Below are positions 1 to 64,000 of a DNA stretch of 64,000 bases, piece by piece (within the stretch, counting starts at the first letter, position 1; every line of letters begins with the position of its first letter). The stretch covers positions 992,001 to 1,056,000 of the forward strand of contig NZ_CP031598.1 of assembly GCF_008728195.1 (NCBI RefSeq), read 5' to 3'. Made by a program: the position numbers and the translations under genes. Origin of the DNA: Roseovarius indicus. GTDB taxonomy: Bacteria; Pseudomonadota; Alphaproteobacteria; Rhodobacterales; Rhodobacteraceae. Under the pieces are notes generated by a model. It made no database searches. It worked only from the letters and a program-made list of their open reading frames with translations, and had not been told where the DNA came from.

Positions 1-216
1 GGCATCTTCATCGTGCTGGTCGGCGAGATGGCATTGATCACGCCGCCGATAGGTTTCAACCTGTTCCTCGTGCAGAACATGACCGGGCGCGGCCTTGGCT
101 TCGTCTCGCGCGCGGCCGCGCCTCTGTTCGGGATCATGCTGATTTCGGTGCTGCTGCTTGTGGCGTTCCCCGACATTGCACTGTGGCTGCCTCATGCATT
201 GACGTCGAGGAATTGA
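1..216 (+). CDS. TRAP transporter large permease (DctM), C-terminal end only
   Basis: The reading frame is open from the first base and ends at 216, so this is the last ~71 residues of a gene that starts outside the window. The sequence has the typical DctM ending: a loop with Thr-Pro-Pro-Ile-Gly-Phe-Asn-Leu followed by a last hydrophobic helix rich in Leu, Val and Ile. DctM is the membrane subunit that moves a carboxylate-type solute with sodium in TRAP transporters. It is followed after 27 bp by a racemase-family gene, so it probably belongs to the same catabolic operon. The substrate cannot be told. Confidence 0.85.
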   Translation, partial: GIFIVLVGEMALITPPIGFNLFLVQNMTGRGLGFVSRAAAPLFGIMLISVLLLVAFPDIALWLPHALTSRN

Positions 217-243
217 GGCCGGGGAGTAAGGGAAGGAGTGCGG

Positions 244-1005
244 ATGCGCGACGACATTCAATCGATCGACACTATCGCCTTCGATGACGGGCCTTATCCG
301 CGCGGCCGCATCGGGTTCATCTGCGTGGCCAATGCCGGACTGACCGAGGGCGAAATGGCACGCATGGCGCCGCCTGGGGTGGGGCTTAGTTTCACCCATA
401 TGCCAATGCGCACCGAATGCACGGTGGAAAGCCTTGCCGGGATGGAGGCCGACCTCGATGCTACACTTGCGGCCTTCCTGCCGGCGCGATCCGATATCGA
501 CGTGCTCTGCTACAACTGCACCGCCGGAAGTTTCGTGATCGGGGAAGGCAGGATTTCTGCGAAGTTGTCCGCCCATGCCTCCGGGGCGACGGCGACAACG
601 CTGCTGAGCGGAGTGCGTGCGGCGCTTGATGCGCTGGGCGCGGAAACCATCAGCCTTGGCACCGCATACACCGCCGACATCAACGACCTGGAACGTCGTT
701 ACTTCGAGACGGCGGGCATCGGCATCGCGGCGCTATCCGGCTTGGGCCTGATGACCGATGTCGAGATGAATCGTGTCTCGCCCGGCTATCTGCGCGACTT
801 TGCCATATCGCTCGACCGACCTGAAGCCGACGCGATTTTCCTCAGTTGCGGGGCGCTTCGTTCGCTCGACATTGTCGAGGAGGTCGAGGCGGCCACGGGC
901 AAGCCGGTGATCTGCAGCAATCAGGCGAGCTTCTGGCATTGCCTGAGGCTTGCGGGGATAGAAGATCGGATCGGTGGCTTCGGACAGTTGTTCCGATGCG
1001 CCTGA
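244..1005 (+). CDS. Asp/Glu racemase / maleate isomerase family protein
   Basis: A cytoplasmic enzyme of about 253 aa in the family that holds maleate cis-trans isomerase, Asp/Glu racemase and arylmalonate decarboxylase. Two half-domains each carry one of the family's catalytic cysteines: Cys92 in a Asn-Cys-Thr-Ala-Gly context and Cys202 in Ser-Cys-Gly-Ala-Leu-Arg. Having both favours a racemase or isomerase rather than a decarboxylase, which uses one. An AAGGAG ribosome site at 233-238 is 5 nt before ATG 244. A GTG at 238 overlaps that site, so 244 is the better start. It sits between a TRAP permease and a gamma-glutamyltransferase homologue. The substrate is unknown. Confidence 0.8.
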   Translation: MRDDIQSIDTIAFDDGPYPRGRIGFICVANAGLTEGEMARMAPPGVGLSFTHMPMRTECTVESLAGMEADLDATLAAFLPARSDIDVLCYNCTAGSFVIGEGRISAKLSAHASGATATTLLSGVRAALDALGAETISLGTAYTADINDLERRYFETAGIGIAALSGLGLMTDVEMNRVSPGYLRDFAISLDRPEADAIFLSCGALRSLDIVEEVEAATGKPVICSNQASFWHCLRLAGIEDRIGGFGQLFRCA

Positions 1006-1017
1006 CCAGGAGGATGA

Positions 1018-2478
1018 ATGAGTAGCGTGCGACCGATCACGACCGGCGGGACGGGTGCGGTTTCTGCGGCGCATCCACTTGCCGCCGGGGCCGGGCTGAT
1101 GGTGCTGGGACATGGCGGCAATGCCTGCGACGCGATGATCGCGGCGCAGGCGGCGCTCGCGGTCGTTGCCCCGGCCAGTTGCGGACTGGGCGGTGATATG
1201 CTGGCGCTTGTCCACGATCCGGCGAAGGGCACCCGGGCGGTGAACGGCACCGGCGCGGCGCCGATGGACCCGTCTTTCCACGAAGTCACCTCTCCGGCTT
1301 TGTCTGTCACTGTGCCGGGCCTTGTCGCCGGGTGGTGCGACGCCAATAGGTTATTTGGAAGGTTGCCGCTTGCCGCGTGCCTTGCACCGGCAATAGAGAT
1401 GGCGCGACATGGCTGCACGTTATCTGCCGGCGACCGCGCGTCGATCGCCGAACAGCGCGAGCGTTTGACGAGCGGCGGTGCGTCAGGCTGGTCGGTCGTG
1501 CGCGATGGCGCCGGTGATGCGCCGGTAACCCAGCCTGAACTCGCCACGCTGCTGGAACGCGTCGGCACTGACGGCGAAGCGGCGTTCTACGACGGCACCA
1601 TAGCCGCCGCCATCGCTCGGGTAGTGCAAAAACGCGGTGGGTTGCTGACAGAACGCGATATGAGGCGGCATCGCAGTTTCGTAGGCGAGCCGGTTACCGT
1701 TGATTGGCAAGGCGGCAAGGTCGAGGTGCAGCCCCCCATGACCCAGGGTGTCCTGTTGGCTCTGAGCCTGAAGACCCTGCAGAGCCTCTCGATCGCTGAT
1801 GCCGCCTCACTCGACCATCTGTGCGTTGAACTCACCGAAGCGAGTTTCCAGTTTCGCGCGAGAGTGGCCGAGGGCGAAGCGCTGCTCGGCCAGTCATTGG
1901 ATATCGACATGAACCGGGCTTCCGGTCGGGGTGGGCCCCGCGCCTATTTGCACACTGCGGGCGTTGCCACGGCGGATGCGGAGGGGCAGGTCTGCTCTTC
2001 CCTGATCAGCGTTTTCGATAGCTTCGGCTCTTGCATCTTTGTCCCAGAAGGGGGGTTCGTGCTTAATAACCGGGCCGAGGGGTTTACCGCCGCCCCGAAC
2101 GATGCGGGCCCCGGAAAACGTCCGGTGCACACTCTGGCACCAATGATCTTTCGGGAAGGGAAGAAGGTTACCGCGATGGCCACCCCAGGTGCGGATGGAC
2201 AGGTGCAGACGCTGTTGCAGATCCTGGCCAAGATCGGGGCAGGTGGCACTGATCTTGCCGCCGCAATCCACGCGCCGCGTTGGCGAAGCGAGGACGGCGT
2301 TCTATTGGTTGCGCAGGGACATCCTGAGGCGGAGCATTTGAATTCTCTGGGACATGAGGTCGTTATGCGGCCCGATGGCGACCTGTGCTTCGGTGGCGTG
2401 GTCTGTGCCGGTTTCGGGGCCGGTCGACCTTTTGCGGGGTCTGATTGGCGGCGGGAGGTGTGGCACGCTGTGCTCTGA
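1018..2478 (+). CDS. gamma-glutamyltransferase family protein
   Basis: A 486-aa protein of the Ntn-hydrolase gamma-glutamyltranspeptidase family, which is usually 530-580 aa. The N-terminal signature is visible (His-Gly-Gly-Asn-Ala-Cys-Asp-Ala then Gly-Leu-Gly-Gly-Asp). The predicted processing site reads His-Thr-Ala-Gly-Val-Ala-Thr, where many family members have Thr-Thr-His. The Thr nucleophile is therefore probably kept, but the His that usually follows is Ala. Downstream are a Ser-Phe-Gly-Ser segment and an Asn-Asn-Arg match to the substrate-binding region. There is no clear signal peptide, unlike classical periplasmic GGT. It may cleave a gamma-glutamyl or related amide made available by the TRAP system upstream. 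That role is inferred from position only. Confidence 0.8.
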   Translation: MSSVRPITTGGTGAVSAAHPLAAGAGLMVLGHGGNACDAMIAAQAALAVVAPASCGLGGDMLALVHDPAKGTRAVNGTGAAPMDPSFHEVTSPALSVTVPGLVAGWCDANRLFGRLPLAACLAPAIEMARHGCTLSAGDRASIAEQRERLTSGGASGWSVVRDGAGDAPVTQPELATLLERVGTDGEAAFYDGTIAAAIARVVQKRGGLLTERDMRRHRSFVGEPVTVDWQGGKVEVQPPMTQGVLLALSLKTLQSLSIADAASLDHLCVELTEASFQFRARVAEGEALLGQSLDIDMNRASGRGGPRAYLHTAGVATADAEGQVCSSLISVFDSFGSCIFVPEGGFVLNNRAEGFTAAPNDAGPGKRPVHTLAPMIFREGKKVTAMATPGADGQVQTLLQILAKIGAGGTDLAAAIHAPRWRSEDGVLLVAQGHPEAEHLNSLGHEVVMRPDGDLCFGGVVCAGFGAGRPFAGSDWRREVWHAVL

Positions 2479-2480
2479 GG

Positions 2481-2505
2481 GGTCCGCTTAGCTTCTAAAC
2501 GGACC
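2481..2505. terminator. hairpin after the GGT gene
   Basis: An inverted repeat lies 2 bp after the stop codon. GGTCCG (2481-2486) pairs with CGGACC (2500-2505), with an inner TTAG/CTAA pairing and a 3-nt loop. No run of T follows, so it may only slow transcription or protect the mRNA end. Confidence 0.45.
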
Positions 2506-3114
2506 GTGCCGATACATCGAATTGCATGGGTTACAAGGTTGGAACGTCAGGGCGCTAGGGCGCTCGACACTAGTTTCTCAAAGTGTGGCGCAAACGATTT
2601 GGTCTGCTCAAGCCATGTCGAAGGCAGGCCAAGGAAGATCAGGTCTTGCAGATGTTTCCTCATTTCGCTGCATCCCGGCATCGACTATGCCAACCGGGCC
2701 AGCACGACGGAATTGGCGCTGTGGGACCTGCTGGGCTAATCTACGGGCCGGGCGCTTCACGCCTTGCTTGGCGGGGCTCTGATCGACCAGGTAGCCTGTC
2801 GAGGCCAACGCTTGGGATCCGCTGGTGCAAGCGCCCGATGTTGTCGCTGAACGCTTCGTGATGATGTGCGCGCAGGGGTGTGGCAGCGTGAAGATCTAAC
2901 CTCTTTGACGGGAGACATTGGCCGGCGGCGACTTCGCCTAAATGGCCGAGTTCCAAGCTGTCGCTGGAGCCCGCATCACCACCGACAATCGGCAGGCGGG
3001 ATTGTGGCATTACCGCGGTGCGCTACTTGCTCGCGGCTTTGGCGCTCGGAACGATATCTCAGGCATGACCTAAGATTGCGGCGGGCTGCAGAGCGCGGCT
3101 CGGGTCGGGCAGGA
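2506..3114. other. intergenic stretch without a supported gene
   Basis: About 600 bp between the GGT gene and htpX. Several open frames of 60-90 codons exist on both strands (for example 2583-2861 plus and 2741-3010 minus). None has a convincing ribosome site, domain motif or codon bias, and they overlap each other. It may be decayed coding DNA, but I recognise no family. Confidence 0.5.
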
Positions 3115-4038
3115 TCAAGACCAAGGTCCCCGATTGTTCCCGCGCCGCGTATTGGGAATGCGGCTTTCCGAGATCGGCTGAGCGGCCGTTCGCGGCGCAT
3201 TCCGGGTTCGTCCTGCCATGGCGCGCAGAGCGGACACGCGGTTCTCGGTCGCGGGGTGGGTCGCAAAGAGATTGTCCCGCTTGTGGGCGTGAAGGGGGTT
3301 GATGATGAACATATGCGCCGTGGCCGGGTTGCGCTCGGCCGCGTCGTTGTCGATCCGGGCTGCTCCTGCGGCAATCTTCTCGAGCGCAGAAGCCAGCCAG
3401 AGCGGTTCGCCGCAAATCTCTGCACCGGACTTGTCGGCGGCATACTCCCGTGTCCGGCTGATGGCCATCTGCACCAGCGCGGCGGCAAGCGGTGCGAGGA
3501 TCATGATCAGGATCGTGCCGACCAGCCCGAGCCGTTCTCGCGAGCCGCCGAAAAACAGTGCGAAGTTGGCCAACATCGAAATTGCACCTGCGAAGGTTGC
3601 CGTGACGGTCATGATCGCGGTGTCATGGTTGCGAATATGGGCCAGCTCGTGCGCGATCACGCCCGCCAGCTCCTCGCGGCTCAGGCTGCGCATCAGGCCC
3701 GACGTCACCGCCACCGCGGCATTCGCCGGGTTGCGCCCCGTGGCAAAGGCGTTGGGCTGCGGTGTGTCGATCAGATAAACCTTGGGTTCCGGCAGGCCCG
3801 CCTTGTTCGCGAGGTCGACGGTCATCTCATATAACCCTGTCCGGTCGCCCCGGGTAACCGGTTGGGCGTTATGCATGCGAAGGACCATGCGGTCCGAGTT
3901 CCACCAGGTGAAGGCGTTCATGGCAGCCGCGACGACGAAAGCGATCGTCGCGCCGCCCAAGCCACCGAGCAGGTAGCCGATGCCCATGAAAAGCGCGGTC
4001 ATGGCCGCCATCAGTATCGCAGTCTTCACATAGCCCAT
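3115..4038 (-). CDS. htpX: HtpX-type membrane zinc metalloprotease (M48)
   Basis: A 307-aa inner-membrane protease of family M48B that degrades damaged membrane proteins. Two N-terminal hydrophobic helices (about residues 5-45) precede the zinc motif His-Glu-Leu-Ala-His at 130-134. Two further hydrophobic segments follow, then a conserved Arg-Glu-Tyr-Ala-Ala-Asp containing the third zinc ligand. The frame could start 22 codons earlier, but those residues do not fit the family. The ATG at 4038 gives the usual Met-Gly-Tyr start and follows a G-rich ribosome site. It is divergent from a zinc-chaperone operon. The shared intergenic region holds Zur-like repeats, so this zinc enzyme may be under the same control. 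Confidence 0.93.
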
Positions 4039-4175
4039 GGCTGCCCCCGGGGAGTTACGCTTCGGCAAACAGGGAAGATATGTATGGGATTCCGGAGAGT
4101 ACAAGCATGCGCGTCGGGCATGTACGTCAAATCACGTGGATTCATATCGCTGTCAGCTTTCTGATGTCGGTGCTT

Positions 4176-4193
4176 GATATGTTATCTCATATC
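4176..4193. promoter_or_regulatory. second Zur-like inverted repeat
   Basis: GATATG and CATATC form perfect 6-bp arms around a 6-nt centre. The left half also reads ATGTTAT, the half-site of the stronger box 34 bp further on. It lies between htpX and the zinc-chaperone operon. It may be a weaker second operator for the same regulator. Confidence 0.5.
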
Positions 4194-4209
4194 ATGTAAA
4201 TCGATATAA

Positions 4210-4226
4210 ATGTTATAAGATAACAT
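4210..4226. promoter_or_regulatory. Zur box (zinc uptake regulator operator)
   Basis: A perfect inverted repeat: ATGTTAT, 3-nt spacer AAG, ATAACAT. It closely matches the ATGTTATA-n-TATAACAT type of operator known for proteobacterial Zur. It lies about 120 bp before the first COG0523 gene, the expected place for a zinc-repressed promoter. The motif match is seen directly. The assignment to Zur rests on the known consensus and on the genes downstream. Confidence 0.8.
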
Positions 4227-4346
4227 CGAGACATGGATGCCCCCGGATAGCTGTACCCGCCCTTTTAACCCCATCTCGACTTGGCGATTCAGTGGAGGCC
4301 GGAGTGTCGGAAATAACACCTTATCAATAGGTTGCGTCGTTCTTTC

Positions 4347-5456
4347 ATGATGCCTTCGAAGAAACCGATAGATACCCGCCTTCCCGTGACCCTGATCACG
4401 GGCTTTCTCGGCGCCGGCAAGACGACCGTCCTGAACAGGCTACTCGCCAGTCCTGACGAGGAACGGATTGCGGTCATCGTTAACGAGTTTGGTGAAGCCG
4501 GGCTCGACCACGACCTGATCGAAGCGGTGGACGAAGAGATCGTGCTGATGCAATCGGGTTGCCTGTGCTGTTCGGTGCGCGGCGACCTCAGCCGGGTGAT
4601 CGGCGATCTTCTGGCGCGGCGCGCGGCCGGGTCGCTTGAATTTACGCGGGTGGTGACCGAGACGACCGGGCTTGCCGACCCGGGGCCGATCCTGCAGACG
4701 TTTCTTGTCGACCCGGACCTTGCCCAAAACGTGCGGATGGACGGTGTTGTAACCGTTGCGGATGCCGCGACGGGGCAGGGGACGCTCGACCGCCAGTTCG
4801 AAGCCGTGTCGCAGATCGCGATGGCCGATCTTGTCATTCTCAGCAAGGCCGACCTCGTGACGACCGAAGCCGCTGCGCTTTTCGAAGCGCGGATTGCCGG
4901 GCTCAACCCGGCCGCCCAGATCCTGCGGGCGGAGCGGGGAAAGGTGCCGCAAGGCTCGCTTTGGGGGCTGTCGGCCCTGAGGCTGGGCGCGAGGCCTGAA
5001 GACGCGCGGGCCTGGCTATCACGGTCGCAACCCGTGGCGGACCCGCTGGCCAACCTGTCGGGCCTGACCCGCCGAAAGGAAAGCAAGCCACAACCCTCGC
5101 CGCATGATGCCCGGATCGGCTCGGCCTCGATCGTGCTCGAAAAGCCCGTACCGGATGTCGTCTTCGACCTCTGGCTCGAAAGCCTCGTCGCACTGCGCGG
5201 GCCGGACATCCTGCGGATCAAGGGCATCGTTCATATCGAGGATCTGCCGAAACCGTTCGTGTTTCACGGGGTTCAGCATGTCTTCGACCCGCCTGTGCCT
5301 GTCGAGGACTGGCCTGGCGACGATACGCAATCCCGGATCGTGGTGATCGCCCGCGACATCACCCGGCCGGAACTTCAGCAAAGCCTCGATATCCTGCGCT
5401 CGCGTCTGCCGCGTGCCGCCGAATTCGAAACCAAAGAAGAGGACCCCATGCCATGA
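4347..5456 (+). CDS. COG0523 GTPase, CobW/zinc metallochaperone type
   Basis: A 369-aa cytoplasmic GTPase of the COG0523 (CobW/ZNG1/YeiR) family that binds and delivers metal, here probably zinc. Walker A (Gly-Phe-Leu-Gly-Ala-Gly-Lys-Thr) is at residues 19-26 and the metal motif Cys-x-Cys-Cys at 72-75. A CobW C-terminal domain fills about 255-360. Starts at ATG 4347 or the adjacent ATG 4350 are both possible, and a TTG at 4332 is less likely. A Zur box lies upstream, and a second COG0523 gene overlaps its end by 4 bp, so the two are made together. Cobalamin synthesis is less likely because no cob genes are near. Confidence 0.9.
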
Positions 5457-6661
5457 CCGATACCAGACTTCCCGTGACCGTGCTTTCCGGATTCCTCGGT
5501 GCCGGCAAGACGACGCTGCTGAACCGCGTGCTCAACAACCGCGAGGGGCGTCGCGTTGCCGTGATCGTCAACGACATGTCGGAGGTGAACATCGACGCCG
5601 ATCTCGTGCGTGCCGATACCGAGCTGTCACGCACCGACGAAACGCTGGTGGAGATGTCAAACGGCTGTATCTGCTGCACTTTGCGCGACGACCTGCTCGA
5701 CGAGGTGCGTCGGCTTTCCGCCGCCGGGCGGTTCGATTACCTGCTCATCGAGTCCACCGGCATTTCCGAACCGTTGCCCGTGGCTGCGACCTTCGAGTTT
5801 CGCGACGAGTTCGGGGACAGCCTTTCGGATGTCGCCCGGCTCGACACGATGGTCACGGTGGTCGATGCGGTAAACCTGCTGAATGACTATGCCAGCCACG
5901 ATTTCCTGCGCGACCGGGGCGAGATCATGGGCGAGGCCGACGAGCGCACGCTGGTGCACCTGCTGACCGACCAGATCGAGTTCGCCGACGTGGTGATTCT
6001 CAACAAGGTGGCCGATGCCGGACCGGAGAAGACCGACGCGGCGCGTAAGATCATCCGCAGCCTCAACGCCGATGCGCGCATCATCGAAACCAACCACGCC
6101 AACGTCCCGGCCGGCGAGATTCTCGATACCGGGCTTTTCGATTTCGAGAAGGCGCATGAGCACCCGATGTGGGCCAAGGAGCTCTATGGCTTCGCCGAAC
6201 ATGTGCCCGAAACCGAGGAATACGGGGTGAGTTCCCATGTCTTCCGGGCGCGGCGCCCGTTCGATCCGCAGGGGATCCACGACGTGTTGAACGGACCTTT
6301 GCCGGGGGTGATCCGTGCCAAGGGGCATTTCTGGATCGCCACGCGGCCCGACTGGGTGGCGGAGTTCTCACTGGCGGGCAGCCTGTCGACGGTGGCGCCG
6401 CTGGGCACGTGGTGGGCGTCGGTTCCGGGGGACCGCTGGCCCGATCACCCGCAGGCGCGCACCTACCTGGCGAACCACTGGCAGGAGCCCTGGGGTGACC
6501 GGCGGCAGGAGATCGTCTTTATCGGTGCGGGTATCGACTGGCCGGCGCTTCGGGAGAGGCTGGAGTCGGTGCTGGTGCCGGAAAAGCAAGCATCGGGCCC
6601 CGACGCGCTGCCCGACCTGCCTGATCCATTCCCGCAATGGCGCCGGTCGGAGGCGGCATGA
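5453..6661 (+). CDS. zigA: COG0523 zinc metallochaperone GTPase (ZigA/YciC-like)
   Basis: A 402-aa second COG0523 GTPase. It has Walker A (Gly-Ala-Gly-Lys-Thr) at 16-20, Gly-Cys-Ile-Cys-Cys at 71-75, a Glu-Ser-Thr-Gly switch, Asn-Lys in the guanine-recognition region, and a longer C-terminal domain with His and Trp residues typical of ZigA/YciC. Such proteins hand zinc to key enzymes during zinc shortage and are usually repressed by Zur. The start ATG overlaps the stop of the preceding paralogue (ATGA type), and the next gene overlaps its own stop in the same way. The zigA symbol is by family likeness, not proof. Confidence 0.88.
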
Positions 6662-6912
6662 AAACCAACCTCGGCGCGACCGGCGTGCGCCGTTATCGGC
6701 GCTCCTGCGACCCGATGCGCGACTACGACATGCTACCCGCGCATCTGAGGCAGTGGCTCGCGCAGGCGGCGCTGCCGTGGTCGCCAGCCTCCTGCCGTCG
6801 TATCTGGCGCGCGGCACAGGCTGAGGGGGCAAGCCCCGAGGAGTTGCTCGCACGGCTCGACCATGCCGAGCGTCGTGCACTGGCCCGTGACAGTACGTCT
6901 CATCCTGCCTGA
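6658..6912 (+). CDS. DUF6525 family protein
   Basis: An 84-aa basic protein. It begins Met-Lys-Thr-Asn-Leu-Gly-Ala-Thr and contains the conserved block [14 protein letters not shown], which I recognise as the DUF6525 family of Rhodobacterales. No function is known for the family. The ATG overlaps the zigA stop codon, so it is co-transcribed with the zinc-chaperone genes and may belong to the zinc-limitation response. A start 7 codons upstream is possible but lies inside zigA. Confidence 0.75.
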
Positions 6913-6977
6913 CCGGTCAGGCAAACATCTGCAATGATCATGTTTCATTAAGATACGTATGGTTACCAAATGACGAG

Positions 6978-7314
6978 ATGACGAAGAACACGCAGCTAGG
7001 ACCGGCAATGGCAGGTTTTGAATGCCCTCCGGAACCATGGCCGCCGGTTGTCGGCCCAAGAGATCGTGAACGCCATGAAAGGTGGCAGGGCCAGGCTTGC
7101 ACCGCCCACGGTCTACCGGGTCCTTTCGGCTCTGATGGATGCCGGCCGCGCCCACAAACTCTTGTCGATGAATGCCTTAGTGCCGTGCCAGTGCGACATG
7201 ATGTGGGGACGGGTGTGGGTTCTATTGGCGCCTCTCGGCAAAGCCCTGACGACACAGATCGCCGATGTCGGTCAAGCGCTTTCGGCAGAACACATCGGAC
7301 TGTATCAGCGCTGA
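6978..7314 (+). pseudogene. broken Fur/Zur-family regulator
   Basis: A degraded metal-regulator gene. The start (Met-Thr-Lys-Asn-Thr-Gln) is in one frame. From about 7006 the recognisable part continues in another frame: Val-Leu-Asn-Ala-Leu-Arg, then Leu-Ser-Ala-Gln-Glu-Ile, then the winged-helix part Pro-Pro-Thr-Val-Tyr-Arg-Val-Leu, and Asn-Ala-Leu-Val-Pro-Cys-Gln-Cys. After 7200 the likeness fades and the C-terminal metal site with its Cys pairs is missing. At least one frameshift separates the two parts. It sits just after the Zur-controlled genes, where a functional zur would be expected, so it looks like a lost local regulator. A working copy elsewhere is likely. Confidence 0.7.
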
Positions 7315-8122
7315 ACTGCCGCGGTCATTAACGATACGAGCCGATTGCCCGTTCGCCCATGTTGAAAAGCTTACATGGGCTGTAATGTTGGACACGTCTT
7401 CTCCCTCGTAACCGCCTCCGACGCCCTGGAAAATGTAGGACGGCCTTCATTCTTACCGCTTCGAAGGTCGGGGCAGAGACAAATGTGCCAGGTGGCAAAG
7501 CAAGGGGAAATGTACTTACATCTCGGCTCTCCAGCCTGCGGGTGTTTGATCCGACGAATTGCGAATGCATGCTTCAGAATGAAGACGTTCGGGCGATGTA
7601 ATCAGCTCCCAGGTGTTTCTTTCGATACGGGCGAGTAGGGGGCATTATGTTATCGGTGTTTTAGTTCTTGAAGCTCCCGTTCGCCCCGCACAGCACGAGA
7701 GTCTACAATGTGGGGCAAATCGGGCTCATGTGATCAGCCAGCTGCAAGGCGAGGTCCGCCAGAAATGGAACAGTCGCGACCTGACCGCGCGGTTCACCGA
7801 GACCCAGCATCGGCGTAAACTCATCATCTCGGGCTATTCCAAGGGGGCCAAGCCGCGCTGGAACCTTGACGAGAATGAGCATGACAAGGTGCTGTGGTAT
7901 CGCGGCGAGGGCAGCTACAACAACTGGGCGTTTGCCTATCTGCCGGCCGAGCCTGTCGGAGCGGCAGTTGTGCGAAAAGGTACATCTCCGGAAGCTGGCC
8001 AAAATATTTCCTGCACTTCAGCAAACGCGAAAAGCCAGACGGGAAAGCCGCTGCACCAGTTACGAACCCCAATCTTCTGCACGCGCGATCGGGCGTTATT
8101 CCACAAAATCGGCGGCAAGCGG
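7315..8122. other. decayed region, one unrecognised open frame
   Basis: About 800 bp with no gene I can name. The longest frame (7613-8224, plus) contains a stretch at about 7740-7960 with natural-looking protein composition (…Asp-Glu-Asn-Glu-His-Asp-Lys-Val-Leu-Trp-Tyr-Arg-Gly-Glu…). It then runs into sequence that is antisense to the broken gene at 8123-8611. I take it as the remnant of an unknown gene flanked by other pseudogenes. Confidence 0.3.
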
Positions 8123-8611
8123 TCATTCGCTGCAAACTTTGCTGAAGTGCACTCTGCGGGACCAAGCGGACATCTTTTGCTCCGCGCCTCTGAGCCCAAT
8201 CAGTTGGCCGTTTCGGACGAATGAAGTCAGGGCTCCCGACAGGAAATCGTGCTGACTCTCGAAGTGGATGAAGTCGACGCTCTTACCGTCGCGGAAGGTG
8301 TAGACGGCGACGAACTTGCCCCCGGCTTTCGTTCCATCCCGGAATCGGATTTCGTCCACCCGTTCATGAGTGACGACGGGTCCACGTGCCCAGGTCGTTC
8401 CGGGCTTTATGGCCATGTCGACGCTGGTCGTATCATGGCAGCAAAGTCCGGCTGGTGGAAATCCGTCATTCTTCCGATCTTGCCGAAGGTGAACCTGAAG
8501 TCAGCGGCCTGACGGGAAACCGCCCGGGCTGTGTCTTTTGCATTCCAGGCGGTGACGAAGCCGTCGATTGTCGCGATGTTGGCCTTTTTTTTCGGTGGTT
8601 AGCGACAGCAT
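8123..8611 (-). pseudogene. broken SnoaL/NTF2-like protein gene
   Basis: Reading the minus strand from ATG 8611 gives an NTF2-like start, but only after a frame change in a run of eight A (8585-8592 on plus as T). One A too many would explain it. The next part reads Ala-Thr-Ile-Asp-Gly-Phe-Val-Thr-Ala-Trp-Asn-Ala-Lys-Asp, typical of SnoaL-like proteins. A second frame change near 8400-8430 leads to Val-Asp-Glu-Ile-Arg-Phe-Arg-Asp-Gly and Val-Ala-Val-Tyr-Thr-Phe-Arg-Asp-Gly-Lys. The protein cannot be made whole. Its function was never clear. It ends near the other remnants of this stretch. Confidence 0.65.
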
Positions 8612-8612
8612 G

Positions 8613-9220
8613 TCATGCCATCTCGACCTCGTAGAGGTCGAGTCTGCTGAAAGCTCCGCCGACTTCCATTAACAGACCTGCCGCCGCAAGCGGCCCGGCC
8701 GCGACGGGGTGAAAGCCGATCTGCCCAATCAGGTCCGACACGGTCGATACGGCGTCCGGATCGTCACCGGCCACGAATAGAACACGCCTGAAACCCGATG
8801 GCACGGGCGCGAACATGGTCTCAAAGGGCAGCGTATTGAAGGCTTTGACGGCGCGGGCACGGGGCGCCAGGCGTGCCACGACCTCGCTTCCGGTGTCGTC
8901 CGCGAGACCGTCGGTCTGGATGTCGGGGGTGATACTCAGGATGATGTTCGTGGCATCGACGAGAATATGCCGTGCCAGTCGATGTCGCGATCCAGCGCAT
9001 CGCGCACGTTGCGCCAAGGCATGGCGAGGGCGATCGTCTGGGCCTGATCGAGCAACTGATCTATCGTGGCCGGGATGAGAGGCTGATCCAGCCTGCCTAC
9101 CTTTTCGGCAAGGGTTTCCGTCGCCCGGCCATTCGCGATCAGGACCTGGTGCCCCTCCGCTGAAAGGTGCCTGCCAAGGGTGGTGCCGACCGTGCCGACG
9201 CCAAGGATGCCGATTTTCTT
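8613..9220 (-). pseudogene. frameshifted NADPH-dependent F420-reductase-like gene
   Basis: The minus strand encodes a Rossmann protein of the NpdG/F420-dependent NADP reductase-like family in two frames. The first part (9220 to about 8970) has Ile-Gly-Ile-Leu-Gly-Val-Gly-Thr-Val-Gly and the NADP loop Ala-Asn-Gly-Arg. The second (about 8970 to 8613) has Val-Asp-Ala-Thr-Asn, Lys-Ala-Phe-Asn-Thr-Leu and Phe-Val-Ala-Gly-Asp-Asp. A single base missing near 8970 joins them. The expected start codon also seems lost: an AGGAG is followed by ACACACC where an ATG would be expected. A sequencing error could explain the shift, but not the neighbouring decayed genes. Confidence 0.75.
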
Positions 9221-9287
9221 GGTGTGTCTCCTGTTCCGGTACGGGCGCCGTTGGCGGGCCCAAGATGTCTCGGGCGGGGGACTGCGC

Positions 9288-9450
9288 CTACGGTTTAAGG
9301 AAGATGAAGCCGTCGCGCCGCGGTGCTTCCGCCGCCGCAACGGCATTCCGAATATCGGCCAGAGGGTAGACGCCGCTGGCCCTGAACAGCGAAGGCAGAT
9401 CCGTGGCGAGCTGGATCGCGGAGCGGATAGCCTGTTTCACCGTTTGCGAC
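9288..9450 (-). pseudogene. C-terminal remnant of a medium-chain dehydrogenase (quinone oxidoreductase-like)
   Basis: About 53 codons on the minus strand ending at a stop (9288-9290). They read Phe-Arg-Ala-Ser-Gly-Val-Tyr-Pro-Leu-Ala-Asp-Ile-Arg-Asn-Ala-Val, then Gly-Phe-Ile-Phe-Leu-Lys-Pro at the end. This is the usual last part of NADP-dependent MDR oxidoreductases. The rest of the gene is absent: a stop codon lies just upstream in the same frame. It is one more gene fragment in this decayed segment. Confidence 0.5.
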
Positions 9451-9621
9451 CCAGTCCGGCGTTAGTCTGATGGGATATGCACTCTATCGATCATAGTCTT
9501 GTTGGCTGTGCGGAAGTGCCGACGCACCTTACGGTATTGTCAAACTCGGTATTTCCGTATCGAAGCCTGATAGGGTCGTATTTTCGAGCGCGCTACCATC
9601 CTGCTTAGGGATCTAGGCGAA

Positions 9622-10311
9622 CTAGGGTTCCAGTGCGTTCTTGATCACGACAGCCGCCTCCATAAGGTCTCCTGTCAGTCCTTCGACTCCAAGGTCCGGA
9701 TTGCCGATACGAACTGCCCGAATGATCTTTTCGTGGTGATCATGCTTGGCAAAGTTGAGACTGTTGTTCCTGAGGAGGTTGAGCAGGGGCCCGTATCTTA
9801 GCCACAGGATTTCGATGATACTGGTAAGGTCCGGGTTTCCGCTTCGCTCATATATGCTGAAATGAAACTCGTGATTGATGGCCAAGTAGTTCTTAATGCT
9901 TGGCTTCGTCCTGGCTGCTTCCTTGTCCATGGTCGAGTTGATGGCTTCAAGGTCATCTGCGAGTGGCTGGTTCGGTTCGGACGCGACAAGGCGAAGCGCT
10001 TTGCACTCAAGGTCAATGCGGATGCTGATAAGGTCTTCCAGCCGTTTTGCGTCGACTTGCGGGACCGTCACAGATTTTCTGGGCGCGGCCTCCAGAACGT
10101 GGGAAACGACAAGGCGACTCAAGGCTTCTCGTACGGGCATCTGGCTGGTGTCGAATACCTCGGCCAATTCCTTGAGCTTGAGTTTCTGTCCTGGAACGAA
10201 TTCTCCCATCATGATGGACCGGCTCAGTTGCGAGTAGACGTGATCCAGATCGGACATACGCCGGCGCGGCTGGAAGTCGGGGAGAGTGGCGCCTGTTTTC
10301 CGGTCATTCAT
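9622..10311 (-). CDS. GntR-family (FCD/FadR-type) transcriptional regulator
   Basis: A 229-aa regulator. The N-terminal winged helix (about residues 25-90) has Pro-Gly-Gln-Lys-Leu-Lys-Leu-Lys-Glu-Leu-Ala and Pro-Val-Arg-Glu-Ala-Leu-Ser-Arg-Leu, the FadR-subfamily signature. The C-terminal all-helical FCD ligand domain has Asn-His-Glu-Phe-His with likely metal-binding histidines. It is divergent from the hydantoinase operon. A TTGATCA-type motif lies just upstream of its own start and recurs before hyuA and before the peptide-binding protein at 29648. I infer that it is an acid- or amino-acid-responsive regulator of this catabolic island. The ligand is unknown. Confidence 0.88.
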   Translation of the reverse strand: MNDRKTGATLPDFQPRRRMSDLDHVYSQLSRSIMMGEFVPGQKLKLKELAEVFDTSQMPVREALSRLVVSHVLEAAPRKSVTVPQVDAKRLEDLISIRIDLECKALRLVASEPNQPLADDLEAINSTMDKEAARTKPSIKNYLAINHEFHFSIYERSGNPDLTSIIEILWLRYGPLLNLLRNNSLNFAKHDHHEKIIRAVRIGNPDLGVEGLTGDLMEAAVVIKNALEP

Positions 10312-10362
10312 GTGAGAGCCTTTTTCTTTTCATCGCGAAGGAATGTATAGCGAGGTATAAAA

Positions 10363-10376
10363 TTGATCAAGAATCA
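10363..10376. promoter_or_regulatory. candidate GntR operator, copy 1
   Basis: TTGATCAAGAATCA, containing the 8-bp palindrome TTGATCAA, lies 52 bp before the gntR start codon on the minus strand. A further TGATCA follows at 10378-10383. The identical 14-mer recurs at 29612-29625. Confidence 0.5.
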
Positions 10377-10551
10377 ATGATCACCGAATCGCATCATCGC
10401 TTGTGATGACACCTGCAATAGCCGCTTCGACGACCTCTGCATAAGTGCTGAGAAATGAAATTTCGCTTATATTTAGATATTTTATAACAATTTTCCATCT
10501 CGAAAACTCGCGCGCCTCCGTCAGTTGACAGAAAAAGGCCATGTGTTATCT

Positions 10552-10567
10552 TTGATCACAAATCACA
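10552..10567. promoter_or_regulatory. candidate GntR operator, copy 2
   Basis: TTGATCACAAATCAC is followed by AAAA, just upstream of the hyuA ribosome site. It shares the pattern TTGATCA-nn-AATCACAAAA with the site at 29612-29630. Binding here would block transcription or sit over the promoter of the hydantoinase operon. Confidence 0.45.
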
Positions 10568-10583
10568 AAAGGAGAGATGGAAA

Positions 10584-12608
10584 GTGTGGAGAGTTGGTAT
10601 CGACGTGGGCGGCACATTCACGGATCTTTATGCCGTTGATTCCGGAACTGGCGCCGCATGCACGGGCAAGGTGCTCACCACGCCCCAGAATCGCGTTCTC
10701 GGTGTAATCTCTGCGATTTCCCAGGCCGGACTTTCGCCGGAAGACATCGATCTTCTGGTCCACGGAACCACGACCGGCACCAATGCCCTGATCGAGCGGA
10801 GCTTCCCGCCCGCGGCGATGATCACGACCGAAGGGTTTCGCGACGTGCTCGAAATCGGCCGCATGCACAGGGAGCATCTTTACCGCCCGTACCAGACCAA
10901 GCCCGAGCCTCTTATCCGTCGCCGAAACCGTTTCGTGCTTGAGGAGCGCGTCAATGCGCGGGGCGCTGTCGAGATCCCGGTCGACCCGGTAGAGCTTGAG
11001 CCGATCATTGACGTTCTGAGGAAGCGGGACATCCAGAGCGTCGCCGTCTGCCTGATCAACTCTTATGCCAATCCGGCGAATGAAAAGGCTGTCGCGGAGC
11101 TGCTTCGCAAGGCGTTGCCCGACATCTCCATCACTATGTCATCGGACGTGAAGCCCGTCTTTCGGGAGCATTCCAGATTTTCGACGACAGCGGTGCGCGC
11201 CGTGCTTCTGCCGGTGATGGCGACTTATTTCGAGCGCCTCGAGATCGCGTTGCGCGAGAAGGGGTTCAAAGGGCGGCTCATGATCCTGAAAAGCAATGGC
11301 GGCATGATGTCGGTCGAGCAGGCGAGGACGCGGGTCGAGGAGTTGGTCGAATCTGGTCCCGCGGGCGGTATCGGTTATGCAAGCCGAATTTCCGACATGA
11401 CCGGGCAGACGAAGATTATTCACACGGACGTCGGCGGCACGAGTTTCGACACATCCGTCGTCGAAGACGGGCAAGGTTTGATCACGAGAGAATACGAGAT
11501 CGAGTTCGACATTCCGGTCGCGGTTCCGATGCTTGATATCCGTTCGGTTGGCGCTGGCGGTGGGTCGATCGGCTGGATCGATGAAGGCGGATCGCTCCGC
11601 GTCGGGCCGATGTCGGCCGGGTCGGAGCCGGGGCCGGCCTGTTACGGCCGGGGTGGCAATTGCCCGACAGTAACAGATGCGAACCTTGTGCTAGGGCGCC
11701 TCAGCAGCGACCTCAGCGGGAAGTTTCGGCTTGATGTGGATGCCGCAAGGCAGGCCGTTGGGACGATCGCCGAACAACTGGGCATTTCGATCGAAGACTG
11801 TGCCGAAGGCATGGTGCGTATTGCGACGGAGGCGATGGCACAGGCGGTCAAGATCGTGCTGGCCTCTCGCGGGCGCGATCCGCGAGACTATGCCCTCGCA
11901 AGTTTCGGCGGTGCCGGACCGATGCACGCCTGTGCAGTCGCCTCGGCCTTGCAGACGCCAAAGGTAATTGTGCCGCATTACTCCGGCGTCGCCTCGGCGC
12001 ATGGCGCGACGTATCTGAACCTCAAGCACGATGAAGAGATGTTCTACTTCACGGTTCTGAGCGAGGCCGCCCTTGATCAGGTTGCCAAGCAGTTCGAACA
12101 GCTGAAGGCACGAGCATCGACCGCGTTGCTGGACCAGGGGGCGGCGAACCGGGATGTGTCGATCAGTCATGTGATGCGCATGCGGTATGCCGGACAAACC
12201 TTCGAAGTGGATGTGAGCGTTCCGGAACGTACAATTACCGCCAAGGAGCTTGGTGCGATCGCCGAGGCGTTTCACCAGACCCACAAACAGGAATTCGGTG
12301 TTCGGTCAGAGGATTTCCCGATCGAGATCGTTGCGCTGGGCGTGACGGCCGAGGCGCCGATTGTTGATGCAGCAGAAAACAGCGCGGCACCTGTGCCTGA
12401 AGGGCAGGGCGACCCGTCGGAGCGGGATGTCTATTTCGCCGGCGATTGGTCGAAAGCCCTTGTCTACGGGCCGAATACCATTCTTCCGGGGCAGGCAATC
12501 GCCGGGCCCGCGGTCGTGGAAGATGCACATAGCTGCATCATCCTGCCGCCCGGCTGGACGGCGCGGGCCGACGATTTTCGCAACATCATAATGGAGGAGC
12601 AGGCATGA
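10584..12608 (+). CDS. hyuA: hydantoinase/oxoprolinase family protein, A subunit
   Basis: A 674-aa ATP-dependent subunit of the N-methylhydantoinase / 5-oxoprolinase family, which opens cyclic amide rings using ATP. The N-terminal ASKHA-type nucleotide motif reads Gly-Ile-Asp-Val-Gly-Gly-Thr-Phe-Thr-Asp (residues 5-14). A second Asp-Val-Gly-Gly-Thr-Ser-Phe-Asp phosphate loop lies near 280, followed by Gly-Ala-Gly-Gly-Gly-Ser. The start is GTG 10584, 8 nt after AGGAGA. An ATG at 10577 is out of frame. The B subunit overlaps its stop by 4 bp. The real substrate could be a hydantoin, an oxoproline-like lactam or another cyclic amide. Acetone carboxylase is less likely because no gamma subunit is near. 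Confidence 0.88.
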   Translation: MWRVGIDVGGTFTDLYAVDSGTGAACTGKVLTTPQNRVLGVISAISQAGLSPEDIDLLVHGTTTGTNALIERSFPPAAMITTEGFRDVLEIGRMHREHLYRPYQTKPEPLIRRRNRFVLEERVNARGAVEIPVDPVELEPIIDVLRKRDIQSVAVCLINSYANPANEKAVAELLRKALPDISITMSSDVKPVFREHSRFSTTAVRAVLLPVMATYFERLEIALREKGFKGRLMILKSNGGMMSVEQARTRVEELVESGPAGGIGYASRISDMTGQTKIIHTDVGGTSFDTSVVEDGQGLITREYEIEFDIPVAVPMLDIRSVGAGGGSIGWIDEGGSLRVGPMSAGSEPGPACYGRGGNCPTVTDANLVLGRLSSDLSGKFRLDVDAARQAVGTIAEQLGISIEDCAEGMVRIATEAMAQAVKIVLASRGRDPRDYALASFGGAGPMHACAVASALQTPKVIVPHYSGVASAHGATYLNLKHDEEMFYFTVLSEAALDQVAKQFEQLKARASTALLDQGAANRDVSISHVMRMRYAGQTFEVDVSVPERTITAKELGAIAEAFHQTHKQEFGVRSEDFPIEIVALGVTAEAPIVDAAENSAAPVPEGQGDPSERDVYFAGDWSKALVYGPNTILPGQAIAGPAVVEDAHSCIILPPGWTARADDFRNIIMEEQA

Positions 12609-14374
12609 GCGGCGCCATGGACCAAAAGTTCGGTGATCTTGACCCGGTGACCTTCGAAGTGCTTCGTAACACGTTCGAATACGTGTGCCGGCGCATGACC
12701 GTCATACTGCAGAAATCCTCGTTCTCGCCGATCCTGTCGGAAAACCTGGATTTCTCGAATGCGATCTACGATCCCGAACTCCGGCTGATCGGTCAGACCG
12801 CGAACTGCCCCGTTCATCTTGCGGCCATGCATTTCAGCGTTCAGGCCGTCGACAGGAAGTTCGGGATAGACACGCTCAAGCCTGGTGATGTCGTTGTTCT
12901 GAACGACCCGTATGAGGGCGGAACCCACCTGAACGACGTCACCCTGACCATGCCTGTGTTTTACGACGAAGAGCTGATCGGTTTCGCCGTGAGCCGGGGA
13001 CACTGGATGGATCTCGGCGGTGGAGGCCCGGGTGGGCAAGGCTTCGGAACCCATGTGGCGGGTGAAGGGCTGCGGCTTCCGCCGATGAAGCTTTACGAGA
13101 ATTACGAGGTCAATGCCGACCTTCTGGAGATCCTGCTGCGCAACACCCGCACGCCCCACTATATCAAAGGCGATCTCCAGGCGCATATGGGGGCCCTTCT
13201 GGCAGCCGAGGAAGAATTGCAGGCCACGGCCGGAAAGTATGGCAAGGATGTCCTGCTCAACGGCATGTCGCAGATGATCGGCTATACCGAACGCATCGTT
13301 CGCGCCGCCATCGAGGCCATTCCGGACGGAACCTACGAAGGCGCCGATTATGCCGACAGCGACGGCATTTCCGATGACAAGATCTGGGTGCGGCTGAAGC
13401 TGACCGTGAATGGAGACGCGATCCATGTCGATTTCGACGGTTCGGATCCGCAATGCGCCGGTGCAATCAACTCTCCCTACGCCAACACGGCTGCCGCAAT
13501 CTATACCGCGTTGCAGTTCTTCCTGGCGCCGGACGCGCCGCCGAACGCAGGGATGTTCGCGCCGATTTCCTTTTCGCTGCCGGAGGATTGCTGGTTGAAC
13601 GCGAAATGGCCGGCGCCCGTCGTTGGCTGCACCACGATCACGTCGGGCAAGGTGCAAAGCGCGATCTGGCAGGCCGTAGCAAAGGCCCTTCCCGACCTTG
13701 CCATTGCGCCCACATGCGCGGACGCCAACTGGTTCGTGGCGGCAGTCAGGGGCAAGGATGGCCGGATCGACGTGTTCTCGGATATCCCGGCCGGGGGCTG
13801 GGGCGGCACGCCTTACAACGATGGCCTCAACGTCACTTTGGACCCGTTGGGCAATTGCACCAACATGCCGGCGGAAGCGGCAGAGCTGCTGTATCCCATC
13901 GAGGTCGAGGCCTTTGATCTGCGCAGCGACAGTGGCGGGCCCGGCGAGAACAGGGGCGGCCTTGGGGCGCGTTTCCGGTTCCGGTTCATCGAGGGCGGCG
14001 AGCTGTCGATCGAGACCTCCCGGACGCTTGAGGGGAGCCCGGGTGTCAACGGCGGAGGTTTTAGTCCCGTGCAGGTGCTGGTCAAGGAGCGTCCGGACGG
14101 CGTGCGCAAGGTTATCGGGGGCACTTCGGAGGACGGCTCTTGGACCTCGCCCTTGCTGTCTTCGCACAAGTTCGGGCCGGGGGAGTCGTTCGAATTTCTC
14201 AGTACCGGTGGCGGCGGCTGGGGCGCGATCAGATCGAGAGATCCCGAGCGTGTGCTCGATGACGTGCTCGACGAGTACATCACCATGGAAGCCGCGGAGC
14301 GAGATTACCTCGTGGTCATCGATCGCGACACGATGACCGTGGACGAAGCGGCCACGAGACGGCTGCGCAGCTAA
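12605..14374 (+). CDS. hyuB: hydantoinase/oxoprolinase family protein, B subunit
   Basis: The 589-aa partner of HyuA. Family landmarks are Asp-Pro-Val-Thr-Phe-Glu-Val at the start, a Gly-Asp-Val-Val-Val-Leu-Asn-Asp-Pro-Tyr motif, Gly-Gly-Thr-His-Leu-Asn-Asp, and Gly-Gly-Gly-Gly-Trp-Gly near the C-terminus. Together HyuA and HyuB form a heteromeric amidohydrolase driven by ATP. The ATG overlaps the hyuA stop codon, so the two are translated together. A BKACE gene follows after 20 bp, suggesting that the opened product is broken down further by that enzyme and the SDR. Confidence 0.88.
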   Translation: MSGAMDQKFGDLDPVTFEVLRNTFEYVCRRMTVILQKSSFSPILSENLDFSNAIYDPELRLIGQTANCPVHLAAMHFSVQAVDRKFGIDTLKPGDVVVLNDPYEGGTHLNDVTLTMPVFYDEELIGFAVSRGHWMDLGGGGPGGQGFGTHVAGEGLRLPPMKLYENYEVNADLLEILLRNTRTPHYIKGDLQAHMGALLAAEEELQATAGKYGKDVLLNGMSQMIGYTERIVRAAIEAIPDGTYEGADYADSDGISDDKIWVRLKLTVNGDAIHVDFDGSDPQCAGAINSPYANTAAAIYTALQFFLAPDAPPNAGMFAPISFSLPEDCWLNAKWPAPVVGCTTITSGKVQSAIWQAVAKALPDLAIAPTCADANWFVAAVRGKDGRIDVFSDIPAGGWGGTPYNDGLNVTLDPLGNCTNMPAEAAELLYPIEVEAFDLRSDSGGPGENRGGLGARFRFRFIEGGELSIETSRTLEGSPGVNGGGFSPVQVLVKERPDGVRKVIGGTSEDGSWTSPLLSSHKFGPGESFEFLSTGGGGWGAIRSRDPERVLDDVLDEYITMEAAERDYLVVIDRDTMTVDEAATRRLRS

Positions 14375-14394
14375 GACATTCGAGGAAGGCAGAC

Positions 14395-15285
14395 ATGAAG
14401 CAAGATGTATTCATTACGTGCGCCGTCACCGGCGCCGGAGATGGTCCGAAAAAGAACCCAAACGTACCGGTGACGCCGGAGCAGATCGCGGCGGACGTGG
14501 TTGCCGTGGCCGAGGCGGGGGCGGCGATCGCGCATATTCACGTGCGCGACACGGTTACCACCGAGGGCAGCCGGGATACCGCCCTTTATGCCGAGGTGAT
14601 GGAGCGGGTGCGGGACGCGGGCACGGATATCATCATCAATTTCACGGCTGGCATGGGCGGTGACCTGGAAGTCGGAACAGAGGATCCCAAGCAATTCGGG
14701 GCGGCGACCGACCTGGTGTCGCAGGCCGAAAGGGTCGTTCATATCGATGCGCTTCGACCAGATGTCTGCACCCTCGATTGCGGGACCTACAACATGGCGG
14801 ACGGCAACGTGATCTATGTCTCCACGCCCGACCAGATCAGGGAGGGTGCGAGAATGATCAGGGGCTTCGGGGTCAAACCGGAACTCGAGGTGTTCGACCT
14901 TGGACACCTGGGTCTCGTGCTTCGCCTGATAGACGAGGGCGCATTCGAGGGCCCTGCGATGGTGCAATTTTGCCTCGGCGTGGGCAGCGGCGCACCGGCG
15001 ACACCCGGTGCGTTGAAAGCGATGAGCGACGCGCTTGGGGGTCGCGATGTCGTCTGGTCGGCTTTCGGCGTGGGGCGAATGCAGCTGCCCATGGTCGCTC
15101 AGGCAGCCCTTCTGGGCGGCAACGTGCGTGTCGGGCTGGAAGACAATATCTGGCTTTCGAAAGGTGTACCGGCCACCAATGTGGACCTGGTCAACCGGGC
15201 TCGGACAATCGTCGAAAGCATGGGCGGTCGGGTGCAATCGGTTCAGGCGACGCGTGATGAACTTGGTCTCGGGGGCCGGCAGTGA
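14395..15285 (+). CDS. beta-keto acid cleavage enzyme (BKACE, DUF849)
   Basis: A 296-aa TIM-barrel enzyme of the BKACE family, best known from 3-keto-5-aminohexanoate cleavage enzyme. It joins acetyl-CoA with a beta-keto acid and yields acetoacetate plus a new acyl-CoA. Visible marks are the metal motif His-Ile-His-Val-Arg-Asp (residues ~48-53), the Asn-Phe-Thr-Ala-Gly-Met-Gly-Gly loop and Gly-Leu-Glu-Asp-Asn near the end. Length is typical. The downstream SDR overlaps it by 4 bp and could make the beta-keto acid from a beta-hydroxy acid, as in carnitine-type degradation. The actual beta-keto acid is unknown. Confidence 0.87.
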   Translation: MKQDVFITCAVTGAGDGPKKNPNVPVTPEQIAADVVAVAEAGAAIAHIHVRDTVTTEGSRDTALYAEVMERVRDAGTDIIINFTAGMGGDLEVGTEDPKQFGAATDLVSQAERVVHIDALRPDVCTLDCGTYNMADGNVIYVSTPDQIREGARMIRGFGVKPELEVFDLGHLGLVLRLIDEGAFEGPAMVQFCLGVGSGAPATPGALKAMSDALGGRDVVWSAFGVGRMQLPMVAQAALLGGNVRVGLEDNIWLSKGVPATNVDLVNRARTIVESMGGRVQSVQATRDELGLGGRQ

Positions 15286-16061
15286 TTGAACAGAAGCTTC
15301 GGGACAAGCGCGCTATCGTCACCGCCGGAGCCTCCGGTATCGGCAGGGTCATCGCCGAGCGTTTGCGTGCGGCCGGTGCCAGGGTCGCCGTCTGCGACAT
15401 CGAGGAGGCAGCATTGCGCGCCGTGAAGGACGCCTGGCCGGACGTCATTGCCGTTCGCTGCGACGTCTCGGATCCGGAGGCGGTCGAGACCGCCATGGAC
15501 GAGATGCTGGCAAGGCTGGGTGGTGTCGACATCCTTGTCAACAATGCCGGATCCGCGGGGCCGACGGCCTGTGTCGAAGACATCGACGTGACGGAATGGG
15601 ATCAGGCGATCCGGGTCAATCTCAACTCTCAGTTCCTGTTCACGCGCGGCGTGGTGCCCGCGATGAAGCGGCAGGAAAGCGGCGTGATTTTCAACATGTC
15701 CTCTGCCGCCGGTCGGCTGGGAATGCCTATGCGTAGCCCCTATGTGGCCGCCAAATGGGCTGTCATCGGACTGACCCAGACGCTGGCGATGGAGCTTGGC
15801 CCGAGCAATATCCGTGTGAACGCGATCCTGCCCGGTTCGGTCCGTGGCGATCGGATGACTCGTGTCATGCAGGCAAAGGCGGAGGCTACGGGCCAATCCG
15901 TCAGGGACATCGAAGCCGAAGAAACCGCTGCGATGTCTCTCGGGCGCATGATCGAGCCCGACGAGATCGCCGATCTGGTGGTCTACGTGGCGTCGGACAG
16001 CGGCCGTTCGATTTCCGGTCAGTCACTGGGTGTCTGCGGGAATACGGAAATACTCAGGTAA
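15282..16061 (+). CDS. SDR-family NAD(P) oxidoreductase
   Basis: A 259-aa short-chain dehydrogenase. The cofactor loop reads Thr-Ala-Gly-Ala-Ser-Gly-Ile-Gly (residues ~14-21). Asp at the end of the second strand (Val-Cys-Asp-Ile) favours NAD. Asn-Asn-Ala-Gly, catalytic Ser (Met-Ser-Ser-Ala-Ala) and Tyr-x-x-x-Lys (Tyr-Val-Ala-Ala-Lys) are all present. The start is GTG 15282, inside the end of the BKACE gene. Closest in look to 3-hydroxyacyl or carnitine-type dehydrogenases. From context it may oxidise a beta-hydroxy acid to the keto acid used by BKACE. Confidence 0.88.
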   Translation: MIEQKLRDKRAIVTAGASGIGRVIAERLRAAGARVAVCDIEEAALRAVKDAWPDVIAVRCDVSDPEAVETAMDEMLARLGGVDILVNNAGSAGPTACVEDIDVTEWDQAIRVNLNSQFLFTRGVVPAMKRQESGVIFNMSSAAGRLGMPMRSPYVAAKWAVIGLTQTLAMELGPSNIRVNAILPGSVRGDRMTRVMQAKAEATGQSVRDIEAEETAAMSLGRMIEPDEIADLVVYVASDSGRSISGQSLGVCGNTEILR

Positions 16062-16097
16062 CAGAAAACTCAAGAACCAAAACAGGGAGCAAAGATA

Positions 16098-17357
16098 ATG
16101 CAACGTAGGATTTCCATTCTGGCAGGCGCCGTGGCGCTTGTGGCTGCGTCGGCGTCGGTCGCGCAGGAGTCGGTGATCAAGGTCGGTGTTGTTCAGCCTC
16201 AATCCGGGGAATGTGCGCAGTGGGGCGTGCCCATCACGCGCGGTGTCGAGCTTTGGGCGAAAGAGTTCAACGAGGCCGGCGGGATCACGGATGCGAGTGG
16301 AAATTCGCACCAGATCGAGGTCACCGGTTATGACAACGCCTGCTACACCGCCGGCGAGGAGTTGACGGCGTTCCGGCGCGCGATCCTGGATGACGGTGTC
16401 GAGTTCATCCTGCAGACATTCACGCCGGCCTCCCGCAAGGCGATTGCGCCGCTCGCGACGGAAAACAAGGTCCTGACAACGAGCTATGGGGCAGGGTATC
16501 TGAGCGCGGACTATCCCTATCTGATCGGCTCTGTGACCGGCTCTCCGGCGTCTTACATGTATCTCGTCAGCTACCTGATCGAGAAACACCCGGACATCGA
16601 AAAGGTGGCAATCGTGACCGCGGACCATTCTTTCGGCGAAGCCGCGCGGGCGTTCTACAAGGCTGGTATCGCGCCCTACGCCGATCGCGTGGAGATCGTT
16701 TTCTCGGATCCTTACGATCCTGCGATGGCGGGTGACATGTTCTCGATCGCCGGGCCGATCGCGTCGGCGGAACCGGATCTGATCGTGGAGCTTGGGTTCA
16801 CGCCGGGCCAGCAGGCGAGTTTCGTGGAGACGATGCAGCAGCTGGGATATTCCGGTCTGTTCGCCAGCGAGGGCTGGACGATGAATTTCCTGACCGACCG
16901 ACTGCAGGACGATTACCTCGATGGTCGCATCTACAGCGCCTATGTCGTCGACGCTTCGGAGCAAAGCTTCAGCCCGCGCGTGGCGCAGTTCTATGACACC
17001 TATGTGGAGACCTACGGGCAGGCGGAATGGTCGGTGTTCGCCTCTGTGGCCTATGCCGCGATGACAACGATCGAGGCCGGCATCCAAATGGCCGACGAGC
17101 CGACGGGCGAGGCCGTTCAGGCGGCGCTCTTCGCCGGGGAAACGGTCGACAATCCGCTGTTCGGCGCATCCAGCTGGGCCGGCTCGGAAATCTACGGGGC
17201 GGACACGCACCTTCTTACGCCATTGCCAGTCTATGTCACCGATGCGGACGGGAAGGTGACGCTGGATGGTGTCGTCGATGTCAGCGCCTGGTGGCAGGAA
17301 AACTCGCAAGCGGCACTGACCGAACTGGAAGCCGGCGGGCAGGTTACGGCCCAGTGA
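16098..17357 (+). CDS. branched-chain-amino-acid-type ABC transporter substrate-binding protein
   Basis: A 419-aa periplasmic protein of the Leu/Ile/Val-binding (Peripla_BP_6) family. It has an N-terminal signal peptide of about 23 residues ending Ala-Ser-Val-Ala-Gln. A mature part follows with Ile-Lys-Val-Gly-Val-Val-Gln-Pro and Gly-Val-Glu-Leu-Trp-Ala-Lys-Glu-Phe-Asn-Glu-Ala-Gly-Gly, typical of this fold. Such proteins often bind amides, amino acids or aromatic acids. The permease and ATPase genes livHMGF follow. The gene order suggests that it delivers the substrate for the hydantoinase/BKACE enzymes. Confidence 0.9.
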   Translation: MQRRISILAGAVALVAASASVAQESVIKVGVVQPQSGECAQWGVPITRGVELWAKEFNEAGGITDASGNSHQIEVTGYDNACYTAGEELTAFRRAILDDGVEFILQTFTPASRKAIAPLATENKVLTTSYGAGYLSADYPYLIGSVTGSPASYMYLVSYLIEKHPDIEKVAIVTADHSFGEAARAFYKAGIAPYADRVEIVFSDPYDPAMAGDMFSIAGPIASAEPDLIVELGFTPGQQASFVETMQQLGYSGLFASEGWTMNFLTDRLQDDYLDGRIYSAYVVDASEQSFSPRVAQFYDTYVETYGQAEWSVFASVAYAAMTTIEAGIQMADEPTGEAVQAALFAGETVDNPLFGASSWAGSEIYGADTHLLTPLPVYVTDADGKVTLDGVVDVSAWWQENSQAALTELEAGGQVTAQ

Positions 17358-17364
17358 CGCAGGC

Positions 17365-17399
17365 GGCGGGGATCGTGTTTCTCCCATGCGATCCCCGCC
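17365..17399. terminator. intercistronic hairpin between binding protein and permease
   Basis: A perfect 11-bp stem: GGCGGGGATCG (17365-17375) and CGATCCCCGCC (17389-17399) around a 13-nt loop, with no T tract. It starts 8 bp after the binding-protein stop. Such hairpins often leave the binding-protein mRNA more stable than that of the permease. Confidence 0.6.
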
Positions 17400-17418
17400 A
17401 AACATCGAAGAAGATATC

Positions 17419-18282
17419 ATGCAAATAGCACTCAACATACTCTCGCTGACCTCCTTCTACATGTGCTTCGCGCTGGGCCTTGCACTTGTCTTCGGGGTCA
17501 TGCGGGTCATCAATTTCGCGCATGGCGAATTCTACATGATCGGCGCCTACAGTGCGTTCCTGTGTGTCTCTCTGATCGGGCCGACTACAGGGGCCCTGCC
17601 GGCCTATGTCATGAGCTTCTTTGCGGCGGCGATCGTCACGGGCGTGCTGGGTGTGTTGCTATACCTCGTCGTTGTCCGGAAACTGATCGACAAGCCCCTG
17701 ACCATCTTCATCGCGACGCTGGCCCTGTCCTATATGCTGCAGGTCGTCGTCGTGGAATTGTTCGGGCCGGTCGGCCGCAGTCTGCCGTCACCGATCCCGG
17801 GGATCGTGCGGATCGGCGGAGCCATCCTGCCGTGGTCGCGGGTCTTCGTTATTGTCGCGATATCGGCGTTGACTGTCGGGCTTTGGTTTCTGTTGATGCG
17901 GTCCGATATCGGGCGACGGGTCAGGGCCGTCGCCCAAAACCCAAGGGGGGCCGTTCTGCAAGGGGTCAGCGTAGACCGGGTCGGCATGATGACCCTTGTC
18001 CTTGGGTCGATGATCGCCGGAGTGTCGGGCGCCATCATGGCGCCGATTGGCGGGATAACCCCGTTCATGGGGGCCGCGGCGCTCTGGAAAGCGTTCATCA
18101 TCATCATCGTAGGGGGGATCGGCAGTATCTGGGGCGCGGTTGCGGCGGCGTTGCTGTTTGGGGCCATCGACACCTTCATGACGGTCGCAGGGGCCGGGCG
18201 TTACCTTGCCCTGACCAACGCGGTGATCATGCTGGGCGTTCTCAGCGTCATGCCTTCCGGCCTGTTTGGCGAGAAGGAGTAA
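17419..18282 (+). CDS. livH: branched-chain-type ABC transporter permease LivH
   Basis: A 287-aa inner-membrane permease with eight or so hydrophobic helices. The family signature is near the N-terminus (Phe-Gly-Val-Met-Arg-Val-Ile-Asn-Phe-Ala-His-Gly-Glu-Phe). The ABC-interaction loop in the C-terminal half is Gly-Gly-Ile-Gly-Ser-Ile-Trp-Gly-Ala. I chose ATG 17419 over an in-frame upstream start at 17386, which lies in the hairpin stem and adds no family residues. It works with LivM, LivG and LivF to import the ligand of the preceding binding protein. Confidence 0.9.
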   Translation: MQIALNILSLTSFYMCFALGLALVFGVMRVINFAHGEFYMIGAYSAFLCVSLIGPTTGALPAYVMSFFAAAIVTGVLGVLLYLVVVRKLIDKPLTIFIATLALSYMLQVVVVELFGPVGRSLPSPIPGIVRIGGAILPWSRVFVIVAISALTVGLWFLLMRSDIGRRVRAVAQNPRGAVLQGVSVDRVGMMTLVLGSMIAGVSGAIMAPIGGITPFMGAAALWKAFIIIIVGGIGSIWGAVAAALLFGAIDTFMTVAGAGRYLALTNAVIMLGVLSVMPSGLFGEKE

Positions 18283-18286
18283 GCCG

Positions 18287-19264
18287 ATGCAGCTTTTCGC
18301 AAAACTGGATTCGCCCCGCACAGTGGTGTTGGATCTCGTCACGGTGTTGGCCGTCATTGCAGGCGTCTCGGTGTTGGCAGCCGTCGGGTCGTCGTACCTG
18401 CAAGGAGCGCTGGTCATCTTTTCGATCAATGCAATTCTCGTCATCTCCTATCGCACCATCACGACGATGGGAGGCTGGTCGTTTGCGCATGTGGCCATCA
18501 TGGGGGTCGGGGGCTATGCGGTGGCGGTGCTGTCCAAGCCGCCGCTGGAGATCCCCGTAGCTCTGACATTCATTGTGGGCGGTCTTGCCGCCGGCGTGGT
18601 GTCGGCATTGCTGGCCTATCCGGTGCTGCGGACCCGTCAGTACTATTTCTTCCTGTCGACCTTCGCGGCCGGAGAGGCCCTGCGGCAGTGTTTTATCCAG
18701 TTCCGGCAACTGACCGGGGGCACGTCGGGGATTGCGTTCATCGAGTATCCGGCTTTCATCCAGTCGGGAGATACGGCGCAGTTCCTGGCTCTGGTTCTGG
18801 GGGCATTCTTTCTGCTGGGGCTGTTGTATCTGATGTTCGATGCCTCGGAGATCGGCATGAAGATCCGGGCTGTCGGATTGGACGAGACGCTATCCCAGTC
18901 GCTCGGCATGAACCCCTGGCGCTTGCGCGCGCTGGCCTTCGTGCTTGGTTCTGTCGGGGCGGGTGTCGCCGGAGGTTTGCTCGTCAGCTACAATGGCATC
19001 GTTGCACCGGCCGATTTCAGCCCCGAACTGATGTTCAAGATCGTCGCCGCCTGCATCGTTGGCGGAACCAAGCGGCTGTACGGGCCGATCCTTGGGCTTG
19101 TTTTTCTGACCTTTGTCGAGGAGGCCTTCCGCGGCGTGCCCGAGTATGTGCCGTTCGTCTGGGGCGGGTTGGTTCTGGCTGCCACGCTCTATGCTCCCAG
19201 TGGGTTGGAGGGCTTGGTCGATAGGTTGCGGTCACTTCTTGTGCGGAGGAACCGTCATGCTTGA
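18287..19264 (+). CDS. livM: branched-chain-type ABC transporter permease LivM
   Basis: A 325-aa second permease. The LivM-type motif Ser-Tyr-Arg-Thr-Ile-Thr-Thr-Met-Gly-Gly-Trp-Ser-Phe-Ala-His is near residue 55. The late loop Gly-Gly-Thr-Lys-Arg-Leu-Tyr-Gly-Pro contacts the ATPase. Start ATG 18287 has AAGGAG at 18274-18279 and lies 4 bp after the livH stop. Its end overlaps the livG start by 8 bp, so translation of the four transporter genes is coupled. Confidence 0.9.
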   Translation: MQLFAKLDSPRTVVLDLVTVLAVIAGVSVLAAVGSSYLQGALVIFSINAILVISYRTITTMGGWSFAHVAIMGVGGYAVAVLSKPPLEIPVALTFIVGGLAAGVVSALLAYPVLRTRQYYFFLSTFAAGEALRQCFIQFRQLTGGTSGIAFIEYPAFIQSGDTAQFLALVLGAFFLLGLLYLMFDASEIGMKIRAVGLDETLSQSLGMNPWRLRALAFVLGSVGAGVAGGLLVSYNGIVAPADFSPELMFKIVAACIVGGTKRLYGPILGLVFLTFVEEAFRGVPEYVPFVWGGLVLAATLYAPSGLEGLVDRLRSLLVRRNRHA

Positions 19265-20021
19265 GGCGAAGGGATTGTCGCGCAGTTTCGGCAGGTTGGT
19301 TGCCGTGGACCAGCTTGACCTGTCGGTGGGGCGCGGAACCATACACGGGCTTATCGGGCCCAACGGGTCGGGCAAATCAACGACCATGAACCTCATCAGC
19401 GGATCGCTGAAGCCCAGTGCCGGACAGGTGTTCCTCAATGATGGCCGTATCGACGGCAGGCACCAGGACGCGCTGGCACAGGAAGGTCTGATACGTACGT
19501 TTCAGCTAACGCGGGTCTATGCGGAGCTTACCGTATTTGAAGCAGTGCGCCTTGGGGCGCTGGCCAGGAACCGCGGGACCCTGGACTGGCGCGCAGTGTT
19601 GCCATTTCCCAAGCGTGGCCCCAGCGCGGATCGCACAATGCAGGCGATCGAGAAGATGGGCCTCGGAGATGTCGCGAACCAGATGGCCGGGAGCCTGCCG
19701 GGTGGGCGGCAACGCGTGCTTTCAATTGCGACCGCACTGGCTGCTTCCCCTCAATGTCTTCTTCTGGATGAACCGCTGGCGGGGTTGAACGCCACCGAAA
19801 AGGCCGATGTAGCGACGCGCATCGAGCTGCTGCGCGACGAGGGCATCACGATATTGCTGGTGGAGCACGATATGAAATCGGTCATGCGTTTGTGCGACCG
19901 CGTCACGGTCATCAATTTTGGCCAGCGCATCGCGGAAGGTGCGCCGGCGGAGATCGGCAGGAACGAGGCCGTTATCAAAGCCTATCTCGGGGAAAAGGGG
20001 GCGCGTCATGCTGCGGGTTGA
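19257..20021 (+). CDS. livG: branched-chain-type ABC transporter ATPase LivG
   Basis: A 254-aa ATPase. Walker A is Gly-Pro-Asn-Gly-Ser-Gly-Lys-Ser-Thr (about 32-40), the Q-loop is Arg-Thr-Phe-Gln, Walker B is Leu-Leu-Leu-Asp-Glu-Pro, and the switch is Val-Glu-His-Asp-Met. The signature is Leu-Pro-Gly-Gly-Arg-Gln-Arg instead of the usual Leu-Ser-Gly-Gly-Gln. The Ser-to-Pro and Gln-to-Arg changes are uncommon and could affect ATP hydrolysis. The gene otherwise looks intact. Start ATG 19257 follows GGAGGA and overlaps the end of livM. Confidence 0.9.
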   Translation: MLEAKGLSRSFGRLVAVDQLDLSVGRGTIHGLIGPNGSGKSTTMNLISGSLKPSAGQVFLNDGRIDGRHQDALAQEGLIRTFQLTRVYAELTVFEAVRLGALARNRGTLDWRAVLPFPKRGPSADRTMQAIEKMGLGDVANQMAGSLPGGRQRVLSIATALAASPQCLLLDEPLAGLNATEKADVATRIELLRDEGITILLVEHDMKSVMRLCDRVTVINFGQRIAEGAPAEIGRNEAVIKAYLGEKGARHAAG

Positions 20022-20715
20022 TGGCCTCACACTCGGATATGGGGGCATTCGGGCATTGGAGAACGCTTCGATTGACGTGCGCGAAAACACCGTCACGACG
20101 CTGGTCGGAAGTAACGGCGCGGGCAAGTCGACCCTGATGAAGGGCATCATGGGCCTCATGGCCCCTTTGGCGGGCGAGGTGCGTCTGGACGGGGAGCGGC
20201 TATCGGGGCTGTCGACCAGTCAGATCGTGGCGCAAGGTGTCGTCCTCGTGCCGGAAGGGAGAGAGCTGTTCCCGAGGATGACGGTTCTGGAAAACCTGCA
20301 AGTCGGCGCCAGCCTTGGTGGGGACGGAACCCGGAAAAAAAGAAATCTCGATACCGTCACGGAGCTGTTTCCCGTGCTGGGCCGGAAACTGTCGATGGCG
20401 GCCAGGAACCTCAGCGGTGGCGAGCAGCAGATGCTTGCGGTTGGGCGGGCGCTGATGGCGTCACCTCGGTTCCTGTTACTTGATGAGCCGTCGATCGGGC
20501 TGGCGCCTCTGGTCGAAGAACAGCTCATGGCCTCTATACGGCAGGTCTCTAACGAGCTGGGTCTTGGGGTTCTGCTGGTGGAACAGAACGCGATGCTGGC
20601 GCTCGAGAATTCCTACTGGGCCTATGTCATCGAACTTGGCCGTATTACGAAGTCGGCTGCTTCTGCGGATCTGGTGGAAGATCCGAGTATCGTCGATGCC
20701 TATCTCGGTGGCTGA
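20008..20715 (+). CDS. livF: branched-chain-type ABC transporter ATPase LivF
   Basis: A 235-aa ATPase. Walker A is Gly-Ser-Asn-Gly-Ala-Gly-Lys-Ser-Thr, the signature is the regular Leu-Ser-Gly-Gly-Glu-Gln-Gln, and Walker B is Leu-Leu-Leu-Asp-Glu-Pro-Ser. Val-Glu-Gln-Asn replaces the His-switch His by Gln-Asn, which is normal for LivF. The ATG lies inside the end of livG (14-bp overlap). It completes the importer of the island. Confidence 0.9.
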   Translation: MLRVDGLTLGYGGIRALENASIDVRENTVTTLVGSNGAGKSTLMKGIMGLMAPLAGEVRLDGERLSGLSTSQIVAQGVVLVPEGRELFPRMTVLENLQVGASLGGDGTRKKRNLDTVTELFPVLGRKLSMAARNLSGGEQQMLAVGRALMASPRFLLLDEPSIGLAPLVEEQLMASIRQVSNELGLGVLLVEQNAMLALENSYWAYVIELGRITKSAASADLVEDPSIVDAYLGG

Positions 20716-20763
20716 TCAACGAGCGGTTCCCCAGAACATGAACCCAAACATCAGGAGAATGAA

Positions 20764-21669
20764 TTGAGGATATTCGAGGAGGCCGATCGCGCACTTCTGC
20801 CCGCCTTCAAACGGGAGTTCGTCGAGGTCGAAGGCGTTGCCATCCTGGCGCTTGTCGCCGGTCAGGGCGAGCCGCTACTGATGCTGCACGGCGACCCGCA
20901 GACGCATTTATGCTGGCACAAGATCGCGCCGTATCTGGCGCGCGACTTTACGGTCGTGCTGCCGGATCTTCGCGGCCGCGGAGAGGGAAACATCGCGGAG
21001 CCGACTGAAGATCACCGCAACTACACCAAGCGCGCGATGGCGCAGGAGCAGTTGCAGTTGATGAAGGCCCTGGGCTTCGAAAGCTTTTACCTTGTGGGGC
21101 ACGATCGTGGCGCCCGTACGGCCCGGCGCATGGCGCTGGATCATCCGCACGCAGTTCGCAAGCTTGCGGTTCTTGATATCATCCCGGAGCTGAATTTTTA
21201 CGATCGGCTCGATGCGGAACTTGCGCAGGATTACTTCTACTTCAATTTCCTGACGCAACCCGCCCCCATCCCTGAGAAGATGATTGCCGGAGACCCCGAG
21301 ACCTTCATGCGCACGATGATGCTGGGTTTGTCGGAGGACGTCGTCGACTACGACCCCTTGGCCATGGCAGCCTACCTCGCGTCTTCGACACGCCCTGACG
21401 CGATTGTCGCGATGTGTGAATGTTTCCGGGCCGGGTTTCACGTCGATCGCGACCACGACCGGCAGGACATCGAAGCGGGTCGTCGGATCACGTGTCCGAC
21501 CTTGGTCGGGTGGGGCGAAAAAGGAGTGATCGGGAAGCATTTCGATATGCAGAACGTGTGGAACTCATGGTGCGATGATACACGGTTTGTGCCGTTGCCG
21601 AGTGGTCATTTCATCCCGGAAGAAGCCCCGATGGAGACGCTTGCCGCAATACGCGCATTCCTGAAGTAG
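20764..21669 (+). CDS. alpha/beta hydrolase, fluoroacetate-dehalogenase-like with altered halide pocket
   Basis: A 301-aa alpha/beta hydrolase very close to fluoroacetate dehalogenase (FAcD). The nucleophile motif is Gly-His-Asp-Arg-Gly-Ala-Arg with Asp114, and Arg115 and Arg118 correspond to the carboxylate-binding pair. The acid Asp138 is in Leu-Asp-Ile-Ile-Pro and the base His282 in Ser-Gly-His-Phe. The FAcD halide pocket His-Trp-Tyr is replaced: Tyr159, Phe160 and Phe221. So carboxylate binding and ester-type chemistry look kept, while fluoride release is doubtful. The start is TTG 20764, 6 nt after AGGAG. The nearby ATG 20759 runs straight into a stop. It lies at the end of the Liv operon. 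Confidence 0.85.
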   Translation: MRIFEEADRALLPAFKREFVEVEGVAILALVAGQGEPLLMLHGDPQTHLCWHKIAPYLARDFTVVLPDLRGRGEGNIAEPTEDHRNYTKRAMAQEQLQLMKALGFESFYLVGHDRGARTARRMALDHPHAVRKLAVLDIIPELNFYDRLDAELAQDYFYFNFLTQPAPIPEKMIAGDPETFMRTMMLGLSEDVVDYDPLAMAAYLASSTRPDAIVAMCECFRAGFHVDRDHDRQDIEAGRRITCPTLVGWGEKGVIGKHFDMQNVWNSWCDDTRFVPLPSGHFIPEEAPMETLAAIRAFLK

Positions 21670-21882
21670 ACTTGTTGCCGGGGCGTTCCAACCTTTCCGC
21701 CATGCCTTGAGGCGCTCGTAAACTATGTCGAGCTCGCCCTTCGTTTCGCGGAGGGAGCGAGACAGAACGGCGTGCGCCGGCATCCCGGCTCAATTTTCAT
21801 GTGTTCGAGAACGCAGCGCACTTGACCTTCCGCGATCAGTTTCGATAAATGAGAAAAATAACGAAAAATGAAAAGGGCTATC

Positions 21883-23238
21883 ATGTCTTACCCGTCGAAA
21901 GCCATCCAGCGTTTCTACCTCCCGAACGGGGCGTCTTCCTTGCCGGAAGTGTCTCATGGGGATGGGATATACCTTTGGGACACAAATGGTGCGCGTTACA
22001 TGGACGCCTCTTCCGGTCCGGTGGTGAACAACATCGGCCACGCCAACAAGCGCGTCATTTCCGCGATGACTCGGCAGGCCGGGCGCGTTGCTTATGCAAG
22101 CAGAGCACATTTCGAGAATGCGCCGAACCGTGAACTGGCTGAAAAGGTAACAGCGCTTGCCGGGGATGGTTTCGACCAGGCTTATGTGGTGTCAGGAGGG
22201 TCGGAAGCCATCGAGGCCGCAATCAAGCTCGCCAAACAATACGTGGAAGCCATCGGTCAGTCAGAACGATCCATCGTTCTGGCGAGGAACCCGAGTTATC
22301 ATGGCGCAACCCTGGGGGCGGCCGCGGTCACCGGAGATGCGATGTCGCGCAAGCTATTTGCCGACCTGATGAACCCCCAACCTCTTGTTCCGACGCCTTT
22401 TACTTACAGGGTTCCGGATAACTTCTCGTCGGAAAGCCATGCCCGTCACTGTGCGCAAGCCCTCGCCGACGAGATCGAAAGGGTCGGGGCAGACAAAGTG
22501 CTGGCCTTCCTGATGGAGCCGGTAGGCGGTCTGGCGACCGGGGCACTTGTCGCGCCTGACATCTATTACACGGAGGTCAGAAAGATCTGTGACCGTTACG
22601 GCATTCTCCTGATCTTCGACGAGGTGATGAGCGGGGCAGGCCGGACCGGGGCATTTCTGGCGGCGCATCACTGGCCTGATTGCCGCCCGGATATCGTTGT
22701 TTTGGCAAAGGGCGTCGCGGCGGGATACACACCCTTGGGTATCGTGCTGGCGCCCGATCAAATCGTCGAGCCGGTCGCCAACGGCGGAGGGTTCAGCCAC
22801 GGACATACATATGCTGCCAATCCGCTGTCCTGTGCGGTGGCGTCCGAAGTCATTTCCGTTCTCGAAGAAGATGAGCTCATTGCCAATGCCGACGTCGTGG
22901 GAGAGTTCTTGAAAGCCGGTCTTTGGGGGGTGGCAGAGGAATGCCCCATCATTGGCGACGTACGGGGGAAGGGGTTGCTCATGGCGGTGGAGCTGGTCCG
23001 GGATCGAGAGACCAAATCCATTTTTCCGGCGGATGCCAACGTGATCGGCCGCACGGTTGCAGTCGGTATGGAAGAGGGCCTTGCCCTTTACGCGCGCCGG
23101 ACTTCCGGCGGGGTCTTTGGGGAATGGCTGATGATTTCTCCGCCTCTGATTACGTCCAAGTCGCAGGCCGAGGAATTGTGCGACCGGTTGAGTCGCACAT
23201 TGAAACGGGTTTCCGAGGAAATGGTTCCTTATCTGTGA
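21883..23238 (+). CDS. class III aminotransferase (PLP)
   Basis: A 451-aa PLP-dependent omega-aminotransferase. Landmarks are Ser-Gly-Gly-Ser-Glu-Ala near residue 104, Asp246 in Phe-Asp-Glu-Val-Met-Ser-Gly, the Schiff-base Lys276 in Leu-Ala-Lys-Gly-Val-Ala-Ala-Gly-Tyr, and His-Thr-Tyr-Ala-Ala-Asn-Pro. I place the start at ATG 21883, which has AAAAGGG five nt before it. An ATG at 21868 has no ribosome site. It probably moves an amino group from an omega-amino acid or polyamine-like compound. The nearby PuuB-like oxidase and PuuC-like dehydrogenase handle similar molecules. Confidence 0.87.
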   Translation: MSYPSKAIQRFYLPNGASSLPEVSHGDGIYLWDTNGARYMDASSGPVVNNIGHANKRVISAMTRQAGRVAYASRAHFENAPNRELAEKVTALAGDGFDQAYVVSGGSEAIEAAIKLAKQYVEAIGQSERSIVLARNPSYHGATLGAAAVTGDAMSRKLFADLMNPQPLVPTPFTYRVPDNFSSESHARHCAQALADEIERVGADKVLAFLMEPVGGLATGALVAPDIYYTEVRKICDRYGILLIFDEVMSGAGRTGAFLAAHHWPDCRPDIVVLAKGVAAGYTPLGIVLAPDQIVEPVANGGGFSHGHTYAANPLSCAVASEVISVLEEDELIANADVVGEFLKAGLWGVAEECPIIGDVRGKGLLMAVELVRDRETKSIFPADANVIGRTVAVGMEEGLALYARRTSGGVFGEWLMISPPLITSKSQAEELCDRLSRTLKRVSEEMVPYL

Positions 23239-23240
23239 TC

Positions 23241-24017
23241 TCAGGCTGGGCGCCTGAGAAACAGCCTTCCATATCCGGGTACGGCATCATGAATGTCTGC
23301 ATAGTGCAGGGCGCGCCAGAATGTCGCCTGGTTGCCTGTCACCGCTGGCCGGTCAAGAGTTTGTTCGATGGCATCGATCGCCCCGATAGAGCGGAAGCCG
23401 GCGCCGCCGAGAACCACCGCCTGGGCGGCGTCACAGGTCTGTTCGGTGCACCATGTGTACACATCCTGGGACTTGGCATCGCAGAATTCGCTTTCGATTT
23501 TCGCAACTCCATGTTGAACGACATCAAGGCCGAGGGACTGGAAGTACTCAACACCGAGCGCGTCGACATCTTCCTGGTACCAGGGCGGGTGGAAGAGAGC
23601 GATCCTGGAGGCGCCCAGTGCCTTGAGCGCGTCGACAATGGCCAACGCCTGAATGACGATCGGTATGCCACCGCCGGCGTCCGTCAGCCGGTCCCGCAGG
23701 GCGAGATCGGCCTCCTTGCCGAGAAGATAGCTGCTTGACGTGAACGCGTGAACGATCGCGTTGGGTCGAAGCGCGGCCAACAGCCCCACCGCTTCATCGA
23801 TTTTCGGCGGCGCGACATAGGATTCCGCGCTTTCCCGGTCGACCGTTTCCGAGGAACCCCCGTTCAGGCCGTACGGAACCCGGGTGGTGTGGATGGACAC
23901 GCCGGGAGGTGTGAGCATGCGCATTTCCGACTCTGGCACCGGATCGAGATGTGCCTCCAAAATTCCGATACGTGCCCTGCGACCATTTCCATCCGGCTTG
24001 AACATTTTTTCGCTCAT
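23241..24017 (-). CDS. Asp/Glu racemase/maleate isomerase family protein lacking both catalytic Cys
   Basis: A 258-aa relative of the enzyme at 244-1005, with the same two-half fold (Ala-Arg-Ile-Gly-Ile-Leu-Glu near the start and Gly-Tyr-Gly-Arg-Leu-Phe near the end). Aligning the two, Cys92 is Phe92 here and Cys202 is Gly205, so neither catalytic cysteine is present. It either uses other chemistry or has become a binding protein. The start is taken at ATG 24017. An in-frame TTG at 24068 would run through a perfect palindrome (24015-24042) that looks like an operator. It lies just behind the iclR gene on the same strand. Confidence 0.72.
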   Translation of the reverse strand: MSEKMFKPDGNGRRARIGILEAHLDPVPESEMRMLTPPGVSIHTTRVPYGLNGGSSETVDRESAESYVAPPKIDEAVGLLAALRPNAIVHAFTSSSYLLGKEADLALRDRLTDAGGGIPIVIQALAIVDALKALGASRIALFHPPWYQEDVDALGVEYFQSLGLDVVQHGVAKIESEFCDAKSQDVYTWCTEQTCDAAQAVVLGGAGFRSIGAIDAIEQTLDRPAVTGNQATFWRALHYADIHDAVPGYGRLFLRRPA

Positions 24018-24042
24018 TTTTCGAGTTTTATCTCGAAAAATG
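24015..24042. promoter_or_regulatory. perfect inverted repeat, likely IclR operator
   Basis: CATTTTTCGAG (24015-24025) and CTCGAAAAATG (24032-24042) are exact reverse complements around TTTTAT. The CAT of the left arm is the start codon of the racemase-like gene on the minus strand. An AT-rich symmetric site between iclR and that gene suggests a repressor site. A half-site CGAAAAATG also occurs at 21862-21870, before the aminotransferase. Confidence 0.6.
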
Positions 24043-24079
24043 ATATCATCAGGAGGGGCGTCGAACAACCTTGGTGGTT

Positions 24080-24895
24080 CTATTGGAGGACGGATTCGGG
24101 GTTCAGTTCACCGCGCAGCCGGATTTCGAGCATGGCGGACAGACTTGCTGCGCCGCTTTGCGCCATGGCTTCCAGTTCCTGCCGTGCGTCACCGAGAATG
24201 CGTCTTCGCGTGCCGGTGACACAGATCGCGAACTTCACCGGGTAATTGTCGGTTACAAGCGCGGATGCGATCGCGGCGAAACCCTCAAGGTCTTCCTCGT
24301 CACAGATCGCGAGGTTCCTTCGGCGGACCTCTTCGAGGTGGCGGTCAAGCTCTGCTTTCTCGACAATCGTTGCGTCGGTTAGTCGGGTCAAACGGGCGCC
24401 GAGCAGGGATTTACGCTCTGCCGGGGAGAGATGCGCGAGAATGGCTTTGCCGCTGGCACCGGCGTGAGGCACGACAGGGGCACCCGGGATGACGTAGGCT
24501 TGCACCTCGGTATTCGGGGCGGCGAAGCAGATGCTCTGGATCTTTCCGTCTTTCAGTTCAGCCACGAACCAGGCGGCGCCGCTTTGGGCCGCAAACTTTT
24601 CCAATATCGGCTTGCTCATGCTGCTGAGCCAGGATGCCGTGGCGCCCGCATGGAGGAGGCCCAGTATGCGGCGCCCAAGCACGTATTTGAGCGGTGCCTC
24701 TTCTGACAGTTTCAAAGCGCCAGACGCGGTCAGTGCGCGCACCAGTCGGTGCACGGTTGGTTTCGGAAGATTCAGGTGCGTGGCGATTTCATTCGCGGTT
24801 GCACCGTCAGAAAGCCCCGATACAAACTCGAGCACCCGGAGGTAACGTTCCAGTGGTTTGTCGCCAGATGTTTCTTCGGGTGCGTCACTGCTCAC
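24080..24895 (-). CDS. IclR-family transcriptional regulator
   Basis: A 271-aa regulator. An N-terminal winged helix has Leu-Pro-Lys-Pro-Thr-Val-His-Arg-Leu-Val (recognition helix). A GAF-like ligand domain has Gly-Ala-Ser-Gly-Lys-Ala-Ile-Leu-Ala. The frame stays open to 24964, but GTG 24895 has GAGGA upstream and overlaps the stop of the FAD oxidase gene (GTGA), so it is the better start. It is the fourth gene of a minus-strand operon with ALDH, ThDP enzyme and FAD oxidase, and it precedes the racemase homologue. It probably controls that operon in answer to a pathway acid. Confidence 0.88.
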   Translation of the reverse strand: MSSDAPEETSGDKPLERYLRVLEFVSGLSDGATANEIATHLNLPKPTVHRLVRALTASGALKLSEEAPLKYVLGRRILGLLHAGATASWLSSMSKPILEKFAAQSGAAWFVAELKDGKIQSICFAAPNTEVQAYVIPGAPVVPHAGASGKAILAHLSPAERKSLLGARLTRLTDATIVEKAELDRHLEEVRRRNLAICDEEDLEGFAAIASALVTDNYPVKFAICVTGTRRRILGDARQELEAMAQSGAASLSAMLEIRLRGELNPESVLQ

Positions 24896-26244
24896 AAAAT
24901 TCCTCGCGCGATCAACCAATCCTTCACGTCCAGATAAGTCATCACAATTCTGACGCCGCCGCAACGACGAACGGGTAGGGGAAAGCGGGGCATCCTGGTC
25001 GTGGCGAAGATCGAATCCACCGCTTTCCCGGTTGCCACGGCATCGGCAACCTTCTTGCCAAAGAGCGCGCCGATCGGCGTACCTGCAAAGTTGTAGCCGG
25101 ATGCGAAGAACAGCCCATTTCTTTCTCCCACATGGGGCATCAGGTCATACGTGCCTGCACATTTGCCGGACCATAGGCGACTGACCCTGACATCTTCGAG
25201 TTCGGGAAAAACCCGGCACATTCTTCGGTGCAGATACCAGGCCATGTCCAAGGGGTTTTCCGGGTTCGCACCGGTTCGGCCGCCGAACAACAGCCGGTTC
25301 TCGCCCGGCGCCAGGTGAAAGTAATCGAGATTGGTGTTGCTGTCGGTGCATCCTCTGTTCGTCGGCAGCAGGCGCTGGAGGAGTTGCGGCGAAAGTTCTT
25401 CGGTGGCGAGCATGTGGCCGCTGAAAGGCGCCAGGCGCGGCTTCAACCATGGCATTTCGGTGTCGTTATAGCCATTGGTTGCGATGAGCACTCGGCGCGC
25501 CCGAATGGTTCCACGCGTTGTGTGGGCCATGAAACCGTTCCCGGTTTGCTTCAGGCTTTCCAGCTTCGTATGGGCGTGAAACCGCGCCCCGGCGCTTCGG
25601 GCACGAGCGACGAAACCGGAATGAAATAGACCGGGGTGAAACTTGGTGAGGCCGGGGATCAATACGGCACCGTGGTAATGGCTCGTGCCGACCTCGCGGT
25701 GGATGTCGGCTTCCGGGATCACCTCGTATGGTGTTCCGAATTGGCGATGCAGATCGTCGAATGTGCCGATCATCTTGCCCAGGTGAGCGGGGGAGGTCGC
25801 CATGACCAGACGACCCGAGGGTTCCAAGGCACAGTCGATCCCCAGTTCCTGGATCAATGAGGTTACGAAATCAAAGGCATGATTGACCTCCTTGAAGGCG
25901 GCGTCCGCGAAACCTGCGCCGTGGGATTTGGCGAGGGTCGTGAATGTCTTCTTCAACGTTCGACTGAGAAATCCGGCGTTGCGCCTTACTGCTCCGCTGC
26001 CGATCAAGTTTGCGTCGATGACGTCGGACTGGTGCCCAAGCCGCGCCAAGTGATAGGCGGCACTTGTTCCGGTTACGCCGCTTCCGACGATCAGAACATC
26101 CGTGGAGTCGGGAAAGCCATCTGAATGGTCCTCTGGTGGGGCGGACGTCCACCAGTAGGGTTCCTGCAGGAAGTCGCTGCTCAACAGGCGTCTGGCCGCA
26201 GAGGTTATCGACACGTTCTTAACTTCGATATCTTGGCCTAGCAT
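24892..26244 (-). CDS. FAD-dependent amine oxidoreductase (PuuB/DadA-like)
   Basis: A 450-aa flavoenzyme of the DAO family. A Rossmann motif reads Val-Gly-Ser-Gly-Val-Thr-Gly-Thr-Ser-Ala (about residues 53-62), then Gly-Ser-Gly-Ala-Val-Arg-Arg-Asn-Ala-Gly at the flavin. A late Phe-Ala-Gly-Thr-Pro-Ile-Gly closes the FAD site. The long N-terminal stretch with Glu-Pro-Tyr-Trp-Trp is typical of gamma-glutamylputrescine oxidase relatives. It would oxidise an amine to an aldehyde. The ALDH at 27984-29474 is of the PuuC type and could take the product. Its stop overlaps the iclR start. Confidence 0.83.
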   Translation of the reverse strand: MLGQDIEVKNVSITSAARRLLSSDFLQEPYWWTSAPPEDHSDGFPDSTDVLIVGSGVTGTSAAYHLARLGHQSDVIDANLIGSGAVRRNAGFLSRTLKKTFTTLAKSHGAGFADAAFKEVNHAFDFVTSLIQELGIDCALEPSGRLVMATSPAHLGKMIGTFDDLHRQFGTPYEVIPEADIHREVGTSHYHGAVLIPGLTKFHPGLFHSGFVARARSAGARFHAHTKLESLKQTGNGFMAHTTRGTIRARRVLIATNGYNDTEMPWLKPRLAPFSGHMLATEELSPQLLQRLLPTNRGCTDSNTNLDYFHLAPGENRLLFGGRTGANPENPLDMAWYLHRRMCRVFPELEDVRVSRLWSGKCAGTYDLMPHVGERNGLFFASGYNFAGTPIGALFGKKVADAVATGKAVDSIFATTRMPRFPLPVRRCGGVRIVMTYLDVKDWLIARGIL

Positions 26245-26280
26245 TCCAACCTCAACGATCGATTTGGCAGTTGCCGGGCT

Positions 26281-27987
26281 TCAAAGCCCATGCGCGGAGC
26301 TTTCTGCGAACCGTGCAACGGGCGGGCCGACCTCGCGGGACACCTTCACGTCCAGGATGGCGGCGCGGCCGGAATCCTTTGACCTTTCGATGGCGGGCTG
26401 GAGGTCCGACAGGTCGGTTACCGTTTCGCCATGCGCGCCGAACCCCCTGGCAATTGCGCAGAAGTCGTTATCCTCGAAGTCGGTGATCTCGGGCAGGCAT
26501 GCGTTGCCAATGGATCCTTGCCGCTGTGCGTCATAGGAAAAACCGAACCCGGCATTGTTCATCACGATGGTCACCGTCGGGAGGTTCAGCCGGCAGGCCG
26601 TTTCGAGGTCGGCGAGGTGGTACCCGAGGCCGCCGTCGCCGGTTATGCAAACCACGTGACGGTCATTGCAAGTTGCCAGCTTGGCCCCCATCGCGCCGGG
26701 AAAAGCCCAGCCAAGCGACCCTGCGGCGCGCAGGTGCTGGCGGCCGGGCGTGTGCTGGTCCATCAATGTCGCCGCCCATGCCGCCATGTACCCGGTATCG
26801 GAGACGATGACGTCATCTTTAAGCGTCGCATCGAGGACCTGCATGACAGACACCGGGTTCAGGCGGCCGCCAAGCGTCGGGGTGTCGGCGAATGCCTTGT
26901 ACTTCCGGCGCCAGTTTTCCATGGCGCCTCTGACGGCTTCCAGCCATGATGTTCGATCCTTCTGGGGCTCGTCCTCAATCGCGCTTTGAAGGGCCTCCAG
27001 ACCGGCGTTTGCGTCGGCCAGCAAGGGAACCGTATTGGGGTAGGTTCGGCCGAAATTCGTCGGTTCGATATCGATATGAACGATACGGCAATCGCGTGCG
27101 GGGCAGGCGAAGCTGTCTGTTCCCATGGACCCCATGCGTGTTCCGATTGCCAAAACACAATCGCTTTCGGCGATGATTGAATTGGCGGCGCTACGCCCGT
27201 ACCGCCCGGACACGCCGAGGGAAAGGGAGTCGGTTTCCGGAAATGCCCCCTTACCGGACATGGTGGTGGCAACGGGGATGTCGAAGCGCCGCGCGAAATC
27301 TGTCAAACGATCCCAGGCATGTGCGGCGAGAATTCCGCCGCCCGCGAGAATGACCGGGCGCTCAGCGGACGCCAGATGTTGCGCCGCTCGGCAGGCATCA
27401 TCCGGATTGGCGGGGCAAGCGCGGGACTGAAGGGAGCTGAGTGCGAATTCCTGCAGCCAGCTGCCTTTCACGTCGCGCGTATACCAGTCCATCGGAATGC
27501 CAAGGTAGCTGGGGCCGGCATTTCCCGAAAGAGCGGCGCGGATGGCCATGGGCAGGACGTCGAAGATCCGGTCCGGAGATGGCAGCATTTCGCACCATTT
27601 GGTCACCGGCCGAATCGAGGGGATCTGGTCGAGCTCCTGGTAGTCGTGGCTTAGCGCCGTCGAGGAATTGGCCGCGCTGTTGATGGCGATGACCGGGCTG
27701 TTGGCCCAAAAGGCATCGACCATGCCAAATGGCAAGGCTGAGGTGCCACAACCCGCCTGAGCCGTGCCGAACGTCGGCTTGCCCGTCATTCGGGCATAGG
27801 CGTCTGCCATCGCGAAGGCGGATCGTTCGGACCGGGCAAGGATTGGCTTGATGCCATGCCGCCGGTTTGCTTCGATCAGTGGCTCCTGCGGGCCGCCGGT
27901 CAGAGTGAAGATGTACTTGGCGCCGCTTATGGCCATGATGTCGGCGATCGCTTGTGAAAGATTCATCGAGGGGACATCGGTGGTCAT
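26281..27987 (-). CDS. thiamine-diphosphate-dependent enzyme (acetolactate synthase-like)
   Basis: A 568-aa three-domain ThDP enzyme. The catalytic Glu is in Ala-Arg-Ser-Glu-Arg-Ser-Ala near residue 55, the central domain follows, and the ThDP motif runs from Gly-Asp-Gly-Gly-Leu-Gly to Met-Asn-Asn near 455-480. No small regulatory subunit is near, so it is not the biosynthetic acetolactate synthase. A 2-keto acid decarboxylase or carboligase of the pathway is more likely. ATG 27987 overlaps the ALDH stop (ATGA). A Met four codons earlier is possible. The next gene is an FAD oxidase 36 bp downstream. Confidence 0.83.
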   Translation of the reverse strand: MTTDVPSMNLSQAIADIMAISGAKYIFTLTGGPQEPLIEANRRHGIKPILARSERSAFAMADAYARMTGKPTFGTAQAGCGTSALPFGMVDAFWANSPVIAINSAANSSTALSHDYQELDQIPSIRPVTKWCEMLPSPDRIFDVLPMAIRAALSGNAGPSYLGIPMDWYTRDVKGSWLQEFALSSLQSRACPANPDDACRAAQHLASAERPVILAGGGILAAHAWDRLTDFARRFDIPVATTMSGKGAFPETDSLSLGVSGRYGRSAANSIIAESDCVLAIGTRMGSMGTDSFACPARDCRIVHIDIEPTNFGRTYPNTVPLLADANAGLEALQSAIEDEPQKDRTSWLEAVRGAMENWRRKYKAFADTPTLGGRLNPVSVMQVLDATLKDDVIVSDTGYMAAWAATLMDQHTPGRQHLRAAGSLGWAFPGAMGAKLATCNDRHVVCITGDGGLGYHLADLETACRLNLPTVTIVMNNAGFGFSYDAQRQGSIGNACLPEITDFEDNDFCAIARGFGAHGETVTDLSDLQPAIERSKDSGRAAILDVKVSREVGPPVARFAESSAHGL

Positions 27988-29474
27988 TTTGCGATCCAAG
28001 TGGTTTTGAGGTCGGTGTATTTCGAAAGGGCGTGCAGGGATTTGTCGCGCCCGAAGCCGGACTGCTTGAACCCGCCGAAGGGTACCGTGACGTTTGCATC
28101 GTCGAAATTGTTGATCCAGACGGTACCGGCATGCAGCCGCTTAGAGGCCGTCAACGCCTCGTCCAGATCGTCAGTCCAGATGCCGGCACCGAGGCCGTAG
28201 ATGCTGTCGTTGGCGATCGCGATAGCTTCGTCCAACGTGTCGAAGGAGATGGTTGCGAGGACGGGGCCGAAGATTTCGTCCCGGGCTATCGTCATGTCAT
28301 TCGAGACGTTGTCGAAAATTGTCGGTTCGACGAAATAGCCGCCGCTATCCTTGCGGACCTGTTTGCCACCCATTACGAGGTCTGCACCCTCGCTGCGACC
28401 GGCTTCGATGTAAGACAACACGCGTTCCATTTGCGGGCGGCTGACAATCGCGCCAAGCTTGGTTGTGGTCAGGAACGGGTCATCGGGTATCAGGTCTGAA
28501 GAGGCCTCGCGGACGAGGGCGAGGAATTCCTGCTTGATCTGACGGTCTACCAGCAGACGTGACCCGGCATTGCACACCTGACCCTGATTGAAGAAGATGC
28601 CGGTTGCCACGGCCGCGGCCGCCTTTTTCAGGTCTTTGCAATTCCTGGTGACGATGTGAGGCGACTTCCCCCCGCATTCGGGCCAGATGCGCTTCATGTT
28701 GCTCTGACCCGAGTAGGTGAGGAAGAGCTTGCCAACCTCGGCCGATCCGGTGAAGCCGATGGCGTCGACGCCGGGATGAAGGCCGAGCGCCTTCCCGACG
28801 GTTTCCCCGTACCCCGGCACGATGTTCAGCACGCCTTCCGGGATGCCCGCTTCCAGCGCCAGCTGACCGAGCCGAAGCGCCGACAAGGGGGACTGTTCCG
28901 CCGGCTTCAGGATGACGCTGTTTCCGGTCGCCAGTGCTGGGCCGATTTTCCAGACGGTCATCAGCAAGGGCAGATTCCATGGGACGACGGCGCCGATGAC
29001 ACCGAGCGGTTCATGCTCGACAAAGCCGAGGGAGTTGTCATCGGAGGGCGCGACTTCGCCGTAAACCTTGTCGGCTGCTTCGGCAAACCAGGCCAGTGTG
29101 TTGCAGGACGCGGGGATATCTACGTTGCGCGCATCGTTTATGGGTTTGCCGACGCAGAGTGTTTCCAGCAATGCCAGTTCTTCAGCATGATCGCGCATGA
29201 GGCCGGCGAGGCGCATCAGGGTGGTTTTGCGTTCCGTCGCCGAGATCCGGGACCATGCACCCGCCTCGAACGCCCGGCGCGCAGACTTTTCAGCCAGATC
29301 GACATCTTCCGGCCCGCAGTGGGTTATGTCGACATGGGTCTTCCCCGTCGAAGGGTCGATCACGTTGAACGACTCGCCCGAGAGTGATTGGCACAGATCT
29401 CCTCCGACTATTGCCTTGTCCTGTATCGTCAGGTCGTCGAGCAGGTGCCGGTGGTTTGTCATTGATTTCGTCAT
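27984..29474 (-). CDS. NAD(P)-dependent aldehyde dehydrogenase (PuuC-like)
   Basis: A 496-aa aldehyde dehydrogenase. It has Pro-Trp-Asn-Leu-Pro near residue 166, the Gly-Ser-Ala-Glu-Val-Gly loop (Phe-Thr-Gly-Ser-Ala-Glu), the general base Glu in Pro-Glu-Cys-Gly-Gly-Lys-Ser-Pro and the nucleophile Cys in Gly-Gln-Val-Cys-Asn-Ala-Gly-Ser-Arg. The Glu-Cys-Gly-Gly version and the neighbourhood resemble gamma-glutamyl-gamma-aminobutyraldehyde dehydrogenase (PuuC). It is the first gene of a minus-strand operon ending with the racemase homologue. It is divergent from the peptide ABC importer, and a 16-bp palindrome lies 30 bp before its start. Confidence 0.88.
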   Translation of the reverse strand: MTKSMTNHRHLLDDLTIQDKAIVGGDLCQSLSGESFNVIDPSTGKTHVDITHCGPEDVDLAEKSARRAFEAGAWSRISATERKTTLMRLAGLMRDHAEELALLETLCVGKPINDARNVDIPASCNTLAWFAEAADKVYGEVAPSDDNSLGFVEHEPLGVIGAVVPWNLPLLMTVWKIGPALATGNSVILKPAEQSPLSALRLGQLALEAGIPEGVLNIVPGYGETVGKALGLHPGVDAIGFTGSAEVGKLFLTYSGQSNMKRIWPECGGKSPHIVTRNCKDLKKAAAAVATGIFFNQGQVCNAGSRLLVDRQIKQEFLALVREASSDLIPDDPFLTTTKLGAIVSRPQMERVLSYIEAGRSEGADLVMGGKQVRKDSGGYFVEPTIFDNVSNDMTIARDEIFGPVLATISFDTLDEAIAIANDSIYGLGAGIWTDDLDEALTASKRLHAGTVWINNFDDANVTVPFGGFKQSGFGRDKSLHALSKYTDLKTTWIAK

Positions 29475-29504
29475 TTTCCCTTGCCTTTGATTCCAAAAAA
29501 CGCA

Positions 29505-29520
29505 ACTAATCTCGATTAGT
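29505..29520. promoter_or_regulatory. 16-bp palindrome before the aldehyde dehydrogenase operon
   Basis: ACTAATC and GATTAGT are exact reverse complements around TC. It lies 31 bp upstream of the ALDH start codon, in the region shared with the divergent importer. It differs from the TTGATCA sites nearby, so another regulator, perhaps the IclR protein, may bind it. Confidence 0.5.
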
Positions 29521-29590
29521 GATACTTGCTCGCGGTGATGTCAATCGGTGCTTGCGGGTTAAGTGCAAGGTAAATGAACGTTGACAATAT

Positions 29591-29625
29591 GTGATCAAGG
29601 ACAAATGATGTTTGATCAAGAATCA
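29591..29625. promoter_or_regulatory. tandem TGATCAAG sites before the peptide importer
   Basis: GTGATCAAGGACA (from 29591) and TTGATCAAGAATCA (29612-29625) share TGATCAAG and repeat with a 21-bp period, two turns of the helix. The second is identical to the 14-mer at 10363-10376 before the GntR gene. This links the importer to the same regulon. Confidence 0.55.
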
Positions 29626-29647
29626 CAAAACAGGGAGAGCTTCGGAT

Positions 29648-31246
29648 ATGAACGGTAAAATCAGAACATCGTCGATGATCGGCGGAGCACGGAATTTTGG
29701 TCGGCGTGACCTTCTGAAATGTGCTGGTGGATTTGGCGCTTTCGCCGCCGTGCAAGGCATTCTGCCGGGGTCGGCCAGGGCTGCGTCACCAAAGTCGGGC
29801 GGGCATCTGCGCGTCGGAACCGGGTTTGGGTCAACCACTGACTCGCTGGATCCGGCGACGACGGAACATGGCATGACCATCAACATCAATTACACCTATG
29901 CCAACAACCTCATGGAAGTTGGCAACGATGGCTCGCTGGTGAATGAACTGGCCGAGCAACATGAAACAGAGGACGGCAAGACCTGGTATTTCCGTCTTCG
30001 CAAAGGTGTCGAGTTTCATAACGGGAAAACGTTGACGCCGGACGATGTCGTCGCCAGCTTCGAGCATCACATCCGCGAAGGGTCACGTTCCGCCGCCAAG
30101 GGGCTTTTGTCCTCGGTCGAAAGCGTGCGCCGTGATGGAAAAGACGGTGTCGTATTCGAACTTTCGGAACCGAACGCCGACTTCGCCTTTCTGACCAGCG
30201 ATTTCCACCTGATCATTCTGCCGTCTGAAGATGGAATGATCGACGCCACCGGCGGTGTCGGGACAGGGGCTTACAAGCTTGATCGCTTCGATCCGGGTGT
30301 TCGTGCGGAGTTTTCACGAAATCCGAACTACTGGAAGGAAGGACGCGGGCATTTCGATTCCGTAACCATCGTTTCGCTTGTTGACGTGACTGCACGGCAA
30401 AATGCGGTTCTGAATGGCGATGCCGATGTCATTGATCGCGTCGACCCCAAGACGGTCAGCATCATGAGCCGGGCTCCCAACCTCAGTATTCTCGAAGTTA
30501 CCGGCACTCAGCATTACACGTTCCCGATGCGTCTCGACTCGTCGCCATTCAATAATCTCGATATGCGGCTGGCCATGAAATACGCGATCAATCGGCAGGA
30601 AATGCTGGACAAGATACTGCTTGGTCATGGTGTCTTGGGTAACGATCACCCCATTGCCGTAGCCAATACCTATCATGCCGACGGTCTGGAGCAGCGCAGT
30701 TATGACCCCGATCTTGCGCGGCACCATTTCGAAAAATCGGGCCACGTCGGGCCGGTGCAGTTGCACGTATCGGATGCCGCCTTTGCCGGCGCAGTCGATG
30801 CCGCGCAGCTCTTGTCCGCCTCGGCGTCTGCAGCCGGGATCGAGATCGAAGTCGTTCGCGAGCCGACAGATGGCTATTGGTCCAACGTATGGAACAAGAA
30901 ACCCTGGTGCGCCTGCTATTGGGGCGGACGGCCTACCGAGGACTGGATGTTCTCAACAGCTTATACGGCCGATACCGAGTGGAACGATACCGCGTGGCGG
31001 GATACGCCTGCGGCTGACAAATTTAACTCGATTGTCAAGCAGGCGAGGGCAGAGCTCGACACCGGCAAGCGGCAACAGCTTTACACGGAGGCTCAGACAC
31101 TCGTGCGGGATGACGGCGGGACGATCGTGCCGATGTTTGCCAATTACATCATGGCCGCGAGCAACAAGCTGGAGCATGACGAGCAAGTGGCAGCGAACTG
31201 GGATCTCGACGGCAACAAGATCGCCGAACGCTGGTGGTTCGCATAG
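29648..31246 (+). CDS. peptide/opine-type ABC transporter substrate-binding protein
   Basis: A 532-aa periplasmic binding protein of the SBP_bac_5 (DppA/OppA) family. The N-terminus holds a twin-arginine-like signal (Gly-Arg-Arg-Asp-Leu-Leu-Lys at about 19-25) with a hydrophobic stretch ending Ala-Arg-Ala, so it may be exported folded. Asp-Pro-Ala-Thr-Thr-Glu and the Leu-Arg-Lys-Gly-Val-Glu-Phe-His-Asn-Gly motif are typical. ATG 29648 follows GGGAGAG. An in-frame start at 29612 falls inside the operator. The permeases and a fused ATPase follow. Substrate could be a peptide or an amide compound. Confidence 0.9.
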   Translation: MNGKIRTSSMIGGARNFGRRDLLKCAGGFGAFAAVQGILPGSARAASPKSGGHLRVGTGFGSTTDSLDPATTEHGMTININYTYANNLMEVGNDGSLVNELAEQHETEDGKTWYFRLRKGVEFHNGKTLTPDDVVASFEHHIREGSRSAAKGLLSSVESVRRDGKDGVVFELSEPNADFAFLTSDFHLIILPSEDGMIDATGGVGTGAYKLDRFDPGVRAEFSRNPNYWKEGRGHFDSVTIVSLVDVTARQNAVLNGDADVIDRVDPKTVSIMSRAPNLSILEVTGTQHYTFPMRLDSSPFNNLDMRLAMKYAINRQEMLDKILLGHGVLGNDHPIAVANTYHADGLEQRSYDPDLARHHFEKSGHVGPVQLHVSDAAFAGAVDAAQLLSASASAAGIEIEVVREPTDGYWSNVWNKKPWCACYWGGRPTEDWMFSTAYTADTEWNDTAWRDTPAADKFNSIVKQARAELDTGKRQQLYTEAQTLVRDDGGTIVPMFANYIMAASNKLEHDEQVAANWDLDGNKIAERWWFA

Positions 31247-31250
31247 GGCT

Positions 31251-31282
31251 AGCGCCGACCCGGCGCTGTGAACCGGCGCCGG
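31251..31282. terminator. intercistronic hairpins after the peptide-binding protein
   Basis: AGCGCCG (31251-31257) and CGGCGCT (31261-31267) form a perfect 7-bp stem with a 3-nt loop. A second self-complementary CCGGCGCCGG follows at 31273-31282. There is no T tract. They probably protect the binding-protein mRNA or lower read-through into the permeases. Confidence 0.55.
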
Positions 31283-31322
31283 GCACTAAATCGCCGTTGA
31301 AACCACAAACTGAAGCTGAGTC

Positions 31323-32303
31323 ATGATCGCGCTTTCCAAAATTGTCGCCGGGCGGCTGTTGCTTGGCATCGTAACCTTGCTCATCACGTCCATGGTGATC
31401 TTCGGCGCAATGGAATTATTGCCCGGTGACTTTGCCCAAGCCGTGCTTGGCCAATCTGCCACCGAAGAGACCGTGCGTGCATTTCGAACTGAACTTCAAC
31501 TCGACCAGTCGGTCTTCGTGCGTTATTTCGACTGGCTTGCCAATGCGCTTCAAGGCGATTTTGGCCAGTCCTTTTCCGGCCGGGCCTCGTCGGGCTACGA
31601 CCGGTCACGAGCCGTCGTCGACCTGGTGGCACCGAGAATGAGCAACACGATACTGCTTGCGGGTCTCACTGCCGTGATAAGCGTGCCGCTTGCGCTTGGT
31701 CTGGGTGTCGCGGCGGTTCTTTATCGCGGGTCATGGTTTGACCGAGCCCTGAACTGGGCGGTCCTGGGGGCGATATCGTTCCCGGAATTCCTTATCGCGT
31801 ATGCGCTGATACTCCTCTTTGCGTCGCTCTTTCCGGTTTTTCCGGCACTTGCGAACGTGTCGCCGGACATGGCCTGGGACGAACGCCTGAGCCGCATGGC
31901 CCTGCCGGCGATATCTCTGACGATCGTGATCATGGCGCATATGATGCGCATGACACGGGCGGCACTGAATGACCTGATGTCCCGGCCCTATGTCGAAACT
32001 GCAAAGCTCAAGGGGCTCTCTCGCTGGCGCATCGTGCTGATGCATGTCCTTCCCAACGCGTGGGCTCCGATCGCTACGGTCATCGCGTTCAACCTGGCTT
32101 ACCTCATTGTCGGGGTGGTCGTGGTGGAAGTGGTGTTTGCATACCCGGGTATTGGCCAGTTGATGGTCGATGCAGTGACGTCGCGCGATATTCCCGTTGT
32201 TCAGACCTGTGCCCTGGTCTTTGCGGGAACGTATATCGTCCTGAACCTTCTGGCGGATGTCATTGCGATCATGACCAATCCGCGACTGTTGCACCCGAAA
32301 TGA
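31323..32303 (+). CDS. peptide-type ABC transporter permease (DppB-like)
   Basis: A 326-aa membrane protein with six predicted helices. An N-terminal first helix is followed by a periplasmic loop with Leu-Pro-Gly-Asp and a DppB-like Gln-Leu-Asp-Gln-Ser-Val. The cytoplasmic ABC-binding loop reads Glu-Thr-Ala-Lys-Leu-Lys-Gly-Leu-Ser (about 222-230). It forms the channel with the second permease, whose ATG overlaps its stop. Part of the importer served by the protein at 29648. Confidence 0.9.
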   Translation: MIALSKIVAGRLLLGIVTLLITSMVIFGAMELLPGDFAQAVLGQSATEETVRAFRTELQLDQSVFVRYFDWLANALQGDFGQSFSGRASSGYDRSRAVVDLVAPRMSNTILLAGLTAVISVPLALGLGVAAVLYRGSWFDRALNWAVLGAISFPEFLIAYALILLFASLFPVFPALANVSPDMAWDERLSRMALPAISLTIVIMAHMMRMTRAALNDLMSRPYVETAKLKGLSRWRIVLMHVLPNAWAPIATVIAFNLAYLIVGVVVVEVVFAYPGIGQLMVDAVTSRDIPVVQTCALVFAGTYIVLNLLADVIAIMTNPRLLHPK

Positions 32304-33154
32304 GCGCTGTCGTGAAAACCATTGCACTTGCATTCAATCATGGTCGCCTGACCGTCATCTGTACTCTGTTGGGGGTGCTGGTGCTTACATCCGTGTTTGC
32401 GCCATGGATCGCCCCCTATGGCGAGGCACAGGTCTTTTCCGAACCTTTCGCCCCGTGGAGCCCAGAGCACTGGCTCGGGACCGATCAGATTGGGAGGGAC
32501 ATACTCACCCGACTTCTATATGGAACACGAAATTCGATCCTGATCGCGCTGCTCGCGACGTTGCTGGCATTCGTGATCGGGGGGATTTTTGGGCTGATAG
32601 CAGCGATCCTTGGCGGTTTTCTGGATCAGCTTCTGGCACGCCTTACAGATGTGCTAATGGCCATCCCCAGCCTGATCTTCGCGCTTATGCTGTTGTCTAT
32701 TTTCGGGTCCACAATCTGGAATCTGATCGTGGTCATCGCAGTATTGGAATCCACCCGGGTGTTTCGATTGACCCGCTCGGTTTCCTACGGCGTTGTCGTT
32801 CAGGACTATGTGGAAGTCGCCCGGTTGCGCGGCGAGCGCCTGCCGTGGATCATGCTGCGCGAAGTGGCGCCGAACATCACGGCCCCCATGCTTTCGGAAT
32901 TCGGCCTTCGCTTTTGTTTCGTTTTTCTGACGATCGCTGCTCTGTCGTTCCTTGGGGTGGGCGTTCAGCCGCCCACCGCCGATCTTGGGTCAATGGTTCG
33001 CGAGAATGCCAACCTTATCCAATTTGCACAGTTCGACTTGCGCGCCGGTATCACACCCCTTGTGCCTGCCATCGTCATCGCGCTGATTACTGTTTCGGTA
33101 AACGCGCTTGTCGACTGGTTCCTGTTGTCTAGTGGAGATTCCCCAAATGGATAA
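32300..33154 (+). CDS. peptide-type ABC transporter permease (DppC-like)
   Basis: A 284-aa second permease. The family features Trp-Leu-Gly-Thr-Asp-Gln-Ile-Gly-Arg-Asp (about 56-65) and the ABC-contact loop Val-Glu-Val-Ala-Arg-Leu-Arg-Gly-Glu are present. ATG 32300 overlaps the preceding stop. A longer open frame upstream is only out-of-phase sequence of dppB. The end overlaps the ATPase gene by 8 bp. Confidence 0.9.
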   Translation: MSAVVKTIALAFNHGRLTVICTLLGVLVLTSVFAPWIAPYGEAQVFSEPFAPWSPEHWLGTDQIGRDILTRLLYGTRNSILIALLATLLAFVIGGIFGLIAAILGGFLDQLLARLTDVLMAIPSLIFALMLLSIFGSTIWNLIVVIAVLESTRVFRLTRSVSYGVVVQDYVEVARLRGERLPWIMLREVAPNITAPMLSEFGLRFCFVFLTIAALSFLGVGVQPPTADLGSMVRENANLIQFAQFDLRAGITPLVPAIVIALITVSVNALVDWFLLSSGDSPNG

Positions 33155-34763
33155 TCATGCTGCCGACCAGAACGACGTAGCGCCGCTCGTGGATATGCAA
33201 GGTGTAGTCATCGAGGGCTTCAGCAATGATCGATGGACCACTATCGTCGACAGGGTGGATCTCAAAGTCTATCCTGGTGAAGTTCTCGGACTCATCGGTG
33301 AATCCGGGGCAGGAAAATCGAGTCTGGGCCTGGCTGCCATGGGGTATGCGCGGGCTGGCTGTCGGATATCGGGCGGGTCCATCCTGTTTGACGGGCATGA
33401 CCTGAGGACTGCAAGCAGTGCGATGTTGAATCGCCTTCGCGGCAATCGCATGACCTATGTTGCACAGTCGGCGGCCGCGGCTTTCAATCCTGCGCATCGC
33501 TTGATCCGTCAAACGATTGAAACCTCTTTGGTAAAGCGTGGCTGGAACGGTGCCGAGGCGCGTCGCCATGCGATCAAGCTTTTCAGCACGCTGCGCCTGC
33601 CCGGAGCTGAAACCATCGGCTCGAGGTTTCCCCATCAGGTCTCAGGCGGTCAACTTCAAAGGGTGATGACGGCGATGGCGATGGTGCCCGAGCCGGGTCT
33701 CATTGTTTTCGACGAACCGACAACGGCACTTGATGTTACCACGCAAGTCGACGTGCTTCTTTCGATCAAGGACGCGATGCGCACGCTGGGTAGCAGCGCC
33801 ATATACATCAGTCATGATCTTGCCGTGGTTTCCCAGATGGCAGACCGGATCAAGGTCTTGCGCCATGGCAAGGAGGTTGAAGAGGCTGAAACGCGAGAGA
33901 TGATCAACGCGCCTAAAGAAGAGTACACCAGATCTCTCTGGGCCGTCAGGAACATTGAACGAAATGCGAAGATCTGCGCGGAGCCGAGGCTGACCATAGA
34001 GAACCTCACGGCCTATTACGGGAAGTTCAAGGCGCTCGATAATGTCAGTCTTACGGTTCCAGTGGGGAGAACCGTCTCGATACTGGGAGAATCCGGTTCT
34101 GGCAAATCTACCTTGGCACGATGTATTTCGGGAGTGGTCAAAGATGTGGAGGGACAGGTTAAGCTGGCCGGAAAGCAACTCCCACTGCACTTGAAAAACA
34201 GGAACAAGGATCAGCTTCGCCGCGTGCAGATGATTTTTCAGATGGCGGACACGGCCCTCAATCCGCAGCAGACGGTCGGTCAGATCATACTGCGTCCCCT
34301 GCGTTGGTTCACAGGTCTGTCGCGAGAAAAGGCGCGTCACAGGGTGGAAGAACTGCTCTCGATGGTCGAACTGGACCCGTCGCTTGCCTCGCGCTATCCG
34401 GAGGAATTGTCAGGAGGACAAAAGCAAAGAGTCTGCATTGCACGTGCTTTGGCGCCCGAGCCAGAAGTCGTAATATGCGATGAAGTTACTTCGGCTCTGG
34501 ACCAGCTTGTTCAGGAGGATATCATCCGTCTGCTGAACCGTGTACAGGAAGAAATGGGAACCAGTTACATCTTCATCACCCATGACGTTTTGGCGGCCAA
34601 GGCAATATCCGATGAGGTCATCGTGATGAGTAAGGGTAAGATCGTCGATCAAGGTCCACGAGACTTCGTATTCAGCCCGCCATTCGAGCCCTACACGGAA
34701 AAGCTTGTCAAATCCGTCCCGGAAATAGCCACAGGTTGGCTGGAACAGTTTTGCAATTCCTGA
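33147..34763 (+). CDS. peptide-type ABC transporter ATPase, fused DppD-DppF
   Basis: A 538-aa protein with two complete ATPase halves joined, which replace separate DppD and DppF. Half 1 has Gly-Glu-Ser-Gly-Ala-Gly-Lys-Ser, Val-Ser-Gly-Gly-Gln and Phe-Asp-Glu-Pro. Half 2 (from about 290) has Gly-Glu-Ser-Gly-Ser-Gly-Lys-Ser, Leu-Ser-Gly-Gly-Gln-Lys-Gln and Ile-Cys-Asp-Glu-Val. In the second half the Q-loop is Phe-Gln-Met-Ala-Asp-Thr-Ala-Leu-Asn-Pro, and Walker B ends Glu-Val instead of Glu-Pro. Start ATG 33147 follows GGAGA and overlaps the permease gene. Last gene of the importer operon. Confidence 0.9.
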   Translation: MDNHAADQNDVAPLVDMQGVVIEGFSNDRWTTIVDRVDLKVYPGEVLGLIGESGAGKSSLGLAAMGYARAGCRISGGSILFDGHDLRTASSAMLNRLRGNRMTYVAQSAAAAFNPAHRLIRQTIETSLVKRGWNGAEARRHAIKLFSTLRLPGAETIGSRFPHQVSGGQLQRVMTAMAMVPEPGLIVFDEPTTALDVTTQVDVLLSIKDAMRTLGSSAIYISHDLAVVSQMADRIKVLRHGKEVEEAETREMINAPKEEYTRSLWAVRNIERNAKICAEPRLTIENLTAYYGKFKALDNVSLTVPVGRTVSILGESGSGKSTLARCISGVVKDVEGQVKLAGKQLPLHLKNRNKDQLRRVQMIFQMADTALNPQQTVGQIILRPLRWFTGLSREKARHRVEELLSMVELDPSLASRYPEELSGGQKQRVCIARALAPEPEVVICDEVTSALDQLVQEDIIRLLNRVQEEMGTSYIFITHDVLAAKAISDEVIVMSKGKIVDQGPRDFVFSPPFEPYTEKLVKSVPEIATGWLEQFCNS

Positions 34764-34927
34764 CGTGACGCAGAACTCCCTACTATCCGATGTCTGGCAT
34801 TGAAATAGCTTGTTGCCTGAATGTGAAAGGTCCTATCCACGAGTCGCGTAAATTGTAACCTGAATCTTCTACGGGGCGTTTACACATTAACTCGACCGTG
34901 AGTGTGATGTCCCGTATTTGTCCTTGA

Positions 34928-35619
34928 ATGAGCAAGATTTCCTACGCCCGCCCCCGATTTCCATCGTCGATAATCCAACGGGCGGTCTGGCTCTGTTTTC
35001 GCTTTCCGTTGAGCTTTCGGGATGTCGAGGAAATGCTTGCCGAGCGCGGGATCGATGTCAGCTATGAAGCCATCCGCCGCTGGATACTGAAATTCGGGCC
35101 GGCGATCGCGGCAAAGGTCAGGTCTCGCAGAGTTCAGCATTCGGGAACCTGGCATCTTGATGAGGTTTTTGTCCGTATCCGTGGTAAGCGGGTTTACCTG
35201 TGGCGCGCCGTTGACGGTTAAGGCGAGGTTCTTGAAATCCTCGCCCAATCCCACCGAAAAAAAGCGCAGCCCTGAAACTTAAGCGCAAACTCCTGAAAAA
35301 GCAGGGCTACGTCCCGGACAGGATCGTTTCCGACAAGCTGGGGTCATATTCCGCGGCGCTTCGAGACCTTGACCTGATCCACCTTCATGTCACAGGCGAT
35401 CGATCGAACAATCGGGCTGAAGTTAACCATCAGCCAACACGCCGATGAGAACGGCGAATGGGTCGGTTCAAATCACCCTGCTCGATGCAGCGTTTTGTGT
35501 CCGTTCACGACGCCATCTACAATCAATTCAACCTACAACGCCACCTGATCTCCTGTCGAACCCTCCGTCAGGCGCGCGCCAAAGCGATGGCCGGGTGGCA
35601 TCAAATCGTTGCCGCTTGA
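34928..35619 (+). pseudogene. dead IS6-family transposase gene
   Basis: A transposase of the IS6 (IS26-like) family with a DDE domain, recognised from Leu-Ser-Phe-Arg-Asp-Val-Glu-Glu-Met-Leu, Trp-His-Leu-Asp-Glu-Val-Phe-Val and Asn-Asn-Arg-Ala-Glu-Val-Asn-His-Gln-Pro-Thr. It is broken by a stop where Glu is expected (35219-35221), a frame change at the A-run near 35258-35264, and a TGA where Arg is expected (about 35445). It ends at 35619. No clear terminal repeats could be matched, so the element's edges are unknown. It marks the end of the catabolic island and is likely an old insertion. Confidence 0.85.
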
Positions 35620-35954
35620 ATGCGGACTGAAGCAATTTCTCGGGCAACCTGAAGTTACCGTGGCAACGCCGGGCTGCCTTTGATGTAGCATGGGTGGCGC
35701 CGGCAAATGGATGGACACGATGCCCACGTCTGACGTGCGCACCGACATATTGACATCCAGGCTGTCCGCTTTCCCGGTGCGCTTAAGTATTAAAACAATT
35801 AAGTATATGTTTTATTGCCGCTTTAAATAACTGAATGAAAAATTTTGAATACAATTTATCGATATTAAAGTGGAATAAATAAATATATTAGAATAGTTTT
35901 GCATTTTTCAAAAAGAATATTGCCGGATTCGTTCCGTCGTGGGAACAACCAGAT
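35620..35954. promoter_or_regulatory. AT-rich promoter region before the GntR-led operon
   Basis: No gene is seen. From about 35780 the base composition drops sharply to AT-rich. An exact direct repeat TTAAGTAT occurs at 35783-35790 and 35799-35806, 16 bp apart. This is the likely promoter and regulator region for the operon that starts at 35955. Confidence 0.5.
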
Positions 35955-36725
35955 ATGGAAGCGGTGATGGAAGACAGCAGTTTGGCCCAAGTTGCATATG
36001 AGCACATCAAGGTGCGCATTTGCGATGGGCAGTTTCCAATGGGCCACAAGATGTCGGAGACGCAGCTTGCGAAGGACACACAGGTTTCCCGAACGCCCGT
36101 TCGGATCGCGCTGGCCAGGCTCGAGGCGGAGGGTTTCCTGACGTGGGAGGCGAACCGGGGCTACCGTGTCACGGTATTCTCGATCGAGGATGTCCGGGCA
36201 ATTTACGGTGTGCGGGCGATCCTCGAGGCAGAGGCTGTCCGGCTGAGCGGTCGTCGTGGCCTGTCTGCGACGCTTCTCAAGGACCTCACCGGGATGACCC
36301 GGCGCATGGAGGAAATTGTATCCATTCCTGACCATACCGCCGAGCAGCGGGCTTGGTTTCTGAAGATGAATCACAGCTTCCACCGTAAGATCTATGACAA
36401 TTGCGGCAACGAGTTCCTGCTCCGCCAGATCGCGTCGACAGCGGACCTGCCTTTGGCGCTGAGAAACTTCTTCAGCTTCTCGGCAGAGCAATTGACCGAA
36501 AGCCACACCGCCCATGTGAACATTTTGGCCGCTTTGGCCTCGGGGGAGGCGGACCGCGCCGCAGGGCTCATGCGTGAGCATATCTGGGCGGCGCGCGACC
36601 GGATGTCCGTGAAGAAGACAAAGCGGGCCCGCAGCGAGGCGCCGCGCGTCCCGATGTCGAGAGGAAAGCGCATCCTCGTTCCCGGAAAGGAGCGCGCCCG
36701 CGCCAGAAAGGAAAGCCAGGGATGA
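35955..36725 (+). CDS. GntR-family (FCD) transcriptional regulator
   Basis: A 256-aa regulator. The winged helix contains Met-Ser-Glu-Thr-Gln-Leu-Ala-Lys and Ser-Arg-Thr-Pro-Val-Arg-Ile-Ala-Leu-Ala-Arg-Leu, the FadR-group signature. The FCD domain has Met-Asn-His-Ser-Phe-His and a late Glu-His-Ile. A basic tail of about 30 residues follows. ATG 35955 and ATG 35967 are both possible. It is the first gene of the operon and its stop overlaps the ligase start, so it probably autoregulates and responds to a substrate of the pathway below. Confidence 0.88.
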   Translation: MEAVMEDSSLAQVAYEHIKVRICDGQFPMGHKMSETQLAKDTQVSRTPVRIALARLEAEGFLTWEANRGYRVTVFSIEDVRAIYGVRAILEAEAVRLSGRRGLSATLLKDLTGMTRRMEEIVSIPDHTAEQRAWFLKMNHSFHRKIYDNCGNEFLLRQIASTADLPLALRNFFSFSAEQLTESHTAHVNILAALASGEADRAAGLMREHIWAARDRMSVKKTKRARSEAPRVPMSRGKRILVPGKERARARKESQG

Positions 36726-38362
36726 CCGAGCGGCCGAACCTGAATGCAATTCCCGTGTCAGACGCAAATCATGTGCCGCTGACGCCCCTGTCATTTCTTT
36801 CGAGGACGGCAGACGTTCATCCGGACCACCCTGCGATCATCTACGGTGAGCTGAGGCACAGTTACCGCGACATGCAGACGCGCTGTTTTCGGCTGGCAAG
36901 CGCGCTGGCACGGCGCGGCATAGGGAGCGGTGACTGCGTCGCCGTGATGGCCCCCAACGTTCCGGCGCTTCTGGAATGTCATTTTGGCGTGCCGCATGTC
37001 GGGGCCGTCCTCAACGCGATCAACACGCGGCTCGACCCGGCGACAATCGAGTATATCCTGACCCATTCCGGTGCCCGCGTGCTGCTTGTCGACAGGGAAT
37101 TGGGCCAGCCGCTCAAGGACGTTCTTTCACGCCTGTCCGACCGCCTGACCGTGTTCGAGATCAATGACCCGGCCACTGCGGACTTTCCGGCGCTGGGCGT
37201 GCCCTCCTACGAGGATCTTCTGGCAGAAGGCTCCGATGCCCCGCTGCCCGACGCGGTCGAGGATGAATGGCAAACCATCGCGCTCAACTATACCTCCGGC
37301 ACGACCGGGCGGCCCAAGGGCGTGCTTTATCACCATCGTGGTGCCTATCTGAACGCGTTGGGCAACCAGCAAACCTGGTGCCTGCCTCGCCACCCCGTCT
37401 ATCTTTGGACATTGCCGATGTTCCATTGCAACGGGTGGTGTTTCCCGTGGACGATCACCGCCAATGCGGGCACGCATGTCTGCCTGCGCAAGGTCGAGCC
37501 AGAGGCGATCTTCGAGGCGATCAATGGATGTGGCGTCACGCATTTCTGCGGTGCGCCCGTGGTCCTGAACATGCTGGCCAACGCGCCGGATACCGTGCGC
37601 CGCCCACTTGCGCAGAAGGTGCAGGCCTTCACCGCCGGAGCAGCCCCCGCGCCAAGCGTGATCGGCAATGTCGAGAAGCTCGGCATAGAGATCACGCATG
37701 TCTACGGGCTGACCGAGGTTTACGGCCCCTGCGTGGTCTGCGAGCCGCAGACCGACTGGCCGTCGCTCGGGGCGGACGAACTGGCAGGGCGCAAGGCCCG
37801 ACAGGGCGTGCGTTATGCCACGCAGCAGGGCATGGAGGTTGTCGATCCTCACACCCGGGAACCCGTTCCGGCGGATGGCCAGACGATGGGAGAAATCGTT
37901 CTGCGCGGGAATGCCGTCATGAAGGGCTATCTCGAGGACGAGGAAGCGACGGCCAAGGCCTTCGAGGGCGGCTGGTTCTCGACCGGCGATCTCGCGGTGC
38001 GCCACGCCGACGGTTATGTGCAGATCCGCGATCGGCTGAAGGACATCATCATATCGGGCGGGGAAAATGTCTCGACCATCGAGGTCGAGAGCGTGCTTTA
38101 CCAACATGACGACGTGCTCGATGTGGCGGTCGTGGCAGAACCGTCGGAAAAATGGGGCGAAACCGTCTGTGCCTTTGTCGAAGCCAAACCCGGCCGCATG
38201 CCTTCGGAAGAAGAATTGATTGCGTTCTGCCGGGACCGGCTTGCCGGGTACAAGCGTCCGCGCCGCGTGGTGTTCGGGGCTTTGCCGAAAACCTCGACAG
38301 GGAAGATCCAGAAATTCGTACTGCGCCAGAAAGCCAAGGATCTGGCCAGCCAACCGGCCTGA
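36722..38362 (+). CDS. AMP-forming acyl-CoA synthetase
   Basis: A 546-aa member of the ANL family. The P-loop reads Tyr-Thr-Ser-Gly-Thr-Thr-Gly-Arg-Pro-Lys-Gly (about 193-203), the adenylate site is Tyr-Gly-Leu-Thr-Glu, the hinge has Ser-Thr-Gly-Asp-Leu and Arg-Leu-Lys-Asp, and the catalytic Lys is in Ser-Thr-Gly-Lys-Ile-Gln. Size and motifs resemble medium/short-chain acyl-CoA ligases such as DmdB. Its job may be to activate the short acid released by the lyase at 44007, for example propionate. ATGA overlap with the regulator gene. Confidence 0.88.
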   Translation: MTERPNLNAIPVSDANHVPLTPLSFLSRTADVHPDHPAIIYGELRHSYRDMQTRCFRLASALARRGIGSGDCVAVMAPNVPALLECHFGVPHVGAVLNAINTRLDPATIEYILTHSGARVLLVDRELGQPLKDVLSRLSDRLTVFEINDPATADFPALGVPSYEDLLAEGSDAPLPDAVEDEWQTIALNYTSGTTGRPKGVLYHHRGAYLNALGNQQTWCLPRHPVYLWTLPMFHCNGWCFPWTITANAGTHVCLRKVEPEAIFEAINGCGVTHFCGAPVVLNMLANAPDTVRRPLAQKVQAFTAGAAPAPSVIGNVEKLGIEITHVYGLTEVYGPCVVCEPQTDWPSLGADELAGRKARQGVRYATQQGMEVVDPHTREPVPADGQTMGEIVLRGNAVMKGYLEDEEATAKAFEGGWFSTGDLAVRHADGYVQIRDRLKDIIISGGENVSTIEVESVLYQHDDVLDVAVVAEPSEKWGETVCAFVEAKPGRMPSEEELIAFCRDRLAGYKRPRRVVFGALPKTSTGKIQKFVLRQKAKDLASQPA

Positions 38363-38395
38363 GGAGAGGCCAAAACTTCAAGGGAGGAAACATCA

Positions 38396-39349
38396 ATGAG
38401 ACTCAATATTCTGGCCGCCGCCGTTGCGGTGGCCCTGGCAGGCTCGTCCGCGAGTGCCCAGGAAAGCATCGTTCAGGGCGCGTCGAGCTCCGGTCATACG
38501 ACCTTTCAGATCATGACCGGCTGGTCCTCGGTCATCAATCGCGAGGTGCCCGAAGTCTCCATGACCGTGCAGGCATCGGGCCCCAGCGTACCGACGACGC
38601 AGCTTGTTCAGCAAGGCCGCATTCAGGCCGGTCCCGCCGGCAACAGTGCGCCTTACGAGGCCGTCCGCGGTATCGCCAATTTCGAAGGTCAGCCCAAGGC
38701 CGACAAGGTTCGCACCTGGATGCCGATTTACGTCTACGGCGCACAGCTTGTGGTGCCGGCCGAGAGCGACGTGCAGGACTGGACAGATCTCGAAGGCCTG
38801 CGCGTCGGTGTCGGCTCGGTGGGGTCTGTCGGGGAACAAACCAACAAGGCGATCCTTGAAACGCTCGGCGTCGGCTATGACAAGATCGATGAATACCAGA
38901 TCGGCCATGGCGAAATGGTGGCCGGGCTGAAGAACGGCACACTTGACGCAATCATCGAGACCACCGGCATTCCCACCGCCGGTGTGCTGGAGCTTGAAGC
39001 GACGCGCGACATCCGTGTCGTCGGCCTGACGGAAGAGCAGATCGAGGCGGTGGATGCGGCGAGCGACCTGCTGTCCGGCGGTGTCGTGCCCGCCGAAAGC
39101 TACCAGAGCACGGACGCCGATGTGCCGATCATCGTCGGCTACACCATCAACATCATCAACGCTGATGTGGATGAAGATCTGGTCTACAAGATGACCAAGG
39201 CGCTGTGGGAGAACCTCGACGAGCTCGAGAACGTCCACCCCTCGCAGAAATACCTGACGCCGGATTGGCTGCAGGCGTCTTTGCTGCCGATCGCGCCGCT
39301 GCATCCGGGGGCCGAGCGTTACTACAACGAACAGGGCTGGCTCGACTGA
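38396..39349 (+). CDS. TAXI-family TRAP transporter solute-binding protein
   Basis: A 317-aa periplasmic protein with a signal peptide of about 21 residues ending Ser-Ala-Ser-Ala-Gln. The TAXI fold is seen from Val-Gln-Ala-Ser-Gly-Pro-Ser and Val-Gln-Gln-Gly-Arg near the start and from Leu-Arg-Val-Gly-Val-Gly-Ser-Val-Gly-Ser in the middle. It captures a small carboxylate for the fused permease that follows after 25 bp. TAXI proteins are known for glutamate-like and dicarboxylic acids. The ligand here is unknown. Confidence 0.9.
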   Translation: MRLNILAAAVAVALAGSSASAQESIVQGASSSGHTTFQIMTGWSSVINREVPEVSMTVQASGPSVPTTQLVQQGRIQAGPAGNSAPYEAVRGIANFEGQPKADKVRTWMPIYVYGAQLVVPAESDVQDWTDLEGLRVGVGSVGSVGEQTNKAILETLGVGYDKIDEYQIGHGEMVAGLKNGTLDAIIETTGIPTAGVLELEATRDIRVVGLTEEQIEAVDAASDLLSGGVVPAESYQSTDADVPIIVGYTINIINADVDEDLVYKMTKALWENLDELENVHPSQKYLTPDWLQASLLPIAPLHPGAERYYNEQGWLD

Positions 39350-39374
39350 TTGTCCGGGCTGGGAGGGCTGAACC

Positions 39375-41264
39375 GTGCACGAAGATTTCGAAGACACCGG
39401 CACTGGCAAGGGTAGCGCGCTCTGGCGCAACGGTCTTGCCGTCTTTGCCGCAGGTATTTCGGTCTTCGTCCTGTCGGCGAACTACTACGGCCTGCTTCAG
39501 CCCATGTGGCAGACGGCCATGACCATGGCCCTGATCCTGCCCTTTGCATTTCTTCATACGTCCCGGCGCGGCCGGGGCGTATGGCTCCATCCTGCACTCA
39601 ACATCGTTTTCGCCATCGCCGTTTCCGCGGCCTTCCTGAACGTCGTGTTCAACTACATGGCTATCCAGATGCGTCAGGTCATTCCCAGCATATGGGACCA
39701 GATCGCCTGTGTCGTCGCGGTCCTGTCGGTGCTCGAAGTCACACGGCGCTATTTCGGTTGGGCCCTGCCCATCATCGCGACGGTAATGATCGGGTATGCG
39801 TTTCTTGGAAACATGCTGCCCCCCGCGTGGCGGCACGCCGGCTGGGACATGTCCTTCATGACGTTCTCGCTCTACACGCAGAGCGCGGGCCTGTTCGGCG
39901 TGGCGCCAAAAGTCGCGGTAACGCTGATCTTCGTGTTCGTCTCGCTCGGGGCATTTCTGGCGCGCATGGGCACAATGGACCGCGTGCTCGACCTCAGCCG
40001 GGCATTCACCCGTGGCTCCTATGGCGGGTCGGCCAAAGTGGCCGTCTTCTCCTCGGCCATCATGGGCACGATTTCCGGCAGTTCGGTGGCCAACGTGGTC
40101 GGCACCGGGCGTTTTACCATCCCGCTCATGAAGGCTGCCGGGTTCCGCGCCTATTTCGCCGCCGCGATCGAAGCCGTGGCTTCCACCGGGGGGCTCCTGA
40201 TGCCGCCTGTAATGGGGGCCGGTGCCTTCATCATGGCAGAGCTTCTGCAAGTTCCCTACGGCAACATCATCCTCGCCGCGATCTTTCCCGCCATTCTGTA
40301 TTTCGTCGTGGTGTTCCTGTCGGTCCATTTCGAATCCCGCAAGCTCGATATCCGCTCCGATACCGAGGGCGAGGCCCGGTCCGCCGCGCTGCTGCGCTGT
40401 GGCCCCTATCTCATCCCGGTGCTGCTTCTGCTCGGCCTCATCGCGATCGACATCCCGCCTGTGCGCGCCGCGCTCTACACGGTCGGCTTCTGCGTTGTCC
40501 TGTCCTGGGTTCTGCAGCCCATGGGGCTGCGCGCCATCTTCGCGGCGTTGGTCGACAGCACCGAACAGGCCACGCCGATACTCTGCGCCTGTGCCTGCGC
40601 CGGCATCATCATCGGTGGCATGGACGGCACGGGGCTTGCCATCAAGTTCTCGCAATTCCTGATCGAGTTCGCCCAGGAAAGCCGTATCCTTGCGCTGATC
40701 CTCGGCATGATCGTGGTGATCATCCTGGGGATGGGCCTGCCGGCCACGGCGGCCTATATCCTTGCCGCGGCTGTTGTTGCGCCCACGCTGATCAAGCTTG
40801 GCTACATGCCAATCGCGGTGCATCTTTTCGTCTTCTATTACGCGAACCTGTCGCACATCACGCCGCCGGTGGACCTTGCCACCTACGCGGCCTCGGGCAT
40901 CGCGCAATCGAACCCGATCCGGACGTCGATGCGGGCGATATCGCTTGGCGCGGTCGCCTTCATCCTGCCGATGATCTTCATCCACGACCCCGTGCTGCTT
41001 CTGCAGTCGGCCGATCCTCTCCGGCTGGTCATTTCCGTGGCCACGGCCGTCGCCGGCACCGCCGTGATTGCGGGCGGGCTGACGGGCTGGCTGTTCACGC
41101 ACGTAACCGGGCTGGGCCGGCTCATCCTGATCGCCAGCGGCGGCGCGCTTCTGGTGCCTGTCTGGTACATCTCGATCCTTGGCGTGCTGATCTTTGGCCT
41201 CTTCTGGATCAGCACCCGCACCAATTTCCAACCAATCGTGAAACTTCCTCAGGAAAGGACCTGA
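39375..41264 (+). CDS. TRAP transporter fused permease (TAXI type, DctQ-DctM)
   Basis: A 629-aa membrane protein with many hydrophobic helices, where the small and large TRAP permease subunits are one chain. The large-subunit part has Ser-Gly-Ser-Ser-Val-Ala-Asn-Val-Val-Gly-Thr-Gly, Pro-Pro-Val-Met-Gly-Ala-Gly-Ala-Phe and Ile-Thr-Pro-Pro-Val. It uses GTG 39375, 8 nt after GGGAGG. A 710-codon open frame on the other strand over this gene is only an antisense shadow. It completes the importer with the TAXI binding protein. Confidence 0.9.
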   Translation: MHEDFEDTGTGKGSALWRNGLAVFAAGISVFVLSANYYGLLQPMWQTAMTMALILPFAFLHTSRRGRGVWLHPALNIVFAIAVSAAFLNVVFNYMAIQMRQVIPSIWDQIACVVAVLSVLEVTRRYFGWALPIIATVMIGYAFLGNMLPPAWRHAGWDMSFMTFSLYTQSAGLFGVAPKVAVTLIFVFVSLGAFLARMGTMDRVLDLSRAFTRGSYGGSAKVAVFSSAIMGTISGSSVANVVGTGRFTIPLMKAAGFRAYFAAAIEAVASTGGLLMPPVMGAGAFIMAELLQVPYGNIILAAIFPAILYFVVVFLSVHFESRKLDIRSDTEGEARSAALLRCGPYLIPVLLLLGLIAIDIPPVRAALYTVGFCVVLSWVLQPMGLRAIFAALVDSTEQATPILCACACAGIIIGGMDGTGLAIKFSQFLIEFAQESRILALILGMIVVIILGMGLPATAAYILAAAVVAPTLIKLGYMPIAVHLFVFYYANLSHITPPVDLATYAASGIAQSNPIRTSMRAISLGAVAFILPMIFIHDPVLLLQSADPLRLVISVATAVAGTAVIAGGLTGWLFTHVTGLGRLILIASGGALLVPVWYISILGVLIFGLFWISTRTNFQPIVKLPQERT

Positions 41265-41265
41265 T

Positions 41266-41994
41266 ATGACCGTCCTCGATCCGGACACGGACGCGCAGCG
41301 CGTTTACGAAACGATGAAAGATGGCGGTGTCGCTGTTATCCCCCTGGACGTGGCCTATGCGGTCTTCGGCATGACCGCCGAGGCGATCCAGCGCATCTAC
41401 ACCGCGAAGGGGCGCAGCTTTTCCAAGCCCAACGGAACGCTGGCCAATCGCGACATCTTCCGCGAGGTCCATGACGTGGACACACGCGCGCGAGAGGTGG
41501 TCGCGGCCATTACGGAGGATTACGACCTGCCGCTGTCCATTGTCGGCAAGCACCGTGAGGGCAACGCCTTTACCGGGGCGCTGGACCCGTTCTGCTTCGA
41601 GCGGTCGACCAAGTCCGGCACGATCGATCTGTTGCTGAATGCAGGGCCCCTGCACCGGGCGTTGACGGCCATCTCATGGCAGAACGGAACGCCGGTCATG
41701 GGCTCTTCGGCCAATGTCTCGCTCGGCGGATCGAAGTTCCGCCTGCAAGATGTCGAGGCCCCGGTTCTTGATGCTGCCGCCATCAAGGTGGATTACGGCC
41801 TGTGCCGCTATAACAACCCGATGGCAATCTCCTCGACCATCATCGACGTGGACAGCTTCGAGGTGCACCGGTTCGGCGTTTGCTACGAACAGATCCGCGA
41901 CATCCTGAACCGCCATTTCTCTATCGAGATTCCGCCGATGCCGGATCGCGACCTGGTGCGCGGGGCGGCCGTGGGCGAGGCTCAAGATGCCTGA
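41266..41994 (+). CDS. YrdC/Sua5-domain protein in a catabolic operon, copy 1
   Basis: A 242-aa protein with the YrdC fold known from threonylcarbamoyl-AMP synthases (Sua5/TsaC), HypF and carbamoyltransferases. It has Lys-Gly-Arg-Ser-Phe-Ser-Lys-Pro-Asn, like the nucleotide-binding Lys-x-Arg…Lys-Pro element. Also present are a Gly-Ser-Ser-Ala-Asn element (usually Pro-Ser-Ala-Asn) and Ser-Ser-Thr-Ile-Ile-Asp. It lacks the extra C-terminal Sua5 domain. Position between a TRAP permease and an aconitase-like gene argues against the usual tRNA role. A clear paralogue lies at the operon's end (44905). Function unknown. Confidence 0.78.
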   Translation: MTVLDPDTDAQRVYETMKDGGVAVIPLDVAYAVFGMTAEAIQRIYTAKGRSFSKPNGTLANRDIFREVHDVDTRAREVVAAITEDYDLPLSIVGKHREGNAFTGALDPFCFERSTKSGTIDLLLNAGPLHRALTAISWQNGTPVMGSSANVSLGGSKFRLQDVEAPVLDAAAIKVDYGLCRYNNPMAISSTIIDVDSFEVHRFGVCYEQIRDILNRHFSIEIPPMPDRDLVRGAAVGEAQDA

Positions 41995-43375
41995 GGCAAG
42001 GACCTTTCTGGACAAGGTTTGGGACAACCACGAGGTCGAGAGACTGGACAATGGCCAGTCGCTTCTATTCATCGACCGGCTGCTGTTACACGAACTGTCA
42101 ACGCCGCGGGCGTTCGAGGAGTTGCGGAAACGCGGTCTGAAGGTGGCCAATCCCGACCTTGTCATCGGGTTTTCGGACCATATCGTGTCAACCGAACCGG
42201 GGCGTGCGACGGGCAATGTGCCGGGCGGTCCGGAAATGCTCGAAATGTTCCGCAGGAATGCCCGCGACTTTGGCATACGGCACTTCGACGTGGACGACGA
42301 TCACCAGGGTATTGTCCATGTGGTCGCCCCGGAGCTCGGCCTGATCCTTCCCGGTATGACGGTTGTCTGCGGCGACAGTCATACCTGCACCATGGGCGGG
42401 GTGTCGGCCATGGGCTGGGGCATCGGCACCTCTGAAATTGCACAGGTCCTGGCGACCCAGACGCTGGCGATCCGCAAACCCGGGACGATGCGCGTCGAGC
42501 TGACGGGGGCCTTGCCAAAGGGGGTGTCGGCCAAGGATATCGTCCTCGGGCTGATCGCGGAATTCGGCGTGTCGGCGGGTGTCGGCCACATGGTCGAATT
42601 CACCGGCGAGGCGCTTGCCGGCATGACGGTCGAGGCGCGGATGACCCTGTGCAACATGGCGATCGAGATGGGCGCGCGCATCGGCATGACAGCCCCGGAT
42701 GAGGCAACGTTCGACTATATCGCCAAGCGGCCGCTGGCGCCTTCGCCGGACGTGCTCGAAACCCTGCGCCGCGCCTGCGAGGACGTCGCGACCGATCCGG
42801 GGGCGACATGGGACAAGACGCTCACATTCGATGTCTCGCGTCTTCGGCCCCAGATCACCTGGGGGACCACCCCGGGCGAGGCCATGGCAATTTGCGGCAC
42901 GATCCCCGCCGCCGCTGACGCCCGGGCGCTGGACTACATGCAGCTCGACGCGGGCGCGTCGCTTCTGGGGACGCCGGTCAACCGGGTGTTCATCGGGTCC
43001 TGCACGAACGGGCGGCTGTCCGACCTGCGCGAGGCAGCAGCCATATTGCAGGGGCGGAAGGTGGCTGCGACTGTCCGGGCGCTCGTGGTGCCCGGCTCCA
43101 TGTCCGTCAAGCGCGCGGCCGAGGCCGAGGGGCTCGACCTCATATTCAAGGAGGCCGGCTTCGAATGGCGCGACAGCGGCTGTTCCATGTGCCCGGGCCT
43201 CAACGGCGACAAGGCCGGCGCGGGAGAGCGTATCGTCTCAACCACCAACCGGAATTTCGAGAACCGGCAGGGGACAGGTGCCAGAACGCATCTGGCAAGC
43301 CCCGCATCGGCCGCCGCTGCCGCGATCACCGGTGTCATTACCGATCCCGGCGCATTGGCGGGGGCAGGGACATGA
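41987..43375 (+). CDS. aconitase-family hydratase, large subunit (LeuC-like)
   Basis: A 462-aa Fe-S hydro-lyase large subunit. The cluster ligands are a Cys in Gly-Ser-Cys-Thr-Asn-Gly-Arg (about 337-343) and the pair in Cys-Ser-Met-Cys-Pro-Gly (near 398-403). The Gly-Asp-Ser-His-Thr-Cys-Thr motif lies near 127-133. It looks like isopropylmalate isomerase, but no leuA or leuB is near. With the small subunit next door and a 2-alkylmalate-type lyase after it, the set resembles dimethylmaleate hydratase plus dimethylmalate lyase of nicotinate fermentation. It overlaps the previous gene by 8 bp. Confidence 0.88.
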
Positions 43376-44010
43376 TCGCGAAATCGTCGATAATCGGGCG
43401 CGCGATGCCGCTCTTACTTGATGACGTGGACACCGATGCGCTCTACCCCGCGCGGTTCTACACGTTGCCCGGCGGGTTCGACCAGGCGCTCTTCGCCGAC
43501 TGGCGGTGTCACGCGGATGGAACGCCGAAACCCGGCTTCCCGACGAACGACCCGCGCTATGACAAGGCCAACATTCTGATTGCCGGGCGAAATTTCGGCT
43601 GCGGCTCTTCGCGGGAGAACGCGGTCTGGGCGCTTCAGGATGCCGGGTTCGAAGCCATCATCGCCGCCAGCTTCGGAGAGATATTCGCCGGCAACGCGGC
43701 AACGTGCGGGCTGGCCTGTCTGACGGCACCGCTTGACGATATCGCCGCCCTTGCCGTGCGCCCCGATATCACGGCCGGAACCGCGAGCTTACACATAGAT
43801 ATCACGACCGGTACGCTGATGACCGACGGCAGGCCCGCACTTGTCCTGTCGATGGAAGAGACCGCGCGCAGGGCCATCCTCGATGGTGACATGCCGCTCG
43901 ACCGGGCGATCCGCCGCGCCGAAACCTCCCGGCGCAAGATCAACGCTTATCTTGGCGGCCAGGCGTGGGCGCCAAAAGACATCCTCGCCGTTTCAGGAGA
44001 TCACTCATGA
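43372..44010 (+). CDS. aconitase-family hydratase, small subunit (LeuD-like)
   Basis: A 212-aa swivelling-domain subunit. It has Asp-Asp-Val-Asp-Thr-Asp near the start (substrate loop) and [11 protein letters not shown] (about 71-81), the typical aconitase active-site loop with Ser and Arg. The ATG overlaps the large-subunit stop. It works as a heterodimer with the large subunit. The substrate is a cis-unsaturated or hydroxy dicarboxylate, not determined. Confidence 0.88.
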
Positions 44011-44900
44011 CAGGCCAAAATCTTCATTTCCGCACACGGCTGGCAGAGAGTATCCGGGCCCCGGGCCTGACCTCCATTCCCGGCGTGTTCGACATGATCT
44101 CTGCGCGCATTGCCGACCAGATCGGCTTTGACGCGCTGTATATGACGGGCTATGGCACGACGGCCTCGCACCTGGGCATTCCGGATGCGGGCCTGATCAG
44201 CTATGCCGAGATGCTCTCTCGCGTCACCGCGATCGCCGGGGGCACCCGGACCCCGCTCATCGCCGATGCCGATACCGGGTTCGGCGGATTGCTGAACCTC
44301 GAGCGCACGGTGCGGGGATACGAAGCGGCGGGCGCCGCCGCAATCCAGATCGAAGACCAGGAGTTTCCGAAGAAATGCGGCCACACGCTTGGCCGCAAGG
44401 TGATACCGGCCGAGGACATGGCCCAGAAGATCCGCGTGGCGATCGACACCCGCGATGATCCGGAACTGCTGATCGTTGCGCGAACCGATGCGCGCACCGT
44501 CCATGGCTTGGACGAAGCCCTGCGCCGGGGCGAAGTCTATGCCGAAGCGGGCGCCGATATCCTGTTCATCGAAAGCCCGGAAAGCGAAGAGGAAATGGAA
44601 CGCATCTGTCAGAGTTTCGACACGCCGCTCGTGGCCAATATCGTGGAAGGGGGGCGCACGCCGGTGCTTTCCGCGCCCGCGCTCGCCAAGTTGGGTTACA
44701 GCGCAGCGATTTTCCCGGCCTTCGGCTTTCTCGCCGCGGGGGCCGCCCTTCGCGAAGCCTATACCACCTTGCGCGAAACCGGCTCCAGCCATGGTGGCAA
44801 CCAGCCGCTTTTCGATTTCTCCGACTTCAACCGCCTTATGGGTTTCGAGGACGTCTGGGCCTTCGAAGCCAAGTGGTTCCAACAGAACGACAAAGGATAA
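44007..44900 (+). CDS. isocitrate lyase/PEP mutase family lyase
   Basis: A 297-aa TIM-barrel lyase of the 2-methylisocitrate lyase / dimethylmalate lyase / oxaloacetate decarboxylase group. It has Asp-Ala-Asp-Thr-Gly-Phe-Gly (Mg site), Ile-Glu-Asp-Gln and the catalytic loop Lys-Lys-Cys-Gly-His (about 121-125). The Cys in that loop marks true C-C lyases and is absent from PEP mutase. The start ATG 44007 has CAGGAGA just upstream and overlaps the hydratase stop. It probably splits the 2-hydroxy acid formed by the aconitase-like pair into pyruvate (or glyoxylate) and a short acid. Confidence 0.88.
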
Positions 44901-44904
44901 GACC

Positions 44905-45582
44905 ATGGCAAGAACCGATATCCAAGCCGACGCGCGCCGGGCTTTCGATGTACTCAAGTCCGGAGGCAGTGCGATCCTGCCGATGGATGTAGGTTATTCC
45001 CTGATCGGGGGATCGACGCCCTCACTGATCAGGATTTTCGATGCCAAGCAACGGGCCGAACACAAGCTGAACGCCATGATCGGCGACAACACCATGTCAG
45101 AGGACTTGCACGACCTGACACCGGAACAGCGCGACGTGGTGAACTGCCTCACCAAGGAACGAGGCTTGCCGCTCGGCATCATTGCACCGGCACATCCGGA
45201 CCATCCTCTGATCGAGGCGCTTGACGAGGAGGGGCTGCGCCGGTCGACCCGGGATGGCACGGTCTGCATGCTTCTCAATGCCGGAGCGTTTCATGCAGAA
45301 ATTTCCCGGCTGAGCCGCGAAGAATGCCATCCGCTCTTCGGGTCATCCGCGAACCGTACGATGCAGGGCACAAAGTTCCGCGTCGAGGATATCGAACCCG
45401 AGATCCGCGATGTTGCTGACGTCATCGTGGATTACGGACTGCGCAAATATCACCTGTACGAAAAGAGTTCGACCCTTCTGGACCTCAGCGAAATGAAGGT
45501 CGTACGGATCGGGTCATGCTACGAACTCATCACCGACGCTCTTGAGCTCGAATTCGGGATCAGTTTGAAACAGGCAGCCTAA
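44905..45582 (+). CDS. YrdC/Sua5-domain protein in a catabolic operon, copy 2
   Basis: A 225-aa paralogue of the protein at 41266. Shared marks are Arg-Ser-Thr-(Lys/Arg)-x-Gly-Thr, Leu-Leu-Asn-Ala-Gly, Gly-Ser-Ser-Ala-Asn, Val-Asp-Tyr-Gly-Leu and a late Arg-x-Gly-x-Cys-Tyr-Glu. The nucleotide element is weaker (Lys-Gln-Arg in place of Lys-Gly-Arg, without the Lys-Pro-Asn that follows in copy 1). So the pair may be unequal partners, one active and one structural. ATG 44905 has AAGGA 7 nt before it. The open frame extends upstream, but only as shadow of the lyase gene. Confidence 0.76.
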   Translation: MARTDIQADARRAFDVLKSGGSAILPMDVGYSLIGGSTPSLIRIFDAKQRAEHKLNAMIGDNTMSEDLHDLTPEQRDVVNCLTKERGLPLGIIAPAHPDHPLIEALDEEGLRRSTRDGTVCMLLNAGAFHAEISRLSREECHPLFGSSANRTMQGTKFRVEDIEPEIRDVADVIVDYGLRKYHLYEKSSTLLDLSEMKVVRIGSCYELITDALELEFGISLKQAA

Positions 45583-45805
45583 TGGTCGCGGGGATGTCAT
45601 TATCGAACACCTCGGCTATCGCATGTCTATTTTGTTGGGGTCTTAGGTGGACTGGGTCTATTCTCGTCGGCCTGCCAACTAGGCGATCATCGTGTAGGAT
45701 AACCATCGCGTCTTGACCAACGGTTCCTATGAGTGCACCCTCCCTTTCGTTTTTCGTTCTGGGTACTTTGTCGGCCGAAGTAAGGCGCCTCTCGAAAGGT
45801 TTTCC

Positions 45806-46729
45806 ATGCAAGACCGGCAGATCATGGGGCTGATCGCGACATTCGTGGCCGTGGCCGATCTCGGAAGCTTCAAACGGGCGGCGGAACGGGTCGGCAGATC
45901 GCCTGCCGCGGTCAGTGGTCAGATCGCCCAATTGGAAGAGATCGTGGGCGTCCGGCTTCTGGTCCGGACAACGCGGTCTGTTCGGCTTTCCGATGCGGGG
46001 GAAGAGTTCCTGATCCGCGGGCGCCGTATTCTCAACGAGACCGACAGGCTGTTGCGCGACTTCAAGGCGAACACCGCGGCCTTTTCGGGCAGTGTCGAGC
46101 TGTCGGTCTCTCCGACCATCGCGGTCAGCATCATCCCCGAGGCGATCAAGCGGATCGAGGCAGAGCAGCCTGACGTGAAGGTATCGCTGCTAGAGGCACT
46201 GCGCACGGACATGCTCAACTCGGTTGAAAGCGGGGCGGTCGATTTTGGCATGGGGCCCTATTCGGACGTGCCCGAGGTGCTGGAATTCTCGCCGCTCTTC
46301 GAGCAGGAATTCAAACTCATTCTGCCCGAGACGCACCCGATTGCGCGGCGTGGCTTTGCCGAAGCGGGGGACTTGGACCATCTTCACCTGATGTGCCCCA
46401 GCAAGGGCAGCACAGCGCGCGGTGTTCTGGACGAGCTGGCGCGGCGGGCGGATATCACGATTTTACCCCGGCATGAGAGCATGCAATATCCGACGCTCTA
46501 CGCGCTTGTCGCGGCCGGGCTCGGGGCCACCGTCATGCCCGTGGTCGACCCGCGCCTGCTTGTCGCGTCAAGGCTGGTGGCGCTGTCCTTCAAGGATCAG
46601 CGCGCCTCGCGAACGATCGGAAAGATTTCGCGCAGGGGCGAGAAACTGTCGCCGGTCGCCGACCTTCTGCTGGAGACAGTCGTGAACACGGCCGCGAAGA
46701 ATGCCGACCGGCTGGGCCTGGCCATCTGA
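45806..46729 (+). CDS. LysR-family transcriptional regulator
   Basis: A 307-aa regulator. An N-terminal helix-turn-helix has Ser-Phe-Lys-Arg-Ala-Ala-Glu-Arg-Val-Gly-Arg-Ser-Pro-Ala-Ala-Val-Ser, and Leu-Glu-Glu-Ile-Val-Gly-Val-Arg-Leu-Leu-Val-Arg-Thr-Thr-Arg. The periplasmic-binding-like sensor domain follows. ATG 45806 with AAAGG upstream is preferred over a start at 45713. Unusually for LysR genes it points the same way as the operon it probably controls (46826-56050), with an AT-rich gap (46730-46800) where its operator may lie. Confidence 0.88.
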   Translation: MQDRQIMGLIATFVAVADLGSFKRAAERVGRSPAAVSGQIAQLEEIVGVRLLVRTTRSVRLSDAGEEFLIRGRRILNETDRLLRDFKANTAAFSGSVELSVSPTIAVSIIPEAIKRIEAEQPDVKVSLLEALRTDMLNSVESGAVDFGMGPYSDVPEVLEFSPLFEQEFKLILPETHPIARRGFAEAGDLDHLHLMCPSKGSTARGVLDELARRADITILPRHESMQYPTLYALVAAGLGATVMPVVDPRLLVASRLVALSFKDQRASRTIGKISRRGEKLSPVADLLLETVVNTAAKNADRLGLAI

Positions 46730-46825
46730 TTGTTCAAAATTTCTGTCTTATTATTCGGGTATTTTAGTTTTTGTTAATGAATGACTTTGGATAGCCTTTC
46801 CCTTGCGCGAACAGGGAGGACCCTA

Positions 46826-47422
46826 GTGAAACTGTTTATGTCGGGCAATTCGCCCTACGCACGAAAAGTGCGCGTCATGCTGCGCGAGCTTGGAAAGGCC
46901 GACAGCGTGGAGGAGGTACCCGTGAACCCTCGCGATCCCGCGACGGGCTTCTGGGATCTCAACCCGGTCGGGCGAATCCCGGCCTTGTCGCTCGACTCTG
47001 GCGTGACGATCGTCGAATCCGATCTTGTCTGCCGGTATCTCGATGGTCTTTTGGCCCACGGGAAACTGCACAGCCCGGTGGATGGCGACCCCGACCGTTT
47101 GCGCATTCTCGGGCTTGCGCAGGGCGTTCTCGACAAGGGCATGATCGCCCGTGTCGAAAAGCAGCGCCCCGGCGGGCCCGATCAGGACGAGTTTGTCGAC
47201 ACCCATCAAAAGGCGGTCTGCCGTGCTCTTGATGTGCTCGACGATGTCGCGCCAGATACGGTCGACGTGCCCGACATGGCCGACATTGCCGCCGTCTGCG
47301 CGGCCGACTGGGTCGGCTTTCGTCATCCAGAACTGAATATTCTCGAGACCCGCTCGCGCCTGGCGAACTGGGTGTCGGTGTTGAACGCGCGGCCCGCCTT
47401 CGCCGCCACACGCCCCGGCTGA
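46826..47422 (+). CDS. glutathione S-transferase family protein
   Basis: A 198-aa GST. The thioredoxin-like N-terminus has Ser-Pro-Tyr-Ala-Arg-Lys-Val (catalytic Ser site), Gly-Arg-Ile-Pro-Ala-Leu (cis-Pro) and Glu-Ser-Asp-Leu-Val (glutathione-binding Glu-Ser). The helical C-terminal domain follows. GTG 46826, 5 nt after GGGAGGA, gives the correct family start. An upstream ATG at 46781 adds 15 residues that do not fit. It opens the operon with a DctP transporter, so it may open or dehalogenate a substrate with glutathione. This is not proven. Confidence 0.85.
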   Translation: MKLFMSGNSPYARKVRVMLRELGKADSVEEVPVNPRDPATGFWDLNPVGRIPALSLDSGVTIVESDLVCRYLDGLLAHGKLHSPVDGDPDRLRILGLAQGVLDKGMIARVEKQRPGGPDQDEFVDTHQKAVCRALDVLDDVAPDTVDVPDMADIAAVCAADWVGFRHPELNILETRSRLANWVSVLNARPAFAATRPG

Positions 47423-47468
47423 GGCCGGGTCGTCAGCAAAGCTTGAAGGTCAAACCTGGGAGGAAACC

Positions 47469-48494
47469 ATGAAAAGACGCGAACTTCTCAAGATGAGCGC
47501 CGCCGCGGGCGGCCTGGTGGCCATGCCGGCCGTTCTGCGCGCGGCAAGTGCCGTGGAACTGACCGTGGTGCACGGCAGCCCCAACAAACACGTGATCTCT
47601 GCCGGCGGCGTCGAGCCCTGGATGAACAAGCTCAAGGAGCTGGTCGGCGACGCCGTGTCGTACAATTATTTCCCGGCCGGACAGCTGGCGAACCTCAAGG
47701 GCCTTATGAACGCGGTTCAGACCGGCGTGGCCGACGCCGTGCCGGTGCCGATCGGCTATGTCAGCGACAAGATGCCCCTGAACGGTGTTTCGACGCTGCC
47801 CGGGCTGGGCTCGTCGGCGCGCACGAATATCGACACCTACGCCGCCGCGATCCAGACGCCCGAGCTGATGGGCGAGTTCGACGAGAACGGGATCGTACCG
47901 ATCTGGAACATGGCGTACCCGCCTTACCAGCTGTTCTCGTCCAAGGGCGCCATTCCCAGCCTTGCCGAGTTCGAGGGCCGCGTCATCCGCTCGGCCGGTG
48001 GCAGCATGAACCTTGCCATCGAGTCGCTGGGCGCCGCGCCGGCCGAGATTTCCGCCAGCGACATCTACGTCGCGATGGAACGGGGCACGGTCAACGCGAC
48101 GCTTTCGGCCTTCAGCAGCGTGAAGGGCTACGGCGTGCAGGAGCTCTGTGACGCCGCCAGCACCAACGGCTCGTTCGGGACGTTCACCAACGTCTTCTCG
48201 ATCCGGCAAGAAAAGTGGGACACGATCCCGGCCGAGATCCAGGATGCGATCATGGAAGCCGGCAAATTCACCGAACAGCATGTCGGCGACCTGATGGATT
48301 CCGACACCGAGACGCTGGGCAAGGAATTCTCCGAGCTCGGCATGGATCTTTACGAGTTCCCGCCCGAGGAGCTGGACAAGATCAACGGCGCGCTGGAATC
48401 CGTCCACGACAGCTGGGTCGAACGCCTTGCGGGCCGGGGTCTTCCGGCCGAGGCGGCGCTTGAGAAATACCGCAAGGCCGCAAAACAGGCATGA
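47469..48494 (+). CDS. dctP: TRAP transporter solute-binding protein (DctP)
   Basis: A 341-aa periplasmic protein of the DctP family. It starts Met-Lys-Arg-Arg-Glu-Leu-Leu-Lys, a twin-arginine type signal with cleavage after Arg-Ala-Ala-Ser-Ala. The ligand-binding Arg region reads Phe-Glu-Gly-Arg-Val-Ile-Arg-Ser-Ala-Gly-Gly (near 166-176), which normally contacts a carboxylate. The small and large permeases follow, overlapping or close by. It imports a carboxylic acid, probably the substrate of the dioxygenase/dehydrogenase set downstream. Confidence 0.9.
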   Translation: MKRRELLKMSAAAGGLVAMPAVLRAASAVELTVVHGSPNKHVISAGGVEPWMNKLKELVGDAVSYNYFPAGQLANLKGLMNAVQTGVADAVPVPIGYVSDKMPLNGVSTLPGLGSSARTNIDTYAAAIQTPELMGEFDENGIVPIWNMAYPPYQLFSSKGAIPSLAEFEGRVIRSAGGSMNLAIESLGAAPAEISASDIYVAMERGTVNATLSAFSSVKGYGVQELCDAASTNGSFGTFTNVFSIRQEKWDTIPAEIQDAIMEAGKFTEQHVGDLMDSDTETLGKEFSELGMDLYEFPPEELDKINGALESVHDSWVERLAGRGLPAEAALEKYRKAAKQA

Positions 48495-49018
48495 CATCGG
48501 GCGCCTTCAAAAGAACGGTGGGGGCAGCCGACCACGCCTTGCGCGCGGTCGAGAATGTCCTCATCGTCGTGGGCGGGGCGGCCATCGCCCTTGCGATGGT
48601 GTTCGTCAGTTCAGATGCCGTGATGCGGCATCTGTTCTCTGCCCCGCTCACGTTTCAATACACGCTGACTGAAAGCTACCTGATGGTGATGGGCTTTTCC
48701 CTGGCACTTCCCTGGGGATACCGGACAGGCGGGCGTATCCGCATCCAGCTATTGCTCAACACCATTCCCAAGGGGCCGCGCATCCTGCTTTTGCGGGCCG
48801 GGAATATCCTGGCAGCCATCTACCTGACGTTCATCTGCTGGCAGGCCCTGGGAAAGACAACCGACGCCTTCGTCAAGAACGACCTGATGATGGGCGTGAT
48901 CGACTGGCCGGTTGGATGGTCATGGGTATGGATTCCGATCGGGATGTTCATGCTCGTCCTTCGGCTTCTCGTCGATGCTTTCAGCGACTTCGACCCAGAC
49001 GCGCCCGCGGCGCACTAA
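48491..49018 (+). CDS. dctQ: TRAP transporter small permease (DctQ)
   Basis: A 175-aa membrane protein with four hydrophobic helices. It carries Phe-Gln-Tyr-Thr-Leu-Thr-Glu-Ser-Tyr and Tyr-Arg-Thr-Gly-Gly-Arg-Ile-Arg-Ile, common in DctQ. The ATG overlaps the dctP stop codon (ATGA). It forms the membrane part with DctM. Confidence 0.9.
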   Translation: MTSGAFKRTVGAADHALRAVENVLIVVGGAAIALAMVFVSSDAVMRHLFSAPLTFQYTLTESYLMVMGFSLALPWGYRTGGRIRIQLLLNTIPKGPRILLLRAGNILAAIYLTFICWQALGKTTDAFVKNDLMMGVIDWPVGWSWVWIPIGMFMLVLRLLVDAFSDFDPDAPAAH

Positions 49019-49034
49019 CCCGACAGGCCCGTTC

Positions 49035-50321
49035 ATGACCATACTCGCCGGCACTCTGCTGCTGATCCTGTTTCTTTTGCTTGGTCTGCCCGTTGGCTTC
49101 GCCCTTGGCGTGGCGGGTAGCATCAGCCTGCTGTTCGTGGCCCCGCAGGCCACCGTTCTGGGCCTGATGACAGAGGTCGTGCACCACACCTTTGCCAATT
49201 ACGTGATCCTGACGATCCCGGCCTTCGTGATGATGTCGGAGTTTCTCAGCGCGGGCGGCATCGCCGACGACATGATGATCGCGTGCAACCGGCTGATGCG
49301 AAAGGTCAAGGGCGGGCTGGCCATGGCCTGTGTTCTGGCCGGCGCCGTTCTGGCGGCCACGTCCGGCTCAAGCACGGCCTCGGTGGCCACCATCGCCCGG
49401 GCCGCCTACCCGACGATGAGCCGGCTGGGCTACAACCCCGGCCTCGCGATCGGCACGATCTCGATCGCGGGCACGCTGGCCATCATGATCCCGCCGTCGA
49501 TCGCGCTTGTCGTCTACGGCATCCTGACCGAGGAATCGATCGGCAAACTGTTCATCGCCGGCATCGGCCCGGGGGTGGTGACGGGGCTGGGCTACATGGT
49601 CGCGATCCGCCTGGTGCTCTGGCGCAACCCTGACTGGGCGCCGTCGCATGACGATGCCCTGACCGATGCCGAAGGCCACCGGCTCGAACAGAAGGGGCGG
49701 GTCTGGCCGGTAGTGTTGCTGGTCGTGCTCGTGCTGGGCAGTCTCTATTCCGGGCTGGCGACGCCAACCGAAGTGGGCGCCATCGGGGCGGTCGGGGCCT
49801 TCCTGCTGTCGCTCTCGCTTGGCCGGCTGCGCGCCGGCACCGCGGCCACCGCCATCGGCAACACGCTGCGGACCAGCGCGATGATCGTGACGATCATATT
49901 CGGCGCGCTGATGTTCGGGTATTTCATGACCTACACCCAGGTCACCAACCGGCTGCTCGATTTCATCGCCGCATCCGATATCTCGCCGCATCTCGTGCTG
50001 GTGCTGATCCTTCTGATGTATCTCCTGCTGGGCATGCTGATGGATCAGTTCGCGATCCTCGTGCTGACGGTGCCGGTCAGCTACTCGATCGTCACGGGCC
50101 TCGGCTTCGACCCGATCTGGTTCGGCATCCTGATCGTCAAGACCGCCGAGATCGGGCTGGTGACGCCGCCTGTGGGCCTGAACGTCTTCATTGCCTCAGC
50201 TGCCACCCAGACCCCCACCAAGGTCGGGTTCAAGGGCGTCGCCCCCTTCGTCGCGGTCGAGCTGGTGCTGCTGGCGCTGCTCGTGTCCTTCCCGGAAATC
50301 TCTCTGTTTCTCGTGAACTAG
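49035..50321 (+). CDS. dctM: TRAP transporter large permease (DctM)
   Basis: A 428-aa membrane protein with about 12 helices. Typical parts are Thr-Ser-Gly-Ser-Ser-Thr-Ala-Ser-Val-Ala-Thr, Ile-Pro-Pro-Ser-Ile and, near the end, Val-Thr-Pro-Pro-Val-Gly-Leu-Asn-Val-Phe, the same ending seen in the partial DctM at the window start. ATG 49035 is 16 bp after dctQ. Codon positions before it are out-of-phase dctQ sequence. Confidence 0.9.
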   Translation: MTILAGTLLLILFLLLGLPVGFALGVAGSISLLFVAPQATVLGLMTEVVHHTFANYVILTIPAFVMMSEFLSAGGIADDMMIACNRLMRKVKGGLAMACVLAGAVLAATSGSSTASVATIARAAYPTMSRLGYNPGLAIGTISIAGTLAIMIPPSIALVVYGILTEESIGKLFIAGIGPGVVTGLGYMVAIRLVLWRNPDWAPSHDDALTDAEGHRLEQKGRVWPVVLLVVLVLGSLYSGLATPTEVGAIGAVGAFLLSLSLGRLRAGTAATAIGNTLRTSAMIVTIIFGALMFGYFMTYTQVTNRLLDFIAASDISPHLVLVLILLMYLLLGMLMDQFAILVLTVPVSYSIVTGLGFDPIWFGILIVKTAEIGLVTPPVGLNVFIASAATQTPTKVGFKGVAPFVAVELVLLALLVSFPEISLFLVN

Positions 50322-50334
50322 CCCGGAGGCCAGA

Positions 50335-51234
50335 ATGAAACTTTTCACCTACAGCCTTCAGAGCGACAGACCCCGCGCCGGGTTTGCCCTGAACGGGGAC
50401 TACTTCGATCTGGGCGCCGCCCTTGTCGCACGCGGCAAGACGGATCAGGCCGATCTCGTTCAGAACGGCGGCCTTCGCGCCATGCTCGAACACGGGCTGC
50501 TCGACGATCCAACCCTTCGCGACGTGACCGCCGCCGCGGGGCCGGAGAAACTTGACCCTGACGCTATCCGGTTCCTTCCACCCACGGGCCGGCCCGCCAA
50601 CGTGATCGGCGTCGGGCGCAACTACGGGGCCCACGCGCTGGAAGGCGGTCTGCAGGCTCAGGAAGAGCCCCGGCTTTTCGCAAAGCTGACCTCCTCCGTC
50701 ATCGGCCACCGCGAACCGATCCGCCGACCCGCAGGCGTGACCAAGCTCGATTGGGAAGGCGAGATCGGCGTCGTCATCGGCAAGACCGTACGGGGCGTGG
50801 ATGAAGCCGGCGCGCTGGGCGCGATCGCGGGCTACATCCCCCTCAATGACGTGACGGCCCGGGAATTCCAGTTCGACAGAAGCCCCGGTCAGACGACCTT
50901 TGCGAAAAGCCTCGACACGTTCTGCCCGGCCGGGCCGGTCATGCTGGCCGCCGGTGACAAGGTCGACCCCGGGGGGCTGTCGCTGCGCACCTTCCTGAAC
51001 GACGACCTCGTTCAGGAAGGCAAGACAGACGACCTGATCTTTCCGATCCCCTACCTGGTCAGCTTCATCAGCCGGTACGTGACCCTGTCGCCGGGCGACA
51101 TCATCGCCTCTGGCACGCCCGCCGGCGTGGGCCATTTCCGGGAGCCGCCCGCGTACCTGCAGCCGGGCGACGAGGTGCGGGTCGAGGTCGAGGGGCTGCC
51201 GGCCCTCGTCAATCCGGTCGTGGATGAAAGCTGA
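50335..51234 (+). CDS. fumarylacetoacetate hydrolase (FAH) family protein
   Basis: A 299-aa FAH-superfamily enzyme. Members hydrolyse acylpyruvates, decarboxylate oxaloacetate or hydrate 2-keto-4-pentenoates. Metal ligands are visible in Asp-Trp-Glu-Gly-Glu-Ile-Gly-Val-Val-Ile-Gly (about 138-148), followed by Asn-Asp-Val-Thr-Ala-Arg-Glu. The loop Gly-Val-Gly-Arg-Asn-Tyr-Gly-Ala-His is also conserved. An N-terminal cap of about 85 residues is present. It follows dctM after 13 bp and precedes an Ldh2-type dehydrogenase, so it probably acts on a 2-keto acid of the pathway. Confidence 0.87.
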   Translation: MKLFTYSLQSDRPRAGFALNGDYFDLGAALVARGKTDQADLVQNGGLRAMLEHGLLDDPTLRDVTAAAGPEKLDPDAIRFLPPTGRPANVIGVGRNYGAHALEGGLQAQEEPRLFAKLTSSVIGHREPIRRPAGVTKLDWEGEIGVVIGKTVRGVDEAGALGAIAGYIPLNDVTAREFQFDRSPGQTTFAKSLDTFCPAGPVMLAAGDKVDPGGLSLRTFLNDDLVQEGKTDDLIFPIPYLVSFISRYVTLSPGDIIASGTPAGVGHFREPPAYLQPGDEVRVEVEGLPALVNPVVDES

Positions 51235-51249
51235 GGAGCCAACGAAAGA

Positions 51250-52374
51250 ATGAGCGAAGACAAACAAGACACCCTTTATGACGCCCAATCCGTTCGCAGG
51301 CAGGCGGCCGAGGTTCTGTCCGCGTGGGGCATGGGGCCCGAGAACGTCGCGCTGACCGCCGAGGCGATGCTCGATTGCGACCTGCGCGGGATCGGCACGC
51401 ACGGGATATCCCTGCTTGCGCTGTACGAAAAGTGGCGTGAGGGCGGCAACTTCAACCTCGGTGCCGATGATCGCGTGCTGAACGACGGCCTCGGCTACGC
51501 CAGCATCGACGCCCAGGGCGGGCTTGGCTTCCCGGTCTCGGTGCGCGCCGTCGACCTGGCCTGCGAAAAGGCACGAGAGGTCGGCGTGGCCGCCGTCACC
51601 GTCAACAACTCGCGTCACTTCGGGGCCGCCGGCTATTACGCCCGGCGCGGGGCAGAGCAGGGCATGATCGTGCTCGTCGCCTCCTCCACCAAGGTGGTGT
51701 GCGTCGTGCCGCCGGGCGCGGGCGAGTCCGTTCTGGGCACCAACCCGCTGGCTTACGGCGTGCCGCGACAGGGCACGCACCCGATCGTGTTCGACATGGC
51801 CACCTCGACGGCCGCCGGCAACAAGATCCGTCTGTTCCAGCTGACGGGCGACCCCGTGCCCGAAGGCTGGGTCGTCGATGGCGAGGGCGCCACCGTGACC
51901 GACCCCGAGGTTGCCGCCGAAATCGTGTACGGCAATCGGGCCGGGGGGCTGACCCCGCTGGGCTCGACCCCGCAGATGGGCGCCTTCAAGGGCTACGGGC
52001 TCGCCCTGCTGGGGCATTTCCTTGGCGGTACGCTGGCGGGTGGCGCGTTTACCGGCGCGCGCGGCGACGCGGCGCCCAAGGGCGACAATATCGGCCATTT
52101 CTTCCTGGCGCTCGACCCCGAGAAATTCCGCGGCCTGACAGAGTTTCACACGGACCTCGACATCGTCGACGACACCCTTCGCGCGACACCGCCGGTCGAT
52201 CCCGACCGCCCGGTTCTGCTGCCCGGGGATGTCGAAAAGGCGTTGTCCGACCGGCGCCTCGTCGAAGGCGTGCCCTTGTCATCCGAGCTTGTGGCGCATC
52301 TGCGGCGCATCGCCCAGTCGGCGGGGGCCGAGTTCGTGCTGTCGCCCGTCACCCAATCCACAGAATCAGCCTAG
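51250..52374 (+). CDS. Ldh2/malate-lactate dehydrogenase family oxidoreductase
   Basis: A 374-aa NAD(P)-dependent enzyme of the Ldh2 family (YlbC/AllD, ComC, DpkA types). Conserved blocks are Leu-Arg-Gly-Ile-Gly-Thr-His-Gly (catalytic His near 50), Asn-Ser-Arg-His-Phe-Gly-Ala-Ala-Gly-Tyr-Tyr and Met-Gly-Ala-Phe-Lys-Gly-Tyr-Gly-Leu. It would oxidise a 2-hydroxy acid to a 2-keto acid or reduce a cyclic imine. The neighbours (FAH family, dioxygenase) favour a hydroxy-acid substrate. Confidence 0.87.
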   Translation: MSEDKQDTLYDAQSVRRQAAEVLSAWGMGPENVALTAEAMLDCDLRGIGTHGISLLALYEKWREGGNFNLGADDRVLNDGLGYASIDAQGGLGFPVSVRAVDLACEKAREVGVAAVTVNNSRHFGAAGYYARRGAEQGMIVLVASSTKVVCVVPPGAGESVLGTNPLAYGVPRQGTHPIVFDMATSTAAGNKIRLFQLTGDPVPEGWVVDGEGATVTDPEVAAEIVYGNRAGGLTPLGSTPQMGAFKGYGLALLGHFLGGTLAGGAFTGARGDAAPKGDNIGHFFLALDPEKFRGLTEFHTDLDIVDDTLRATPPVDPDRPVLLPGDVEKALSDRRLVEGVPLSSELVAHLRRIAQSAGAEFVLSPVTQSTESA

Positions 52375-52385
52375 GAGGTATCGAA

Positions 52386-53276
52386 ATGGTTAATGTCGTT
52401 CCCAATGATGACATCATGGGCGCACGGGTCGAAGGCCTCGACCTGTCCAAGCCCATGGACAGGGAAGTCTACGAGACGATCATGCATGCGGTGGGCACCC
52501 ACGGGGTCGTCTGTTTTCCCGACCAGCATCTCGAAGCGGGAGAGCTGAAAGCCTTTGCCCAGAACTTCGGCGGGCTCGAGGTCAACGTCGCCAATTCCTT
52601 CATGGATGACGAGCACCCCGAGGTGATGATCCTGTCGAACATCAAGGAAGACGGCAAGCCCATCGGGCTGGCCGATGCCGGGCAGGACTGGCACACCGAC
52701 ATGTCCTATTCCAAGGATATCGCCTTCGCCAACGTGCTTTACGGCATCAAGATTCCGCGGCGGAACGGCGTGCCGCTCGGCTGCACGGAATTCGCCAACA
52801 TGCACAAGGCCTACGAGGACCTGCCCGACGATATCAAGCAGAAGATCGAAGACCGCACCGCGACGCACGACTTCAACAAATTCTGGGAAAAGATGCGCCG
52901 CGAAAAGGGAAGCACGCGCCCGCCGCTGACGCCGGAACAGCGCGCCAAGAAGCCGCCGGTCTCGCACCCGATGGTGATGACGCACCCGATCACCGGCAAG
53001 AAGGTGCTCTATGCCAACCCGGGCTACACCGTGAAGATCGACGGCATGGACCCCGAGGAAAGCGACGAAATCCTGAAATTCCTGTTCGAGCACCAGCTGC
53101 AGGACAAGTATCGCTACAAGCACCTGTGGTCCGAGAACGACGTCATCATGTGGGACAATATCGGCACGCTGCACAATGCCGTCGCCGATTACGGCCCGGA
53201 TGAGCCGCGCCTCATCAAGCGGTGCCAGGTGATGGCCGACAAGGTGTTCGACTTCGAGTTCAAGGCCACGGCCTGA
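52386..53276 (+). CDS. TauD/TfdA-family Fe(II)/2-oxoglutarate dioxygenase
   Basis: A 296-aa non-haem iron dioxygenase. The facial triad is seen as His and Asp in Trp-His-Thr-Asp-Met-Ser-Tyr (about 102-108) and the distal His in Thr-Leu-His-Asn-Ala-Val near 264. An Arg near the end (Pro-Arg-Leu-Ile-Lys-Arg) would hold 2-oxoglutarate. ATG 52386 follows TAGGAGG. It probably hydroxylates the imported compound, or releases a group from it by hydroxylation as TfdA and TauD do. Substrate unknown. Confidence 0.88.
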   Translation: MVNVVPNDDIMGARVEGLDLSKPMDREVYETIMHAVGTHGVVCFPDQHLEAGELKAFAQNFGGLEVNVANSFMDDEHPEVMILSNIKEDGKPIGLADAGQDWHTDMSYSKDIAFANVLYGIKIPRRNGVPLGCTEFANMHKAYEDLPDDIKQKIEDRTATHDFNKFWEKMRREKGSTRPPLTPEQRAKKPPVSHPMVMTHPITGKKVLYANPGYTVKIDGMDPEESDEILKFLFEHQLQDKYRYKHLWSENDVIMWDNIGTLHNAVADYGPDEPRLIKRCQVMADKVFDFEFKATA

Positions 53277-53283
53277 GCCATGC

Positions 53284-53307
53284 CGGCCCGGCCAAGAGGC
53301 CGGGCCG
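53284..53307. terminator. strong intercistronic hairpin after the dioxygenase gene
   Basis: CGGCCCGGCC (53284-53293) and GGCCGGGCCG (53298-53307) form a perfect 10-bp stem with the tetraloop AAGA. No T tract follows. It lies 8 bp after the dioxygenase stop and may set lower expression of the flavin reductase and later genes. Confidence 0.6.
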
Positions 53308-53344
53308 ACGCCCCAGACAGCCGCACAACAGACAGCAGGACCCA

Positions 53345-53965
53345 ATGCAGTATACCAGCGAAGAGGGCTACGATCCGCTGCCGTTCGACCCGTTCAAGGC
53401 CATCATTGCGCCGCGGCCGATCGGCTGGATCTCGACCCTCGACACAGAAGGGCGCCCGAACCTCGCCCCCTACAGTTTCTTCAATGCCGTCTCGAGCCGG
53501 CCGAACATGATCGGGTTTTCCAGCGACGGCTACAAGCACTCGCCGCGCAACGCCCGGGACACCGGCGAATTCGTCTTCAACCTGTCCACCAGGCCGCTGC
53601 TCGACCAGATGAACCGCACATCGGAAGAACTCGAAGACGGCGTCAACGAATTCGACTTTGCCGGGCTTGGCATGACGCCCTCGAAACTGGTGGCGCCCCC
53701 GCGCGTGACAGAGGCGCCCGCCGCCCTCGAATGCAAGGTGGTGTCCTGTGACGAGTTGACGGACGTGCACGGCGCATCGACCGGCCGCTGGTGGGTCGTG
53801 GGGCAGGTCGTGGCCGTCTATATCGACGATGACTTCATCCGCGACGGCCGCTTCGATACCGCCACGGCGCAACCGCTGGGGCGCTGCGGCTATCGCGATT
53901 ATGCGGCGGCCGACACCCTTTTCGAGCTGCTGCGCCCCACCGATCCGGGGCGCGTGATCAGATGA
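53345..53965 (+). CDS. flavin reductase-like FMN-binding protein
   Basis: A 206-aa protein of the flavin-reductase/FMN-binding split-barrel family. It has Ile-Ala-Pro-Arg-Pro-Ile-Gly-Trp-Ile-Ser-Thr, then Asn-Leu-Ala-Pro-Tyr-Ser-Phe-Phe-Asn and Phe-Val-Phe-Asn-Leu. It may supply reduced flavin or bind FMN as an oxidoreductase itself. No two-component monooxygenase is visible next to it. The start is ATG 53345 and its end overlaps the following dehydrogenase (ATGA). Confidence 0.85.
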   Translation: MQYTSEEGYDPLPFDPFKAIIAPRPIGWISTLDTEGRPNLAPYSFFNAVSSRPNMIGFSSDGYKHSPRNARDTGEFVFNLSTRPLLDQMNRTSEELEDGVNEFDFAGLGMTPSKLVAPPRVTEAPAALECKVVSCDELTDVHGASTGRWWVVGQVVAVYIDDDFIRDGRFDTATAQPLGRCGYRDYAAADTLFELLRPTDPGRVIR

Positions 53966-54978
53966 AACTCTATCGCTTGGTCGGCCCCGGCGGCGACGAC
54001 CGCCTTCAGCTTCACGAAGAGCCGAAGCCCCGGGTCGGCCCGAAAGACCTTCTTGTGCGCATCGGGGCGGTCTCGCTGAATTACCGCGACCTGATGGTTC
54101 TCGAAAACCGCTACGCGCATGGCGCCCTGCCCGATGGTCTCATCCCCTGTTCCGACGGCGCGGGCAAGGTGGTGGCCACCGGCGATCAGGTGGACCGCGC
54201 CGCCGTGGGCGACCGGGTTGCCGGGCTCTTCATGCCGCGCTGGCTTGGCGGCGCCTTTGAAGAGAGGTTCCGGTACGATGCGCTGGGCGGCGACCGTGAT
54301 GGCGTGCTGGCGGAATACGCCGTGTTCGATCAGGAAGCGGTGGTTCACATCCCCGATCACTTGAGCTTTGCCGAGGCCGCCACCCTTCCCTGCGCGGCCC
54401 TGACCGCGTGGCACGCCCTTTTCGGCCCGCGCCCGGTCTTGCCGGGGGAAGACGTGCTGTTGAAGGGTACGGGCGGCGTCAGCCTCTTTGCGCTGGCGTT
54501 TGCCAAGATGGCGGGCGCGCGCTGCATCCTGACCACGACGCATGCGGAAAAACGCGACCGCGCGCGCGACCTCGGGGCTGATGAGGTGATCGTTCTGTCC
54601 GAAACCGACGACTGGCCGAAGGCCTTGCGCGACGCGACGGCGGGCCGTGGCGTGGATCATATCGTCGAGGTCGTGGGCGGCGAGACGCTGTCACAGTCGA
54701 TCCATGCCGCGCGCAACGGCGGGCAGATCCATTACATCGGCGCCCAAAGCAAGGGCTCGATCGACCCCGTCGATCTACGGCGGAAAAACATCGAGCTTCG
54801 CGGCGTCTATGTCGGCTCCCGCGCACAGTTTATGGCGATGAACCGGGCCATCGGATATGCGGGCTATCGCCCGGTCGTTGACACCGTCTTCCCCTTCCCC
54901 GACGCGCTGAAGGCGTACCAGTATCTTCGCCTTCAAAAGCATATCGGGAAGGTCGTGATCGCGATGGATTCGCCCTGA
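53962..54978 (+). CDS. MDR-family zinc-independent alcohol dehydrogenase/quinone oxidoreductase
   Basis: A 338-aa medium-chain dehydrogenase. It has Asn-Tyr-Arg-Asp-Leu-Met in the catalytic half, Pro-Cys-Ser-Asp-Gly-Ala-Gly, and the coenzyme motif Gly-Thr-Gly-Gly-Val-Ser near 171-176. The usual structural-zinc Cys cluster is not seen, and the family is closest to quinone-oxidoreductase-like members. The start ATG overlaps the flavin-reductase stop, and an AbrB-family gene follows after 1 bp. Confidence 0.86.
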   Translation: MKLYRLVGPGGDDRLQLHEEPKPRVGPKDLLVRIGAVSLNYRDLMVLENRYAHGALPDGLIPCSDGAGKVVATGDQVDRAAVGDRVAGLFMPRWLGGAFEERFRYDALGGDRDGVLAEYAVFDQEAVVHIPDHLSFAEAATLPCAALTAWHALFGPRPVLPGEDVLLKGTGGVSLFALAFAKMAGARCILTTTHAEKRDRARDLGADEVIVLSETDDWPKALRDATAGRGVDHIVEVVGGETLSQSIHAARNGGQIHYIGAQSKGSIDPVDLRRKNIELRGVYVGSRAQFMAMNRAIGYAGYRPVVDTVFPFPDALKAYQYLRLQKHIGKVVIAMDSP

Positions 54979-54979
54979 C

Positions 54980-56050
54980 ATGATCGCTAACCGCTTCGGC
55001 AAAAGCGGCGCGAGGGGTCTCGTGCTCGTGCTGCTGTGCGTGCTCGGTGCCGAAGTCGCCACGCTGCAGGGGGTGCCGATGGCGTGGATGATCGGGCCGA
55101 TGCTCGTGTCGACCGTGTTCGCCGTGTCGGGGTGGCATGTGCCTCTTCCGCGCCAGACCCGGATCACCGGCCAGTCGATCGTGGCAACGGCGGTCGGCCT
55201 GCAACTGACCTGGGCGGGCGTGGTGGCCGTCTCGGACCTCGTGGTCGAAATCCTGATCGTGGCGCTGGGAAGCGGGTTTCTGGCGATCGGGCTGGCGCCC
55301 CTGCTTCATCGCCTCTCCCGCGTGGACCGGGCCAGTTCGTTCTTCGCCTGCGTGCCCTGCGGACCCGCCGAAATGGCAGAGCTTGCCGAGAAAGGCGGCG
55401 GAAACGGCCCGCTGGTGGGGCTCGTGCAGGGCCTTCGCATCGCCATGGTCGTGCTGATCGTGCCAAGCGCGCTTCGGCTTGCCGGTGTGCCGCTCGTGGA
55501 AGACAGCCGCATTGCCGGCGACCTGTTCGCCTTCGGCGTCCTGACGGTTCCGGCGTTGTGCCTGGCGTTGCTCACCGCCCTGGCGTTCAAGCGCCTCGGC
55601 ATGGTCAGCCCCTTTTTCCTCGGCCCGCTTGCCCTGGCCTCGATCCTTGCGGTCATGGTCGAGGGCCCCGTGGCGTGGCCCCGCGGGCTGACCTATGCGG
55701 GGCAGTTCCTGTTGGGCGTGTCGCTGGGGCTTAGCTTCAACCGCGATCTGCTGCGACTGGCCCCCCGCTTCGTGGCGGCCTCCGCGCTGACCACGCTCCT
55801 GACCATCTTGGGGTGCACGGCCTTGGCCCTGTGCATCGCCAGTATCGATGGTTTGCCGTTCGCGACACTCACACTGGCCGCCGCCCCGGGCAGCGTAACG
55901 GAGATGTCACTCACCGCGAACGTCATGGGCCTTGATGTTGCCATGGTAACTGGCTTTCATATCGTCCGCCTGTTTATTTTGATGCCGCTTGCGCCCTTGG
56001 CACTGATTTTGGTTTCCAAGAGCGCGGCTCACGCTGGATCAAATGAATAG
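54980..56050 (+). CDS. AbrB-family membrane protein
   Basis: A 356-aa membrane protein with ten or so helices arranged as two repeats. Each has a Gly-Pro-Met-Leu/Ala-Ala-Pro-Gly-Ser-Val-Thr-Glu-Met type loop (Pro-Ala-Glu-Met-Ala-Glu in the first, Ala-Ala-Pro-Gly-Ser-Val-Thr-Glu-Met in the second). This is the 'AbrB duplication' transporter family, not the AbrB DNA-binding protein. Its work is unknown. In this operon it may export or regulate a pathway acid. Last gene before the IS3 element. Confidence 0.85.
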   Translation: MIANRFGKSGARGLVLVLLCVLGAEVATLQGVPMAWMIGPMLVSTVFAVSGWHVPLPRQTRITGQSIVATAVGLQLTWAGVVAVSDLVVEILIVALGSGFLAIGLAPLLHRLSRVDRASSFFACVPCGPAEMAELAEKGGGNGPLVGLVQGLRIAMVVLIVPSALRLAGVPLVEDSRIAGDLFAFGVLTVPALCLALLTALAFKRLGMVSPFFLGPLALASILAVMVEGPVAWPRGLTYAGQFLLGVSLGLSFNRDLLRLAPRFVAASALTTLLTILGCTALALCIASIDGLPFATLTLAAAPGSVTEMSLTANVMGLDVAMVTGFHIVRLFILMPLAPLALILVSKSAAHAGSNE

Positions 56051-56374
56051 ATTGAAGTTCGCCCGGTGGAGTTTTCAGACGACGTCGAACTCATCTCAAC
56101 TTGGACAGAGACGCTGTCCTATTGGCGGCGCGTAGGTTGCGCGGTCTTAAATGTATTTATGGCTTGGGGGCTAGATAAGCGCTCTTAAACTGCATTCTTC
56201 TGACATGGTCATCCCTCCGACACTTCCCCCCTCAAGCAGGACTGGAATGCGCCTGTTGGCGTGGACCATTTTCCGGTTCGTTGCCGCGTTCAGGTGTTTC
56301 TCAATAAACCGGCTTGTGCCATATCGCGAACGTTGTTCTACGCCCTTCGAACGTCTCACGTAAGGCCCAATATG
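56051..56374. other. intergenic, no supported gene
   Basis: Between the AbrB-family gene and the IS3 element. A 62-codon minus frame (56171-56359) has no recognisable domain. A lower-GC stretch lies around 56150. I see no terminator with a T tract. Confidence 0.4.
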
Positions 56375-56402
56375 TGAGGTGCCCCTAGTTTCCTAGACAC
56401 CT
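56375..56402. repeat. IS3 left terminal inverted repeat
   Basis: Starts TGAGGTGCCCCTAG, continues to TAGACACCT. The orfB stop codon (56393-56395) lies inside it. Confidence 0.85.
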
Positions 56403-57271
56403 GCCTGGTTCAGTTTCTGCTGTCTGATTTCGAAGTCAACGGGCGACAGCATGCCATTGTTCGTGTGCTTTCGTTTCGGGTTGTAGAATAGCTCGATGTA
56501 TTCGAACACGTCCTGCCTAGCGGCTTCTCGGGTTGGGTAGGTCCGGCGCCGGATGCGTTCTCGCTTTAGGAGCTGGAAGAAGCTCTCGGCGACGGCGTTG
56601 TCGTGGCAATTCCCGCGCCGGCTCATGCTGGGCTCCAAGCCATGCTGCCTCAGGAAAGCCTGCCATTCGCGGCTGGTGAACTGAGAGCCTTGGTCTGAAT
56701 GTAGGATCACCCGTTCCGTCGGCTTTCGTCGCCATACGGCCATCAGAAGGGCCTGGAGCGCCAGGTCTGTCGTCATGCGGGATTGGGCGGCCCAACCGAC
56801 CACACGACGCGAAAAGAGGTCGATGACGACGCACAGGTACAGCCAGCCCTCATGGGTCTTGATGTAGGTGATGTCGGTGACCCAAAGCTGATCGGGGCGA
56901 GATGCCTCGAACCTCTGTTCCAGCTTGTTCTCGGCTACCATCGCCGGCTTGCCAACATGACGGCCGGGACGGCGTCGGTAGCCCACTTGCGCAGCGATCC
57001 CGGCCTGAGATGCCAGTCGCGCAACGCGGTTCTCGGAGATGATCTCGCCTTGGTCGCGTAGATCATCCGTTAGCTTGCGGTAGCCATAGACCTTACCGCT
57101 GTCCGCCCGGGCCTGGCGGATCAGCTCGGTTTGACGTGCATCCTCCTGCGCGCGGTGGCTTAACGGTTCCTTAAGCCATGCGTAGAAGCCGGAGAAATGA
57201 ACCCGCAGCACCCGGCACATGGCACGGACGCCAAACTCTGCGCGATGCGCCCGGATGAAGGCGTACTTCAT
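56393..57271 (-). CDS. IS3-family transposase OrfB (DDE integrase domain)
   Basis: A 292-aa transposase subunit. It has a helix-turn-helix_21-like start and an rve core with the first Asp in Trp-Val-Thr-Asp-Ile-Thr-Tyr, the second in His-Ser-Asp-Gln-Gly-Ser-Gln-Phe, and the Glu in Asn-Ala-Val-Ala-Glu-Ser-Phe-Phe. The DDE triad is complete. It can start at ATG 57271, which overlaps the orfA stop. It is normally made as an OrfAB fusion after a -1 frameshift in orfA. The frame is open further upstream to 57559, as expected for such a fusion. Confidence 0.9.
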   Translation of the reverse strand: MKYAFIRAHRAEFGVRAMCRVLRVHFSGFYAWLKEPLSHRAQEDARQTELIRQARADSGKVYGYRKLTDDLRDQGEIISENRVARLASQAGIAAQVGYRRRPGRHVGKPAMVAENKLEQRFEASRPDQLWVTDITYIKTHEGWLYLCVVIDLFSRRVVGWAAQSRMTTDLALQALLMAVWRRKPTERVILHSDQGSQFTSREWQAFLRQHGLEPSMSRRGNCHDNAVAESFFQLLKRERIRRRTYPTREAARQDVFEYIELFYNPKRKHTNNGMLSPVDFEIRQQKLNQAGV

Positions 57272-57540
57272 TGGGACTCGCGCGCGAAGTACGCCGTTGC
57301 CTTTTTTAGGATGTCGCGCTCCTCGGTGACCCTGGCCAGTTCGCGCTTCAGCCGCCGGTTCTCGGCCTCGTGGTCCACGCCCGGCTTCGGGACAGGCTCC
57401 CCGAACAGCTTCAGCCACTTGTAAAGGGAATGCGTGCTGACGCCCAACCGCCGGGACACCTCGCGCACCGGATACCCCCGCACCGTGATCTGATGCACCG
57501 CATCGCGCTTGAACTCGTCGCTGTAATTGCTTGTCCCCAT
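57268..57540 (-). CDS. IS3-family transposase OrfA
   Basis: A 90-aa DNA-binding subunit. It has a helix-turn-helix with Tyr-Ser-Asp-Glu-Phe-Lys-Arg-Asp-Ala-Val and Val-Ser-Arg-Arg-Leu-Gly-Val-Ser-Thr-His-Ser-Leu-Tyr-Lys-Trp. A leucine-zipper-like coiled coil follows (Glu-Asn-Arg-Arg-Leu-Lys-Arg-Glu-Leu-Ala-Arg-Val-Thr-Glu-Glu), ending Ile-Leu-Lys-Lys-Ala-Thr-Ala-Tyr-Phe. Intact and typical for the IS3 family. Confidence 0.9.
   Translation of the reverse strand: MGTSNYSDEFKRDAVHQITVRGYPVREVSRRLGVSTHSLYKWLKLFGEPVPKPGVDHEAENRRLKRELARVTEERDILKKATAYFARESQ
57301..57307 (-). promoter_or_regulatory. A6G programmed frameshift site of the IS3 element
   Basis: On the minus strand AAAAAAG lies in the Leu-Lys-Lys-Ala codons near the end of orfA, just before orfB. 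This is the standard slippery heptamer used by IS3 elements to make the OrfAB transposase. Confidence 0.7.
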
Positions 57541-57571
57541 ATCGGCCTCCTTGCCTCAAAGTTAGGGTGCA

Positions 57572-57599
57572 AGGTGTCTACAAATCTAGGGGCACCTCA
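57572..57599. repeat. IS3 right terminal inverted repeat
   Basis: In reverse complement it starts TGAGGTGCCCCTAG and ends with TAGACACCT, with three differences from the left repeat in 28 positions. Confidence 0.85.
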
Positions 57600-57965
57600 A
57601 ACGAGCTAACGGCCGCGGGAGCGATTATAGAAGCTAAGTTGGGGACTTTTTGTTGACTGTACCTGTGAGGCAGCCGTCCCTAGCAGGGAAATGATCGTTC
57701 AATGACGCCCATTGTCTCATATAAATTTAGGTGATTGCATCTGCGGAAAAGCGGAGAGCCGCGACCCGTAGGCGTTGGTTTTGGTTTGATAGAAGCCAAG
57801 GCCGTAGACCTCTGATGAACGCTGGGCGATGCCTCCATTTGTGAAGCGTTGAGAGCTGTGCGCGAAGCGCGAAAAATATTCTCACCAACGGACATTTGGC
57901 GCTGGAAATTTGGTACGGCTTTACAACTGAATTTTTCCTATTCGCTAATAGAAAGTCGCACGGTC
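57600..57965. other. intergenic between IS3 and the HhH-glycosylase-like gene
   Basis: No gene could be supported. Short frames at 57680-57895 (minus) and 57849-58058 (plus, overlapping the next gene antisense) have no known domain. AT content rises toward 57900. It is the 3' flank of the minus-strand operon. Confidence 0.4.
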
Positions 57966-58628
57966 CTATTGCATGAATTCAAGCGACAGTTGTCGACTGG
58001 TTCGCTCCGACTGAAAACTCCAGATGCCCGCATCGAATTCACGTCGAGAGATGGATAACAAGTCCGCCGCAAAACTAAATACTTCGCGAAGATAATCGTA
58101 GTTATCGTCCTCCAATCCCACGAGCTCAGCAAAGTCGCGGATGTGGCGATCTACAGCGATGCAATCCACTCCCACTAAACAGGCCATGTAATCGACGGTT
58201 TTTGGGCCGACACCTCTCACTCGCCGAATACCCACCCGAAAGCTCTTGTCCCGTAGGGCACTGCTTAACTCGGACGTGCTGTCAATTTCCGCCTCGGTCA
58301 GGAAGCTGACCAGATTGTCAAAGCGTGATATCTTCTCCCGATGCTCCCATTGCAAGAACTTTGGGCTTCCCTCTTGCTCGATCACCTCCATCAAGATGTT
58401 CATGGTCGTGGCGTGCGGGAAGGTTCTAAGAATATTGGCAATCCGAGGCTTAACAACTTTCGCATAGTTAAGCCCAGCTTGTAAGACCGAGTCAGCAAGT
58501 ACCGCGCCCATATGGTGATAAACGGGTCTGCAAGAGACGCGCGATCCCAGAATGCCGTTCCGAACAGCATGGTTGGCAACGCGCCGGGCGGCATGCAGAG
58601 CGTCTGAAGTGTTTAGGTTTTCTGCCAC
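57966..58628 (-). CDS. HhH-GPD DNA-glycosylase-like protein
   Basis: A 220-aa protein of the helix-hairpin-helix base-excision glycosylase superfamily. The hairpin reads Gly-Val-Gly-Pro-Lys-Thr-Val (about 139-145) with Lys143 at the place of the Nth/OGG catalytic lysine. Asp160 in Ala-Val-Asp-Arg-His-Ile stands where the catalytic Asp should be. There is no Fe-S Cys cluster. GTG 58628 follows AGGAAG. It is the last gene of a four-gene operon, 15 bp after the QueC-like gene. HhH/OGG-like proteins occur with QueC-like proteins in type IV CBASS. Here it might act on a deazaguanine or other modified base. Confidence 0.8.
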   Translation of the reverse strand: MAENLNTSDALHAARRVANHAVRNGILGSRVSCRPVYHHMGAVLADSVLQAGLNYAKVVKPRIANILRTFPHATTMNILMEVIEQEGSPKFLQWEHREKISRFDNLVSFLTEAEIDSTSELSSALRDKSFRVGIRRVRGVGPKTVDYMACLVGVDCIAVDRHIRDFAELVGLEDDNYDYLREVFSFAADLLSISRREFDAGIWSFQSERTSRQLSLEFMQ

Positions 58629-58643
58629 TTCTATTCTTCCTGT

Positions 58644-59264
58644 TTACGCGAGGCCGGCTCCCACCAAGGCATTCAGCCTCTCTACGCAGTTTGGACAGGC
58701 CCCGCAAGGAAACGAACTTGACGCCTGACAAGAGAAGGTGCGGCCGATAGGTACCCCAAGGTCCAGCGCTCGTCGGACGACGTCGACCTTGGCTTTTTCG
58801 CGGAAGGGCGCATGGAAGCGTACGGCGCCGACACCACGTGAGAGCTCTTCAAGGCCGTTCATGAACTCGGTGCTGCAGTCTATTTCCTTGGCATGATTGC
58901 TGTTGATGAAGCCCGAATACACGTCGAGGATTCGAAGCGTCTGGGCGCGAGCTGCGGCCACAGCGAAGAACAGCATCGTCCGGTACGGGAGGTACAGGTC
59001 ATCATCTGAGATGGCTTCTTTCCAAAGGTCTGCTTCCACGATCATCCGTGATGGCGAGCCCTTGAAGACGTCCGAGATATTCAGCCGTTCTGGCGGCATC
59101 GCCTCTTGCGGGAGGACTTCCTGCACTTTCGCCCATTCTGTCTCGGCACAGTGTTGGCCGTAATCGAAGAAGATGGGATGAACTTCTGTCCCTTCGTTGA
59201 TCAGCAGATAGCAGACCGTTGTTGAATCAAGTCCGCCAGAGACCATGACGACAGCCTTCTTCAT
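58644..59264 (-). CDS. QueC-like 7-cyano-7-deazaguanine synthase family protein
   Basis: A 206-aa ATP-pyrophosphatase. The PP-loop is Ser-Gly-Gly-Leu-Asp-Ser (residues 9-14), Tyr-Arg-Thr-Met-Leu-Phe binds nucleotide, and a zinc motif of four Cys (179, 187, 190, 193; C-x7-C-x2-C-x2-C) is at the end. True QueC is about 230 aa and makes preQ0 for tRNA queuosine. None of queD, queE or folE is here, and it sits between a kinase/deoxyribosyltransferase fusion and a DNA glycosylase homologue, all overlapping or close. It therefore looks like a defence-type QueC (as Cap9 of type IV CBASS or QatC) that may join a deazaguanine to a protein. ATG overlaps the upstream stop. Confidence 0.88.
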   Translation of the reverse strand: MKKAVVMVSGGLDSTTVCYLLINEGTEVHPIFFDYGQHCAETEWAKVQEVLPQEAMPPERLNISDVFKGSPSRMIVEADLWKEAISDDDLYLPYRTMLFFAVAAARAQTLRILDVYSGFINSNHAKEIDCSTEFMNGLEELSRGVGAVRFHAPFREKAKVDVVRRALDLGVPIGRTFSCQASSSFPCGACPNCVERLNALVGAGLA

Positions 59265-60592
59265 GAACGCGTCGCCCTTAGTCTCGAAATAACTTCGAAG
59301 AGGCCGTTTAGGCAGATATCCAGCTTGTCCGAATAGACCGCGCTCCCCGCCATCACCATGGTGTTGGTATTCTCTTTGAGTGGATCGAAGGTGATCACTG
59401 GCTTTTTCAGGGCAAGAGCCAGGCCAATTTCAACGAGTGTGCCTGGATCGCGCTCCAGCGGCAGTGCGAAAACCAGATCACACTCCTCGAGCAGACCAAA
59501 ATCACCCATATATGCGGCTCGCATTTCATGCATCGAGCTTTGCGGGTTTAGCTCTCCGTTCTCTTGTACCGGGCGGCGAATCCGAAAATTATGATAGGCG
59601 AGCGCCCGAAGTGCTTCTTCGAGGTGCGTGCGGTCGACGTAGGAAAAGTCGGGAGCGGCGAAGTATATCTGAAAGTCCGGCCGTGCATGCCAGGGCAGAA
59701 ATGTTCCGCCCAAGCCGCGCATTTGGTCGATGGAGAGCGCGAGGCTGCGCTGGACATCTCTTTTGAAGTCGTCCGGGTAGGTTGTGTGGGCATAGCACGT
59801 AGCAGCGCGCGCTGCCTTCCATCCGGCATCAAAGACGGCGCCATCCAGCATGGACGCGAAAACCGCTGAATACACGTCACCGACGCCGACTGAGTTGACG
59901 GTTTCGCCGAGGAGCGCCGGAATCTCGTCGACTTTGTCACCGCGAAGATCGAACACACGGCTGCCGCCGCGATTTTCCTTCAGAAGAATGGCTTGCGGCG
60001 ACAGATCGCGCAAATCAGCCAGCAAGCTGGACATATCCTCCGACGCGTTCTCCAGGAACATTGGAGACGATGTAGAAGTCACTACGGCGGCAATGTTCCC
60101 CTTGAACGATGAGAGCGATCGAAGGTCCGGGAGATCATAGGCGATATCGAAGCTTGCCTGAACATCCTCGGCAAGTAGGGATCTCAGGACCGTGAGGTCG
60201 TACTTTCCAGGGAAAATCAGACAGGTTTTGAAGGTCTTTAGTGCGTCAACTTCTCCGCGGTATTCGACAGATTTTTCGTCCCTCAGAATGTCTTGATATG
60301 CTTGGTCGGCGAGTTCGGTCGGATCGCCAATCGCCATGAGGTTCGGCGCGCCCTTGACCTCTGCCAGCCAGATAAATTCGCTGCATCCCAAGCTCTCGAG
60401 GTAGGCTCGCGCCTGATCGACCAGATAGCCGGGGCATGCAGCGGCCACGGAAAAGTTCGCGTCTATCGCCCACAGCCCGCGGGCCGCGTGAATGATGCCG
60501 CCGAGCCGTAGCTTACTTTCAGCACCTGCCTTCGGTAGGGTGAAATCTACGTAGACCTCGCCGACCAGCAGAAGGTCTTGGCTAGGACTCAT
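59261..60592 (-). CDS. PfkB-like sugar kinase fused to nucleoside 2-deoxyribosyltransferase-like domain
   Basis: A 443-aa two-domain protein. Residues ~5-295 are PfkB (ribokinase-like): Gly-Glu-Val-Tyr-Val-Asp-Phe near the start, an Asn-Arg-Gly-Gly segment, and the anion hole Gly-Val-Gly-Asp (236-239) with the catalytic-base Asp239. Residues ~307-443 are nucleoside 2-deoxyribosyltransferase-like: Ile-Tyr-Phe-Ala-Ala-Pro-Asp-Phe, Cys-Asp-Leu-Val-Phe-Ala, and Gly-Thr-Leu-Val-Glu-Ile-Gly with Glu388 as the likely nucleophile. One chain that could both cut or swap a base and phosphorylate a (deoxy)ribonucleoside is unusual. It overlaps the genes on both sides by 4 bp. Confidence 0.85.
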   Translation of the reverse strand: MSPSQDLLLVGEVYVDFTLPKAGAESKLRLGGIIHAARGLWAIDANFSVAAACPGYLVDQARAYLESLGCSEFIWLAEVKGAPNLMAIGDPTELADQAYQDILRDEKSVEYRGEVDALKTFKTCLIFPGKYDLTVLRSLLAEDVQASFDIAYDLPDLRSLSSFKGNIAAVVTSTSSPMFLENASEDMSSLLADLRDLSPQAILLKENRGGSRVFDLRGDKVDEIPALLGETVNSVGVGDVYSAVFASMLDGAVFDAGWKAARAATCYAHTTYPDDFKRDVQRSLALSIDQMRGLGGTFLPWHARPDFQIYFAAPDFSYVDRTHLEEALRALAYHNFRIRRPVQENGELNPQSSMHEMRAAYMGDFGLLEECDLVFALPLERDPGTLVEIGLALALKKPVITFDPLKENTNTMVMAGSAVYSDKLDICLNGLFEVISRLRATRS

Positions 60593-60972
60593 GGCGTCCG
60601 AGGCGCGAAGTCCACGCTGACCGATGCAACTGGAGCCGATGCCGAGGAGTTGACGCGCCCTTCATAGGTGAATCCCTCAGCCATGCAGTCTGCGAGATAG
60701 TTCAAGCTGGTTGGTAGCGCTCCCACGGTTTGGCCGCTTGCGTCGACGGCGAACAATCGGCCACTGTGCTCGATAGTTAGCGCCGTGTTGGCCGGAGGAA
60801 CCCCGCCGCTAGCGGCGAAGTAGTCACACTGCTCGACCTCTTCGAGGACGCAGGAGAACGCCCGGGCACAGCGATCCTCCCCACTTGCGCCGCCACTCCC
60901 GGCTCCTTCGCCGCCCTCTTTGGGGCGCGAGCCGGGGTAGTCCGAGAAGCTTCCAGAGCCAGTGCTACCCAT
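60589..60972 (-). CDS. small Gly-rich protein with Met-Gly-Ser-Thr-Gly start, putative QueC-like enzyme target
   Basis: A 127-aa protein that I do not assign to a named family. It begins Met-Gly-Ser-Thr-Gly-Ser-Gly-Ser-Phe-Ser-Asp-Tyr. A Gly/Ser-rich stretch to about residue 32 follows, then a folded-looking part with Cys at 35, 41, 49 and 90. ATG 60972 has GAGGG 6 nt upstream. A TTG four codons earlier is less likely. Met before Gly is normally removed, which would leave a free N-terminal Gly. It is the first gene of the operon, and its stop overlaps the kinase-fusion start. I infer that it is the substrate or sensor on which the QueC-like enzyme acts. Confidence 0.75.
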   Translation of the reverse strand: MGSTGSGSFSDYPGSRPKEGGEGAGSGGASGEDRCARAFSCVLEEVEQCDYFAASGGVPPANTALTIEHSGRLFAVDASGQTVGALPTSLNYLADCMAEGFTYEGRVNSSASAPVASVSVDFAPRTP

Positions 60973-61395
60973 ATCAACCCTCAAATCAGCATTCCATGTT
61001 CATGTGAGGGTCTTTCAATTCAAGCGATATTTCAAGCCAAAGAAGTAGACTTCGACGAGCGTGAAAATTGAGGCATTATCGATGACTACTCAGGCAAGAA
61101 GACGCCGCGAACGGCACCTTTCGCTCGCCGCGCTGCAGTGATCCATGCCGGGGCTAAAGGTCGGCTTCGGGCCGTTCACGCCGGTTCGACAAACGGGCGG
61201 ATTCCGGAAGTTCGCCGCAGGCGCGAGCACGTCCCAAGCTCACCGAGGGAACAGACATTCAGCCTGTATCCAAAGAAGGCTCGGTTTCACTCGCGGGGCG
61301 GATCGGGACTAAGCGTTATGGAGAAACTAAACCTGAGCTTAAGTCGTTGCAAAGATGCTCATGCATTATAGTCTGATCTGAAGAGGGTTTCAAAA
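60973..61395. promoter_or_regulatory. divergent intergenic region of the two defence-type operons
   Basis: 423 bp with no supported gene between the minus-strand QueC-like operon and the plus-strand TerB gene. A frame at 61138-61371 has no domain. Lower-GC stretches near 60990-61070 and 61300-61380 may be the two promoters. No clear palindrome was found. Confidence 0.45.
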
Positions 61396-63939
61396 ATGTC
61401 TTCAGTACTGAAACTTTTCCGCCTTACATTCTTTCTGGTTCTCTACTTCTTTATATGCATGTTTGCGGTGATCACTCTGCTTCAGGATTGGTCTGATGGT
61501 GCACAGATGCTGTTTTCGTTCGGTGTTCCTGTCGTTCTGGTCTGGTGGCAAGAAAAACGGAAATCGCGGAAAGTCGCTGCAAAAGCGCCAGCCGGGGGAA
61601 GTTACGAAACTCGAACATCGCGACCTGAGCCGGTGCCGCGCCCAAGTGCCTACGAGAAGCGTATAGAGCGTGAGCGCGAACGAACTCGCGGAGCCATTGC
61701 GTCCAAAGCGCCAGCTGCCGTTCAAGCCTATTCCCCACCAAAGCAGGACTACGCTGAAATCGTTCTGCCTGGAAAGTCTGCGGCGCCGGAACTTGCAGCG
61801 GCCGCTGAACGAAACCAGCCCTCGCGAGTGACATCGCGCGCATCGACCCGATCAACGAAAAGCGGGTGGGTTCCGTCAAGCGAAGCTGCTAGCGTGGCCG
61901 GCCGCAACATCGGCGGGATGGTCTATGTCGGCACGCCTCCCTTGTTGAACACCTACGGGTATCGTGACAAATGCCGAGCCTATATCGATCCGTCCCTGTC
62001 GGTCGCGCGCTCTGGCGCCGACAAAGCTGGTGAAGGTATGCCCTACTGGCCAGGGTACTCGGATATCTCACCTCAGTGCCGGGCGACCTACCTCGATTGG
62101 CTGGCCAGCGGGCGAAACGATGCCTCATATAACCCCGGGTACATGTTCCTGTACTTTTATGGGCTGGAGCGTCGCTTCTTCGTCGATCAGTCCAACGAAG
62201 ATGCCAAGGATATCGTCCAGGAAGTCCGGCGGCTGCAGTCACTTTACCCTGACAACCACTCCGTCAGGCGCTATTTGGGCGAGTTCCTCGACATTGCGAT
62301 GCTTGCCGAAACCGACCTCGACGCTATCGAGCCGATTTTCGAGAAGCAGGGCTGGGAACTTCCGTTCTCACTCAAATACGCAATCGGAGCCCGGATCGAC
62401 AAAGGAGAAAACCTGACAGCTGATTGGTTGCTGAGTTGGTTCATCTGCCATCCGGAAACAAATCTGAGAACTCCTGCGACGCGGTGTCGTGACGAGTTCG
62501 TCGCTCTTTTCCGCATGCGGTTTGATCGGCGTTTTCCTAGTGGGCTCAAGGTGACCAAACCCCGGAAATCACTCACGGCATCCTATCGAGCCGCTTCCAG
62601 CGAATTTCAGGGGGCCGCCAACCCAACCGTGGACGGGAAGCCAGTCCCGGATATTTCCGGCCTGCGCAAACCGGTCGAGATTGCCCAGGAGTTGGCTGAT
62701 GAGGTGATGAACGATCTCGAAAAGCTCAGTCGCGTCTTGGGCCGAAATCCTGATGGCCGCGGAAGCCTGGAAGCGCATGCCTTGCTACCCTCTGAACTGT
62801 GGGATGTCTTCCCATCAGAGGAAATGGACCGCTTGAAATCTTGGGCAAGCACTATAGTCGATCGGGGAGTATTGGTGCCGCTTGAAGAGGTGATCGGACG
62901 TTTGGAGGGAGAAACGAGCGAGAAGATCGGGAAACGGCAGATGACAGGAGCGGCAGACGCGCTCGCCCGCCTCGGTTTCGGTCTGGCGCCCGACCCTCGG
63001 TTTGCACTCCGGTCGCCCAAGGCGGAGGAGCCTGTTGTTCTGTTTCGTCTGGGCGAACCCATCGAAAGACTGGAGGAAGTTTCCGACAGCTATCGAAGCG
63101 CCCTGATTGAATTGGCACTTGGGACGTTCGTTGCTCATGCGGATGGTCGCATCGCGGAGCCTGAGCGCAGGGCGCTGGAGGATCAGGTTTCCGCCGCGGA
63201 CCTAAGCGATCAGGAAAGCCGCAGGCTGCGCGCAAACCTTGAATGGTTCCTCGCGGTACCACCGGACATGACGCTCTTGCGCCGCAAACTGAAGGAAGTG
63301 GGCCAAGACGGCCAGGCCGCTATGCGGGCAGCGCTGGTTGGTGCAGCACATGCCGATGGCATTATTCACTCCGACGAAGTTGCAAGTATCGAGAAAATCT
63401 ACAAGGCTTTGGGTCTTGACCCTGCGCTTGCCTACTCGGACCTGCATGCCGGCGAAGTTGCGGATGGACCTCGCACTGTTCGTGCCTCGCAGCCGGGTCG
63501 CCCTGGCGAAGCGATACCTGATCTTGAGAAGGCCAGCGGACCCAAACTCGATGCTACGCGGATCGCGGCGATCCGTTCCGACACCGAGCGTGTTTCGTCC
63601 GTCCTCGGTAAGATTTTCGACGTCGAGGAAGAAGAGACCGGTGTCTTCGCGCCTGCCAACCAAAGCCAGTTGGCAGGGCTTGACCCGAAACACGGCGCCC
63701 TCGTGCTTGAACTGATTGTTCGCGAGCATTGGTCTGAGACCGAATTCGGGAAGATCTGCGCCTCGCATGGTTTGATGGCATCCGGGGCTTTGGAAGTCGT
63801 GAATGAATGGGCTTTTGAGACCTACGATGAAGCGCTGCTCGACGAGTATGATGGATATGACGTGTCTCCGGAGATTGCCGAGGCGGTAAAAGAAAAGATG
63901 AGTGCGGAGGGCAGGGATGTCGAAGTTGAAACCACGTGA
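61396..63939 (+). CDS. membrane-anchored TerB_N/TerB/TerB_C protein (Shango SngA-like)
   Basis: An 847-aa protein. Two hydrophobic helices (about 8-29 and 36-51) are followed by a low-complexity basic/Pro-rich linker to ~150. A TerB_N-like domain (~155-360) begins Trp-Val-Pro-Ser and contains Arg-Ala-Tyr-Ile-Asp-Pro and Tyr-Trp-Pro-Gly-Tyr. A TerB-like region (~565-680) has two Ala-His-Ala-Asp-Gly helices, and a TerB_C-like end follows. TerB-domain protein plus ATPase plus helicase is the gene set of the Shango phage-defence system. The next gene overlaps it by 23 bp and looks like the ATPase. Start ATG 61396 lies 10 nt after GAGGG. Confidence 0.82.
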   Translation: MSSVLKLFRLTFFLVLYFFICMFAVITLLQDWSDGAQMLFSFGVPVVLVWWQEKRKSRKVAAKAPAGGSYETRTSRPEPVPRPSAYEKRIERERERTRGAIASKAPAAVQAYSPPKQDYAEIVLPGKSAAPELAAAAERNQPSRVTSRASTRSTKSGWVPSSEAASVAGRNIGGMVYVGTPPLLNTYGYRDKCRAYIDPSLSVARSGADKAGEGMPYWPGYSDISPQCRATYLDWLASGRNDASYNPGYMFLYFYGLERRFFVDQSNEDAKDIVQEVRRLQSLYPDNHSVRRYLGEFLDIAMLAETDLDAIEPIFEKQGWELPFSLKYAIGARIDKGENLTADWLLSWFICHPETNLRTPATRCRDEFVALFRMRFDRRFPSGLKVTKPRKSLTASYRAASSEFQGAANPTVDGKPVPDISGLRKPVEIAQELADEVMNDLEKLSRVLGRNPDGRGSLEAHALLPSELWDVFPSEEMDRLKSWASTIVDRGVLVPLEEVIGRLEGETSEKIGKRQMTGAADALARLGFGLAPDPRFALRSPKAEEPVVLFRLGEPIERLEEVSDSYRSALIELALGTFVAHADGRIAEPERRALEDQVSAADLSDQESRRLRANLEWFLAVPPDMTLLRRKLKEVGQDGQAAMRAALVGAAHADGIIHSDEVASIEKIYKALGLDPALAYSDLHAGEVADGPRTVRASQPGRPGEAIPDLEKASGPKLDATRIAAIRSDTERVSSVLGKIFDVEEEETGVFAPANQSQLAGLDPKHGALVLELIVREHWSETEFGKICASHGLMASGALEVVNEWAFETYDEALLDEYDGYDVSPEIAEAVKEKMSAEGRDVEVETT

Positions 63940-64000
63940 ACGCGATGCAATCGTACAGGCGCTTCGGGCCGGGGTCGTGCCCAAGCTCGGTTTGCGTCAT
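63917..64000 (+). CDS. start of an ATP-binding protein (SngB/DUF2791-like), cut by the window end
   Basis: Twenty-eight codons to the last base, in a frame overlapping the end of the TerB gene, with GGAGGGCAGGG just before the ATG. The start reads Glu-Arg-Asp-Ala-Ile-Val-Gln-Ala-Leu-Arg-Ala-Gly-Val-Val-Pro. This Leu-Arg-Ala-Gly-Val-Val-Pro opening is typical of DUF2791/BrxD-type P-loop ATPases, which follow TerB proteins in Shango loci. The ATP-binding motifs lie outside the window, so this is a prediction from a short stretch. Confidence 0.6.
   Translation, partial: MSKLKPRERDAIVQALRAGVVPKLGLRH

Follow-up and report, generated by a model that had tools for sequence, protein, structure and literature searches.

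Results

Gene content of the operon

The window, the whole 64,000-nucleotide stretch of Roseovarius indicus DNA that was analysed, carries four minus-strand genes arranged as a single unit. Consecutive genes are joined by two 4-bp overlaps and then separated by a 15-bp gap, with coordinates and spacing exactly as originally predicted. The genes and their relevant features are as follows.

60589..60972, minus strand: small protein, 127 aa (from ATG), with an acceptor-like N-terminal tail and a predicted HIRAN domain; relatives in 72 of 74 loci
60937..60972, minus strand: tail of the small protein, residues 1-12, MGSTGSGSFSDY; Gly2 is the predicted acceptor
60592..60867, minus strand: predicted HIRAN fold, residues 36-127 (structure prediction)
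59261..60592, minus strand: fusion of a PfkB-type kinase and a nucleoside deoxyribosyltransferase (NDT), 443 aa (PF05014, E 7.5e-15; kinase half by its GxGD motif)
59291..59671, minus strand: NDT domain (residues 308-434) containing Glu388; residue 308 is where PDB sequence matches to NDTs begin
58644..59264, minus strand: QueC-like PP-loop enzyme, 206 aa, predicted base-protein ligase (PF06508, E 1.4e-32; nearest solved structure Cap9)
58875..58886, minus strand: EIDC where the base site of canonical QueC reads YPDC (all 69 readable sequences have the E, D and C)
58686..58730, minus strand: residues 179-193, the zinc Cys motif CQ(x)6CGACPNC
57966..58628, minus strand: HhH-GPD glycosylase-like protein, 220 aa, GTG start, with Lys143 and Asp160 (predicted structure)

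Of 74 related loci, spread over several bacterial phyla, 67 have all four genes in identical order. Across 64 loci the pairwise distances for each of the four proteins track those for the others (r 0.78 to 0.97; the best of 500 permutations reached 0.25), and the genes are inherited together. Two of the relatives, at loci L004 and L006, are 94-95% identical to the window operon. The original prediction was to be dropped if the four genes did not co-occur elsewhere; since they do, it passed its own test. Its statement that CD-NTase, TGT and the Qat ATPase are missing was borne out as well: searches of the four proteins with Pfam, PADLOC and NCBIfam gave no match to CD-NTase, TGT, QatA or QatD.

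A tailed small protein with a predicted HIRAN fold

The small protein matched nothing in Pfam, PADLOC or NCBIfam. Two weak PHROGs matches (E 0.07 and 0.22) and a single row among PDB sequences, an S-layer protein (E 0.0048), were also seen. Structure prediction gives residues 36-127 a HIRAN fold like that of HLTF and Rad5. The predicted domain is nearly invisible by sequence in this family: only two of 56 members match Pfam HIRAN, neither over the cut-off (best E 0.14). The HIRAN domain of HLTF binds DNA 3' ends, and those of HLTF and Rad5 have a role in fork repair; lp_0118 we likewise take to be a HIRAN protein. Unlike HLTF and Rad5, the window protein is a stand-alone domain with an acceptor-like tail and no helicase attached.

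Conservation within the protein peaks in the tail, although the tail is predicted to be disordered. Mean entropy is 0.70 bits over residues 2-12 versus 1.90 bits over residues 36-127, and the 12-residue consensus of the relatives is MGS[ST]GSGxFSDY, with M1 and G2 in 69/69 distinct sequences and S3 in 68/69. Gly followed by Ser or Thr at positions 2-3 occurs in only 7 of 867 neighbouring ORFs. Similar N-terminal starts that act as acceptors or are essential, MGTS in QatB and MGGS in CD-NTase, have been published (PMC13279940). In QatB-QatC, the tail is reported to enter the active site. The small protein, proposed from the outset as a base acceptor, looks by sequence like one that is modified at its N terminus. 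The predicted HIRAN domain, the likeness of the tail to QatB and CD-NTase, and the sister operons described below had no place in the original prediction.

Conserved active sites in the three enzymes

By sequence, the expected catalytic residues of the operon's enzymes are kept. The QueC-like enzyme, recognized as such from the start together with its zinc Cys motif, finds its best PDB match in Cap9 (E 1.6e-12) and matches the PADLOC QueC profile (E 3.8e-26). Its family retains SGGxDS, YGQ, the Arg of VPxRN, the base-reading Asp and the four zinc Cys; the base-stacking Tyr of QueC and Cap9 is replaced by Glu in 69/69 sequences. Assignment to canonical, queuosine-making QueC was rejected: its TIGR00364 score of 102.3 bits falls short of the 150.3 cut-off, and the base site reads EIDC, not YPDC. 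The host carries a separate canonical QueC copy beside queD and queE.

The original prediction of a PfkB plus NDT fusion held for the NDT domain. Profiles pick up the kinase half only weakly (Phos_pyr_kin E 0.2, IolC E 0.0015; no match to PF00294 in Pfam), although its GxGD motif, presumably the functional motif of PfkB, is unchanged in all 16 relatives compared. Equally invariant (16/16) is Glu388, which we take from knowledge of the family to be the NDT nucleophile. The window PfkB-NDT had no match among phage records; the operon's PfkB-NDT gene is found on 14 IMG/VR contigs.

The fourth protein had been described as HhH-GPD with Lys and Asp in catalytic positions, and the structure prediction agrees, placing it among HhH-GPD glycosylases by fold. 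Lys143 and Asp160, presumably the catalytic residues, are invariant in one set of 40 sequences and kept in 62/63 of another. Pfam glycosylase families gave no match to this protein. At one related locus, a dGTPase stands in place of the HhH glycosylase.

Genomic surroundings and spread

The Shango-type locus noted alongside the operon is complete, with SngA, SngB and SngC. On the operon's other side lie an IS3 element and genes outside the PADLOC scan. The relatives, too, lie among defence genes, in line with the setting originally proposed: at an E threshold of 1e-10, PADLOC families number 289 in 145 neighbours and 137 in 85, versus 18 in 142 controls, counts in which families per protein are redundant and control places were sampled differently. 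Relatives occupy prophage cargo sites, and their spread is patchy (one in 398 genomes of the phylum). Their neighbours include dGTPases, and a NUDIX gene lies upstream at locus L072. A search of E. coli by DNA similarity did not find an operon of the window type. From this context and from the relatives, we infer a role in anti-phage defence.

Sister architectures

Two related arrangements were found. Sister B, present in E. coli, Pseudomonas and haloarchaea, has a tailed HIRAN-like small protein (96% in hhalign, E 2.1e-9) whose residue 2 is Ser, Gly, Thr or Cys in 19/19 loci. Loss of Met would mostly expose Ser here and not Gly, a point against the base-tagging reading proposed below. In sister C, from Rhizobium and Agrobacterium, an MGGG tail sits on a ThsB-type TIR protein (3/3 loci), and the set includes TIR and SLATT proteins. 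Phage records searched with the sister gave lone NDT domains only.

Comparison with known systems

The operon is neither CBASS nor Qat. It shares with type IV CBASS a QueC-like enzyme near Cap9, an HhH-type protein (the OGG-like protein, labelled Cap11, is matched weakly by PADLOC) and a partner with a Met-Gly-Ser-type tail. Unlike type IV CBASS, it lacks CD-NTase and TGT, its tailed protein is a predicted HIRAN protein and a PfkB-NDT fusion is added; membership was rejected on the missing CD-NTase. With qatABCD it has in common a tailed partner (QatB, MGTS) and a QueC-like enzyme (QatC). This assignment was rejected as well, the QatA ATPase and QatD TatD nuclease being absent from the four. 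To judge from its 206-aa length, the window enzyme is without the QatC extensions, and it keeps the base-reading Asp where QatC, as printed, has Thr. The HhH protein gives a weak match to the PADLOC OGG profile (E 0.0019), and the QueC-like enzyme scores 17.8 bits on the QatC model NF041925, whose cut-off is 280.

Libby et al. 2026 (PMC13329287) interpret a related QueC group, whose genes neighbour PfkB-NDT genes, as purine salvage, work that the original prediction did not take in. As in that group, PF06508 Cluster 4, the window QueC-like gene adjoins a PfkB-NDT gene, in either order in Cluster 4. Membership of Cluster 4 was rejected on the zinc motif: the window enzyme has CQ(x)6CGACPNC (family form CQ(x)6CGxCPNC), versus CH(x)5CxxCxGCxK in the accessible part of that account, which mentions no tailed HIRAN-like protein and no glycosylase (PMC13329287). 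Sister B genes, by eye, fit the published Cluster 4 motif. Literature searches, with most subscription journals outside their scope, gave nothing that looked related for HIRAN with deoxyribosyltransferase, none that looked related among the matches listed for HIRAN with QueC, none for PfkB with deoxyribosyltransferase and antiphage, and only phage-collection work for QueC with dGTPase and anti-phage.

Discussion

We consider it fairly probable that the operon protects against phage, with the QueC-like enzyme attaching a guanine-type base to Gly2 of the tailed, predicted HIRAN protein. Removal of Met1 would leave the Gly2 amine free; the QueC-like active site would use ATP to activate the base, which the amine would then attack, a scheme modelled on the published Cap9 reaction with CDG (PMC13279940, PMC11996544). 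The PfkB-NDT fusion and the HhH glycosylase are most likely partners of this QueC-dependent base-tagging system. The former may be the source of the base, taken from a nucleotide or nucleoside; alternatively, it may read the tagged tail, as reported for the TGT-like Cap10 of CBASS (PMC13279940, PMC11996544). The tagged HIRAN protein may mark DNA ends or forks of replicating phage, and the glycosylase may act on the marked DNA or free the base.

As to the base, the original view that it must be a deazaguanine found no support. Besides the Glu that replaces the stacking Tyr, a QueD-family gene and canonical QueC are both missing from 6 of 41 hosts, so that CDG could serve as the general base only if these hosts salvage it or the genes were missed. 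This test relies on QueD and QueC because the QueE model, TIGR03365, which was dropped, models the B. subtilis type and clears the cut-off in just one of 14 control genomes. A bolder version, offered tentatively and at low probability, makes the tag a guanine-type base from outside the queuosine pathway (for instance 8-oxoguanine or a phage-modified guanine). Partners of the dGTPase or NUDIX kind would free it from dNTPs, the PfkB-NDT enzyme from nucleotides and the HhH glycosylase from DNA; the QueC-like ligase would then weld it to the HIRAN protein, base release being the immune signal. If this is true, then together with the TIR-tailed sister the pairing of a QueC-like enzyme and a Gly/Ser-tailed protein would act as a switch across prokaryotic immunity in general.

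A set made of a kinase, an NDT and a QueC-like enzyme looks metabolic, and about 89% of Cluster 4 has PfkB-NDT neighbours according to Libby et al. 2026 (PMC13329287). The operon might accordingly salvage a rare purine or deazapurine base or nucleoside, with the small protein as carrier or regulator. Such a pathway leaves unexplained a tail more conserved than the folded domain, the HIRAN fold and the HhH glycosylase, the prophage sites and patchy spread, and the TIR and SLATT proteins of sister C; we think it improbable. Much the same low probability attaches to a non-immune role in DNA repair or in the clean-up of oxidised guanine, in which HIRAN would find stalled forks, the HhH protein excise the damaged base and the kinase-NDT, with dGTPase or NUDIX, clean the nucleotide pool. 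The HhH-GPD fold with its Lys and Asp, the adjoining dGTPases, the NUDIX gene at L072 and the general role of HLTF/Rad5 HIRAN domains in fork repair favour it; a repair set would be expected to be widespread, not confined to one genome in 398 and surrounded by defence genes, and the tailed acceptor and QueC-like enzyme would have no role in it. Finally, the QueC-like and HhH pair, with its PADLOC matches, and Cap9 as closest solved relative could betray a decayed or cryptic relative of CBASS or Qat whose signalling gene was lost. The complete sets at 67/74 loci, an acceptor of another fold, the absence of CD-NTase, QatA and QatD and the low QatC score make this very improbable.

Type IV CBASS was reported in 2025 to conjugate a nucleobase to a protein; in 2026 the same was suggested of Qat. 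If base tagging of the HIRAN protein is the correct reading, the operon would widen this newly found kind of bacterial immunity, adding HIRAN as a further acceptor fold, plus TIR in a sister operon, and extending the reaction to several bacterial phyla and to haloarchaeal plasmids. On the same reading, the group now labelled as purine salvage would be a candidate for immunity. Hosts without QueD and canonical QueC provide a natural test for CDG as the base.

Organization of the operon and its flanks

The four genes of the original prediction lie on the minus strand at the positions listed, and the spacing described there (two 4-bp overlaps, then a 15-bp gap) is confirmed. A GAGGG sequence is found 5 bases 5' of the first gene's ATG, and an in-frame TTG lies 4 codons 5' of that ATG. 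The neighboring locus, described as Shango-type, proved to be a complete set: SngA starts at 61396 on the opposite strand, with SngB and SngC beyond it in the genome.

Features of the operon region (window coordinates)
60972-60589, minus strand: gene 1, small protein
60592-59261, minus strand: gene 2, PfkB-NDT fusion
59264-58644, minus strand: gene 3, QueC-like protein
58628-57966, minus strand: gene 4, HhH protein
61396-63939: complete Shango set (SngA, SngB, SngC), divergent from the adjoining operon; also L131:4397-10414
56393-57559: IS3-family transposase, adjoining the operon on the side away from Shango

Conservation of the four-gene unit

Scanning genome contigs with a 16-row PfkB-NDT alignment yielded 74 loci, a non-exhaustive set since the scan relies on two short conserved peptides. 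The small protein and the QueC-like gene are each present in 72 of them, the HhH gene is present in 69, and 67 have all four genes on one strand in identical order. The incomplete loci either reach a contig end (L013, L052) or are cut or broken (L076, L054, L061); in L072 a dGTPase-like gene takes the HhH position and in L077 a transposase-like gene follows (judged by eye). Between the four proteins, pairwise distances show correlations of 0.78-0.97 (64 loci; permutation maximum 0.25, n=500). Hosts include Alpha-, Beta- and Gammaproteobacteria, one Deltaproteobacterium, Bacteroidetes, Planctomycetota, Acidobacteria-type MAGs, Cloacimonadota, Paenibacillus, Cohnella and Peloplasma.

The window's own copy is the sole operon of this type among 36 genomes of the genus and among 398 of a phylum sample. 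Plasmids of Neotabrizicola and Cupriavidus carry copies that are 95% and 56% identical, respectively. In Rhodobacterales relatives the operon is located among prophage structural genes: terminase, portal and head protease genes lie upstream and a tape measure gene downstream in L010:1329-16704, terminase and portal genes are nearby in L007 and L014, and a terminase gene in L006. This position among head and tail genes, in all four loci, is typical of cargo. The PfkB-NDT gene was also found on 14 viral contigs, 12 of which encode the small protein's conserved N-terminal tail motif.

Defense genes in the neighborhood

The neighbor set comprised 230 ORFs, at most two per side, from 66 of the 74 loci. 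At E 1e-10, 145 ORFs (batch 1) matched 289 PADLOC families and 85 (batch 2) matched 137; dGTPase was the best-populated family in batch 1 (8 members) and AriA in batch 2 (6, with 3 for dGTPase). Control ORFs (142, taken at 20 sites on the same contigs, 50 kb or more away) matched 18 families, each with at most one member. This excess agrees with the anticipated defense-island enrichment and is a strong sign of it, though not a rate, since many redundant models match each protein and the controls were chosen in another way than the neighbors. The commonest conserved neighbor is a dGTPase-like HD protein, seen at 13 of the 74 loci (two being duplicates). Immediately 5' of the small-protein gene, four Bacteroidota loci carry an AAA ATPase gene together with one for a PIN-like protein.

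Features at related loci
L067:11602-13056; L048:11630-12994; L072:3560-4975 (and 10 more loci): dGTPase-like HD protein
L063:6755-8582; L064:5811-7623; L068:6787-8599; L070:6795-8602: AAA ATPase and PIN-like pair
L072:579-1043 (Paenibacillus); L077:8086-8556 (Cohnella): NUDIX gene whose end lies some 90 bp 5' of the small-protein gene
L106:5995-10357 (Rhizobium); L110:6001-11824 (Agrobacterium); L098:3184-9092: sister C loci

Two related architectures

Plasmid and genome searches located two related architectures, sister B and sister C. The former (19 loci read) fits Cluster 4 of PMC13329287. Its genes encode a small protein, PfkB-NDT and a QueC-like protein, often followed by a nitroreductase-like protein, an OGG-type glycosylase and a DNA adenine methylase, and sometimes by a dGTPase annotated as anti-phage. 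It occurs in at least 18 of 5426 E. coli genomes (partial DNA matches), in 6 of 398 genomes of the phylum sample, and in Citrobacter, Pseudomonas, Synechocystis, Moraxella, Rhizobium and haloarchaea. The small proteins start with MSG in 14 of 19 loci and with MSS, MTG, MCG or MGG in 5, and Gly is residue 2 or 3 in 18; an alignment of nine of them to the family of the window protein has a probability of 96% (E 2.1e-9). The sister B loci of E. coli and Citrobacter (L099:10808-16875, L100:10803-17569, L102:6642-12710) adjoin integrases or a heat-resistance island and are accompanied by OGG, DNA adenine methylase and dGTPase genes.

Sister C encodes a PfkB protein (PF00294, 5.4e-10) with an NDT part in which, by eye, the Glu motif is missing, a TIR-TGT fusion (PF13676, 4.8e-13; PF01702 under the cut-off at E 0.0014), an Ogg-HhH protein (9.7e-25), a QueC-like protein (1.5e-38) and a ThsB-type TIR (9.4e-26) starting with MGGG in all three loci; L110 adds SLATT domains (2.5e-37). 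It looks like an undescribed TIR system whose TIR is predicted to be base-tagged.

Identity of the base and proposed function

A requirement for a deazaguanine base is not supported. The queuosine-pathway base CDG is at hand in the window host, since queC, queD and queE are adjacent at another site of its genome. However, 6 of 41 hosts (Peloplasma, a Prevotella MAG, Defluviimonas, Cypionkella, Paracoccus, Pleomorphomonas) have neither a PTPS/QueD-family gene nor a canonical QueC; there, CDG made de novo cannot be the substrate unless genes were missed. TGT was found in all 16 genomes tested, including these six, and later queuosine-pathway bases could therefore still be salvaged. Eight Bacteroidota hosts (G067-G073, G075) have PTPS/QueD-family genes and no QueC over the canonical cut-off.

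Two other explanations stand as rivals to tagging: the published one, which reads Cluster 4 beside PfkB-NDT genes as purine salvage, and one in which the operon serves repair. A tagging reaction and a role in defense are supported chiefly by the company that QueC-like genes keep across the three architectures: Gly/Ser-tailed proteins are constant, HhH glycosylases frequent, and the remainder varies. The same pattern counts partly against a single chemistry for all, since Ser is exposed after Met in most sister B proteins. In the tagging scheme, the identity of the base, the role of the HhH protein and the way in which infection triggers the system are inferred, and the PfkB-NDT enzyme may either supply or read the base. 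With moderate confidence, we favor the view that the operon tags a DNA-end-binding-type protein in immunity.
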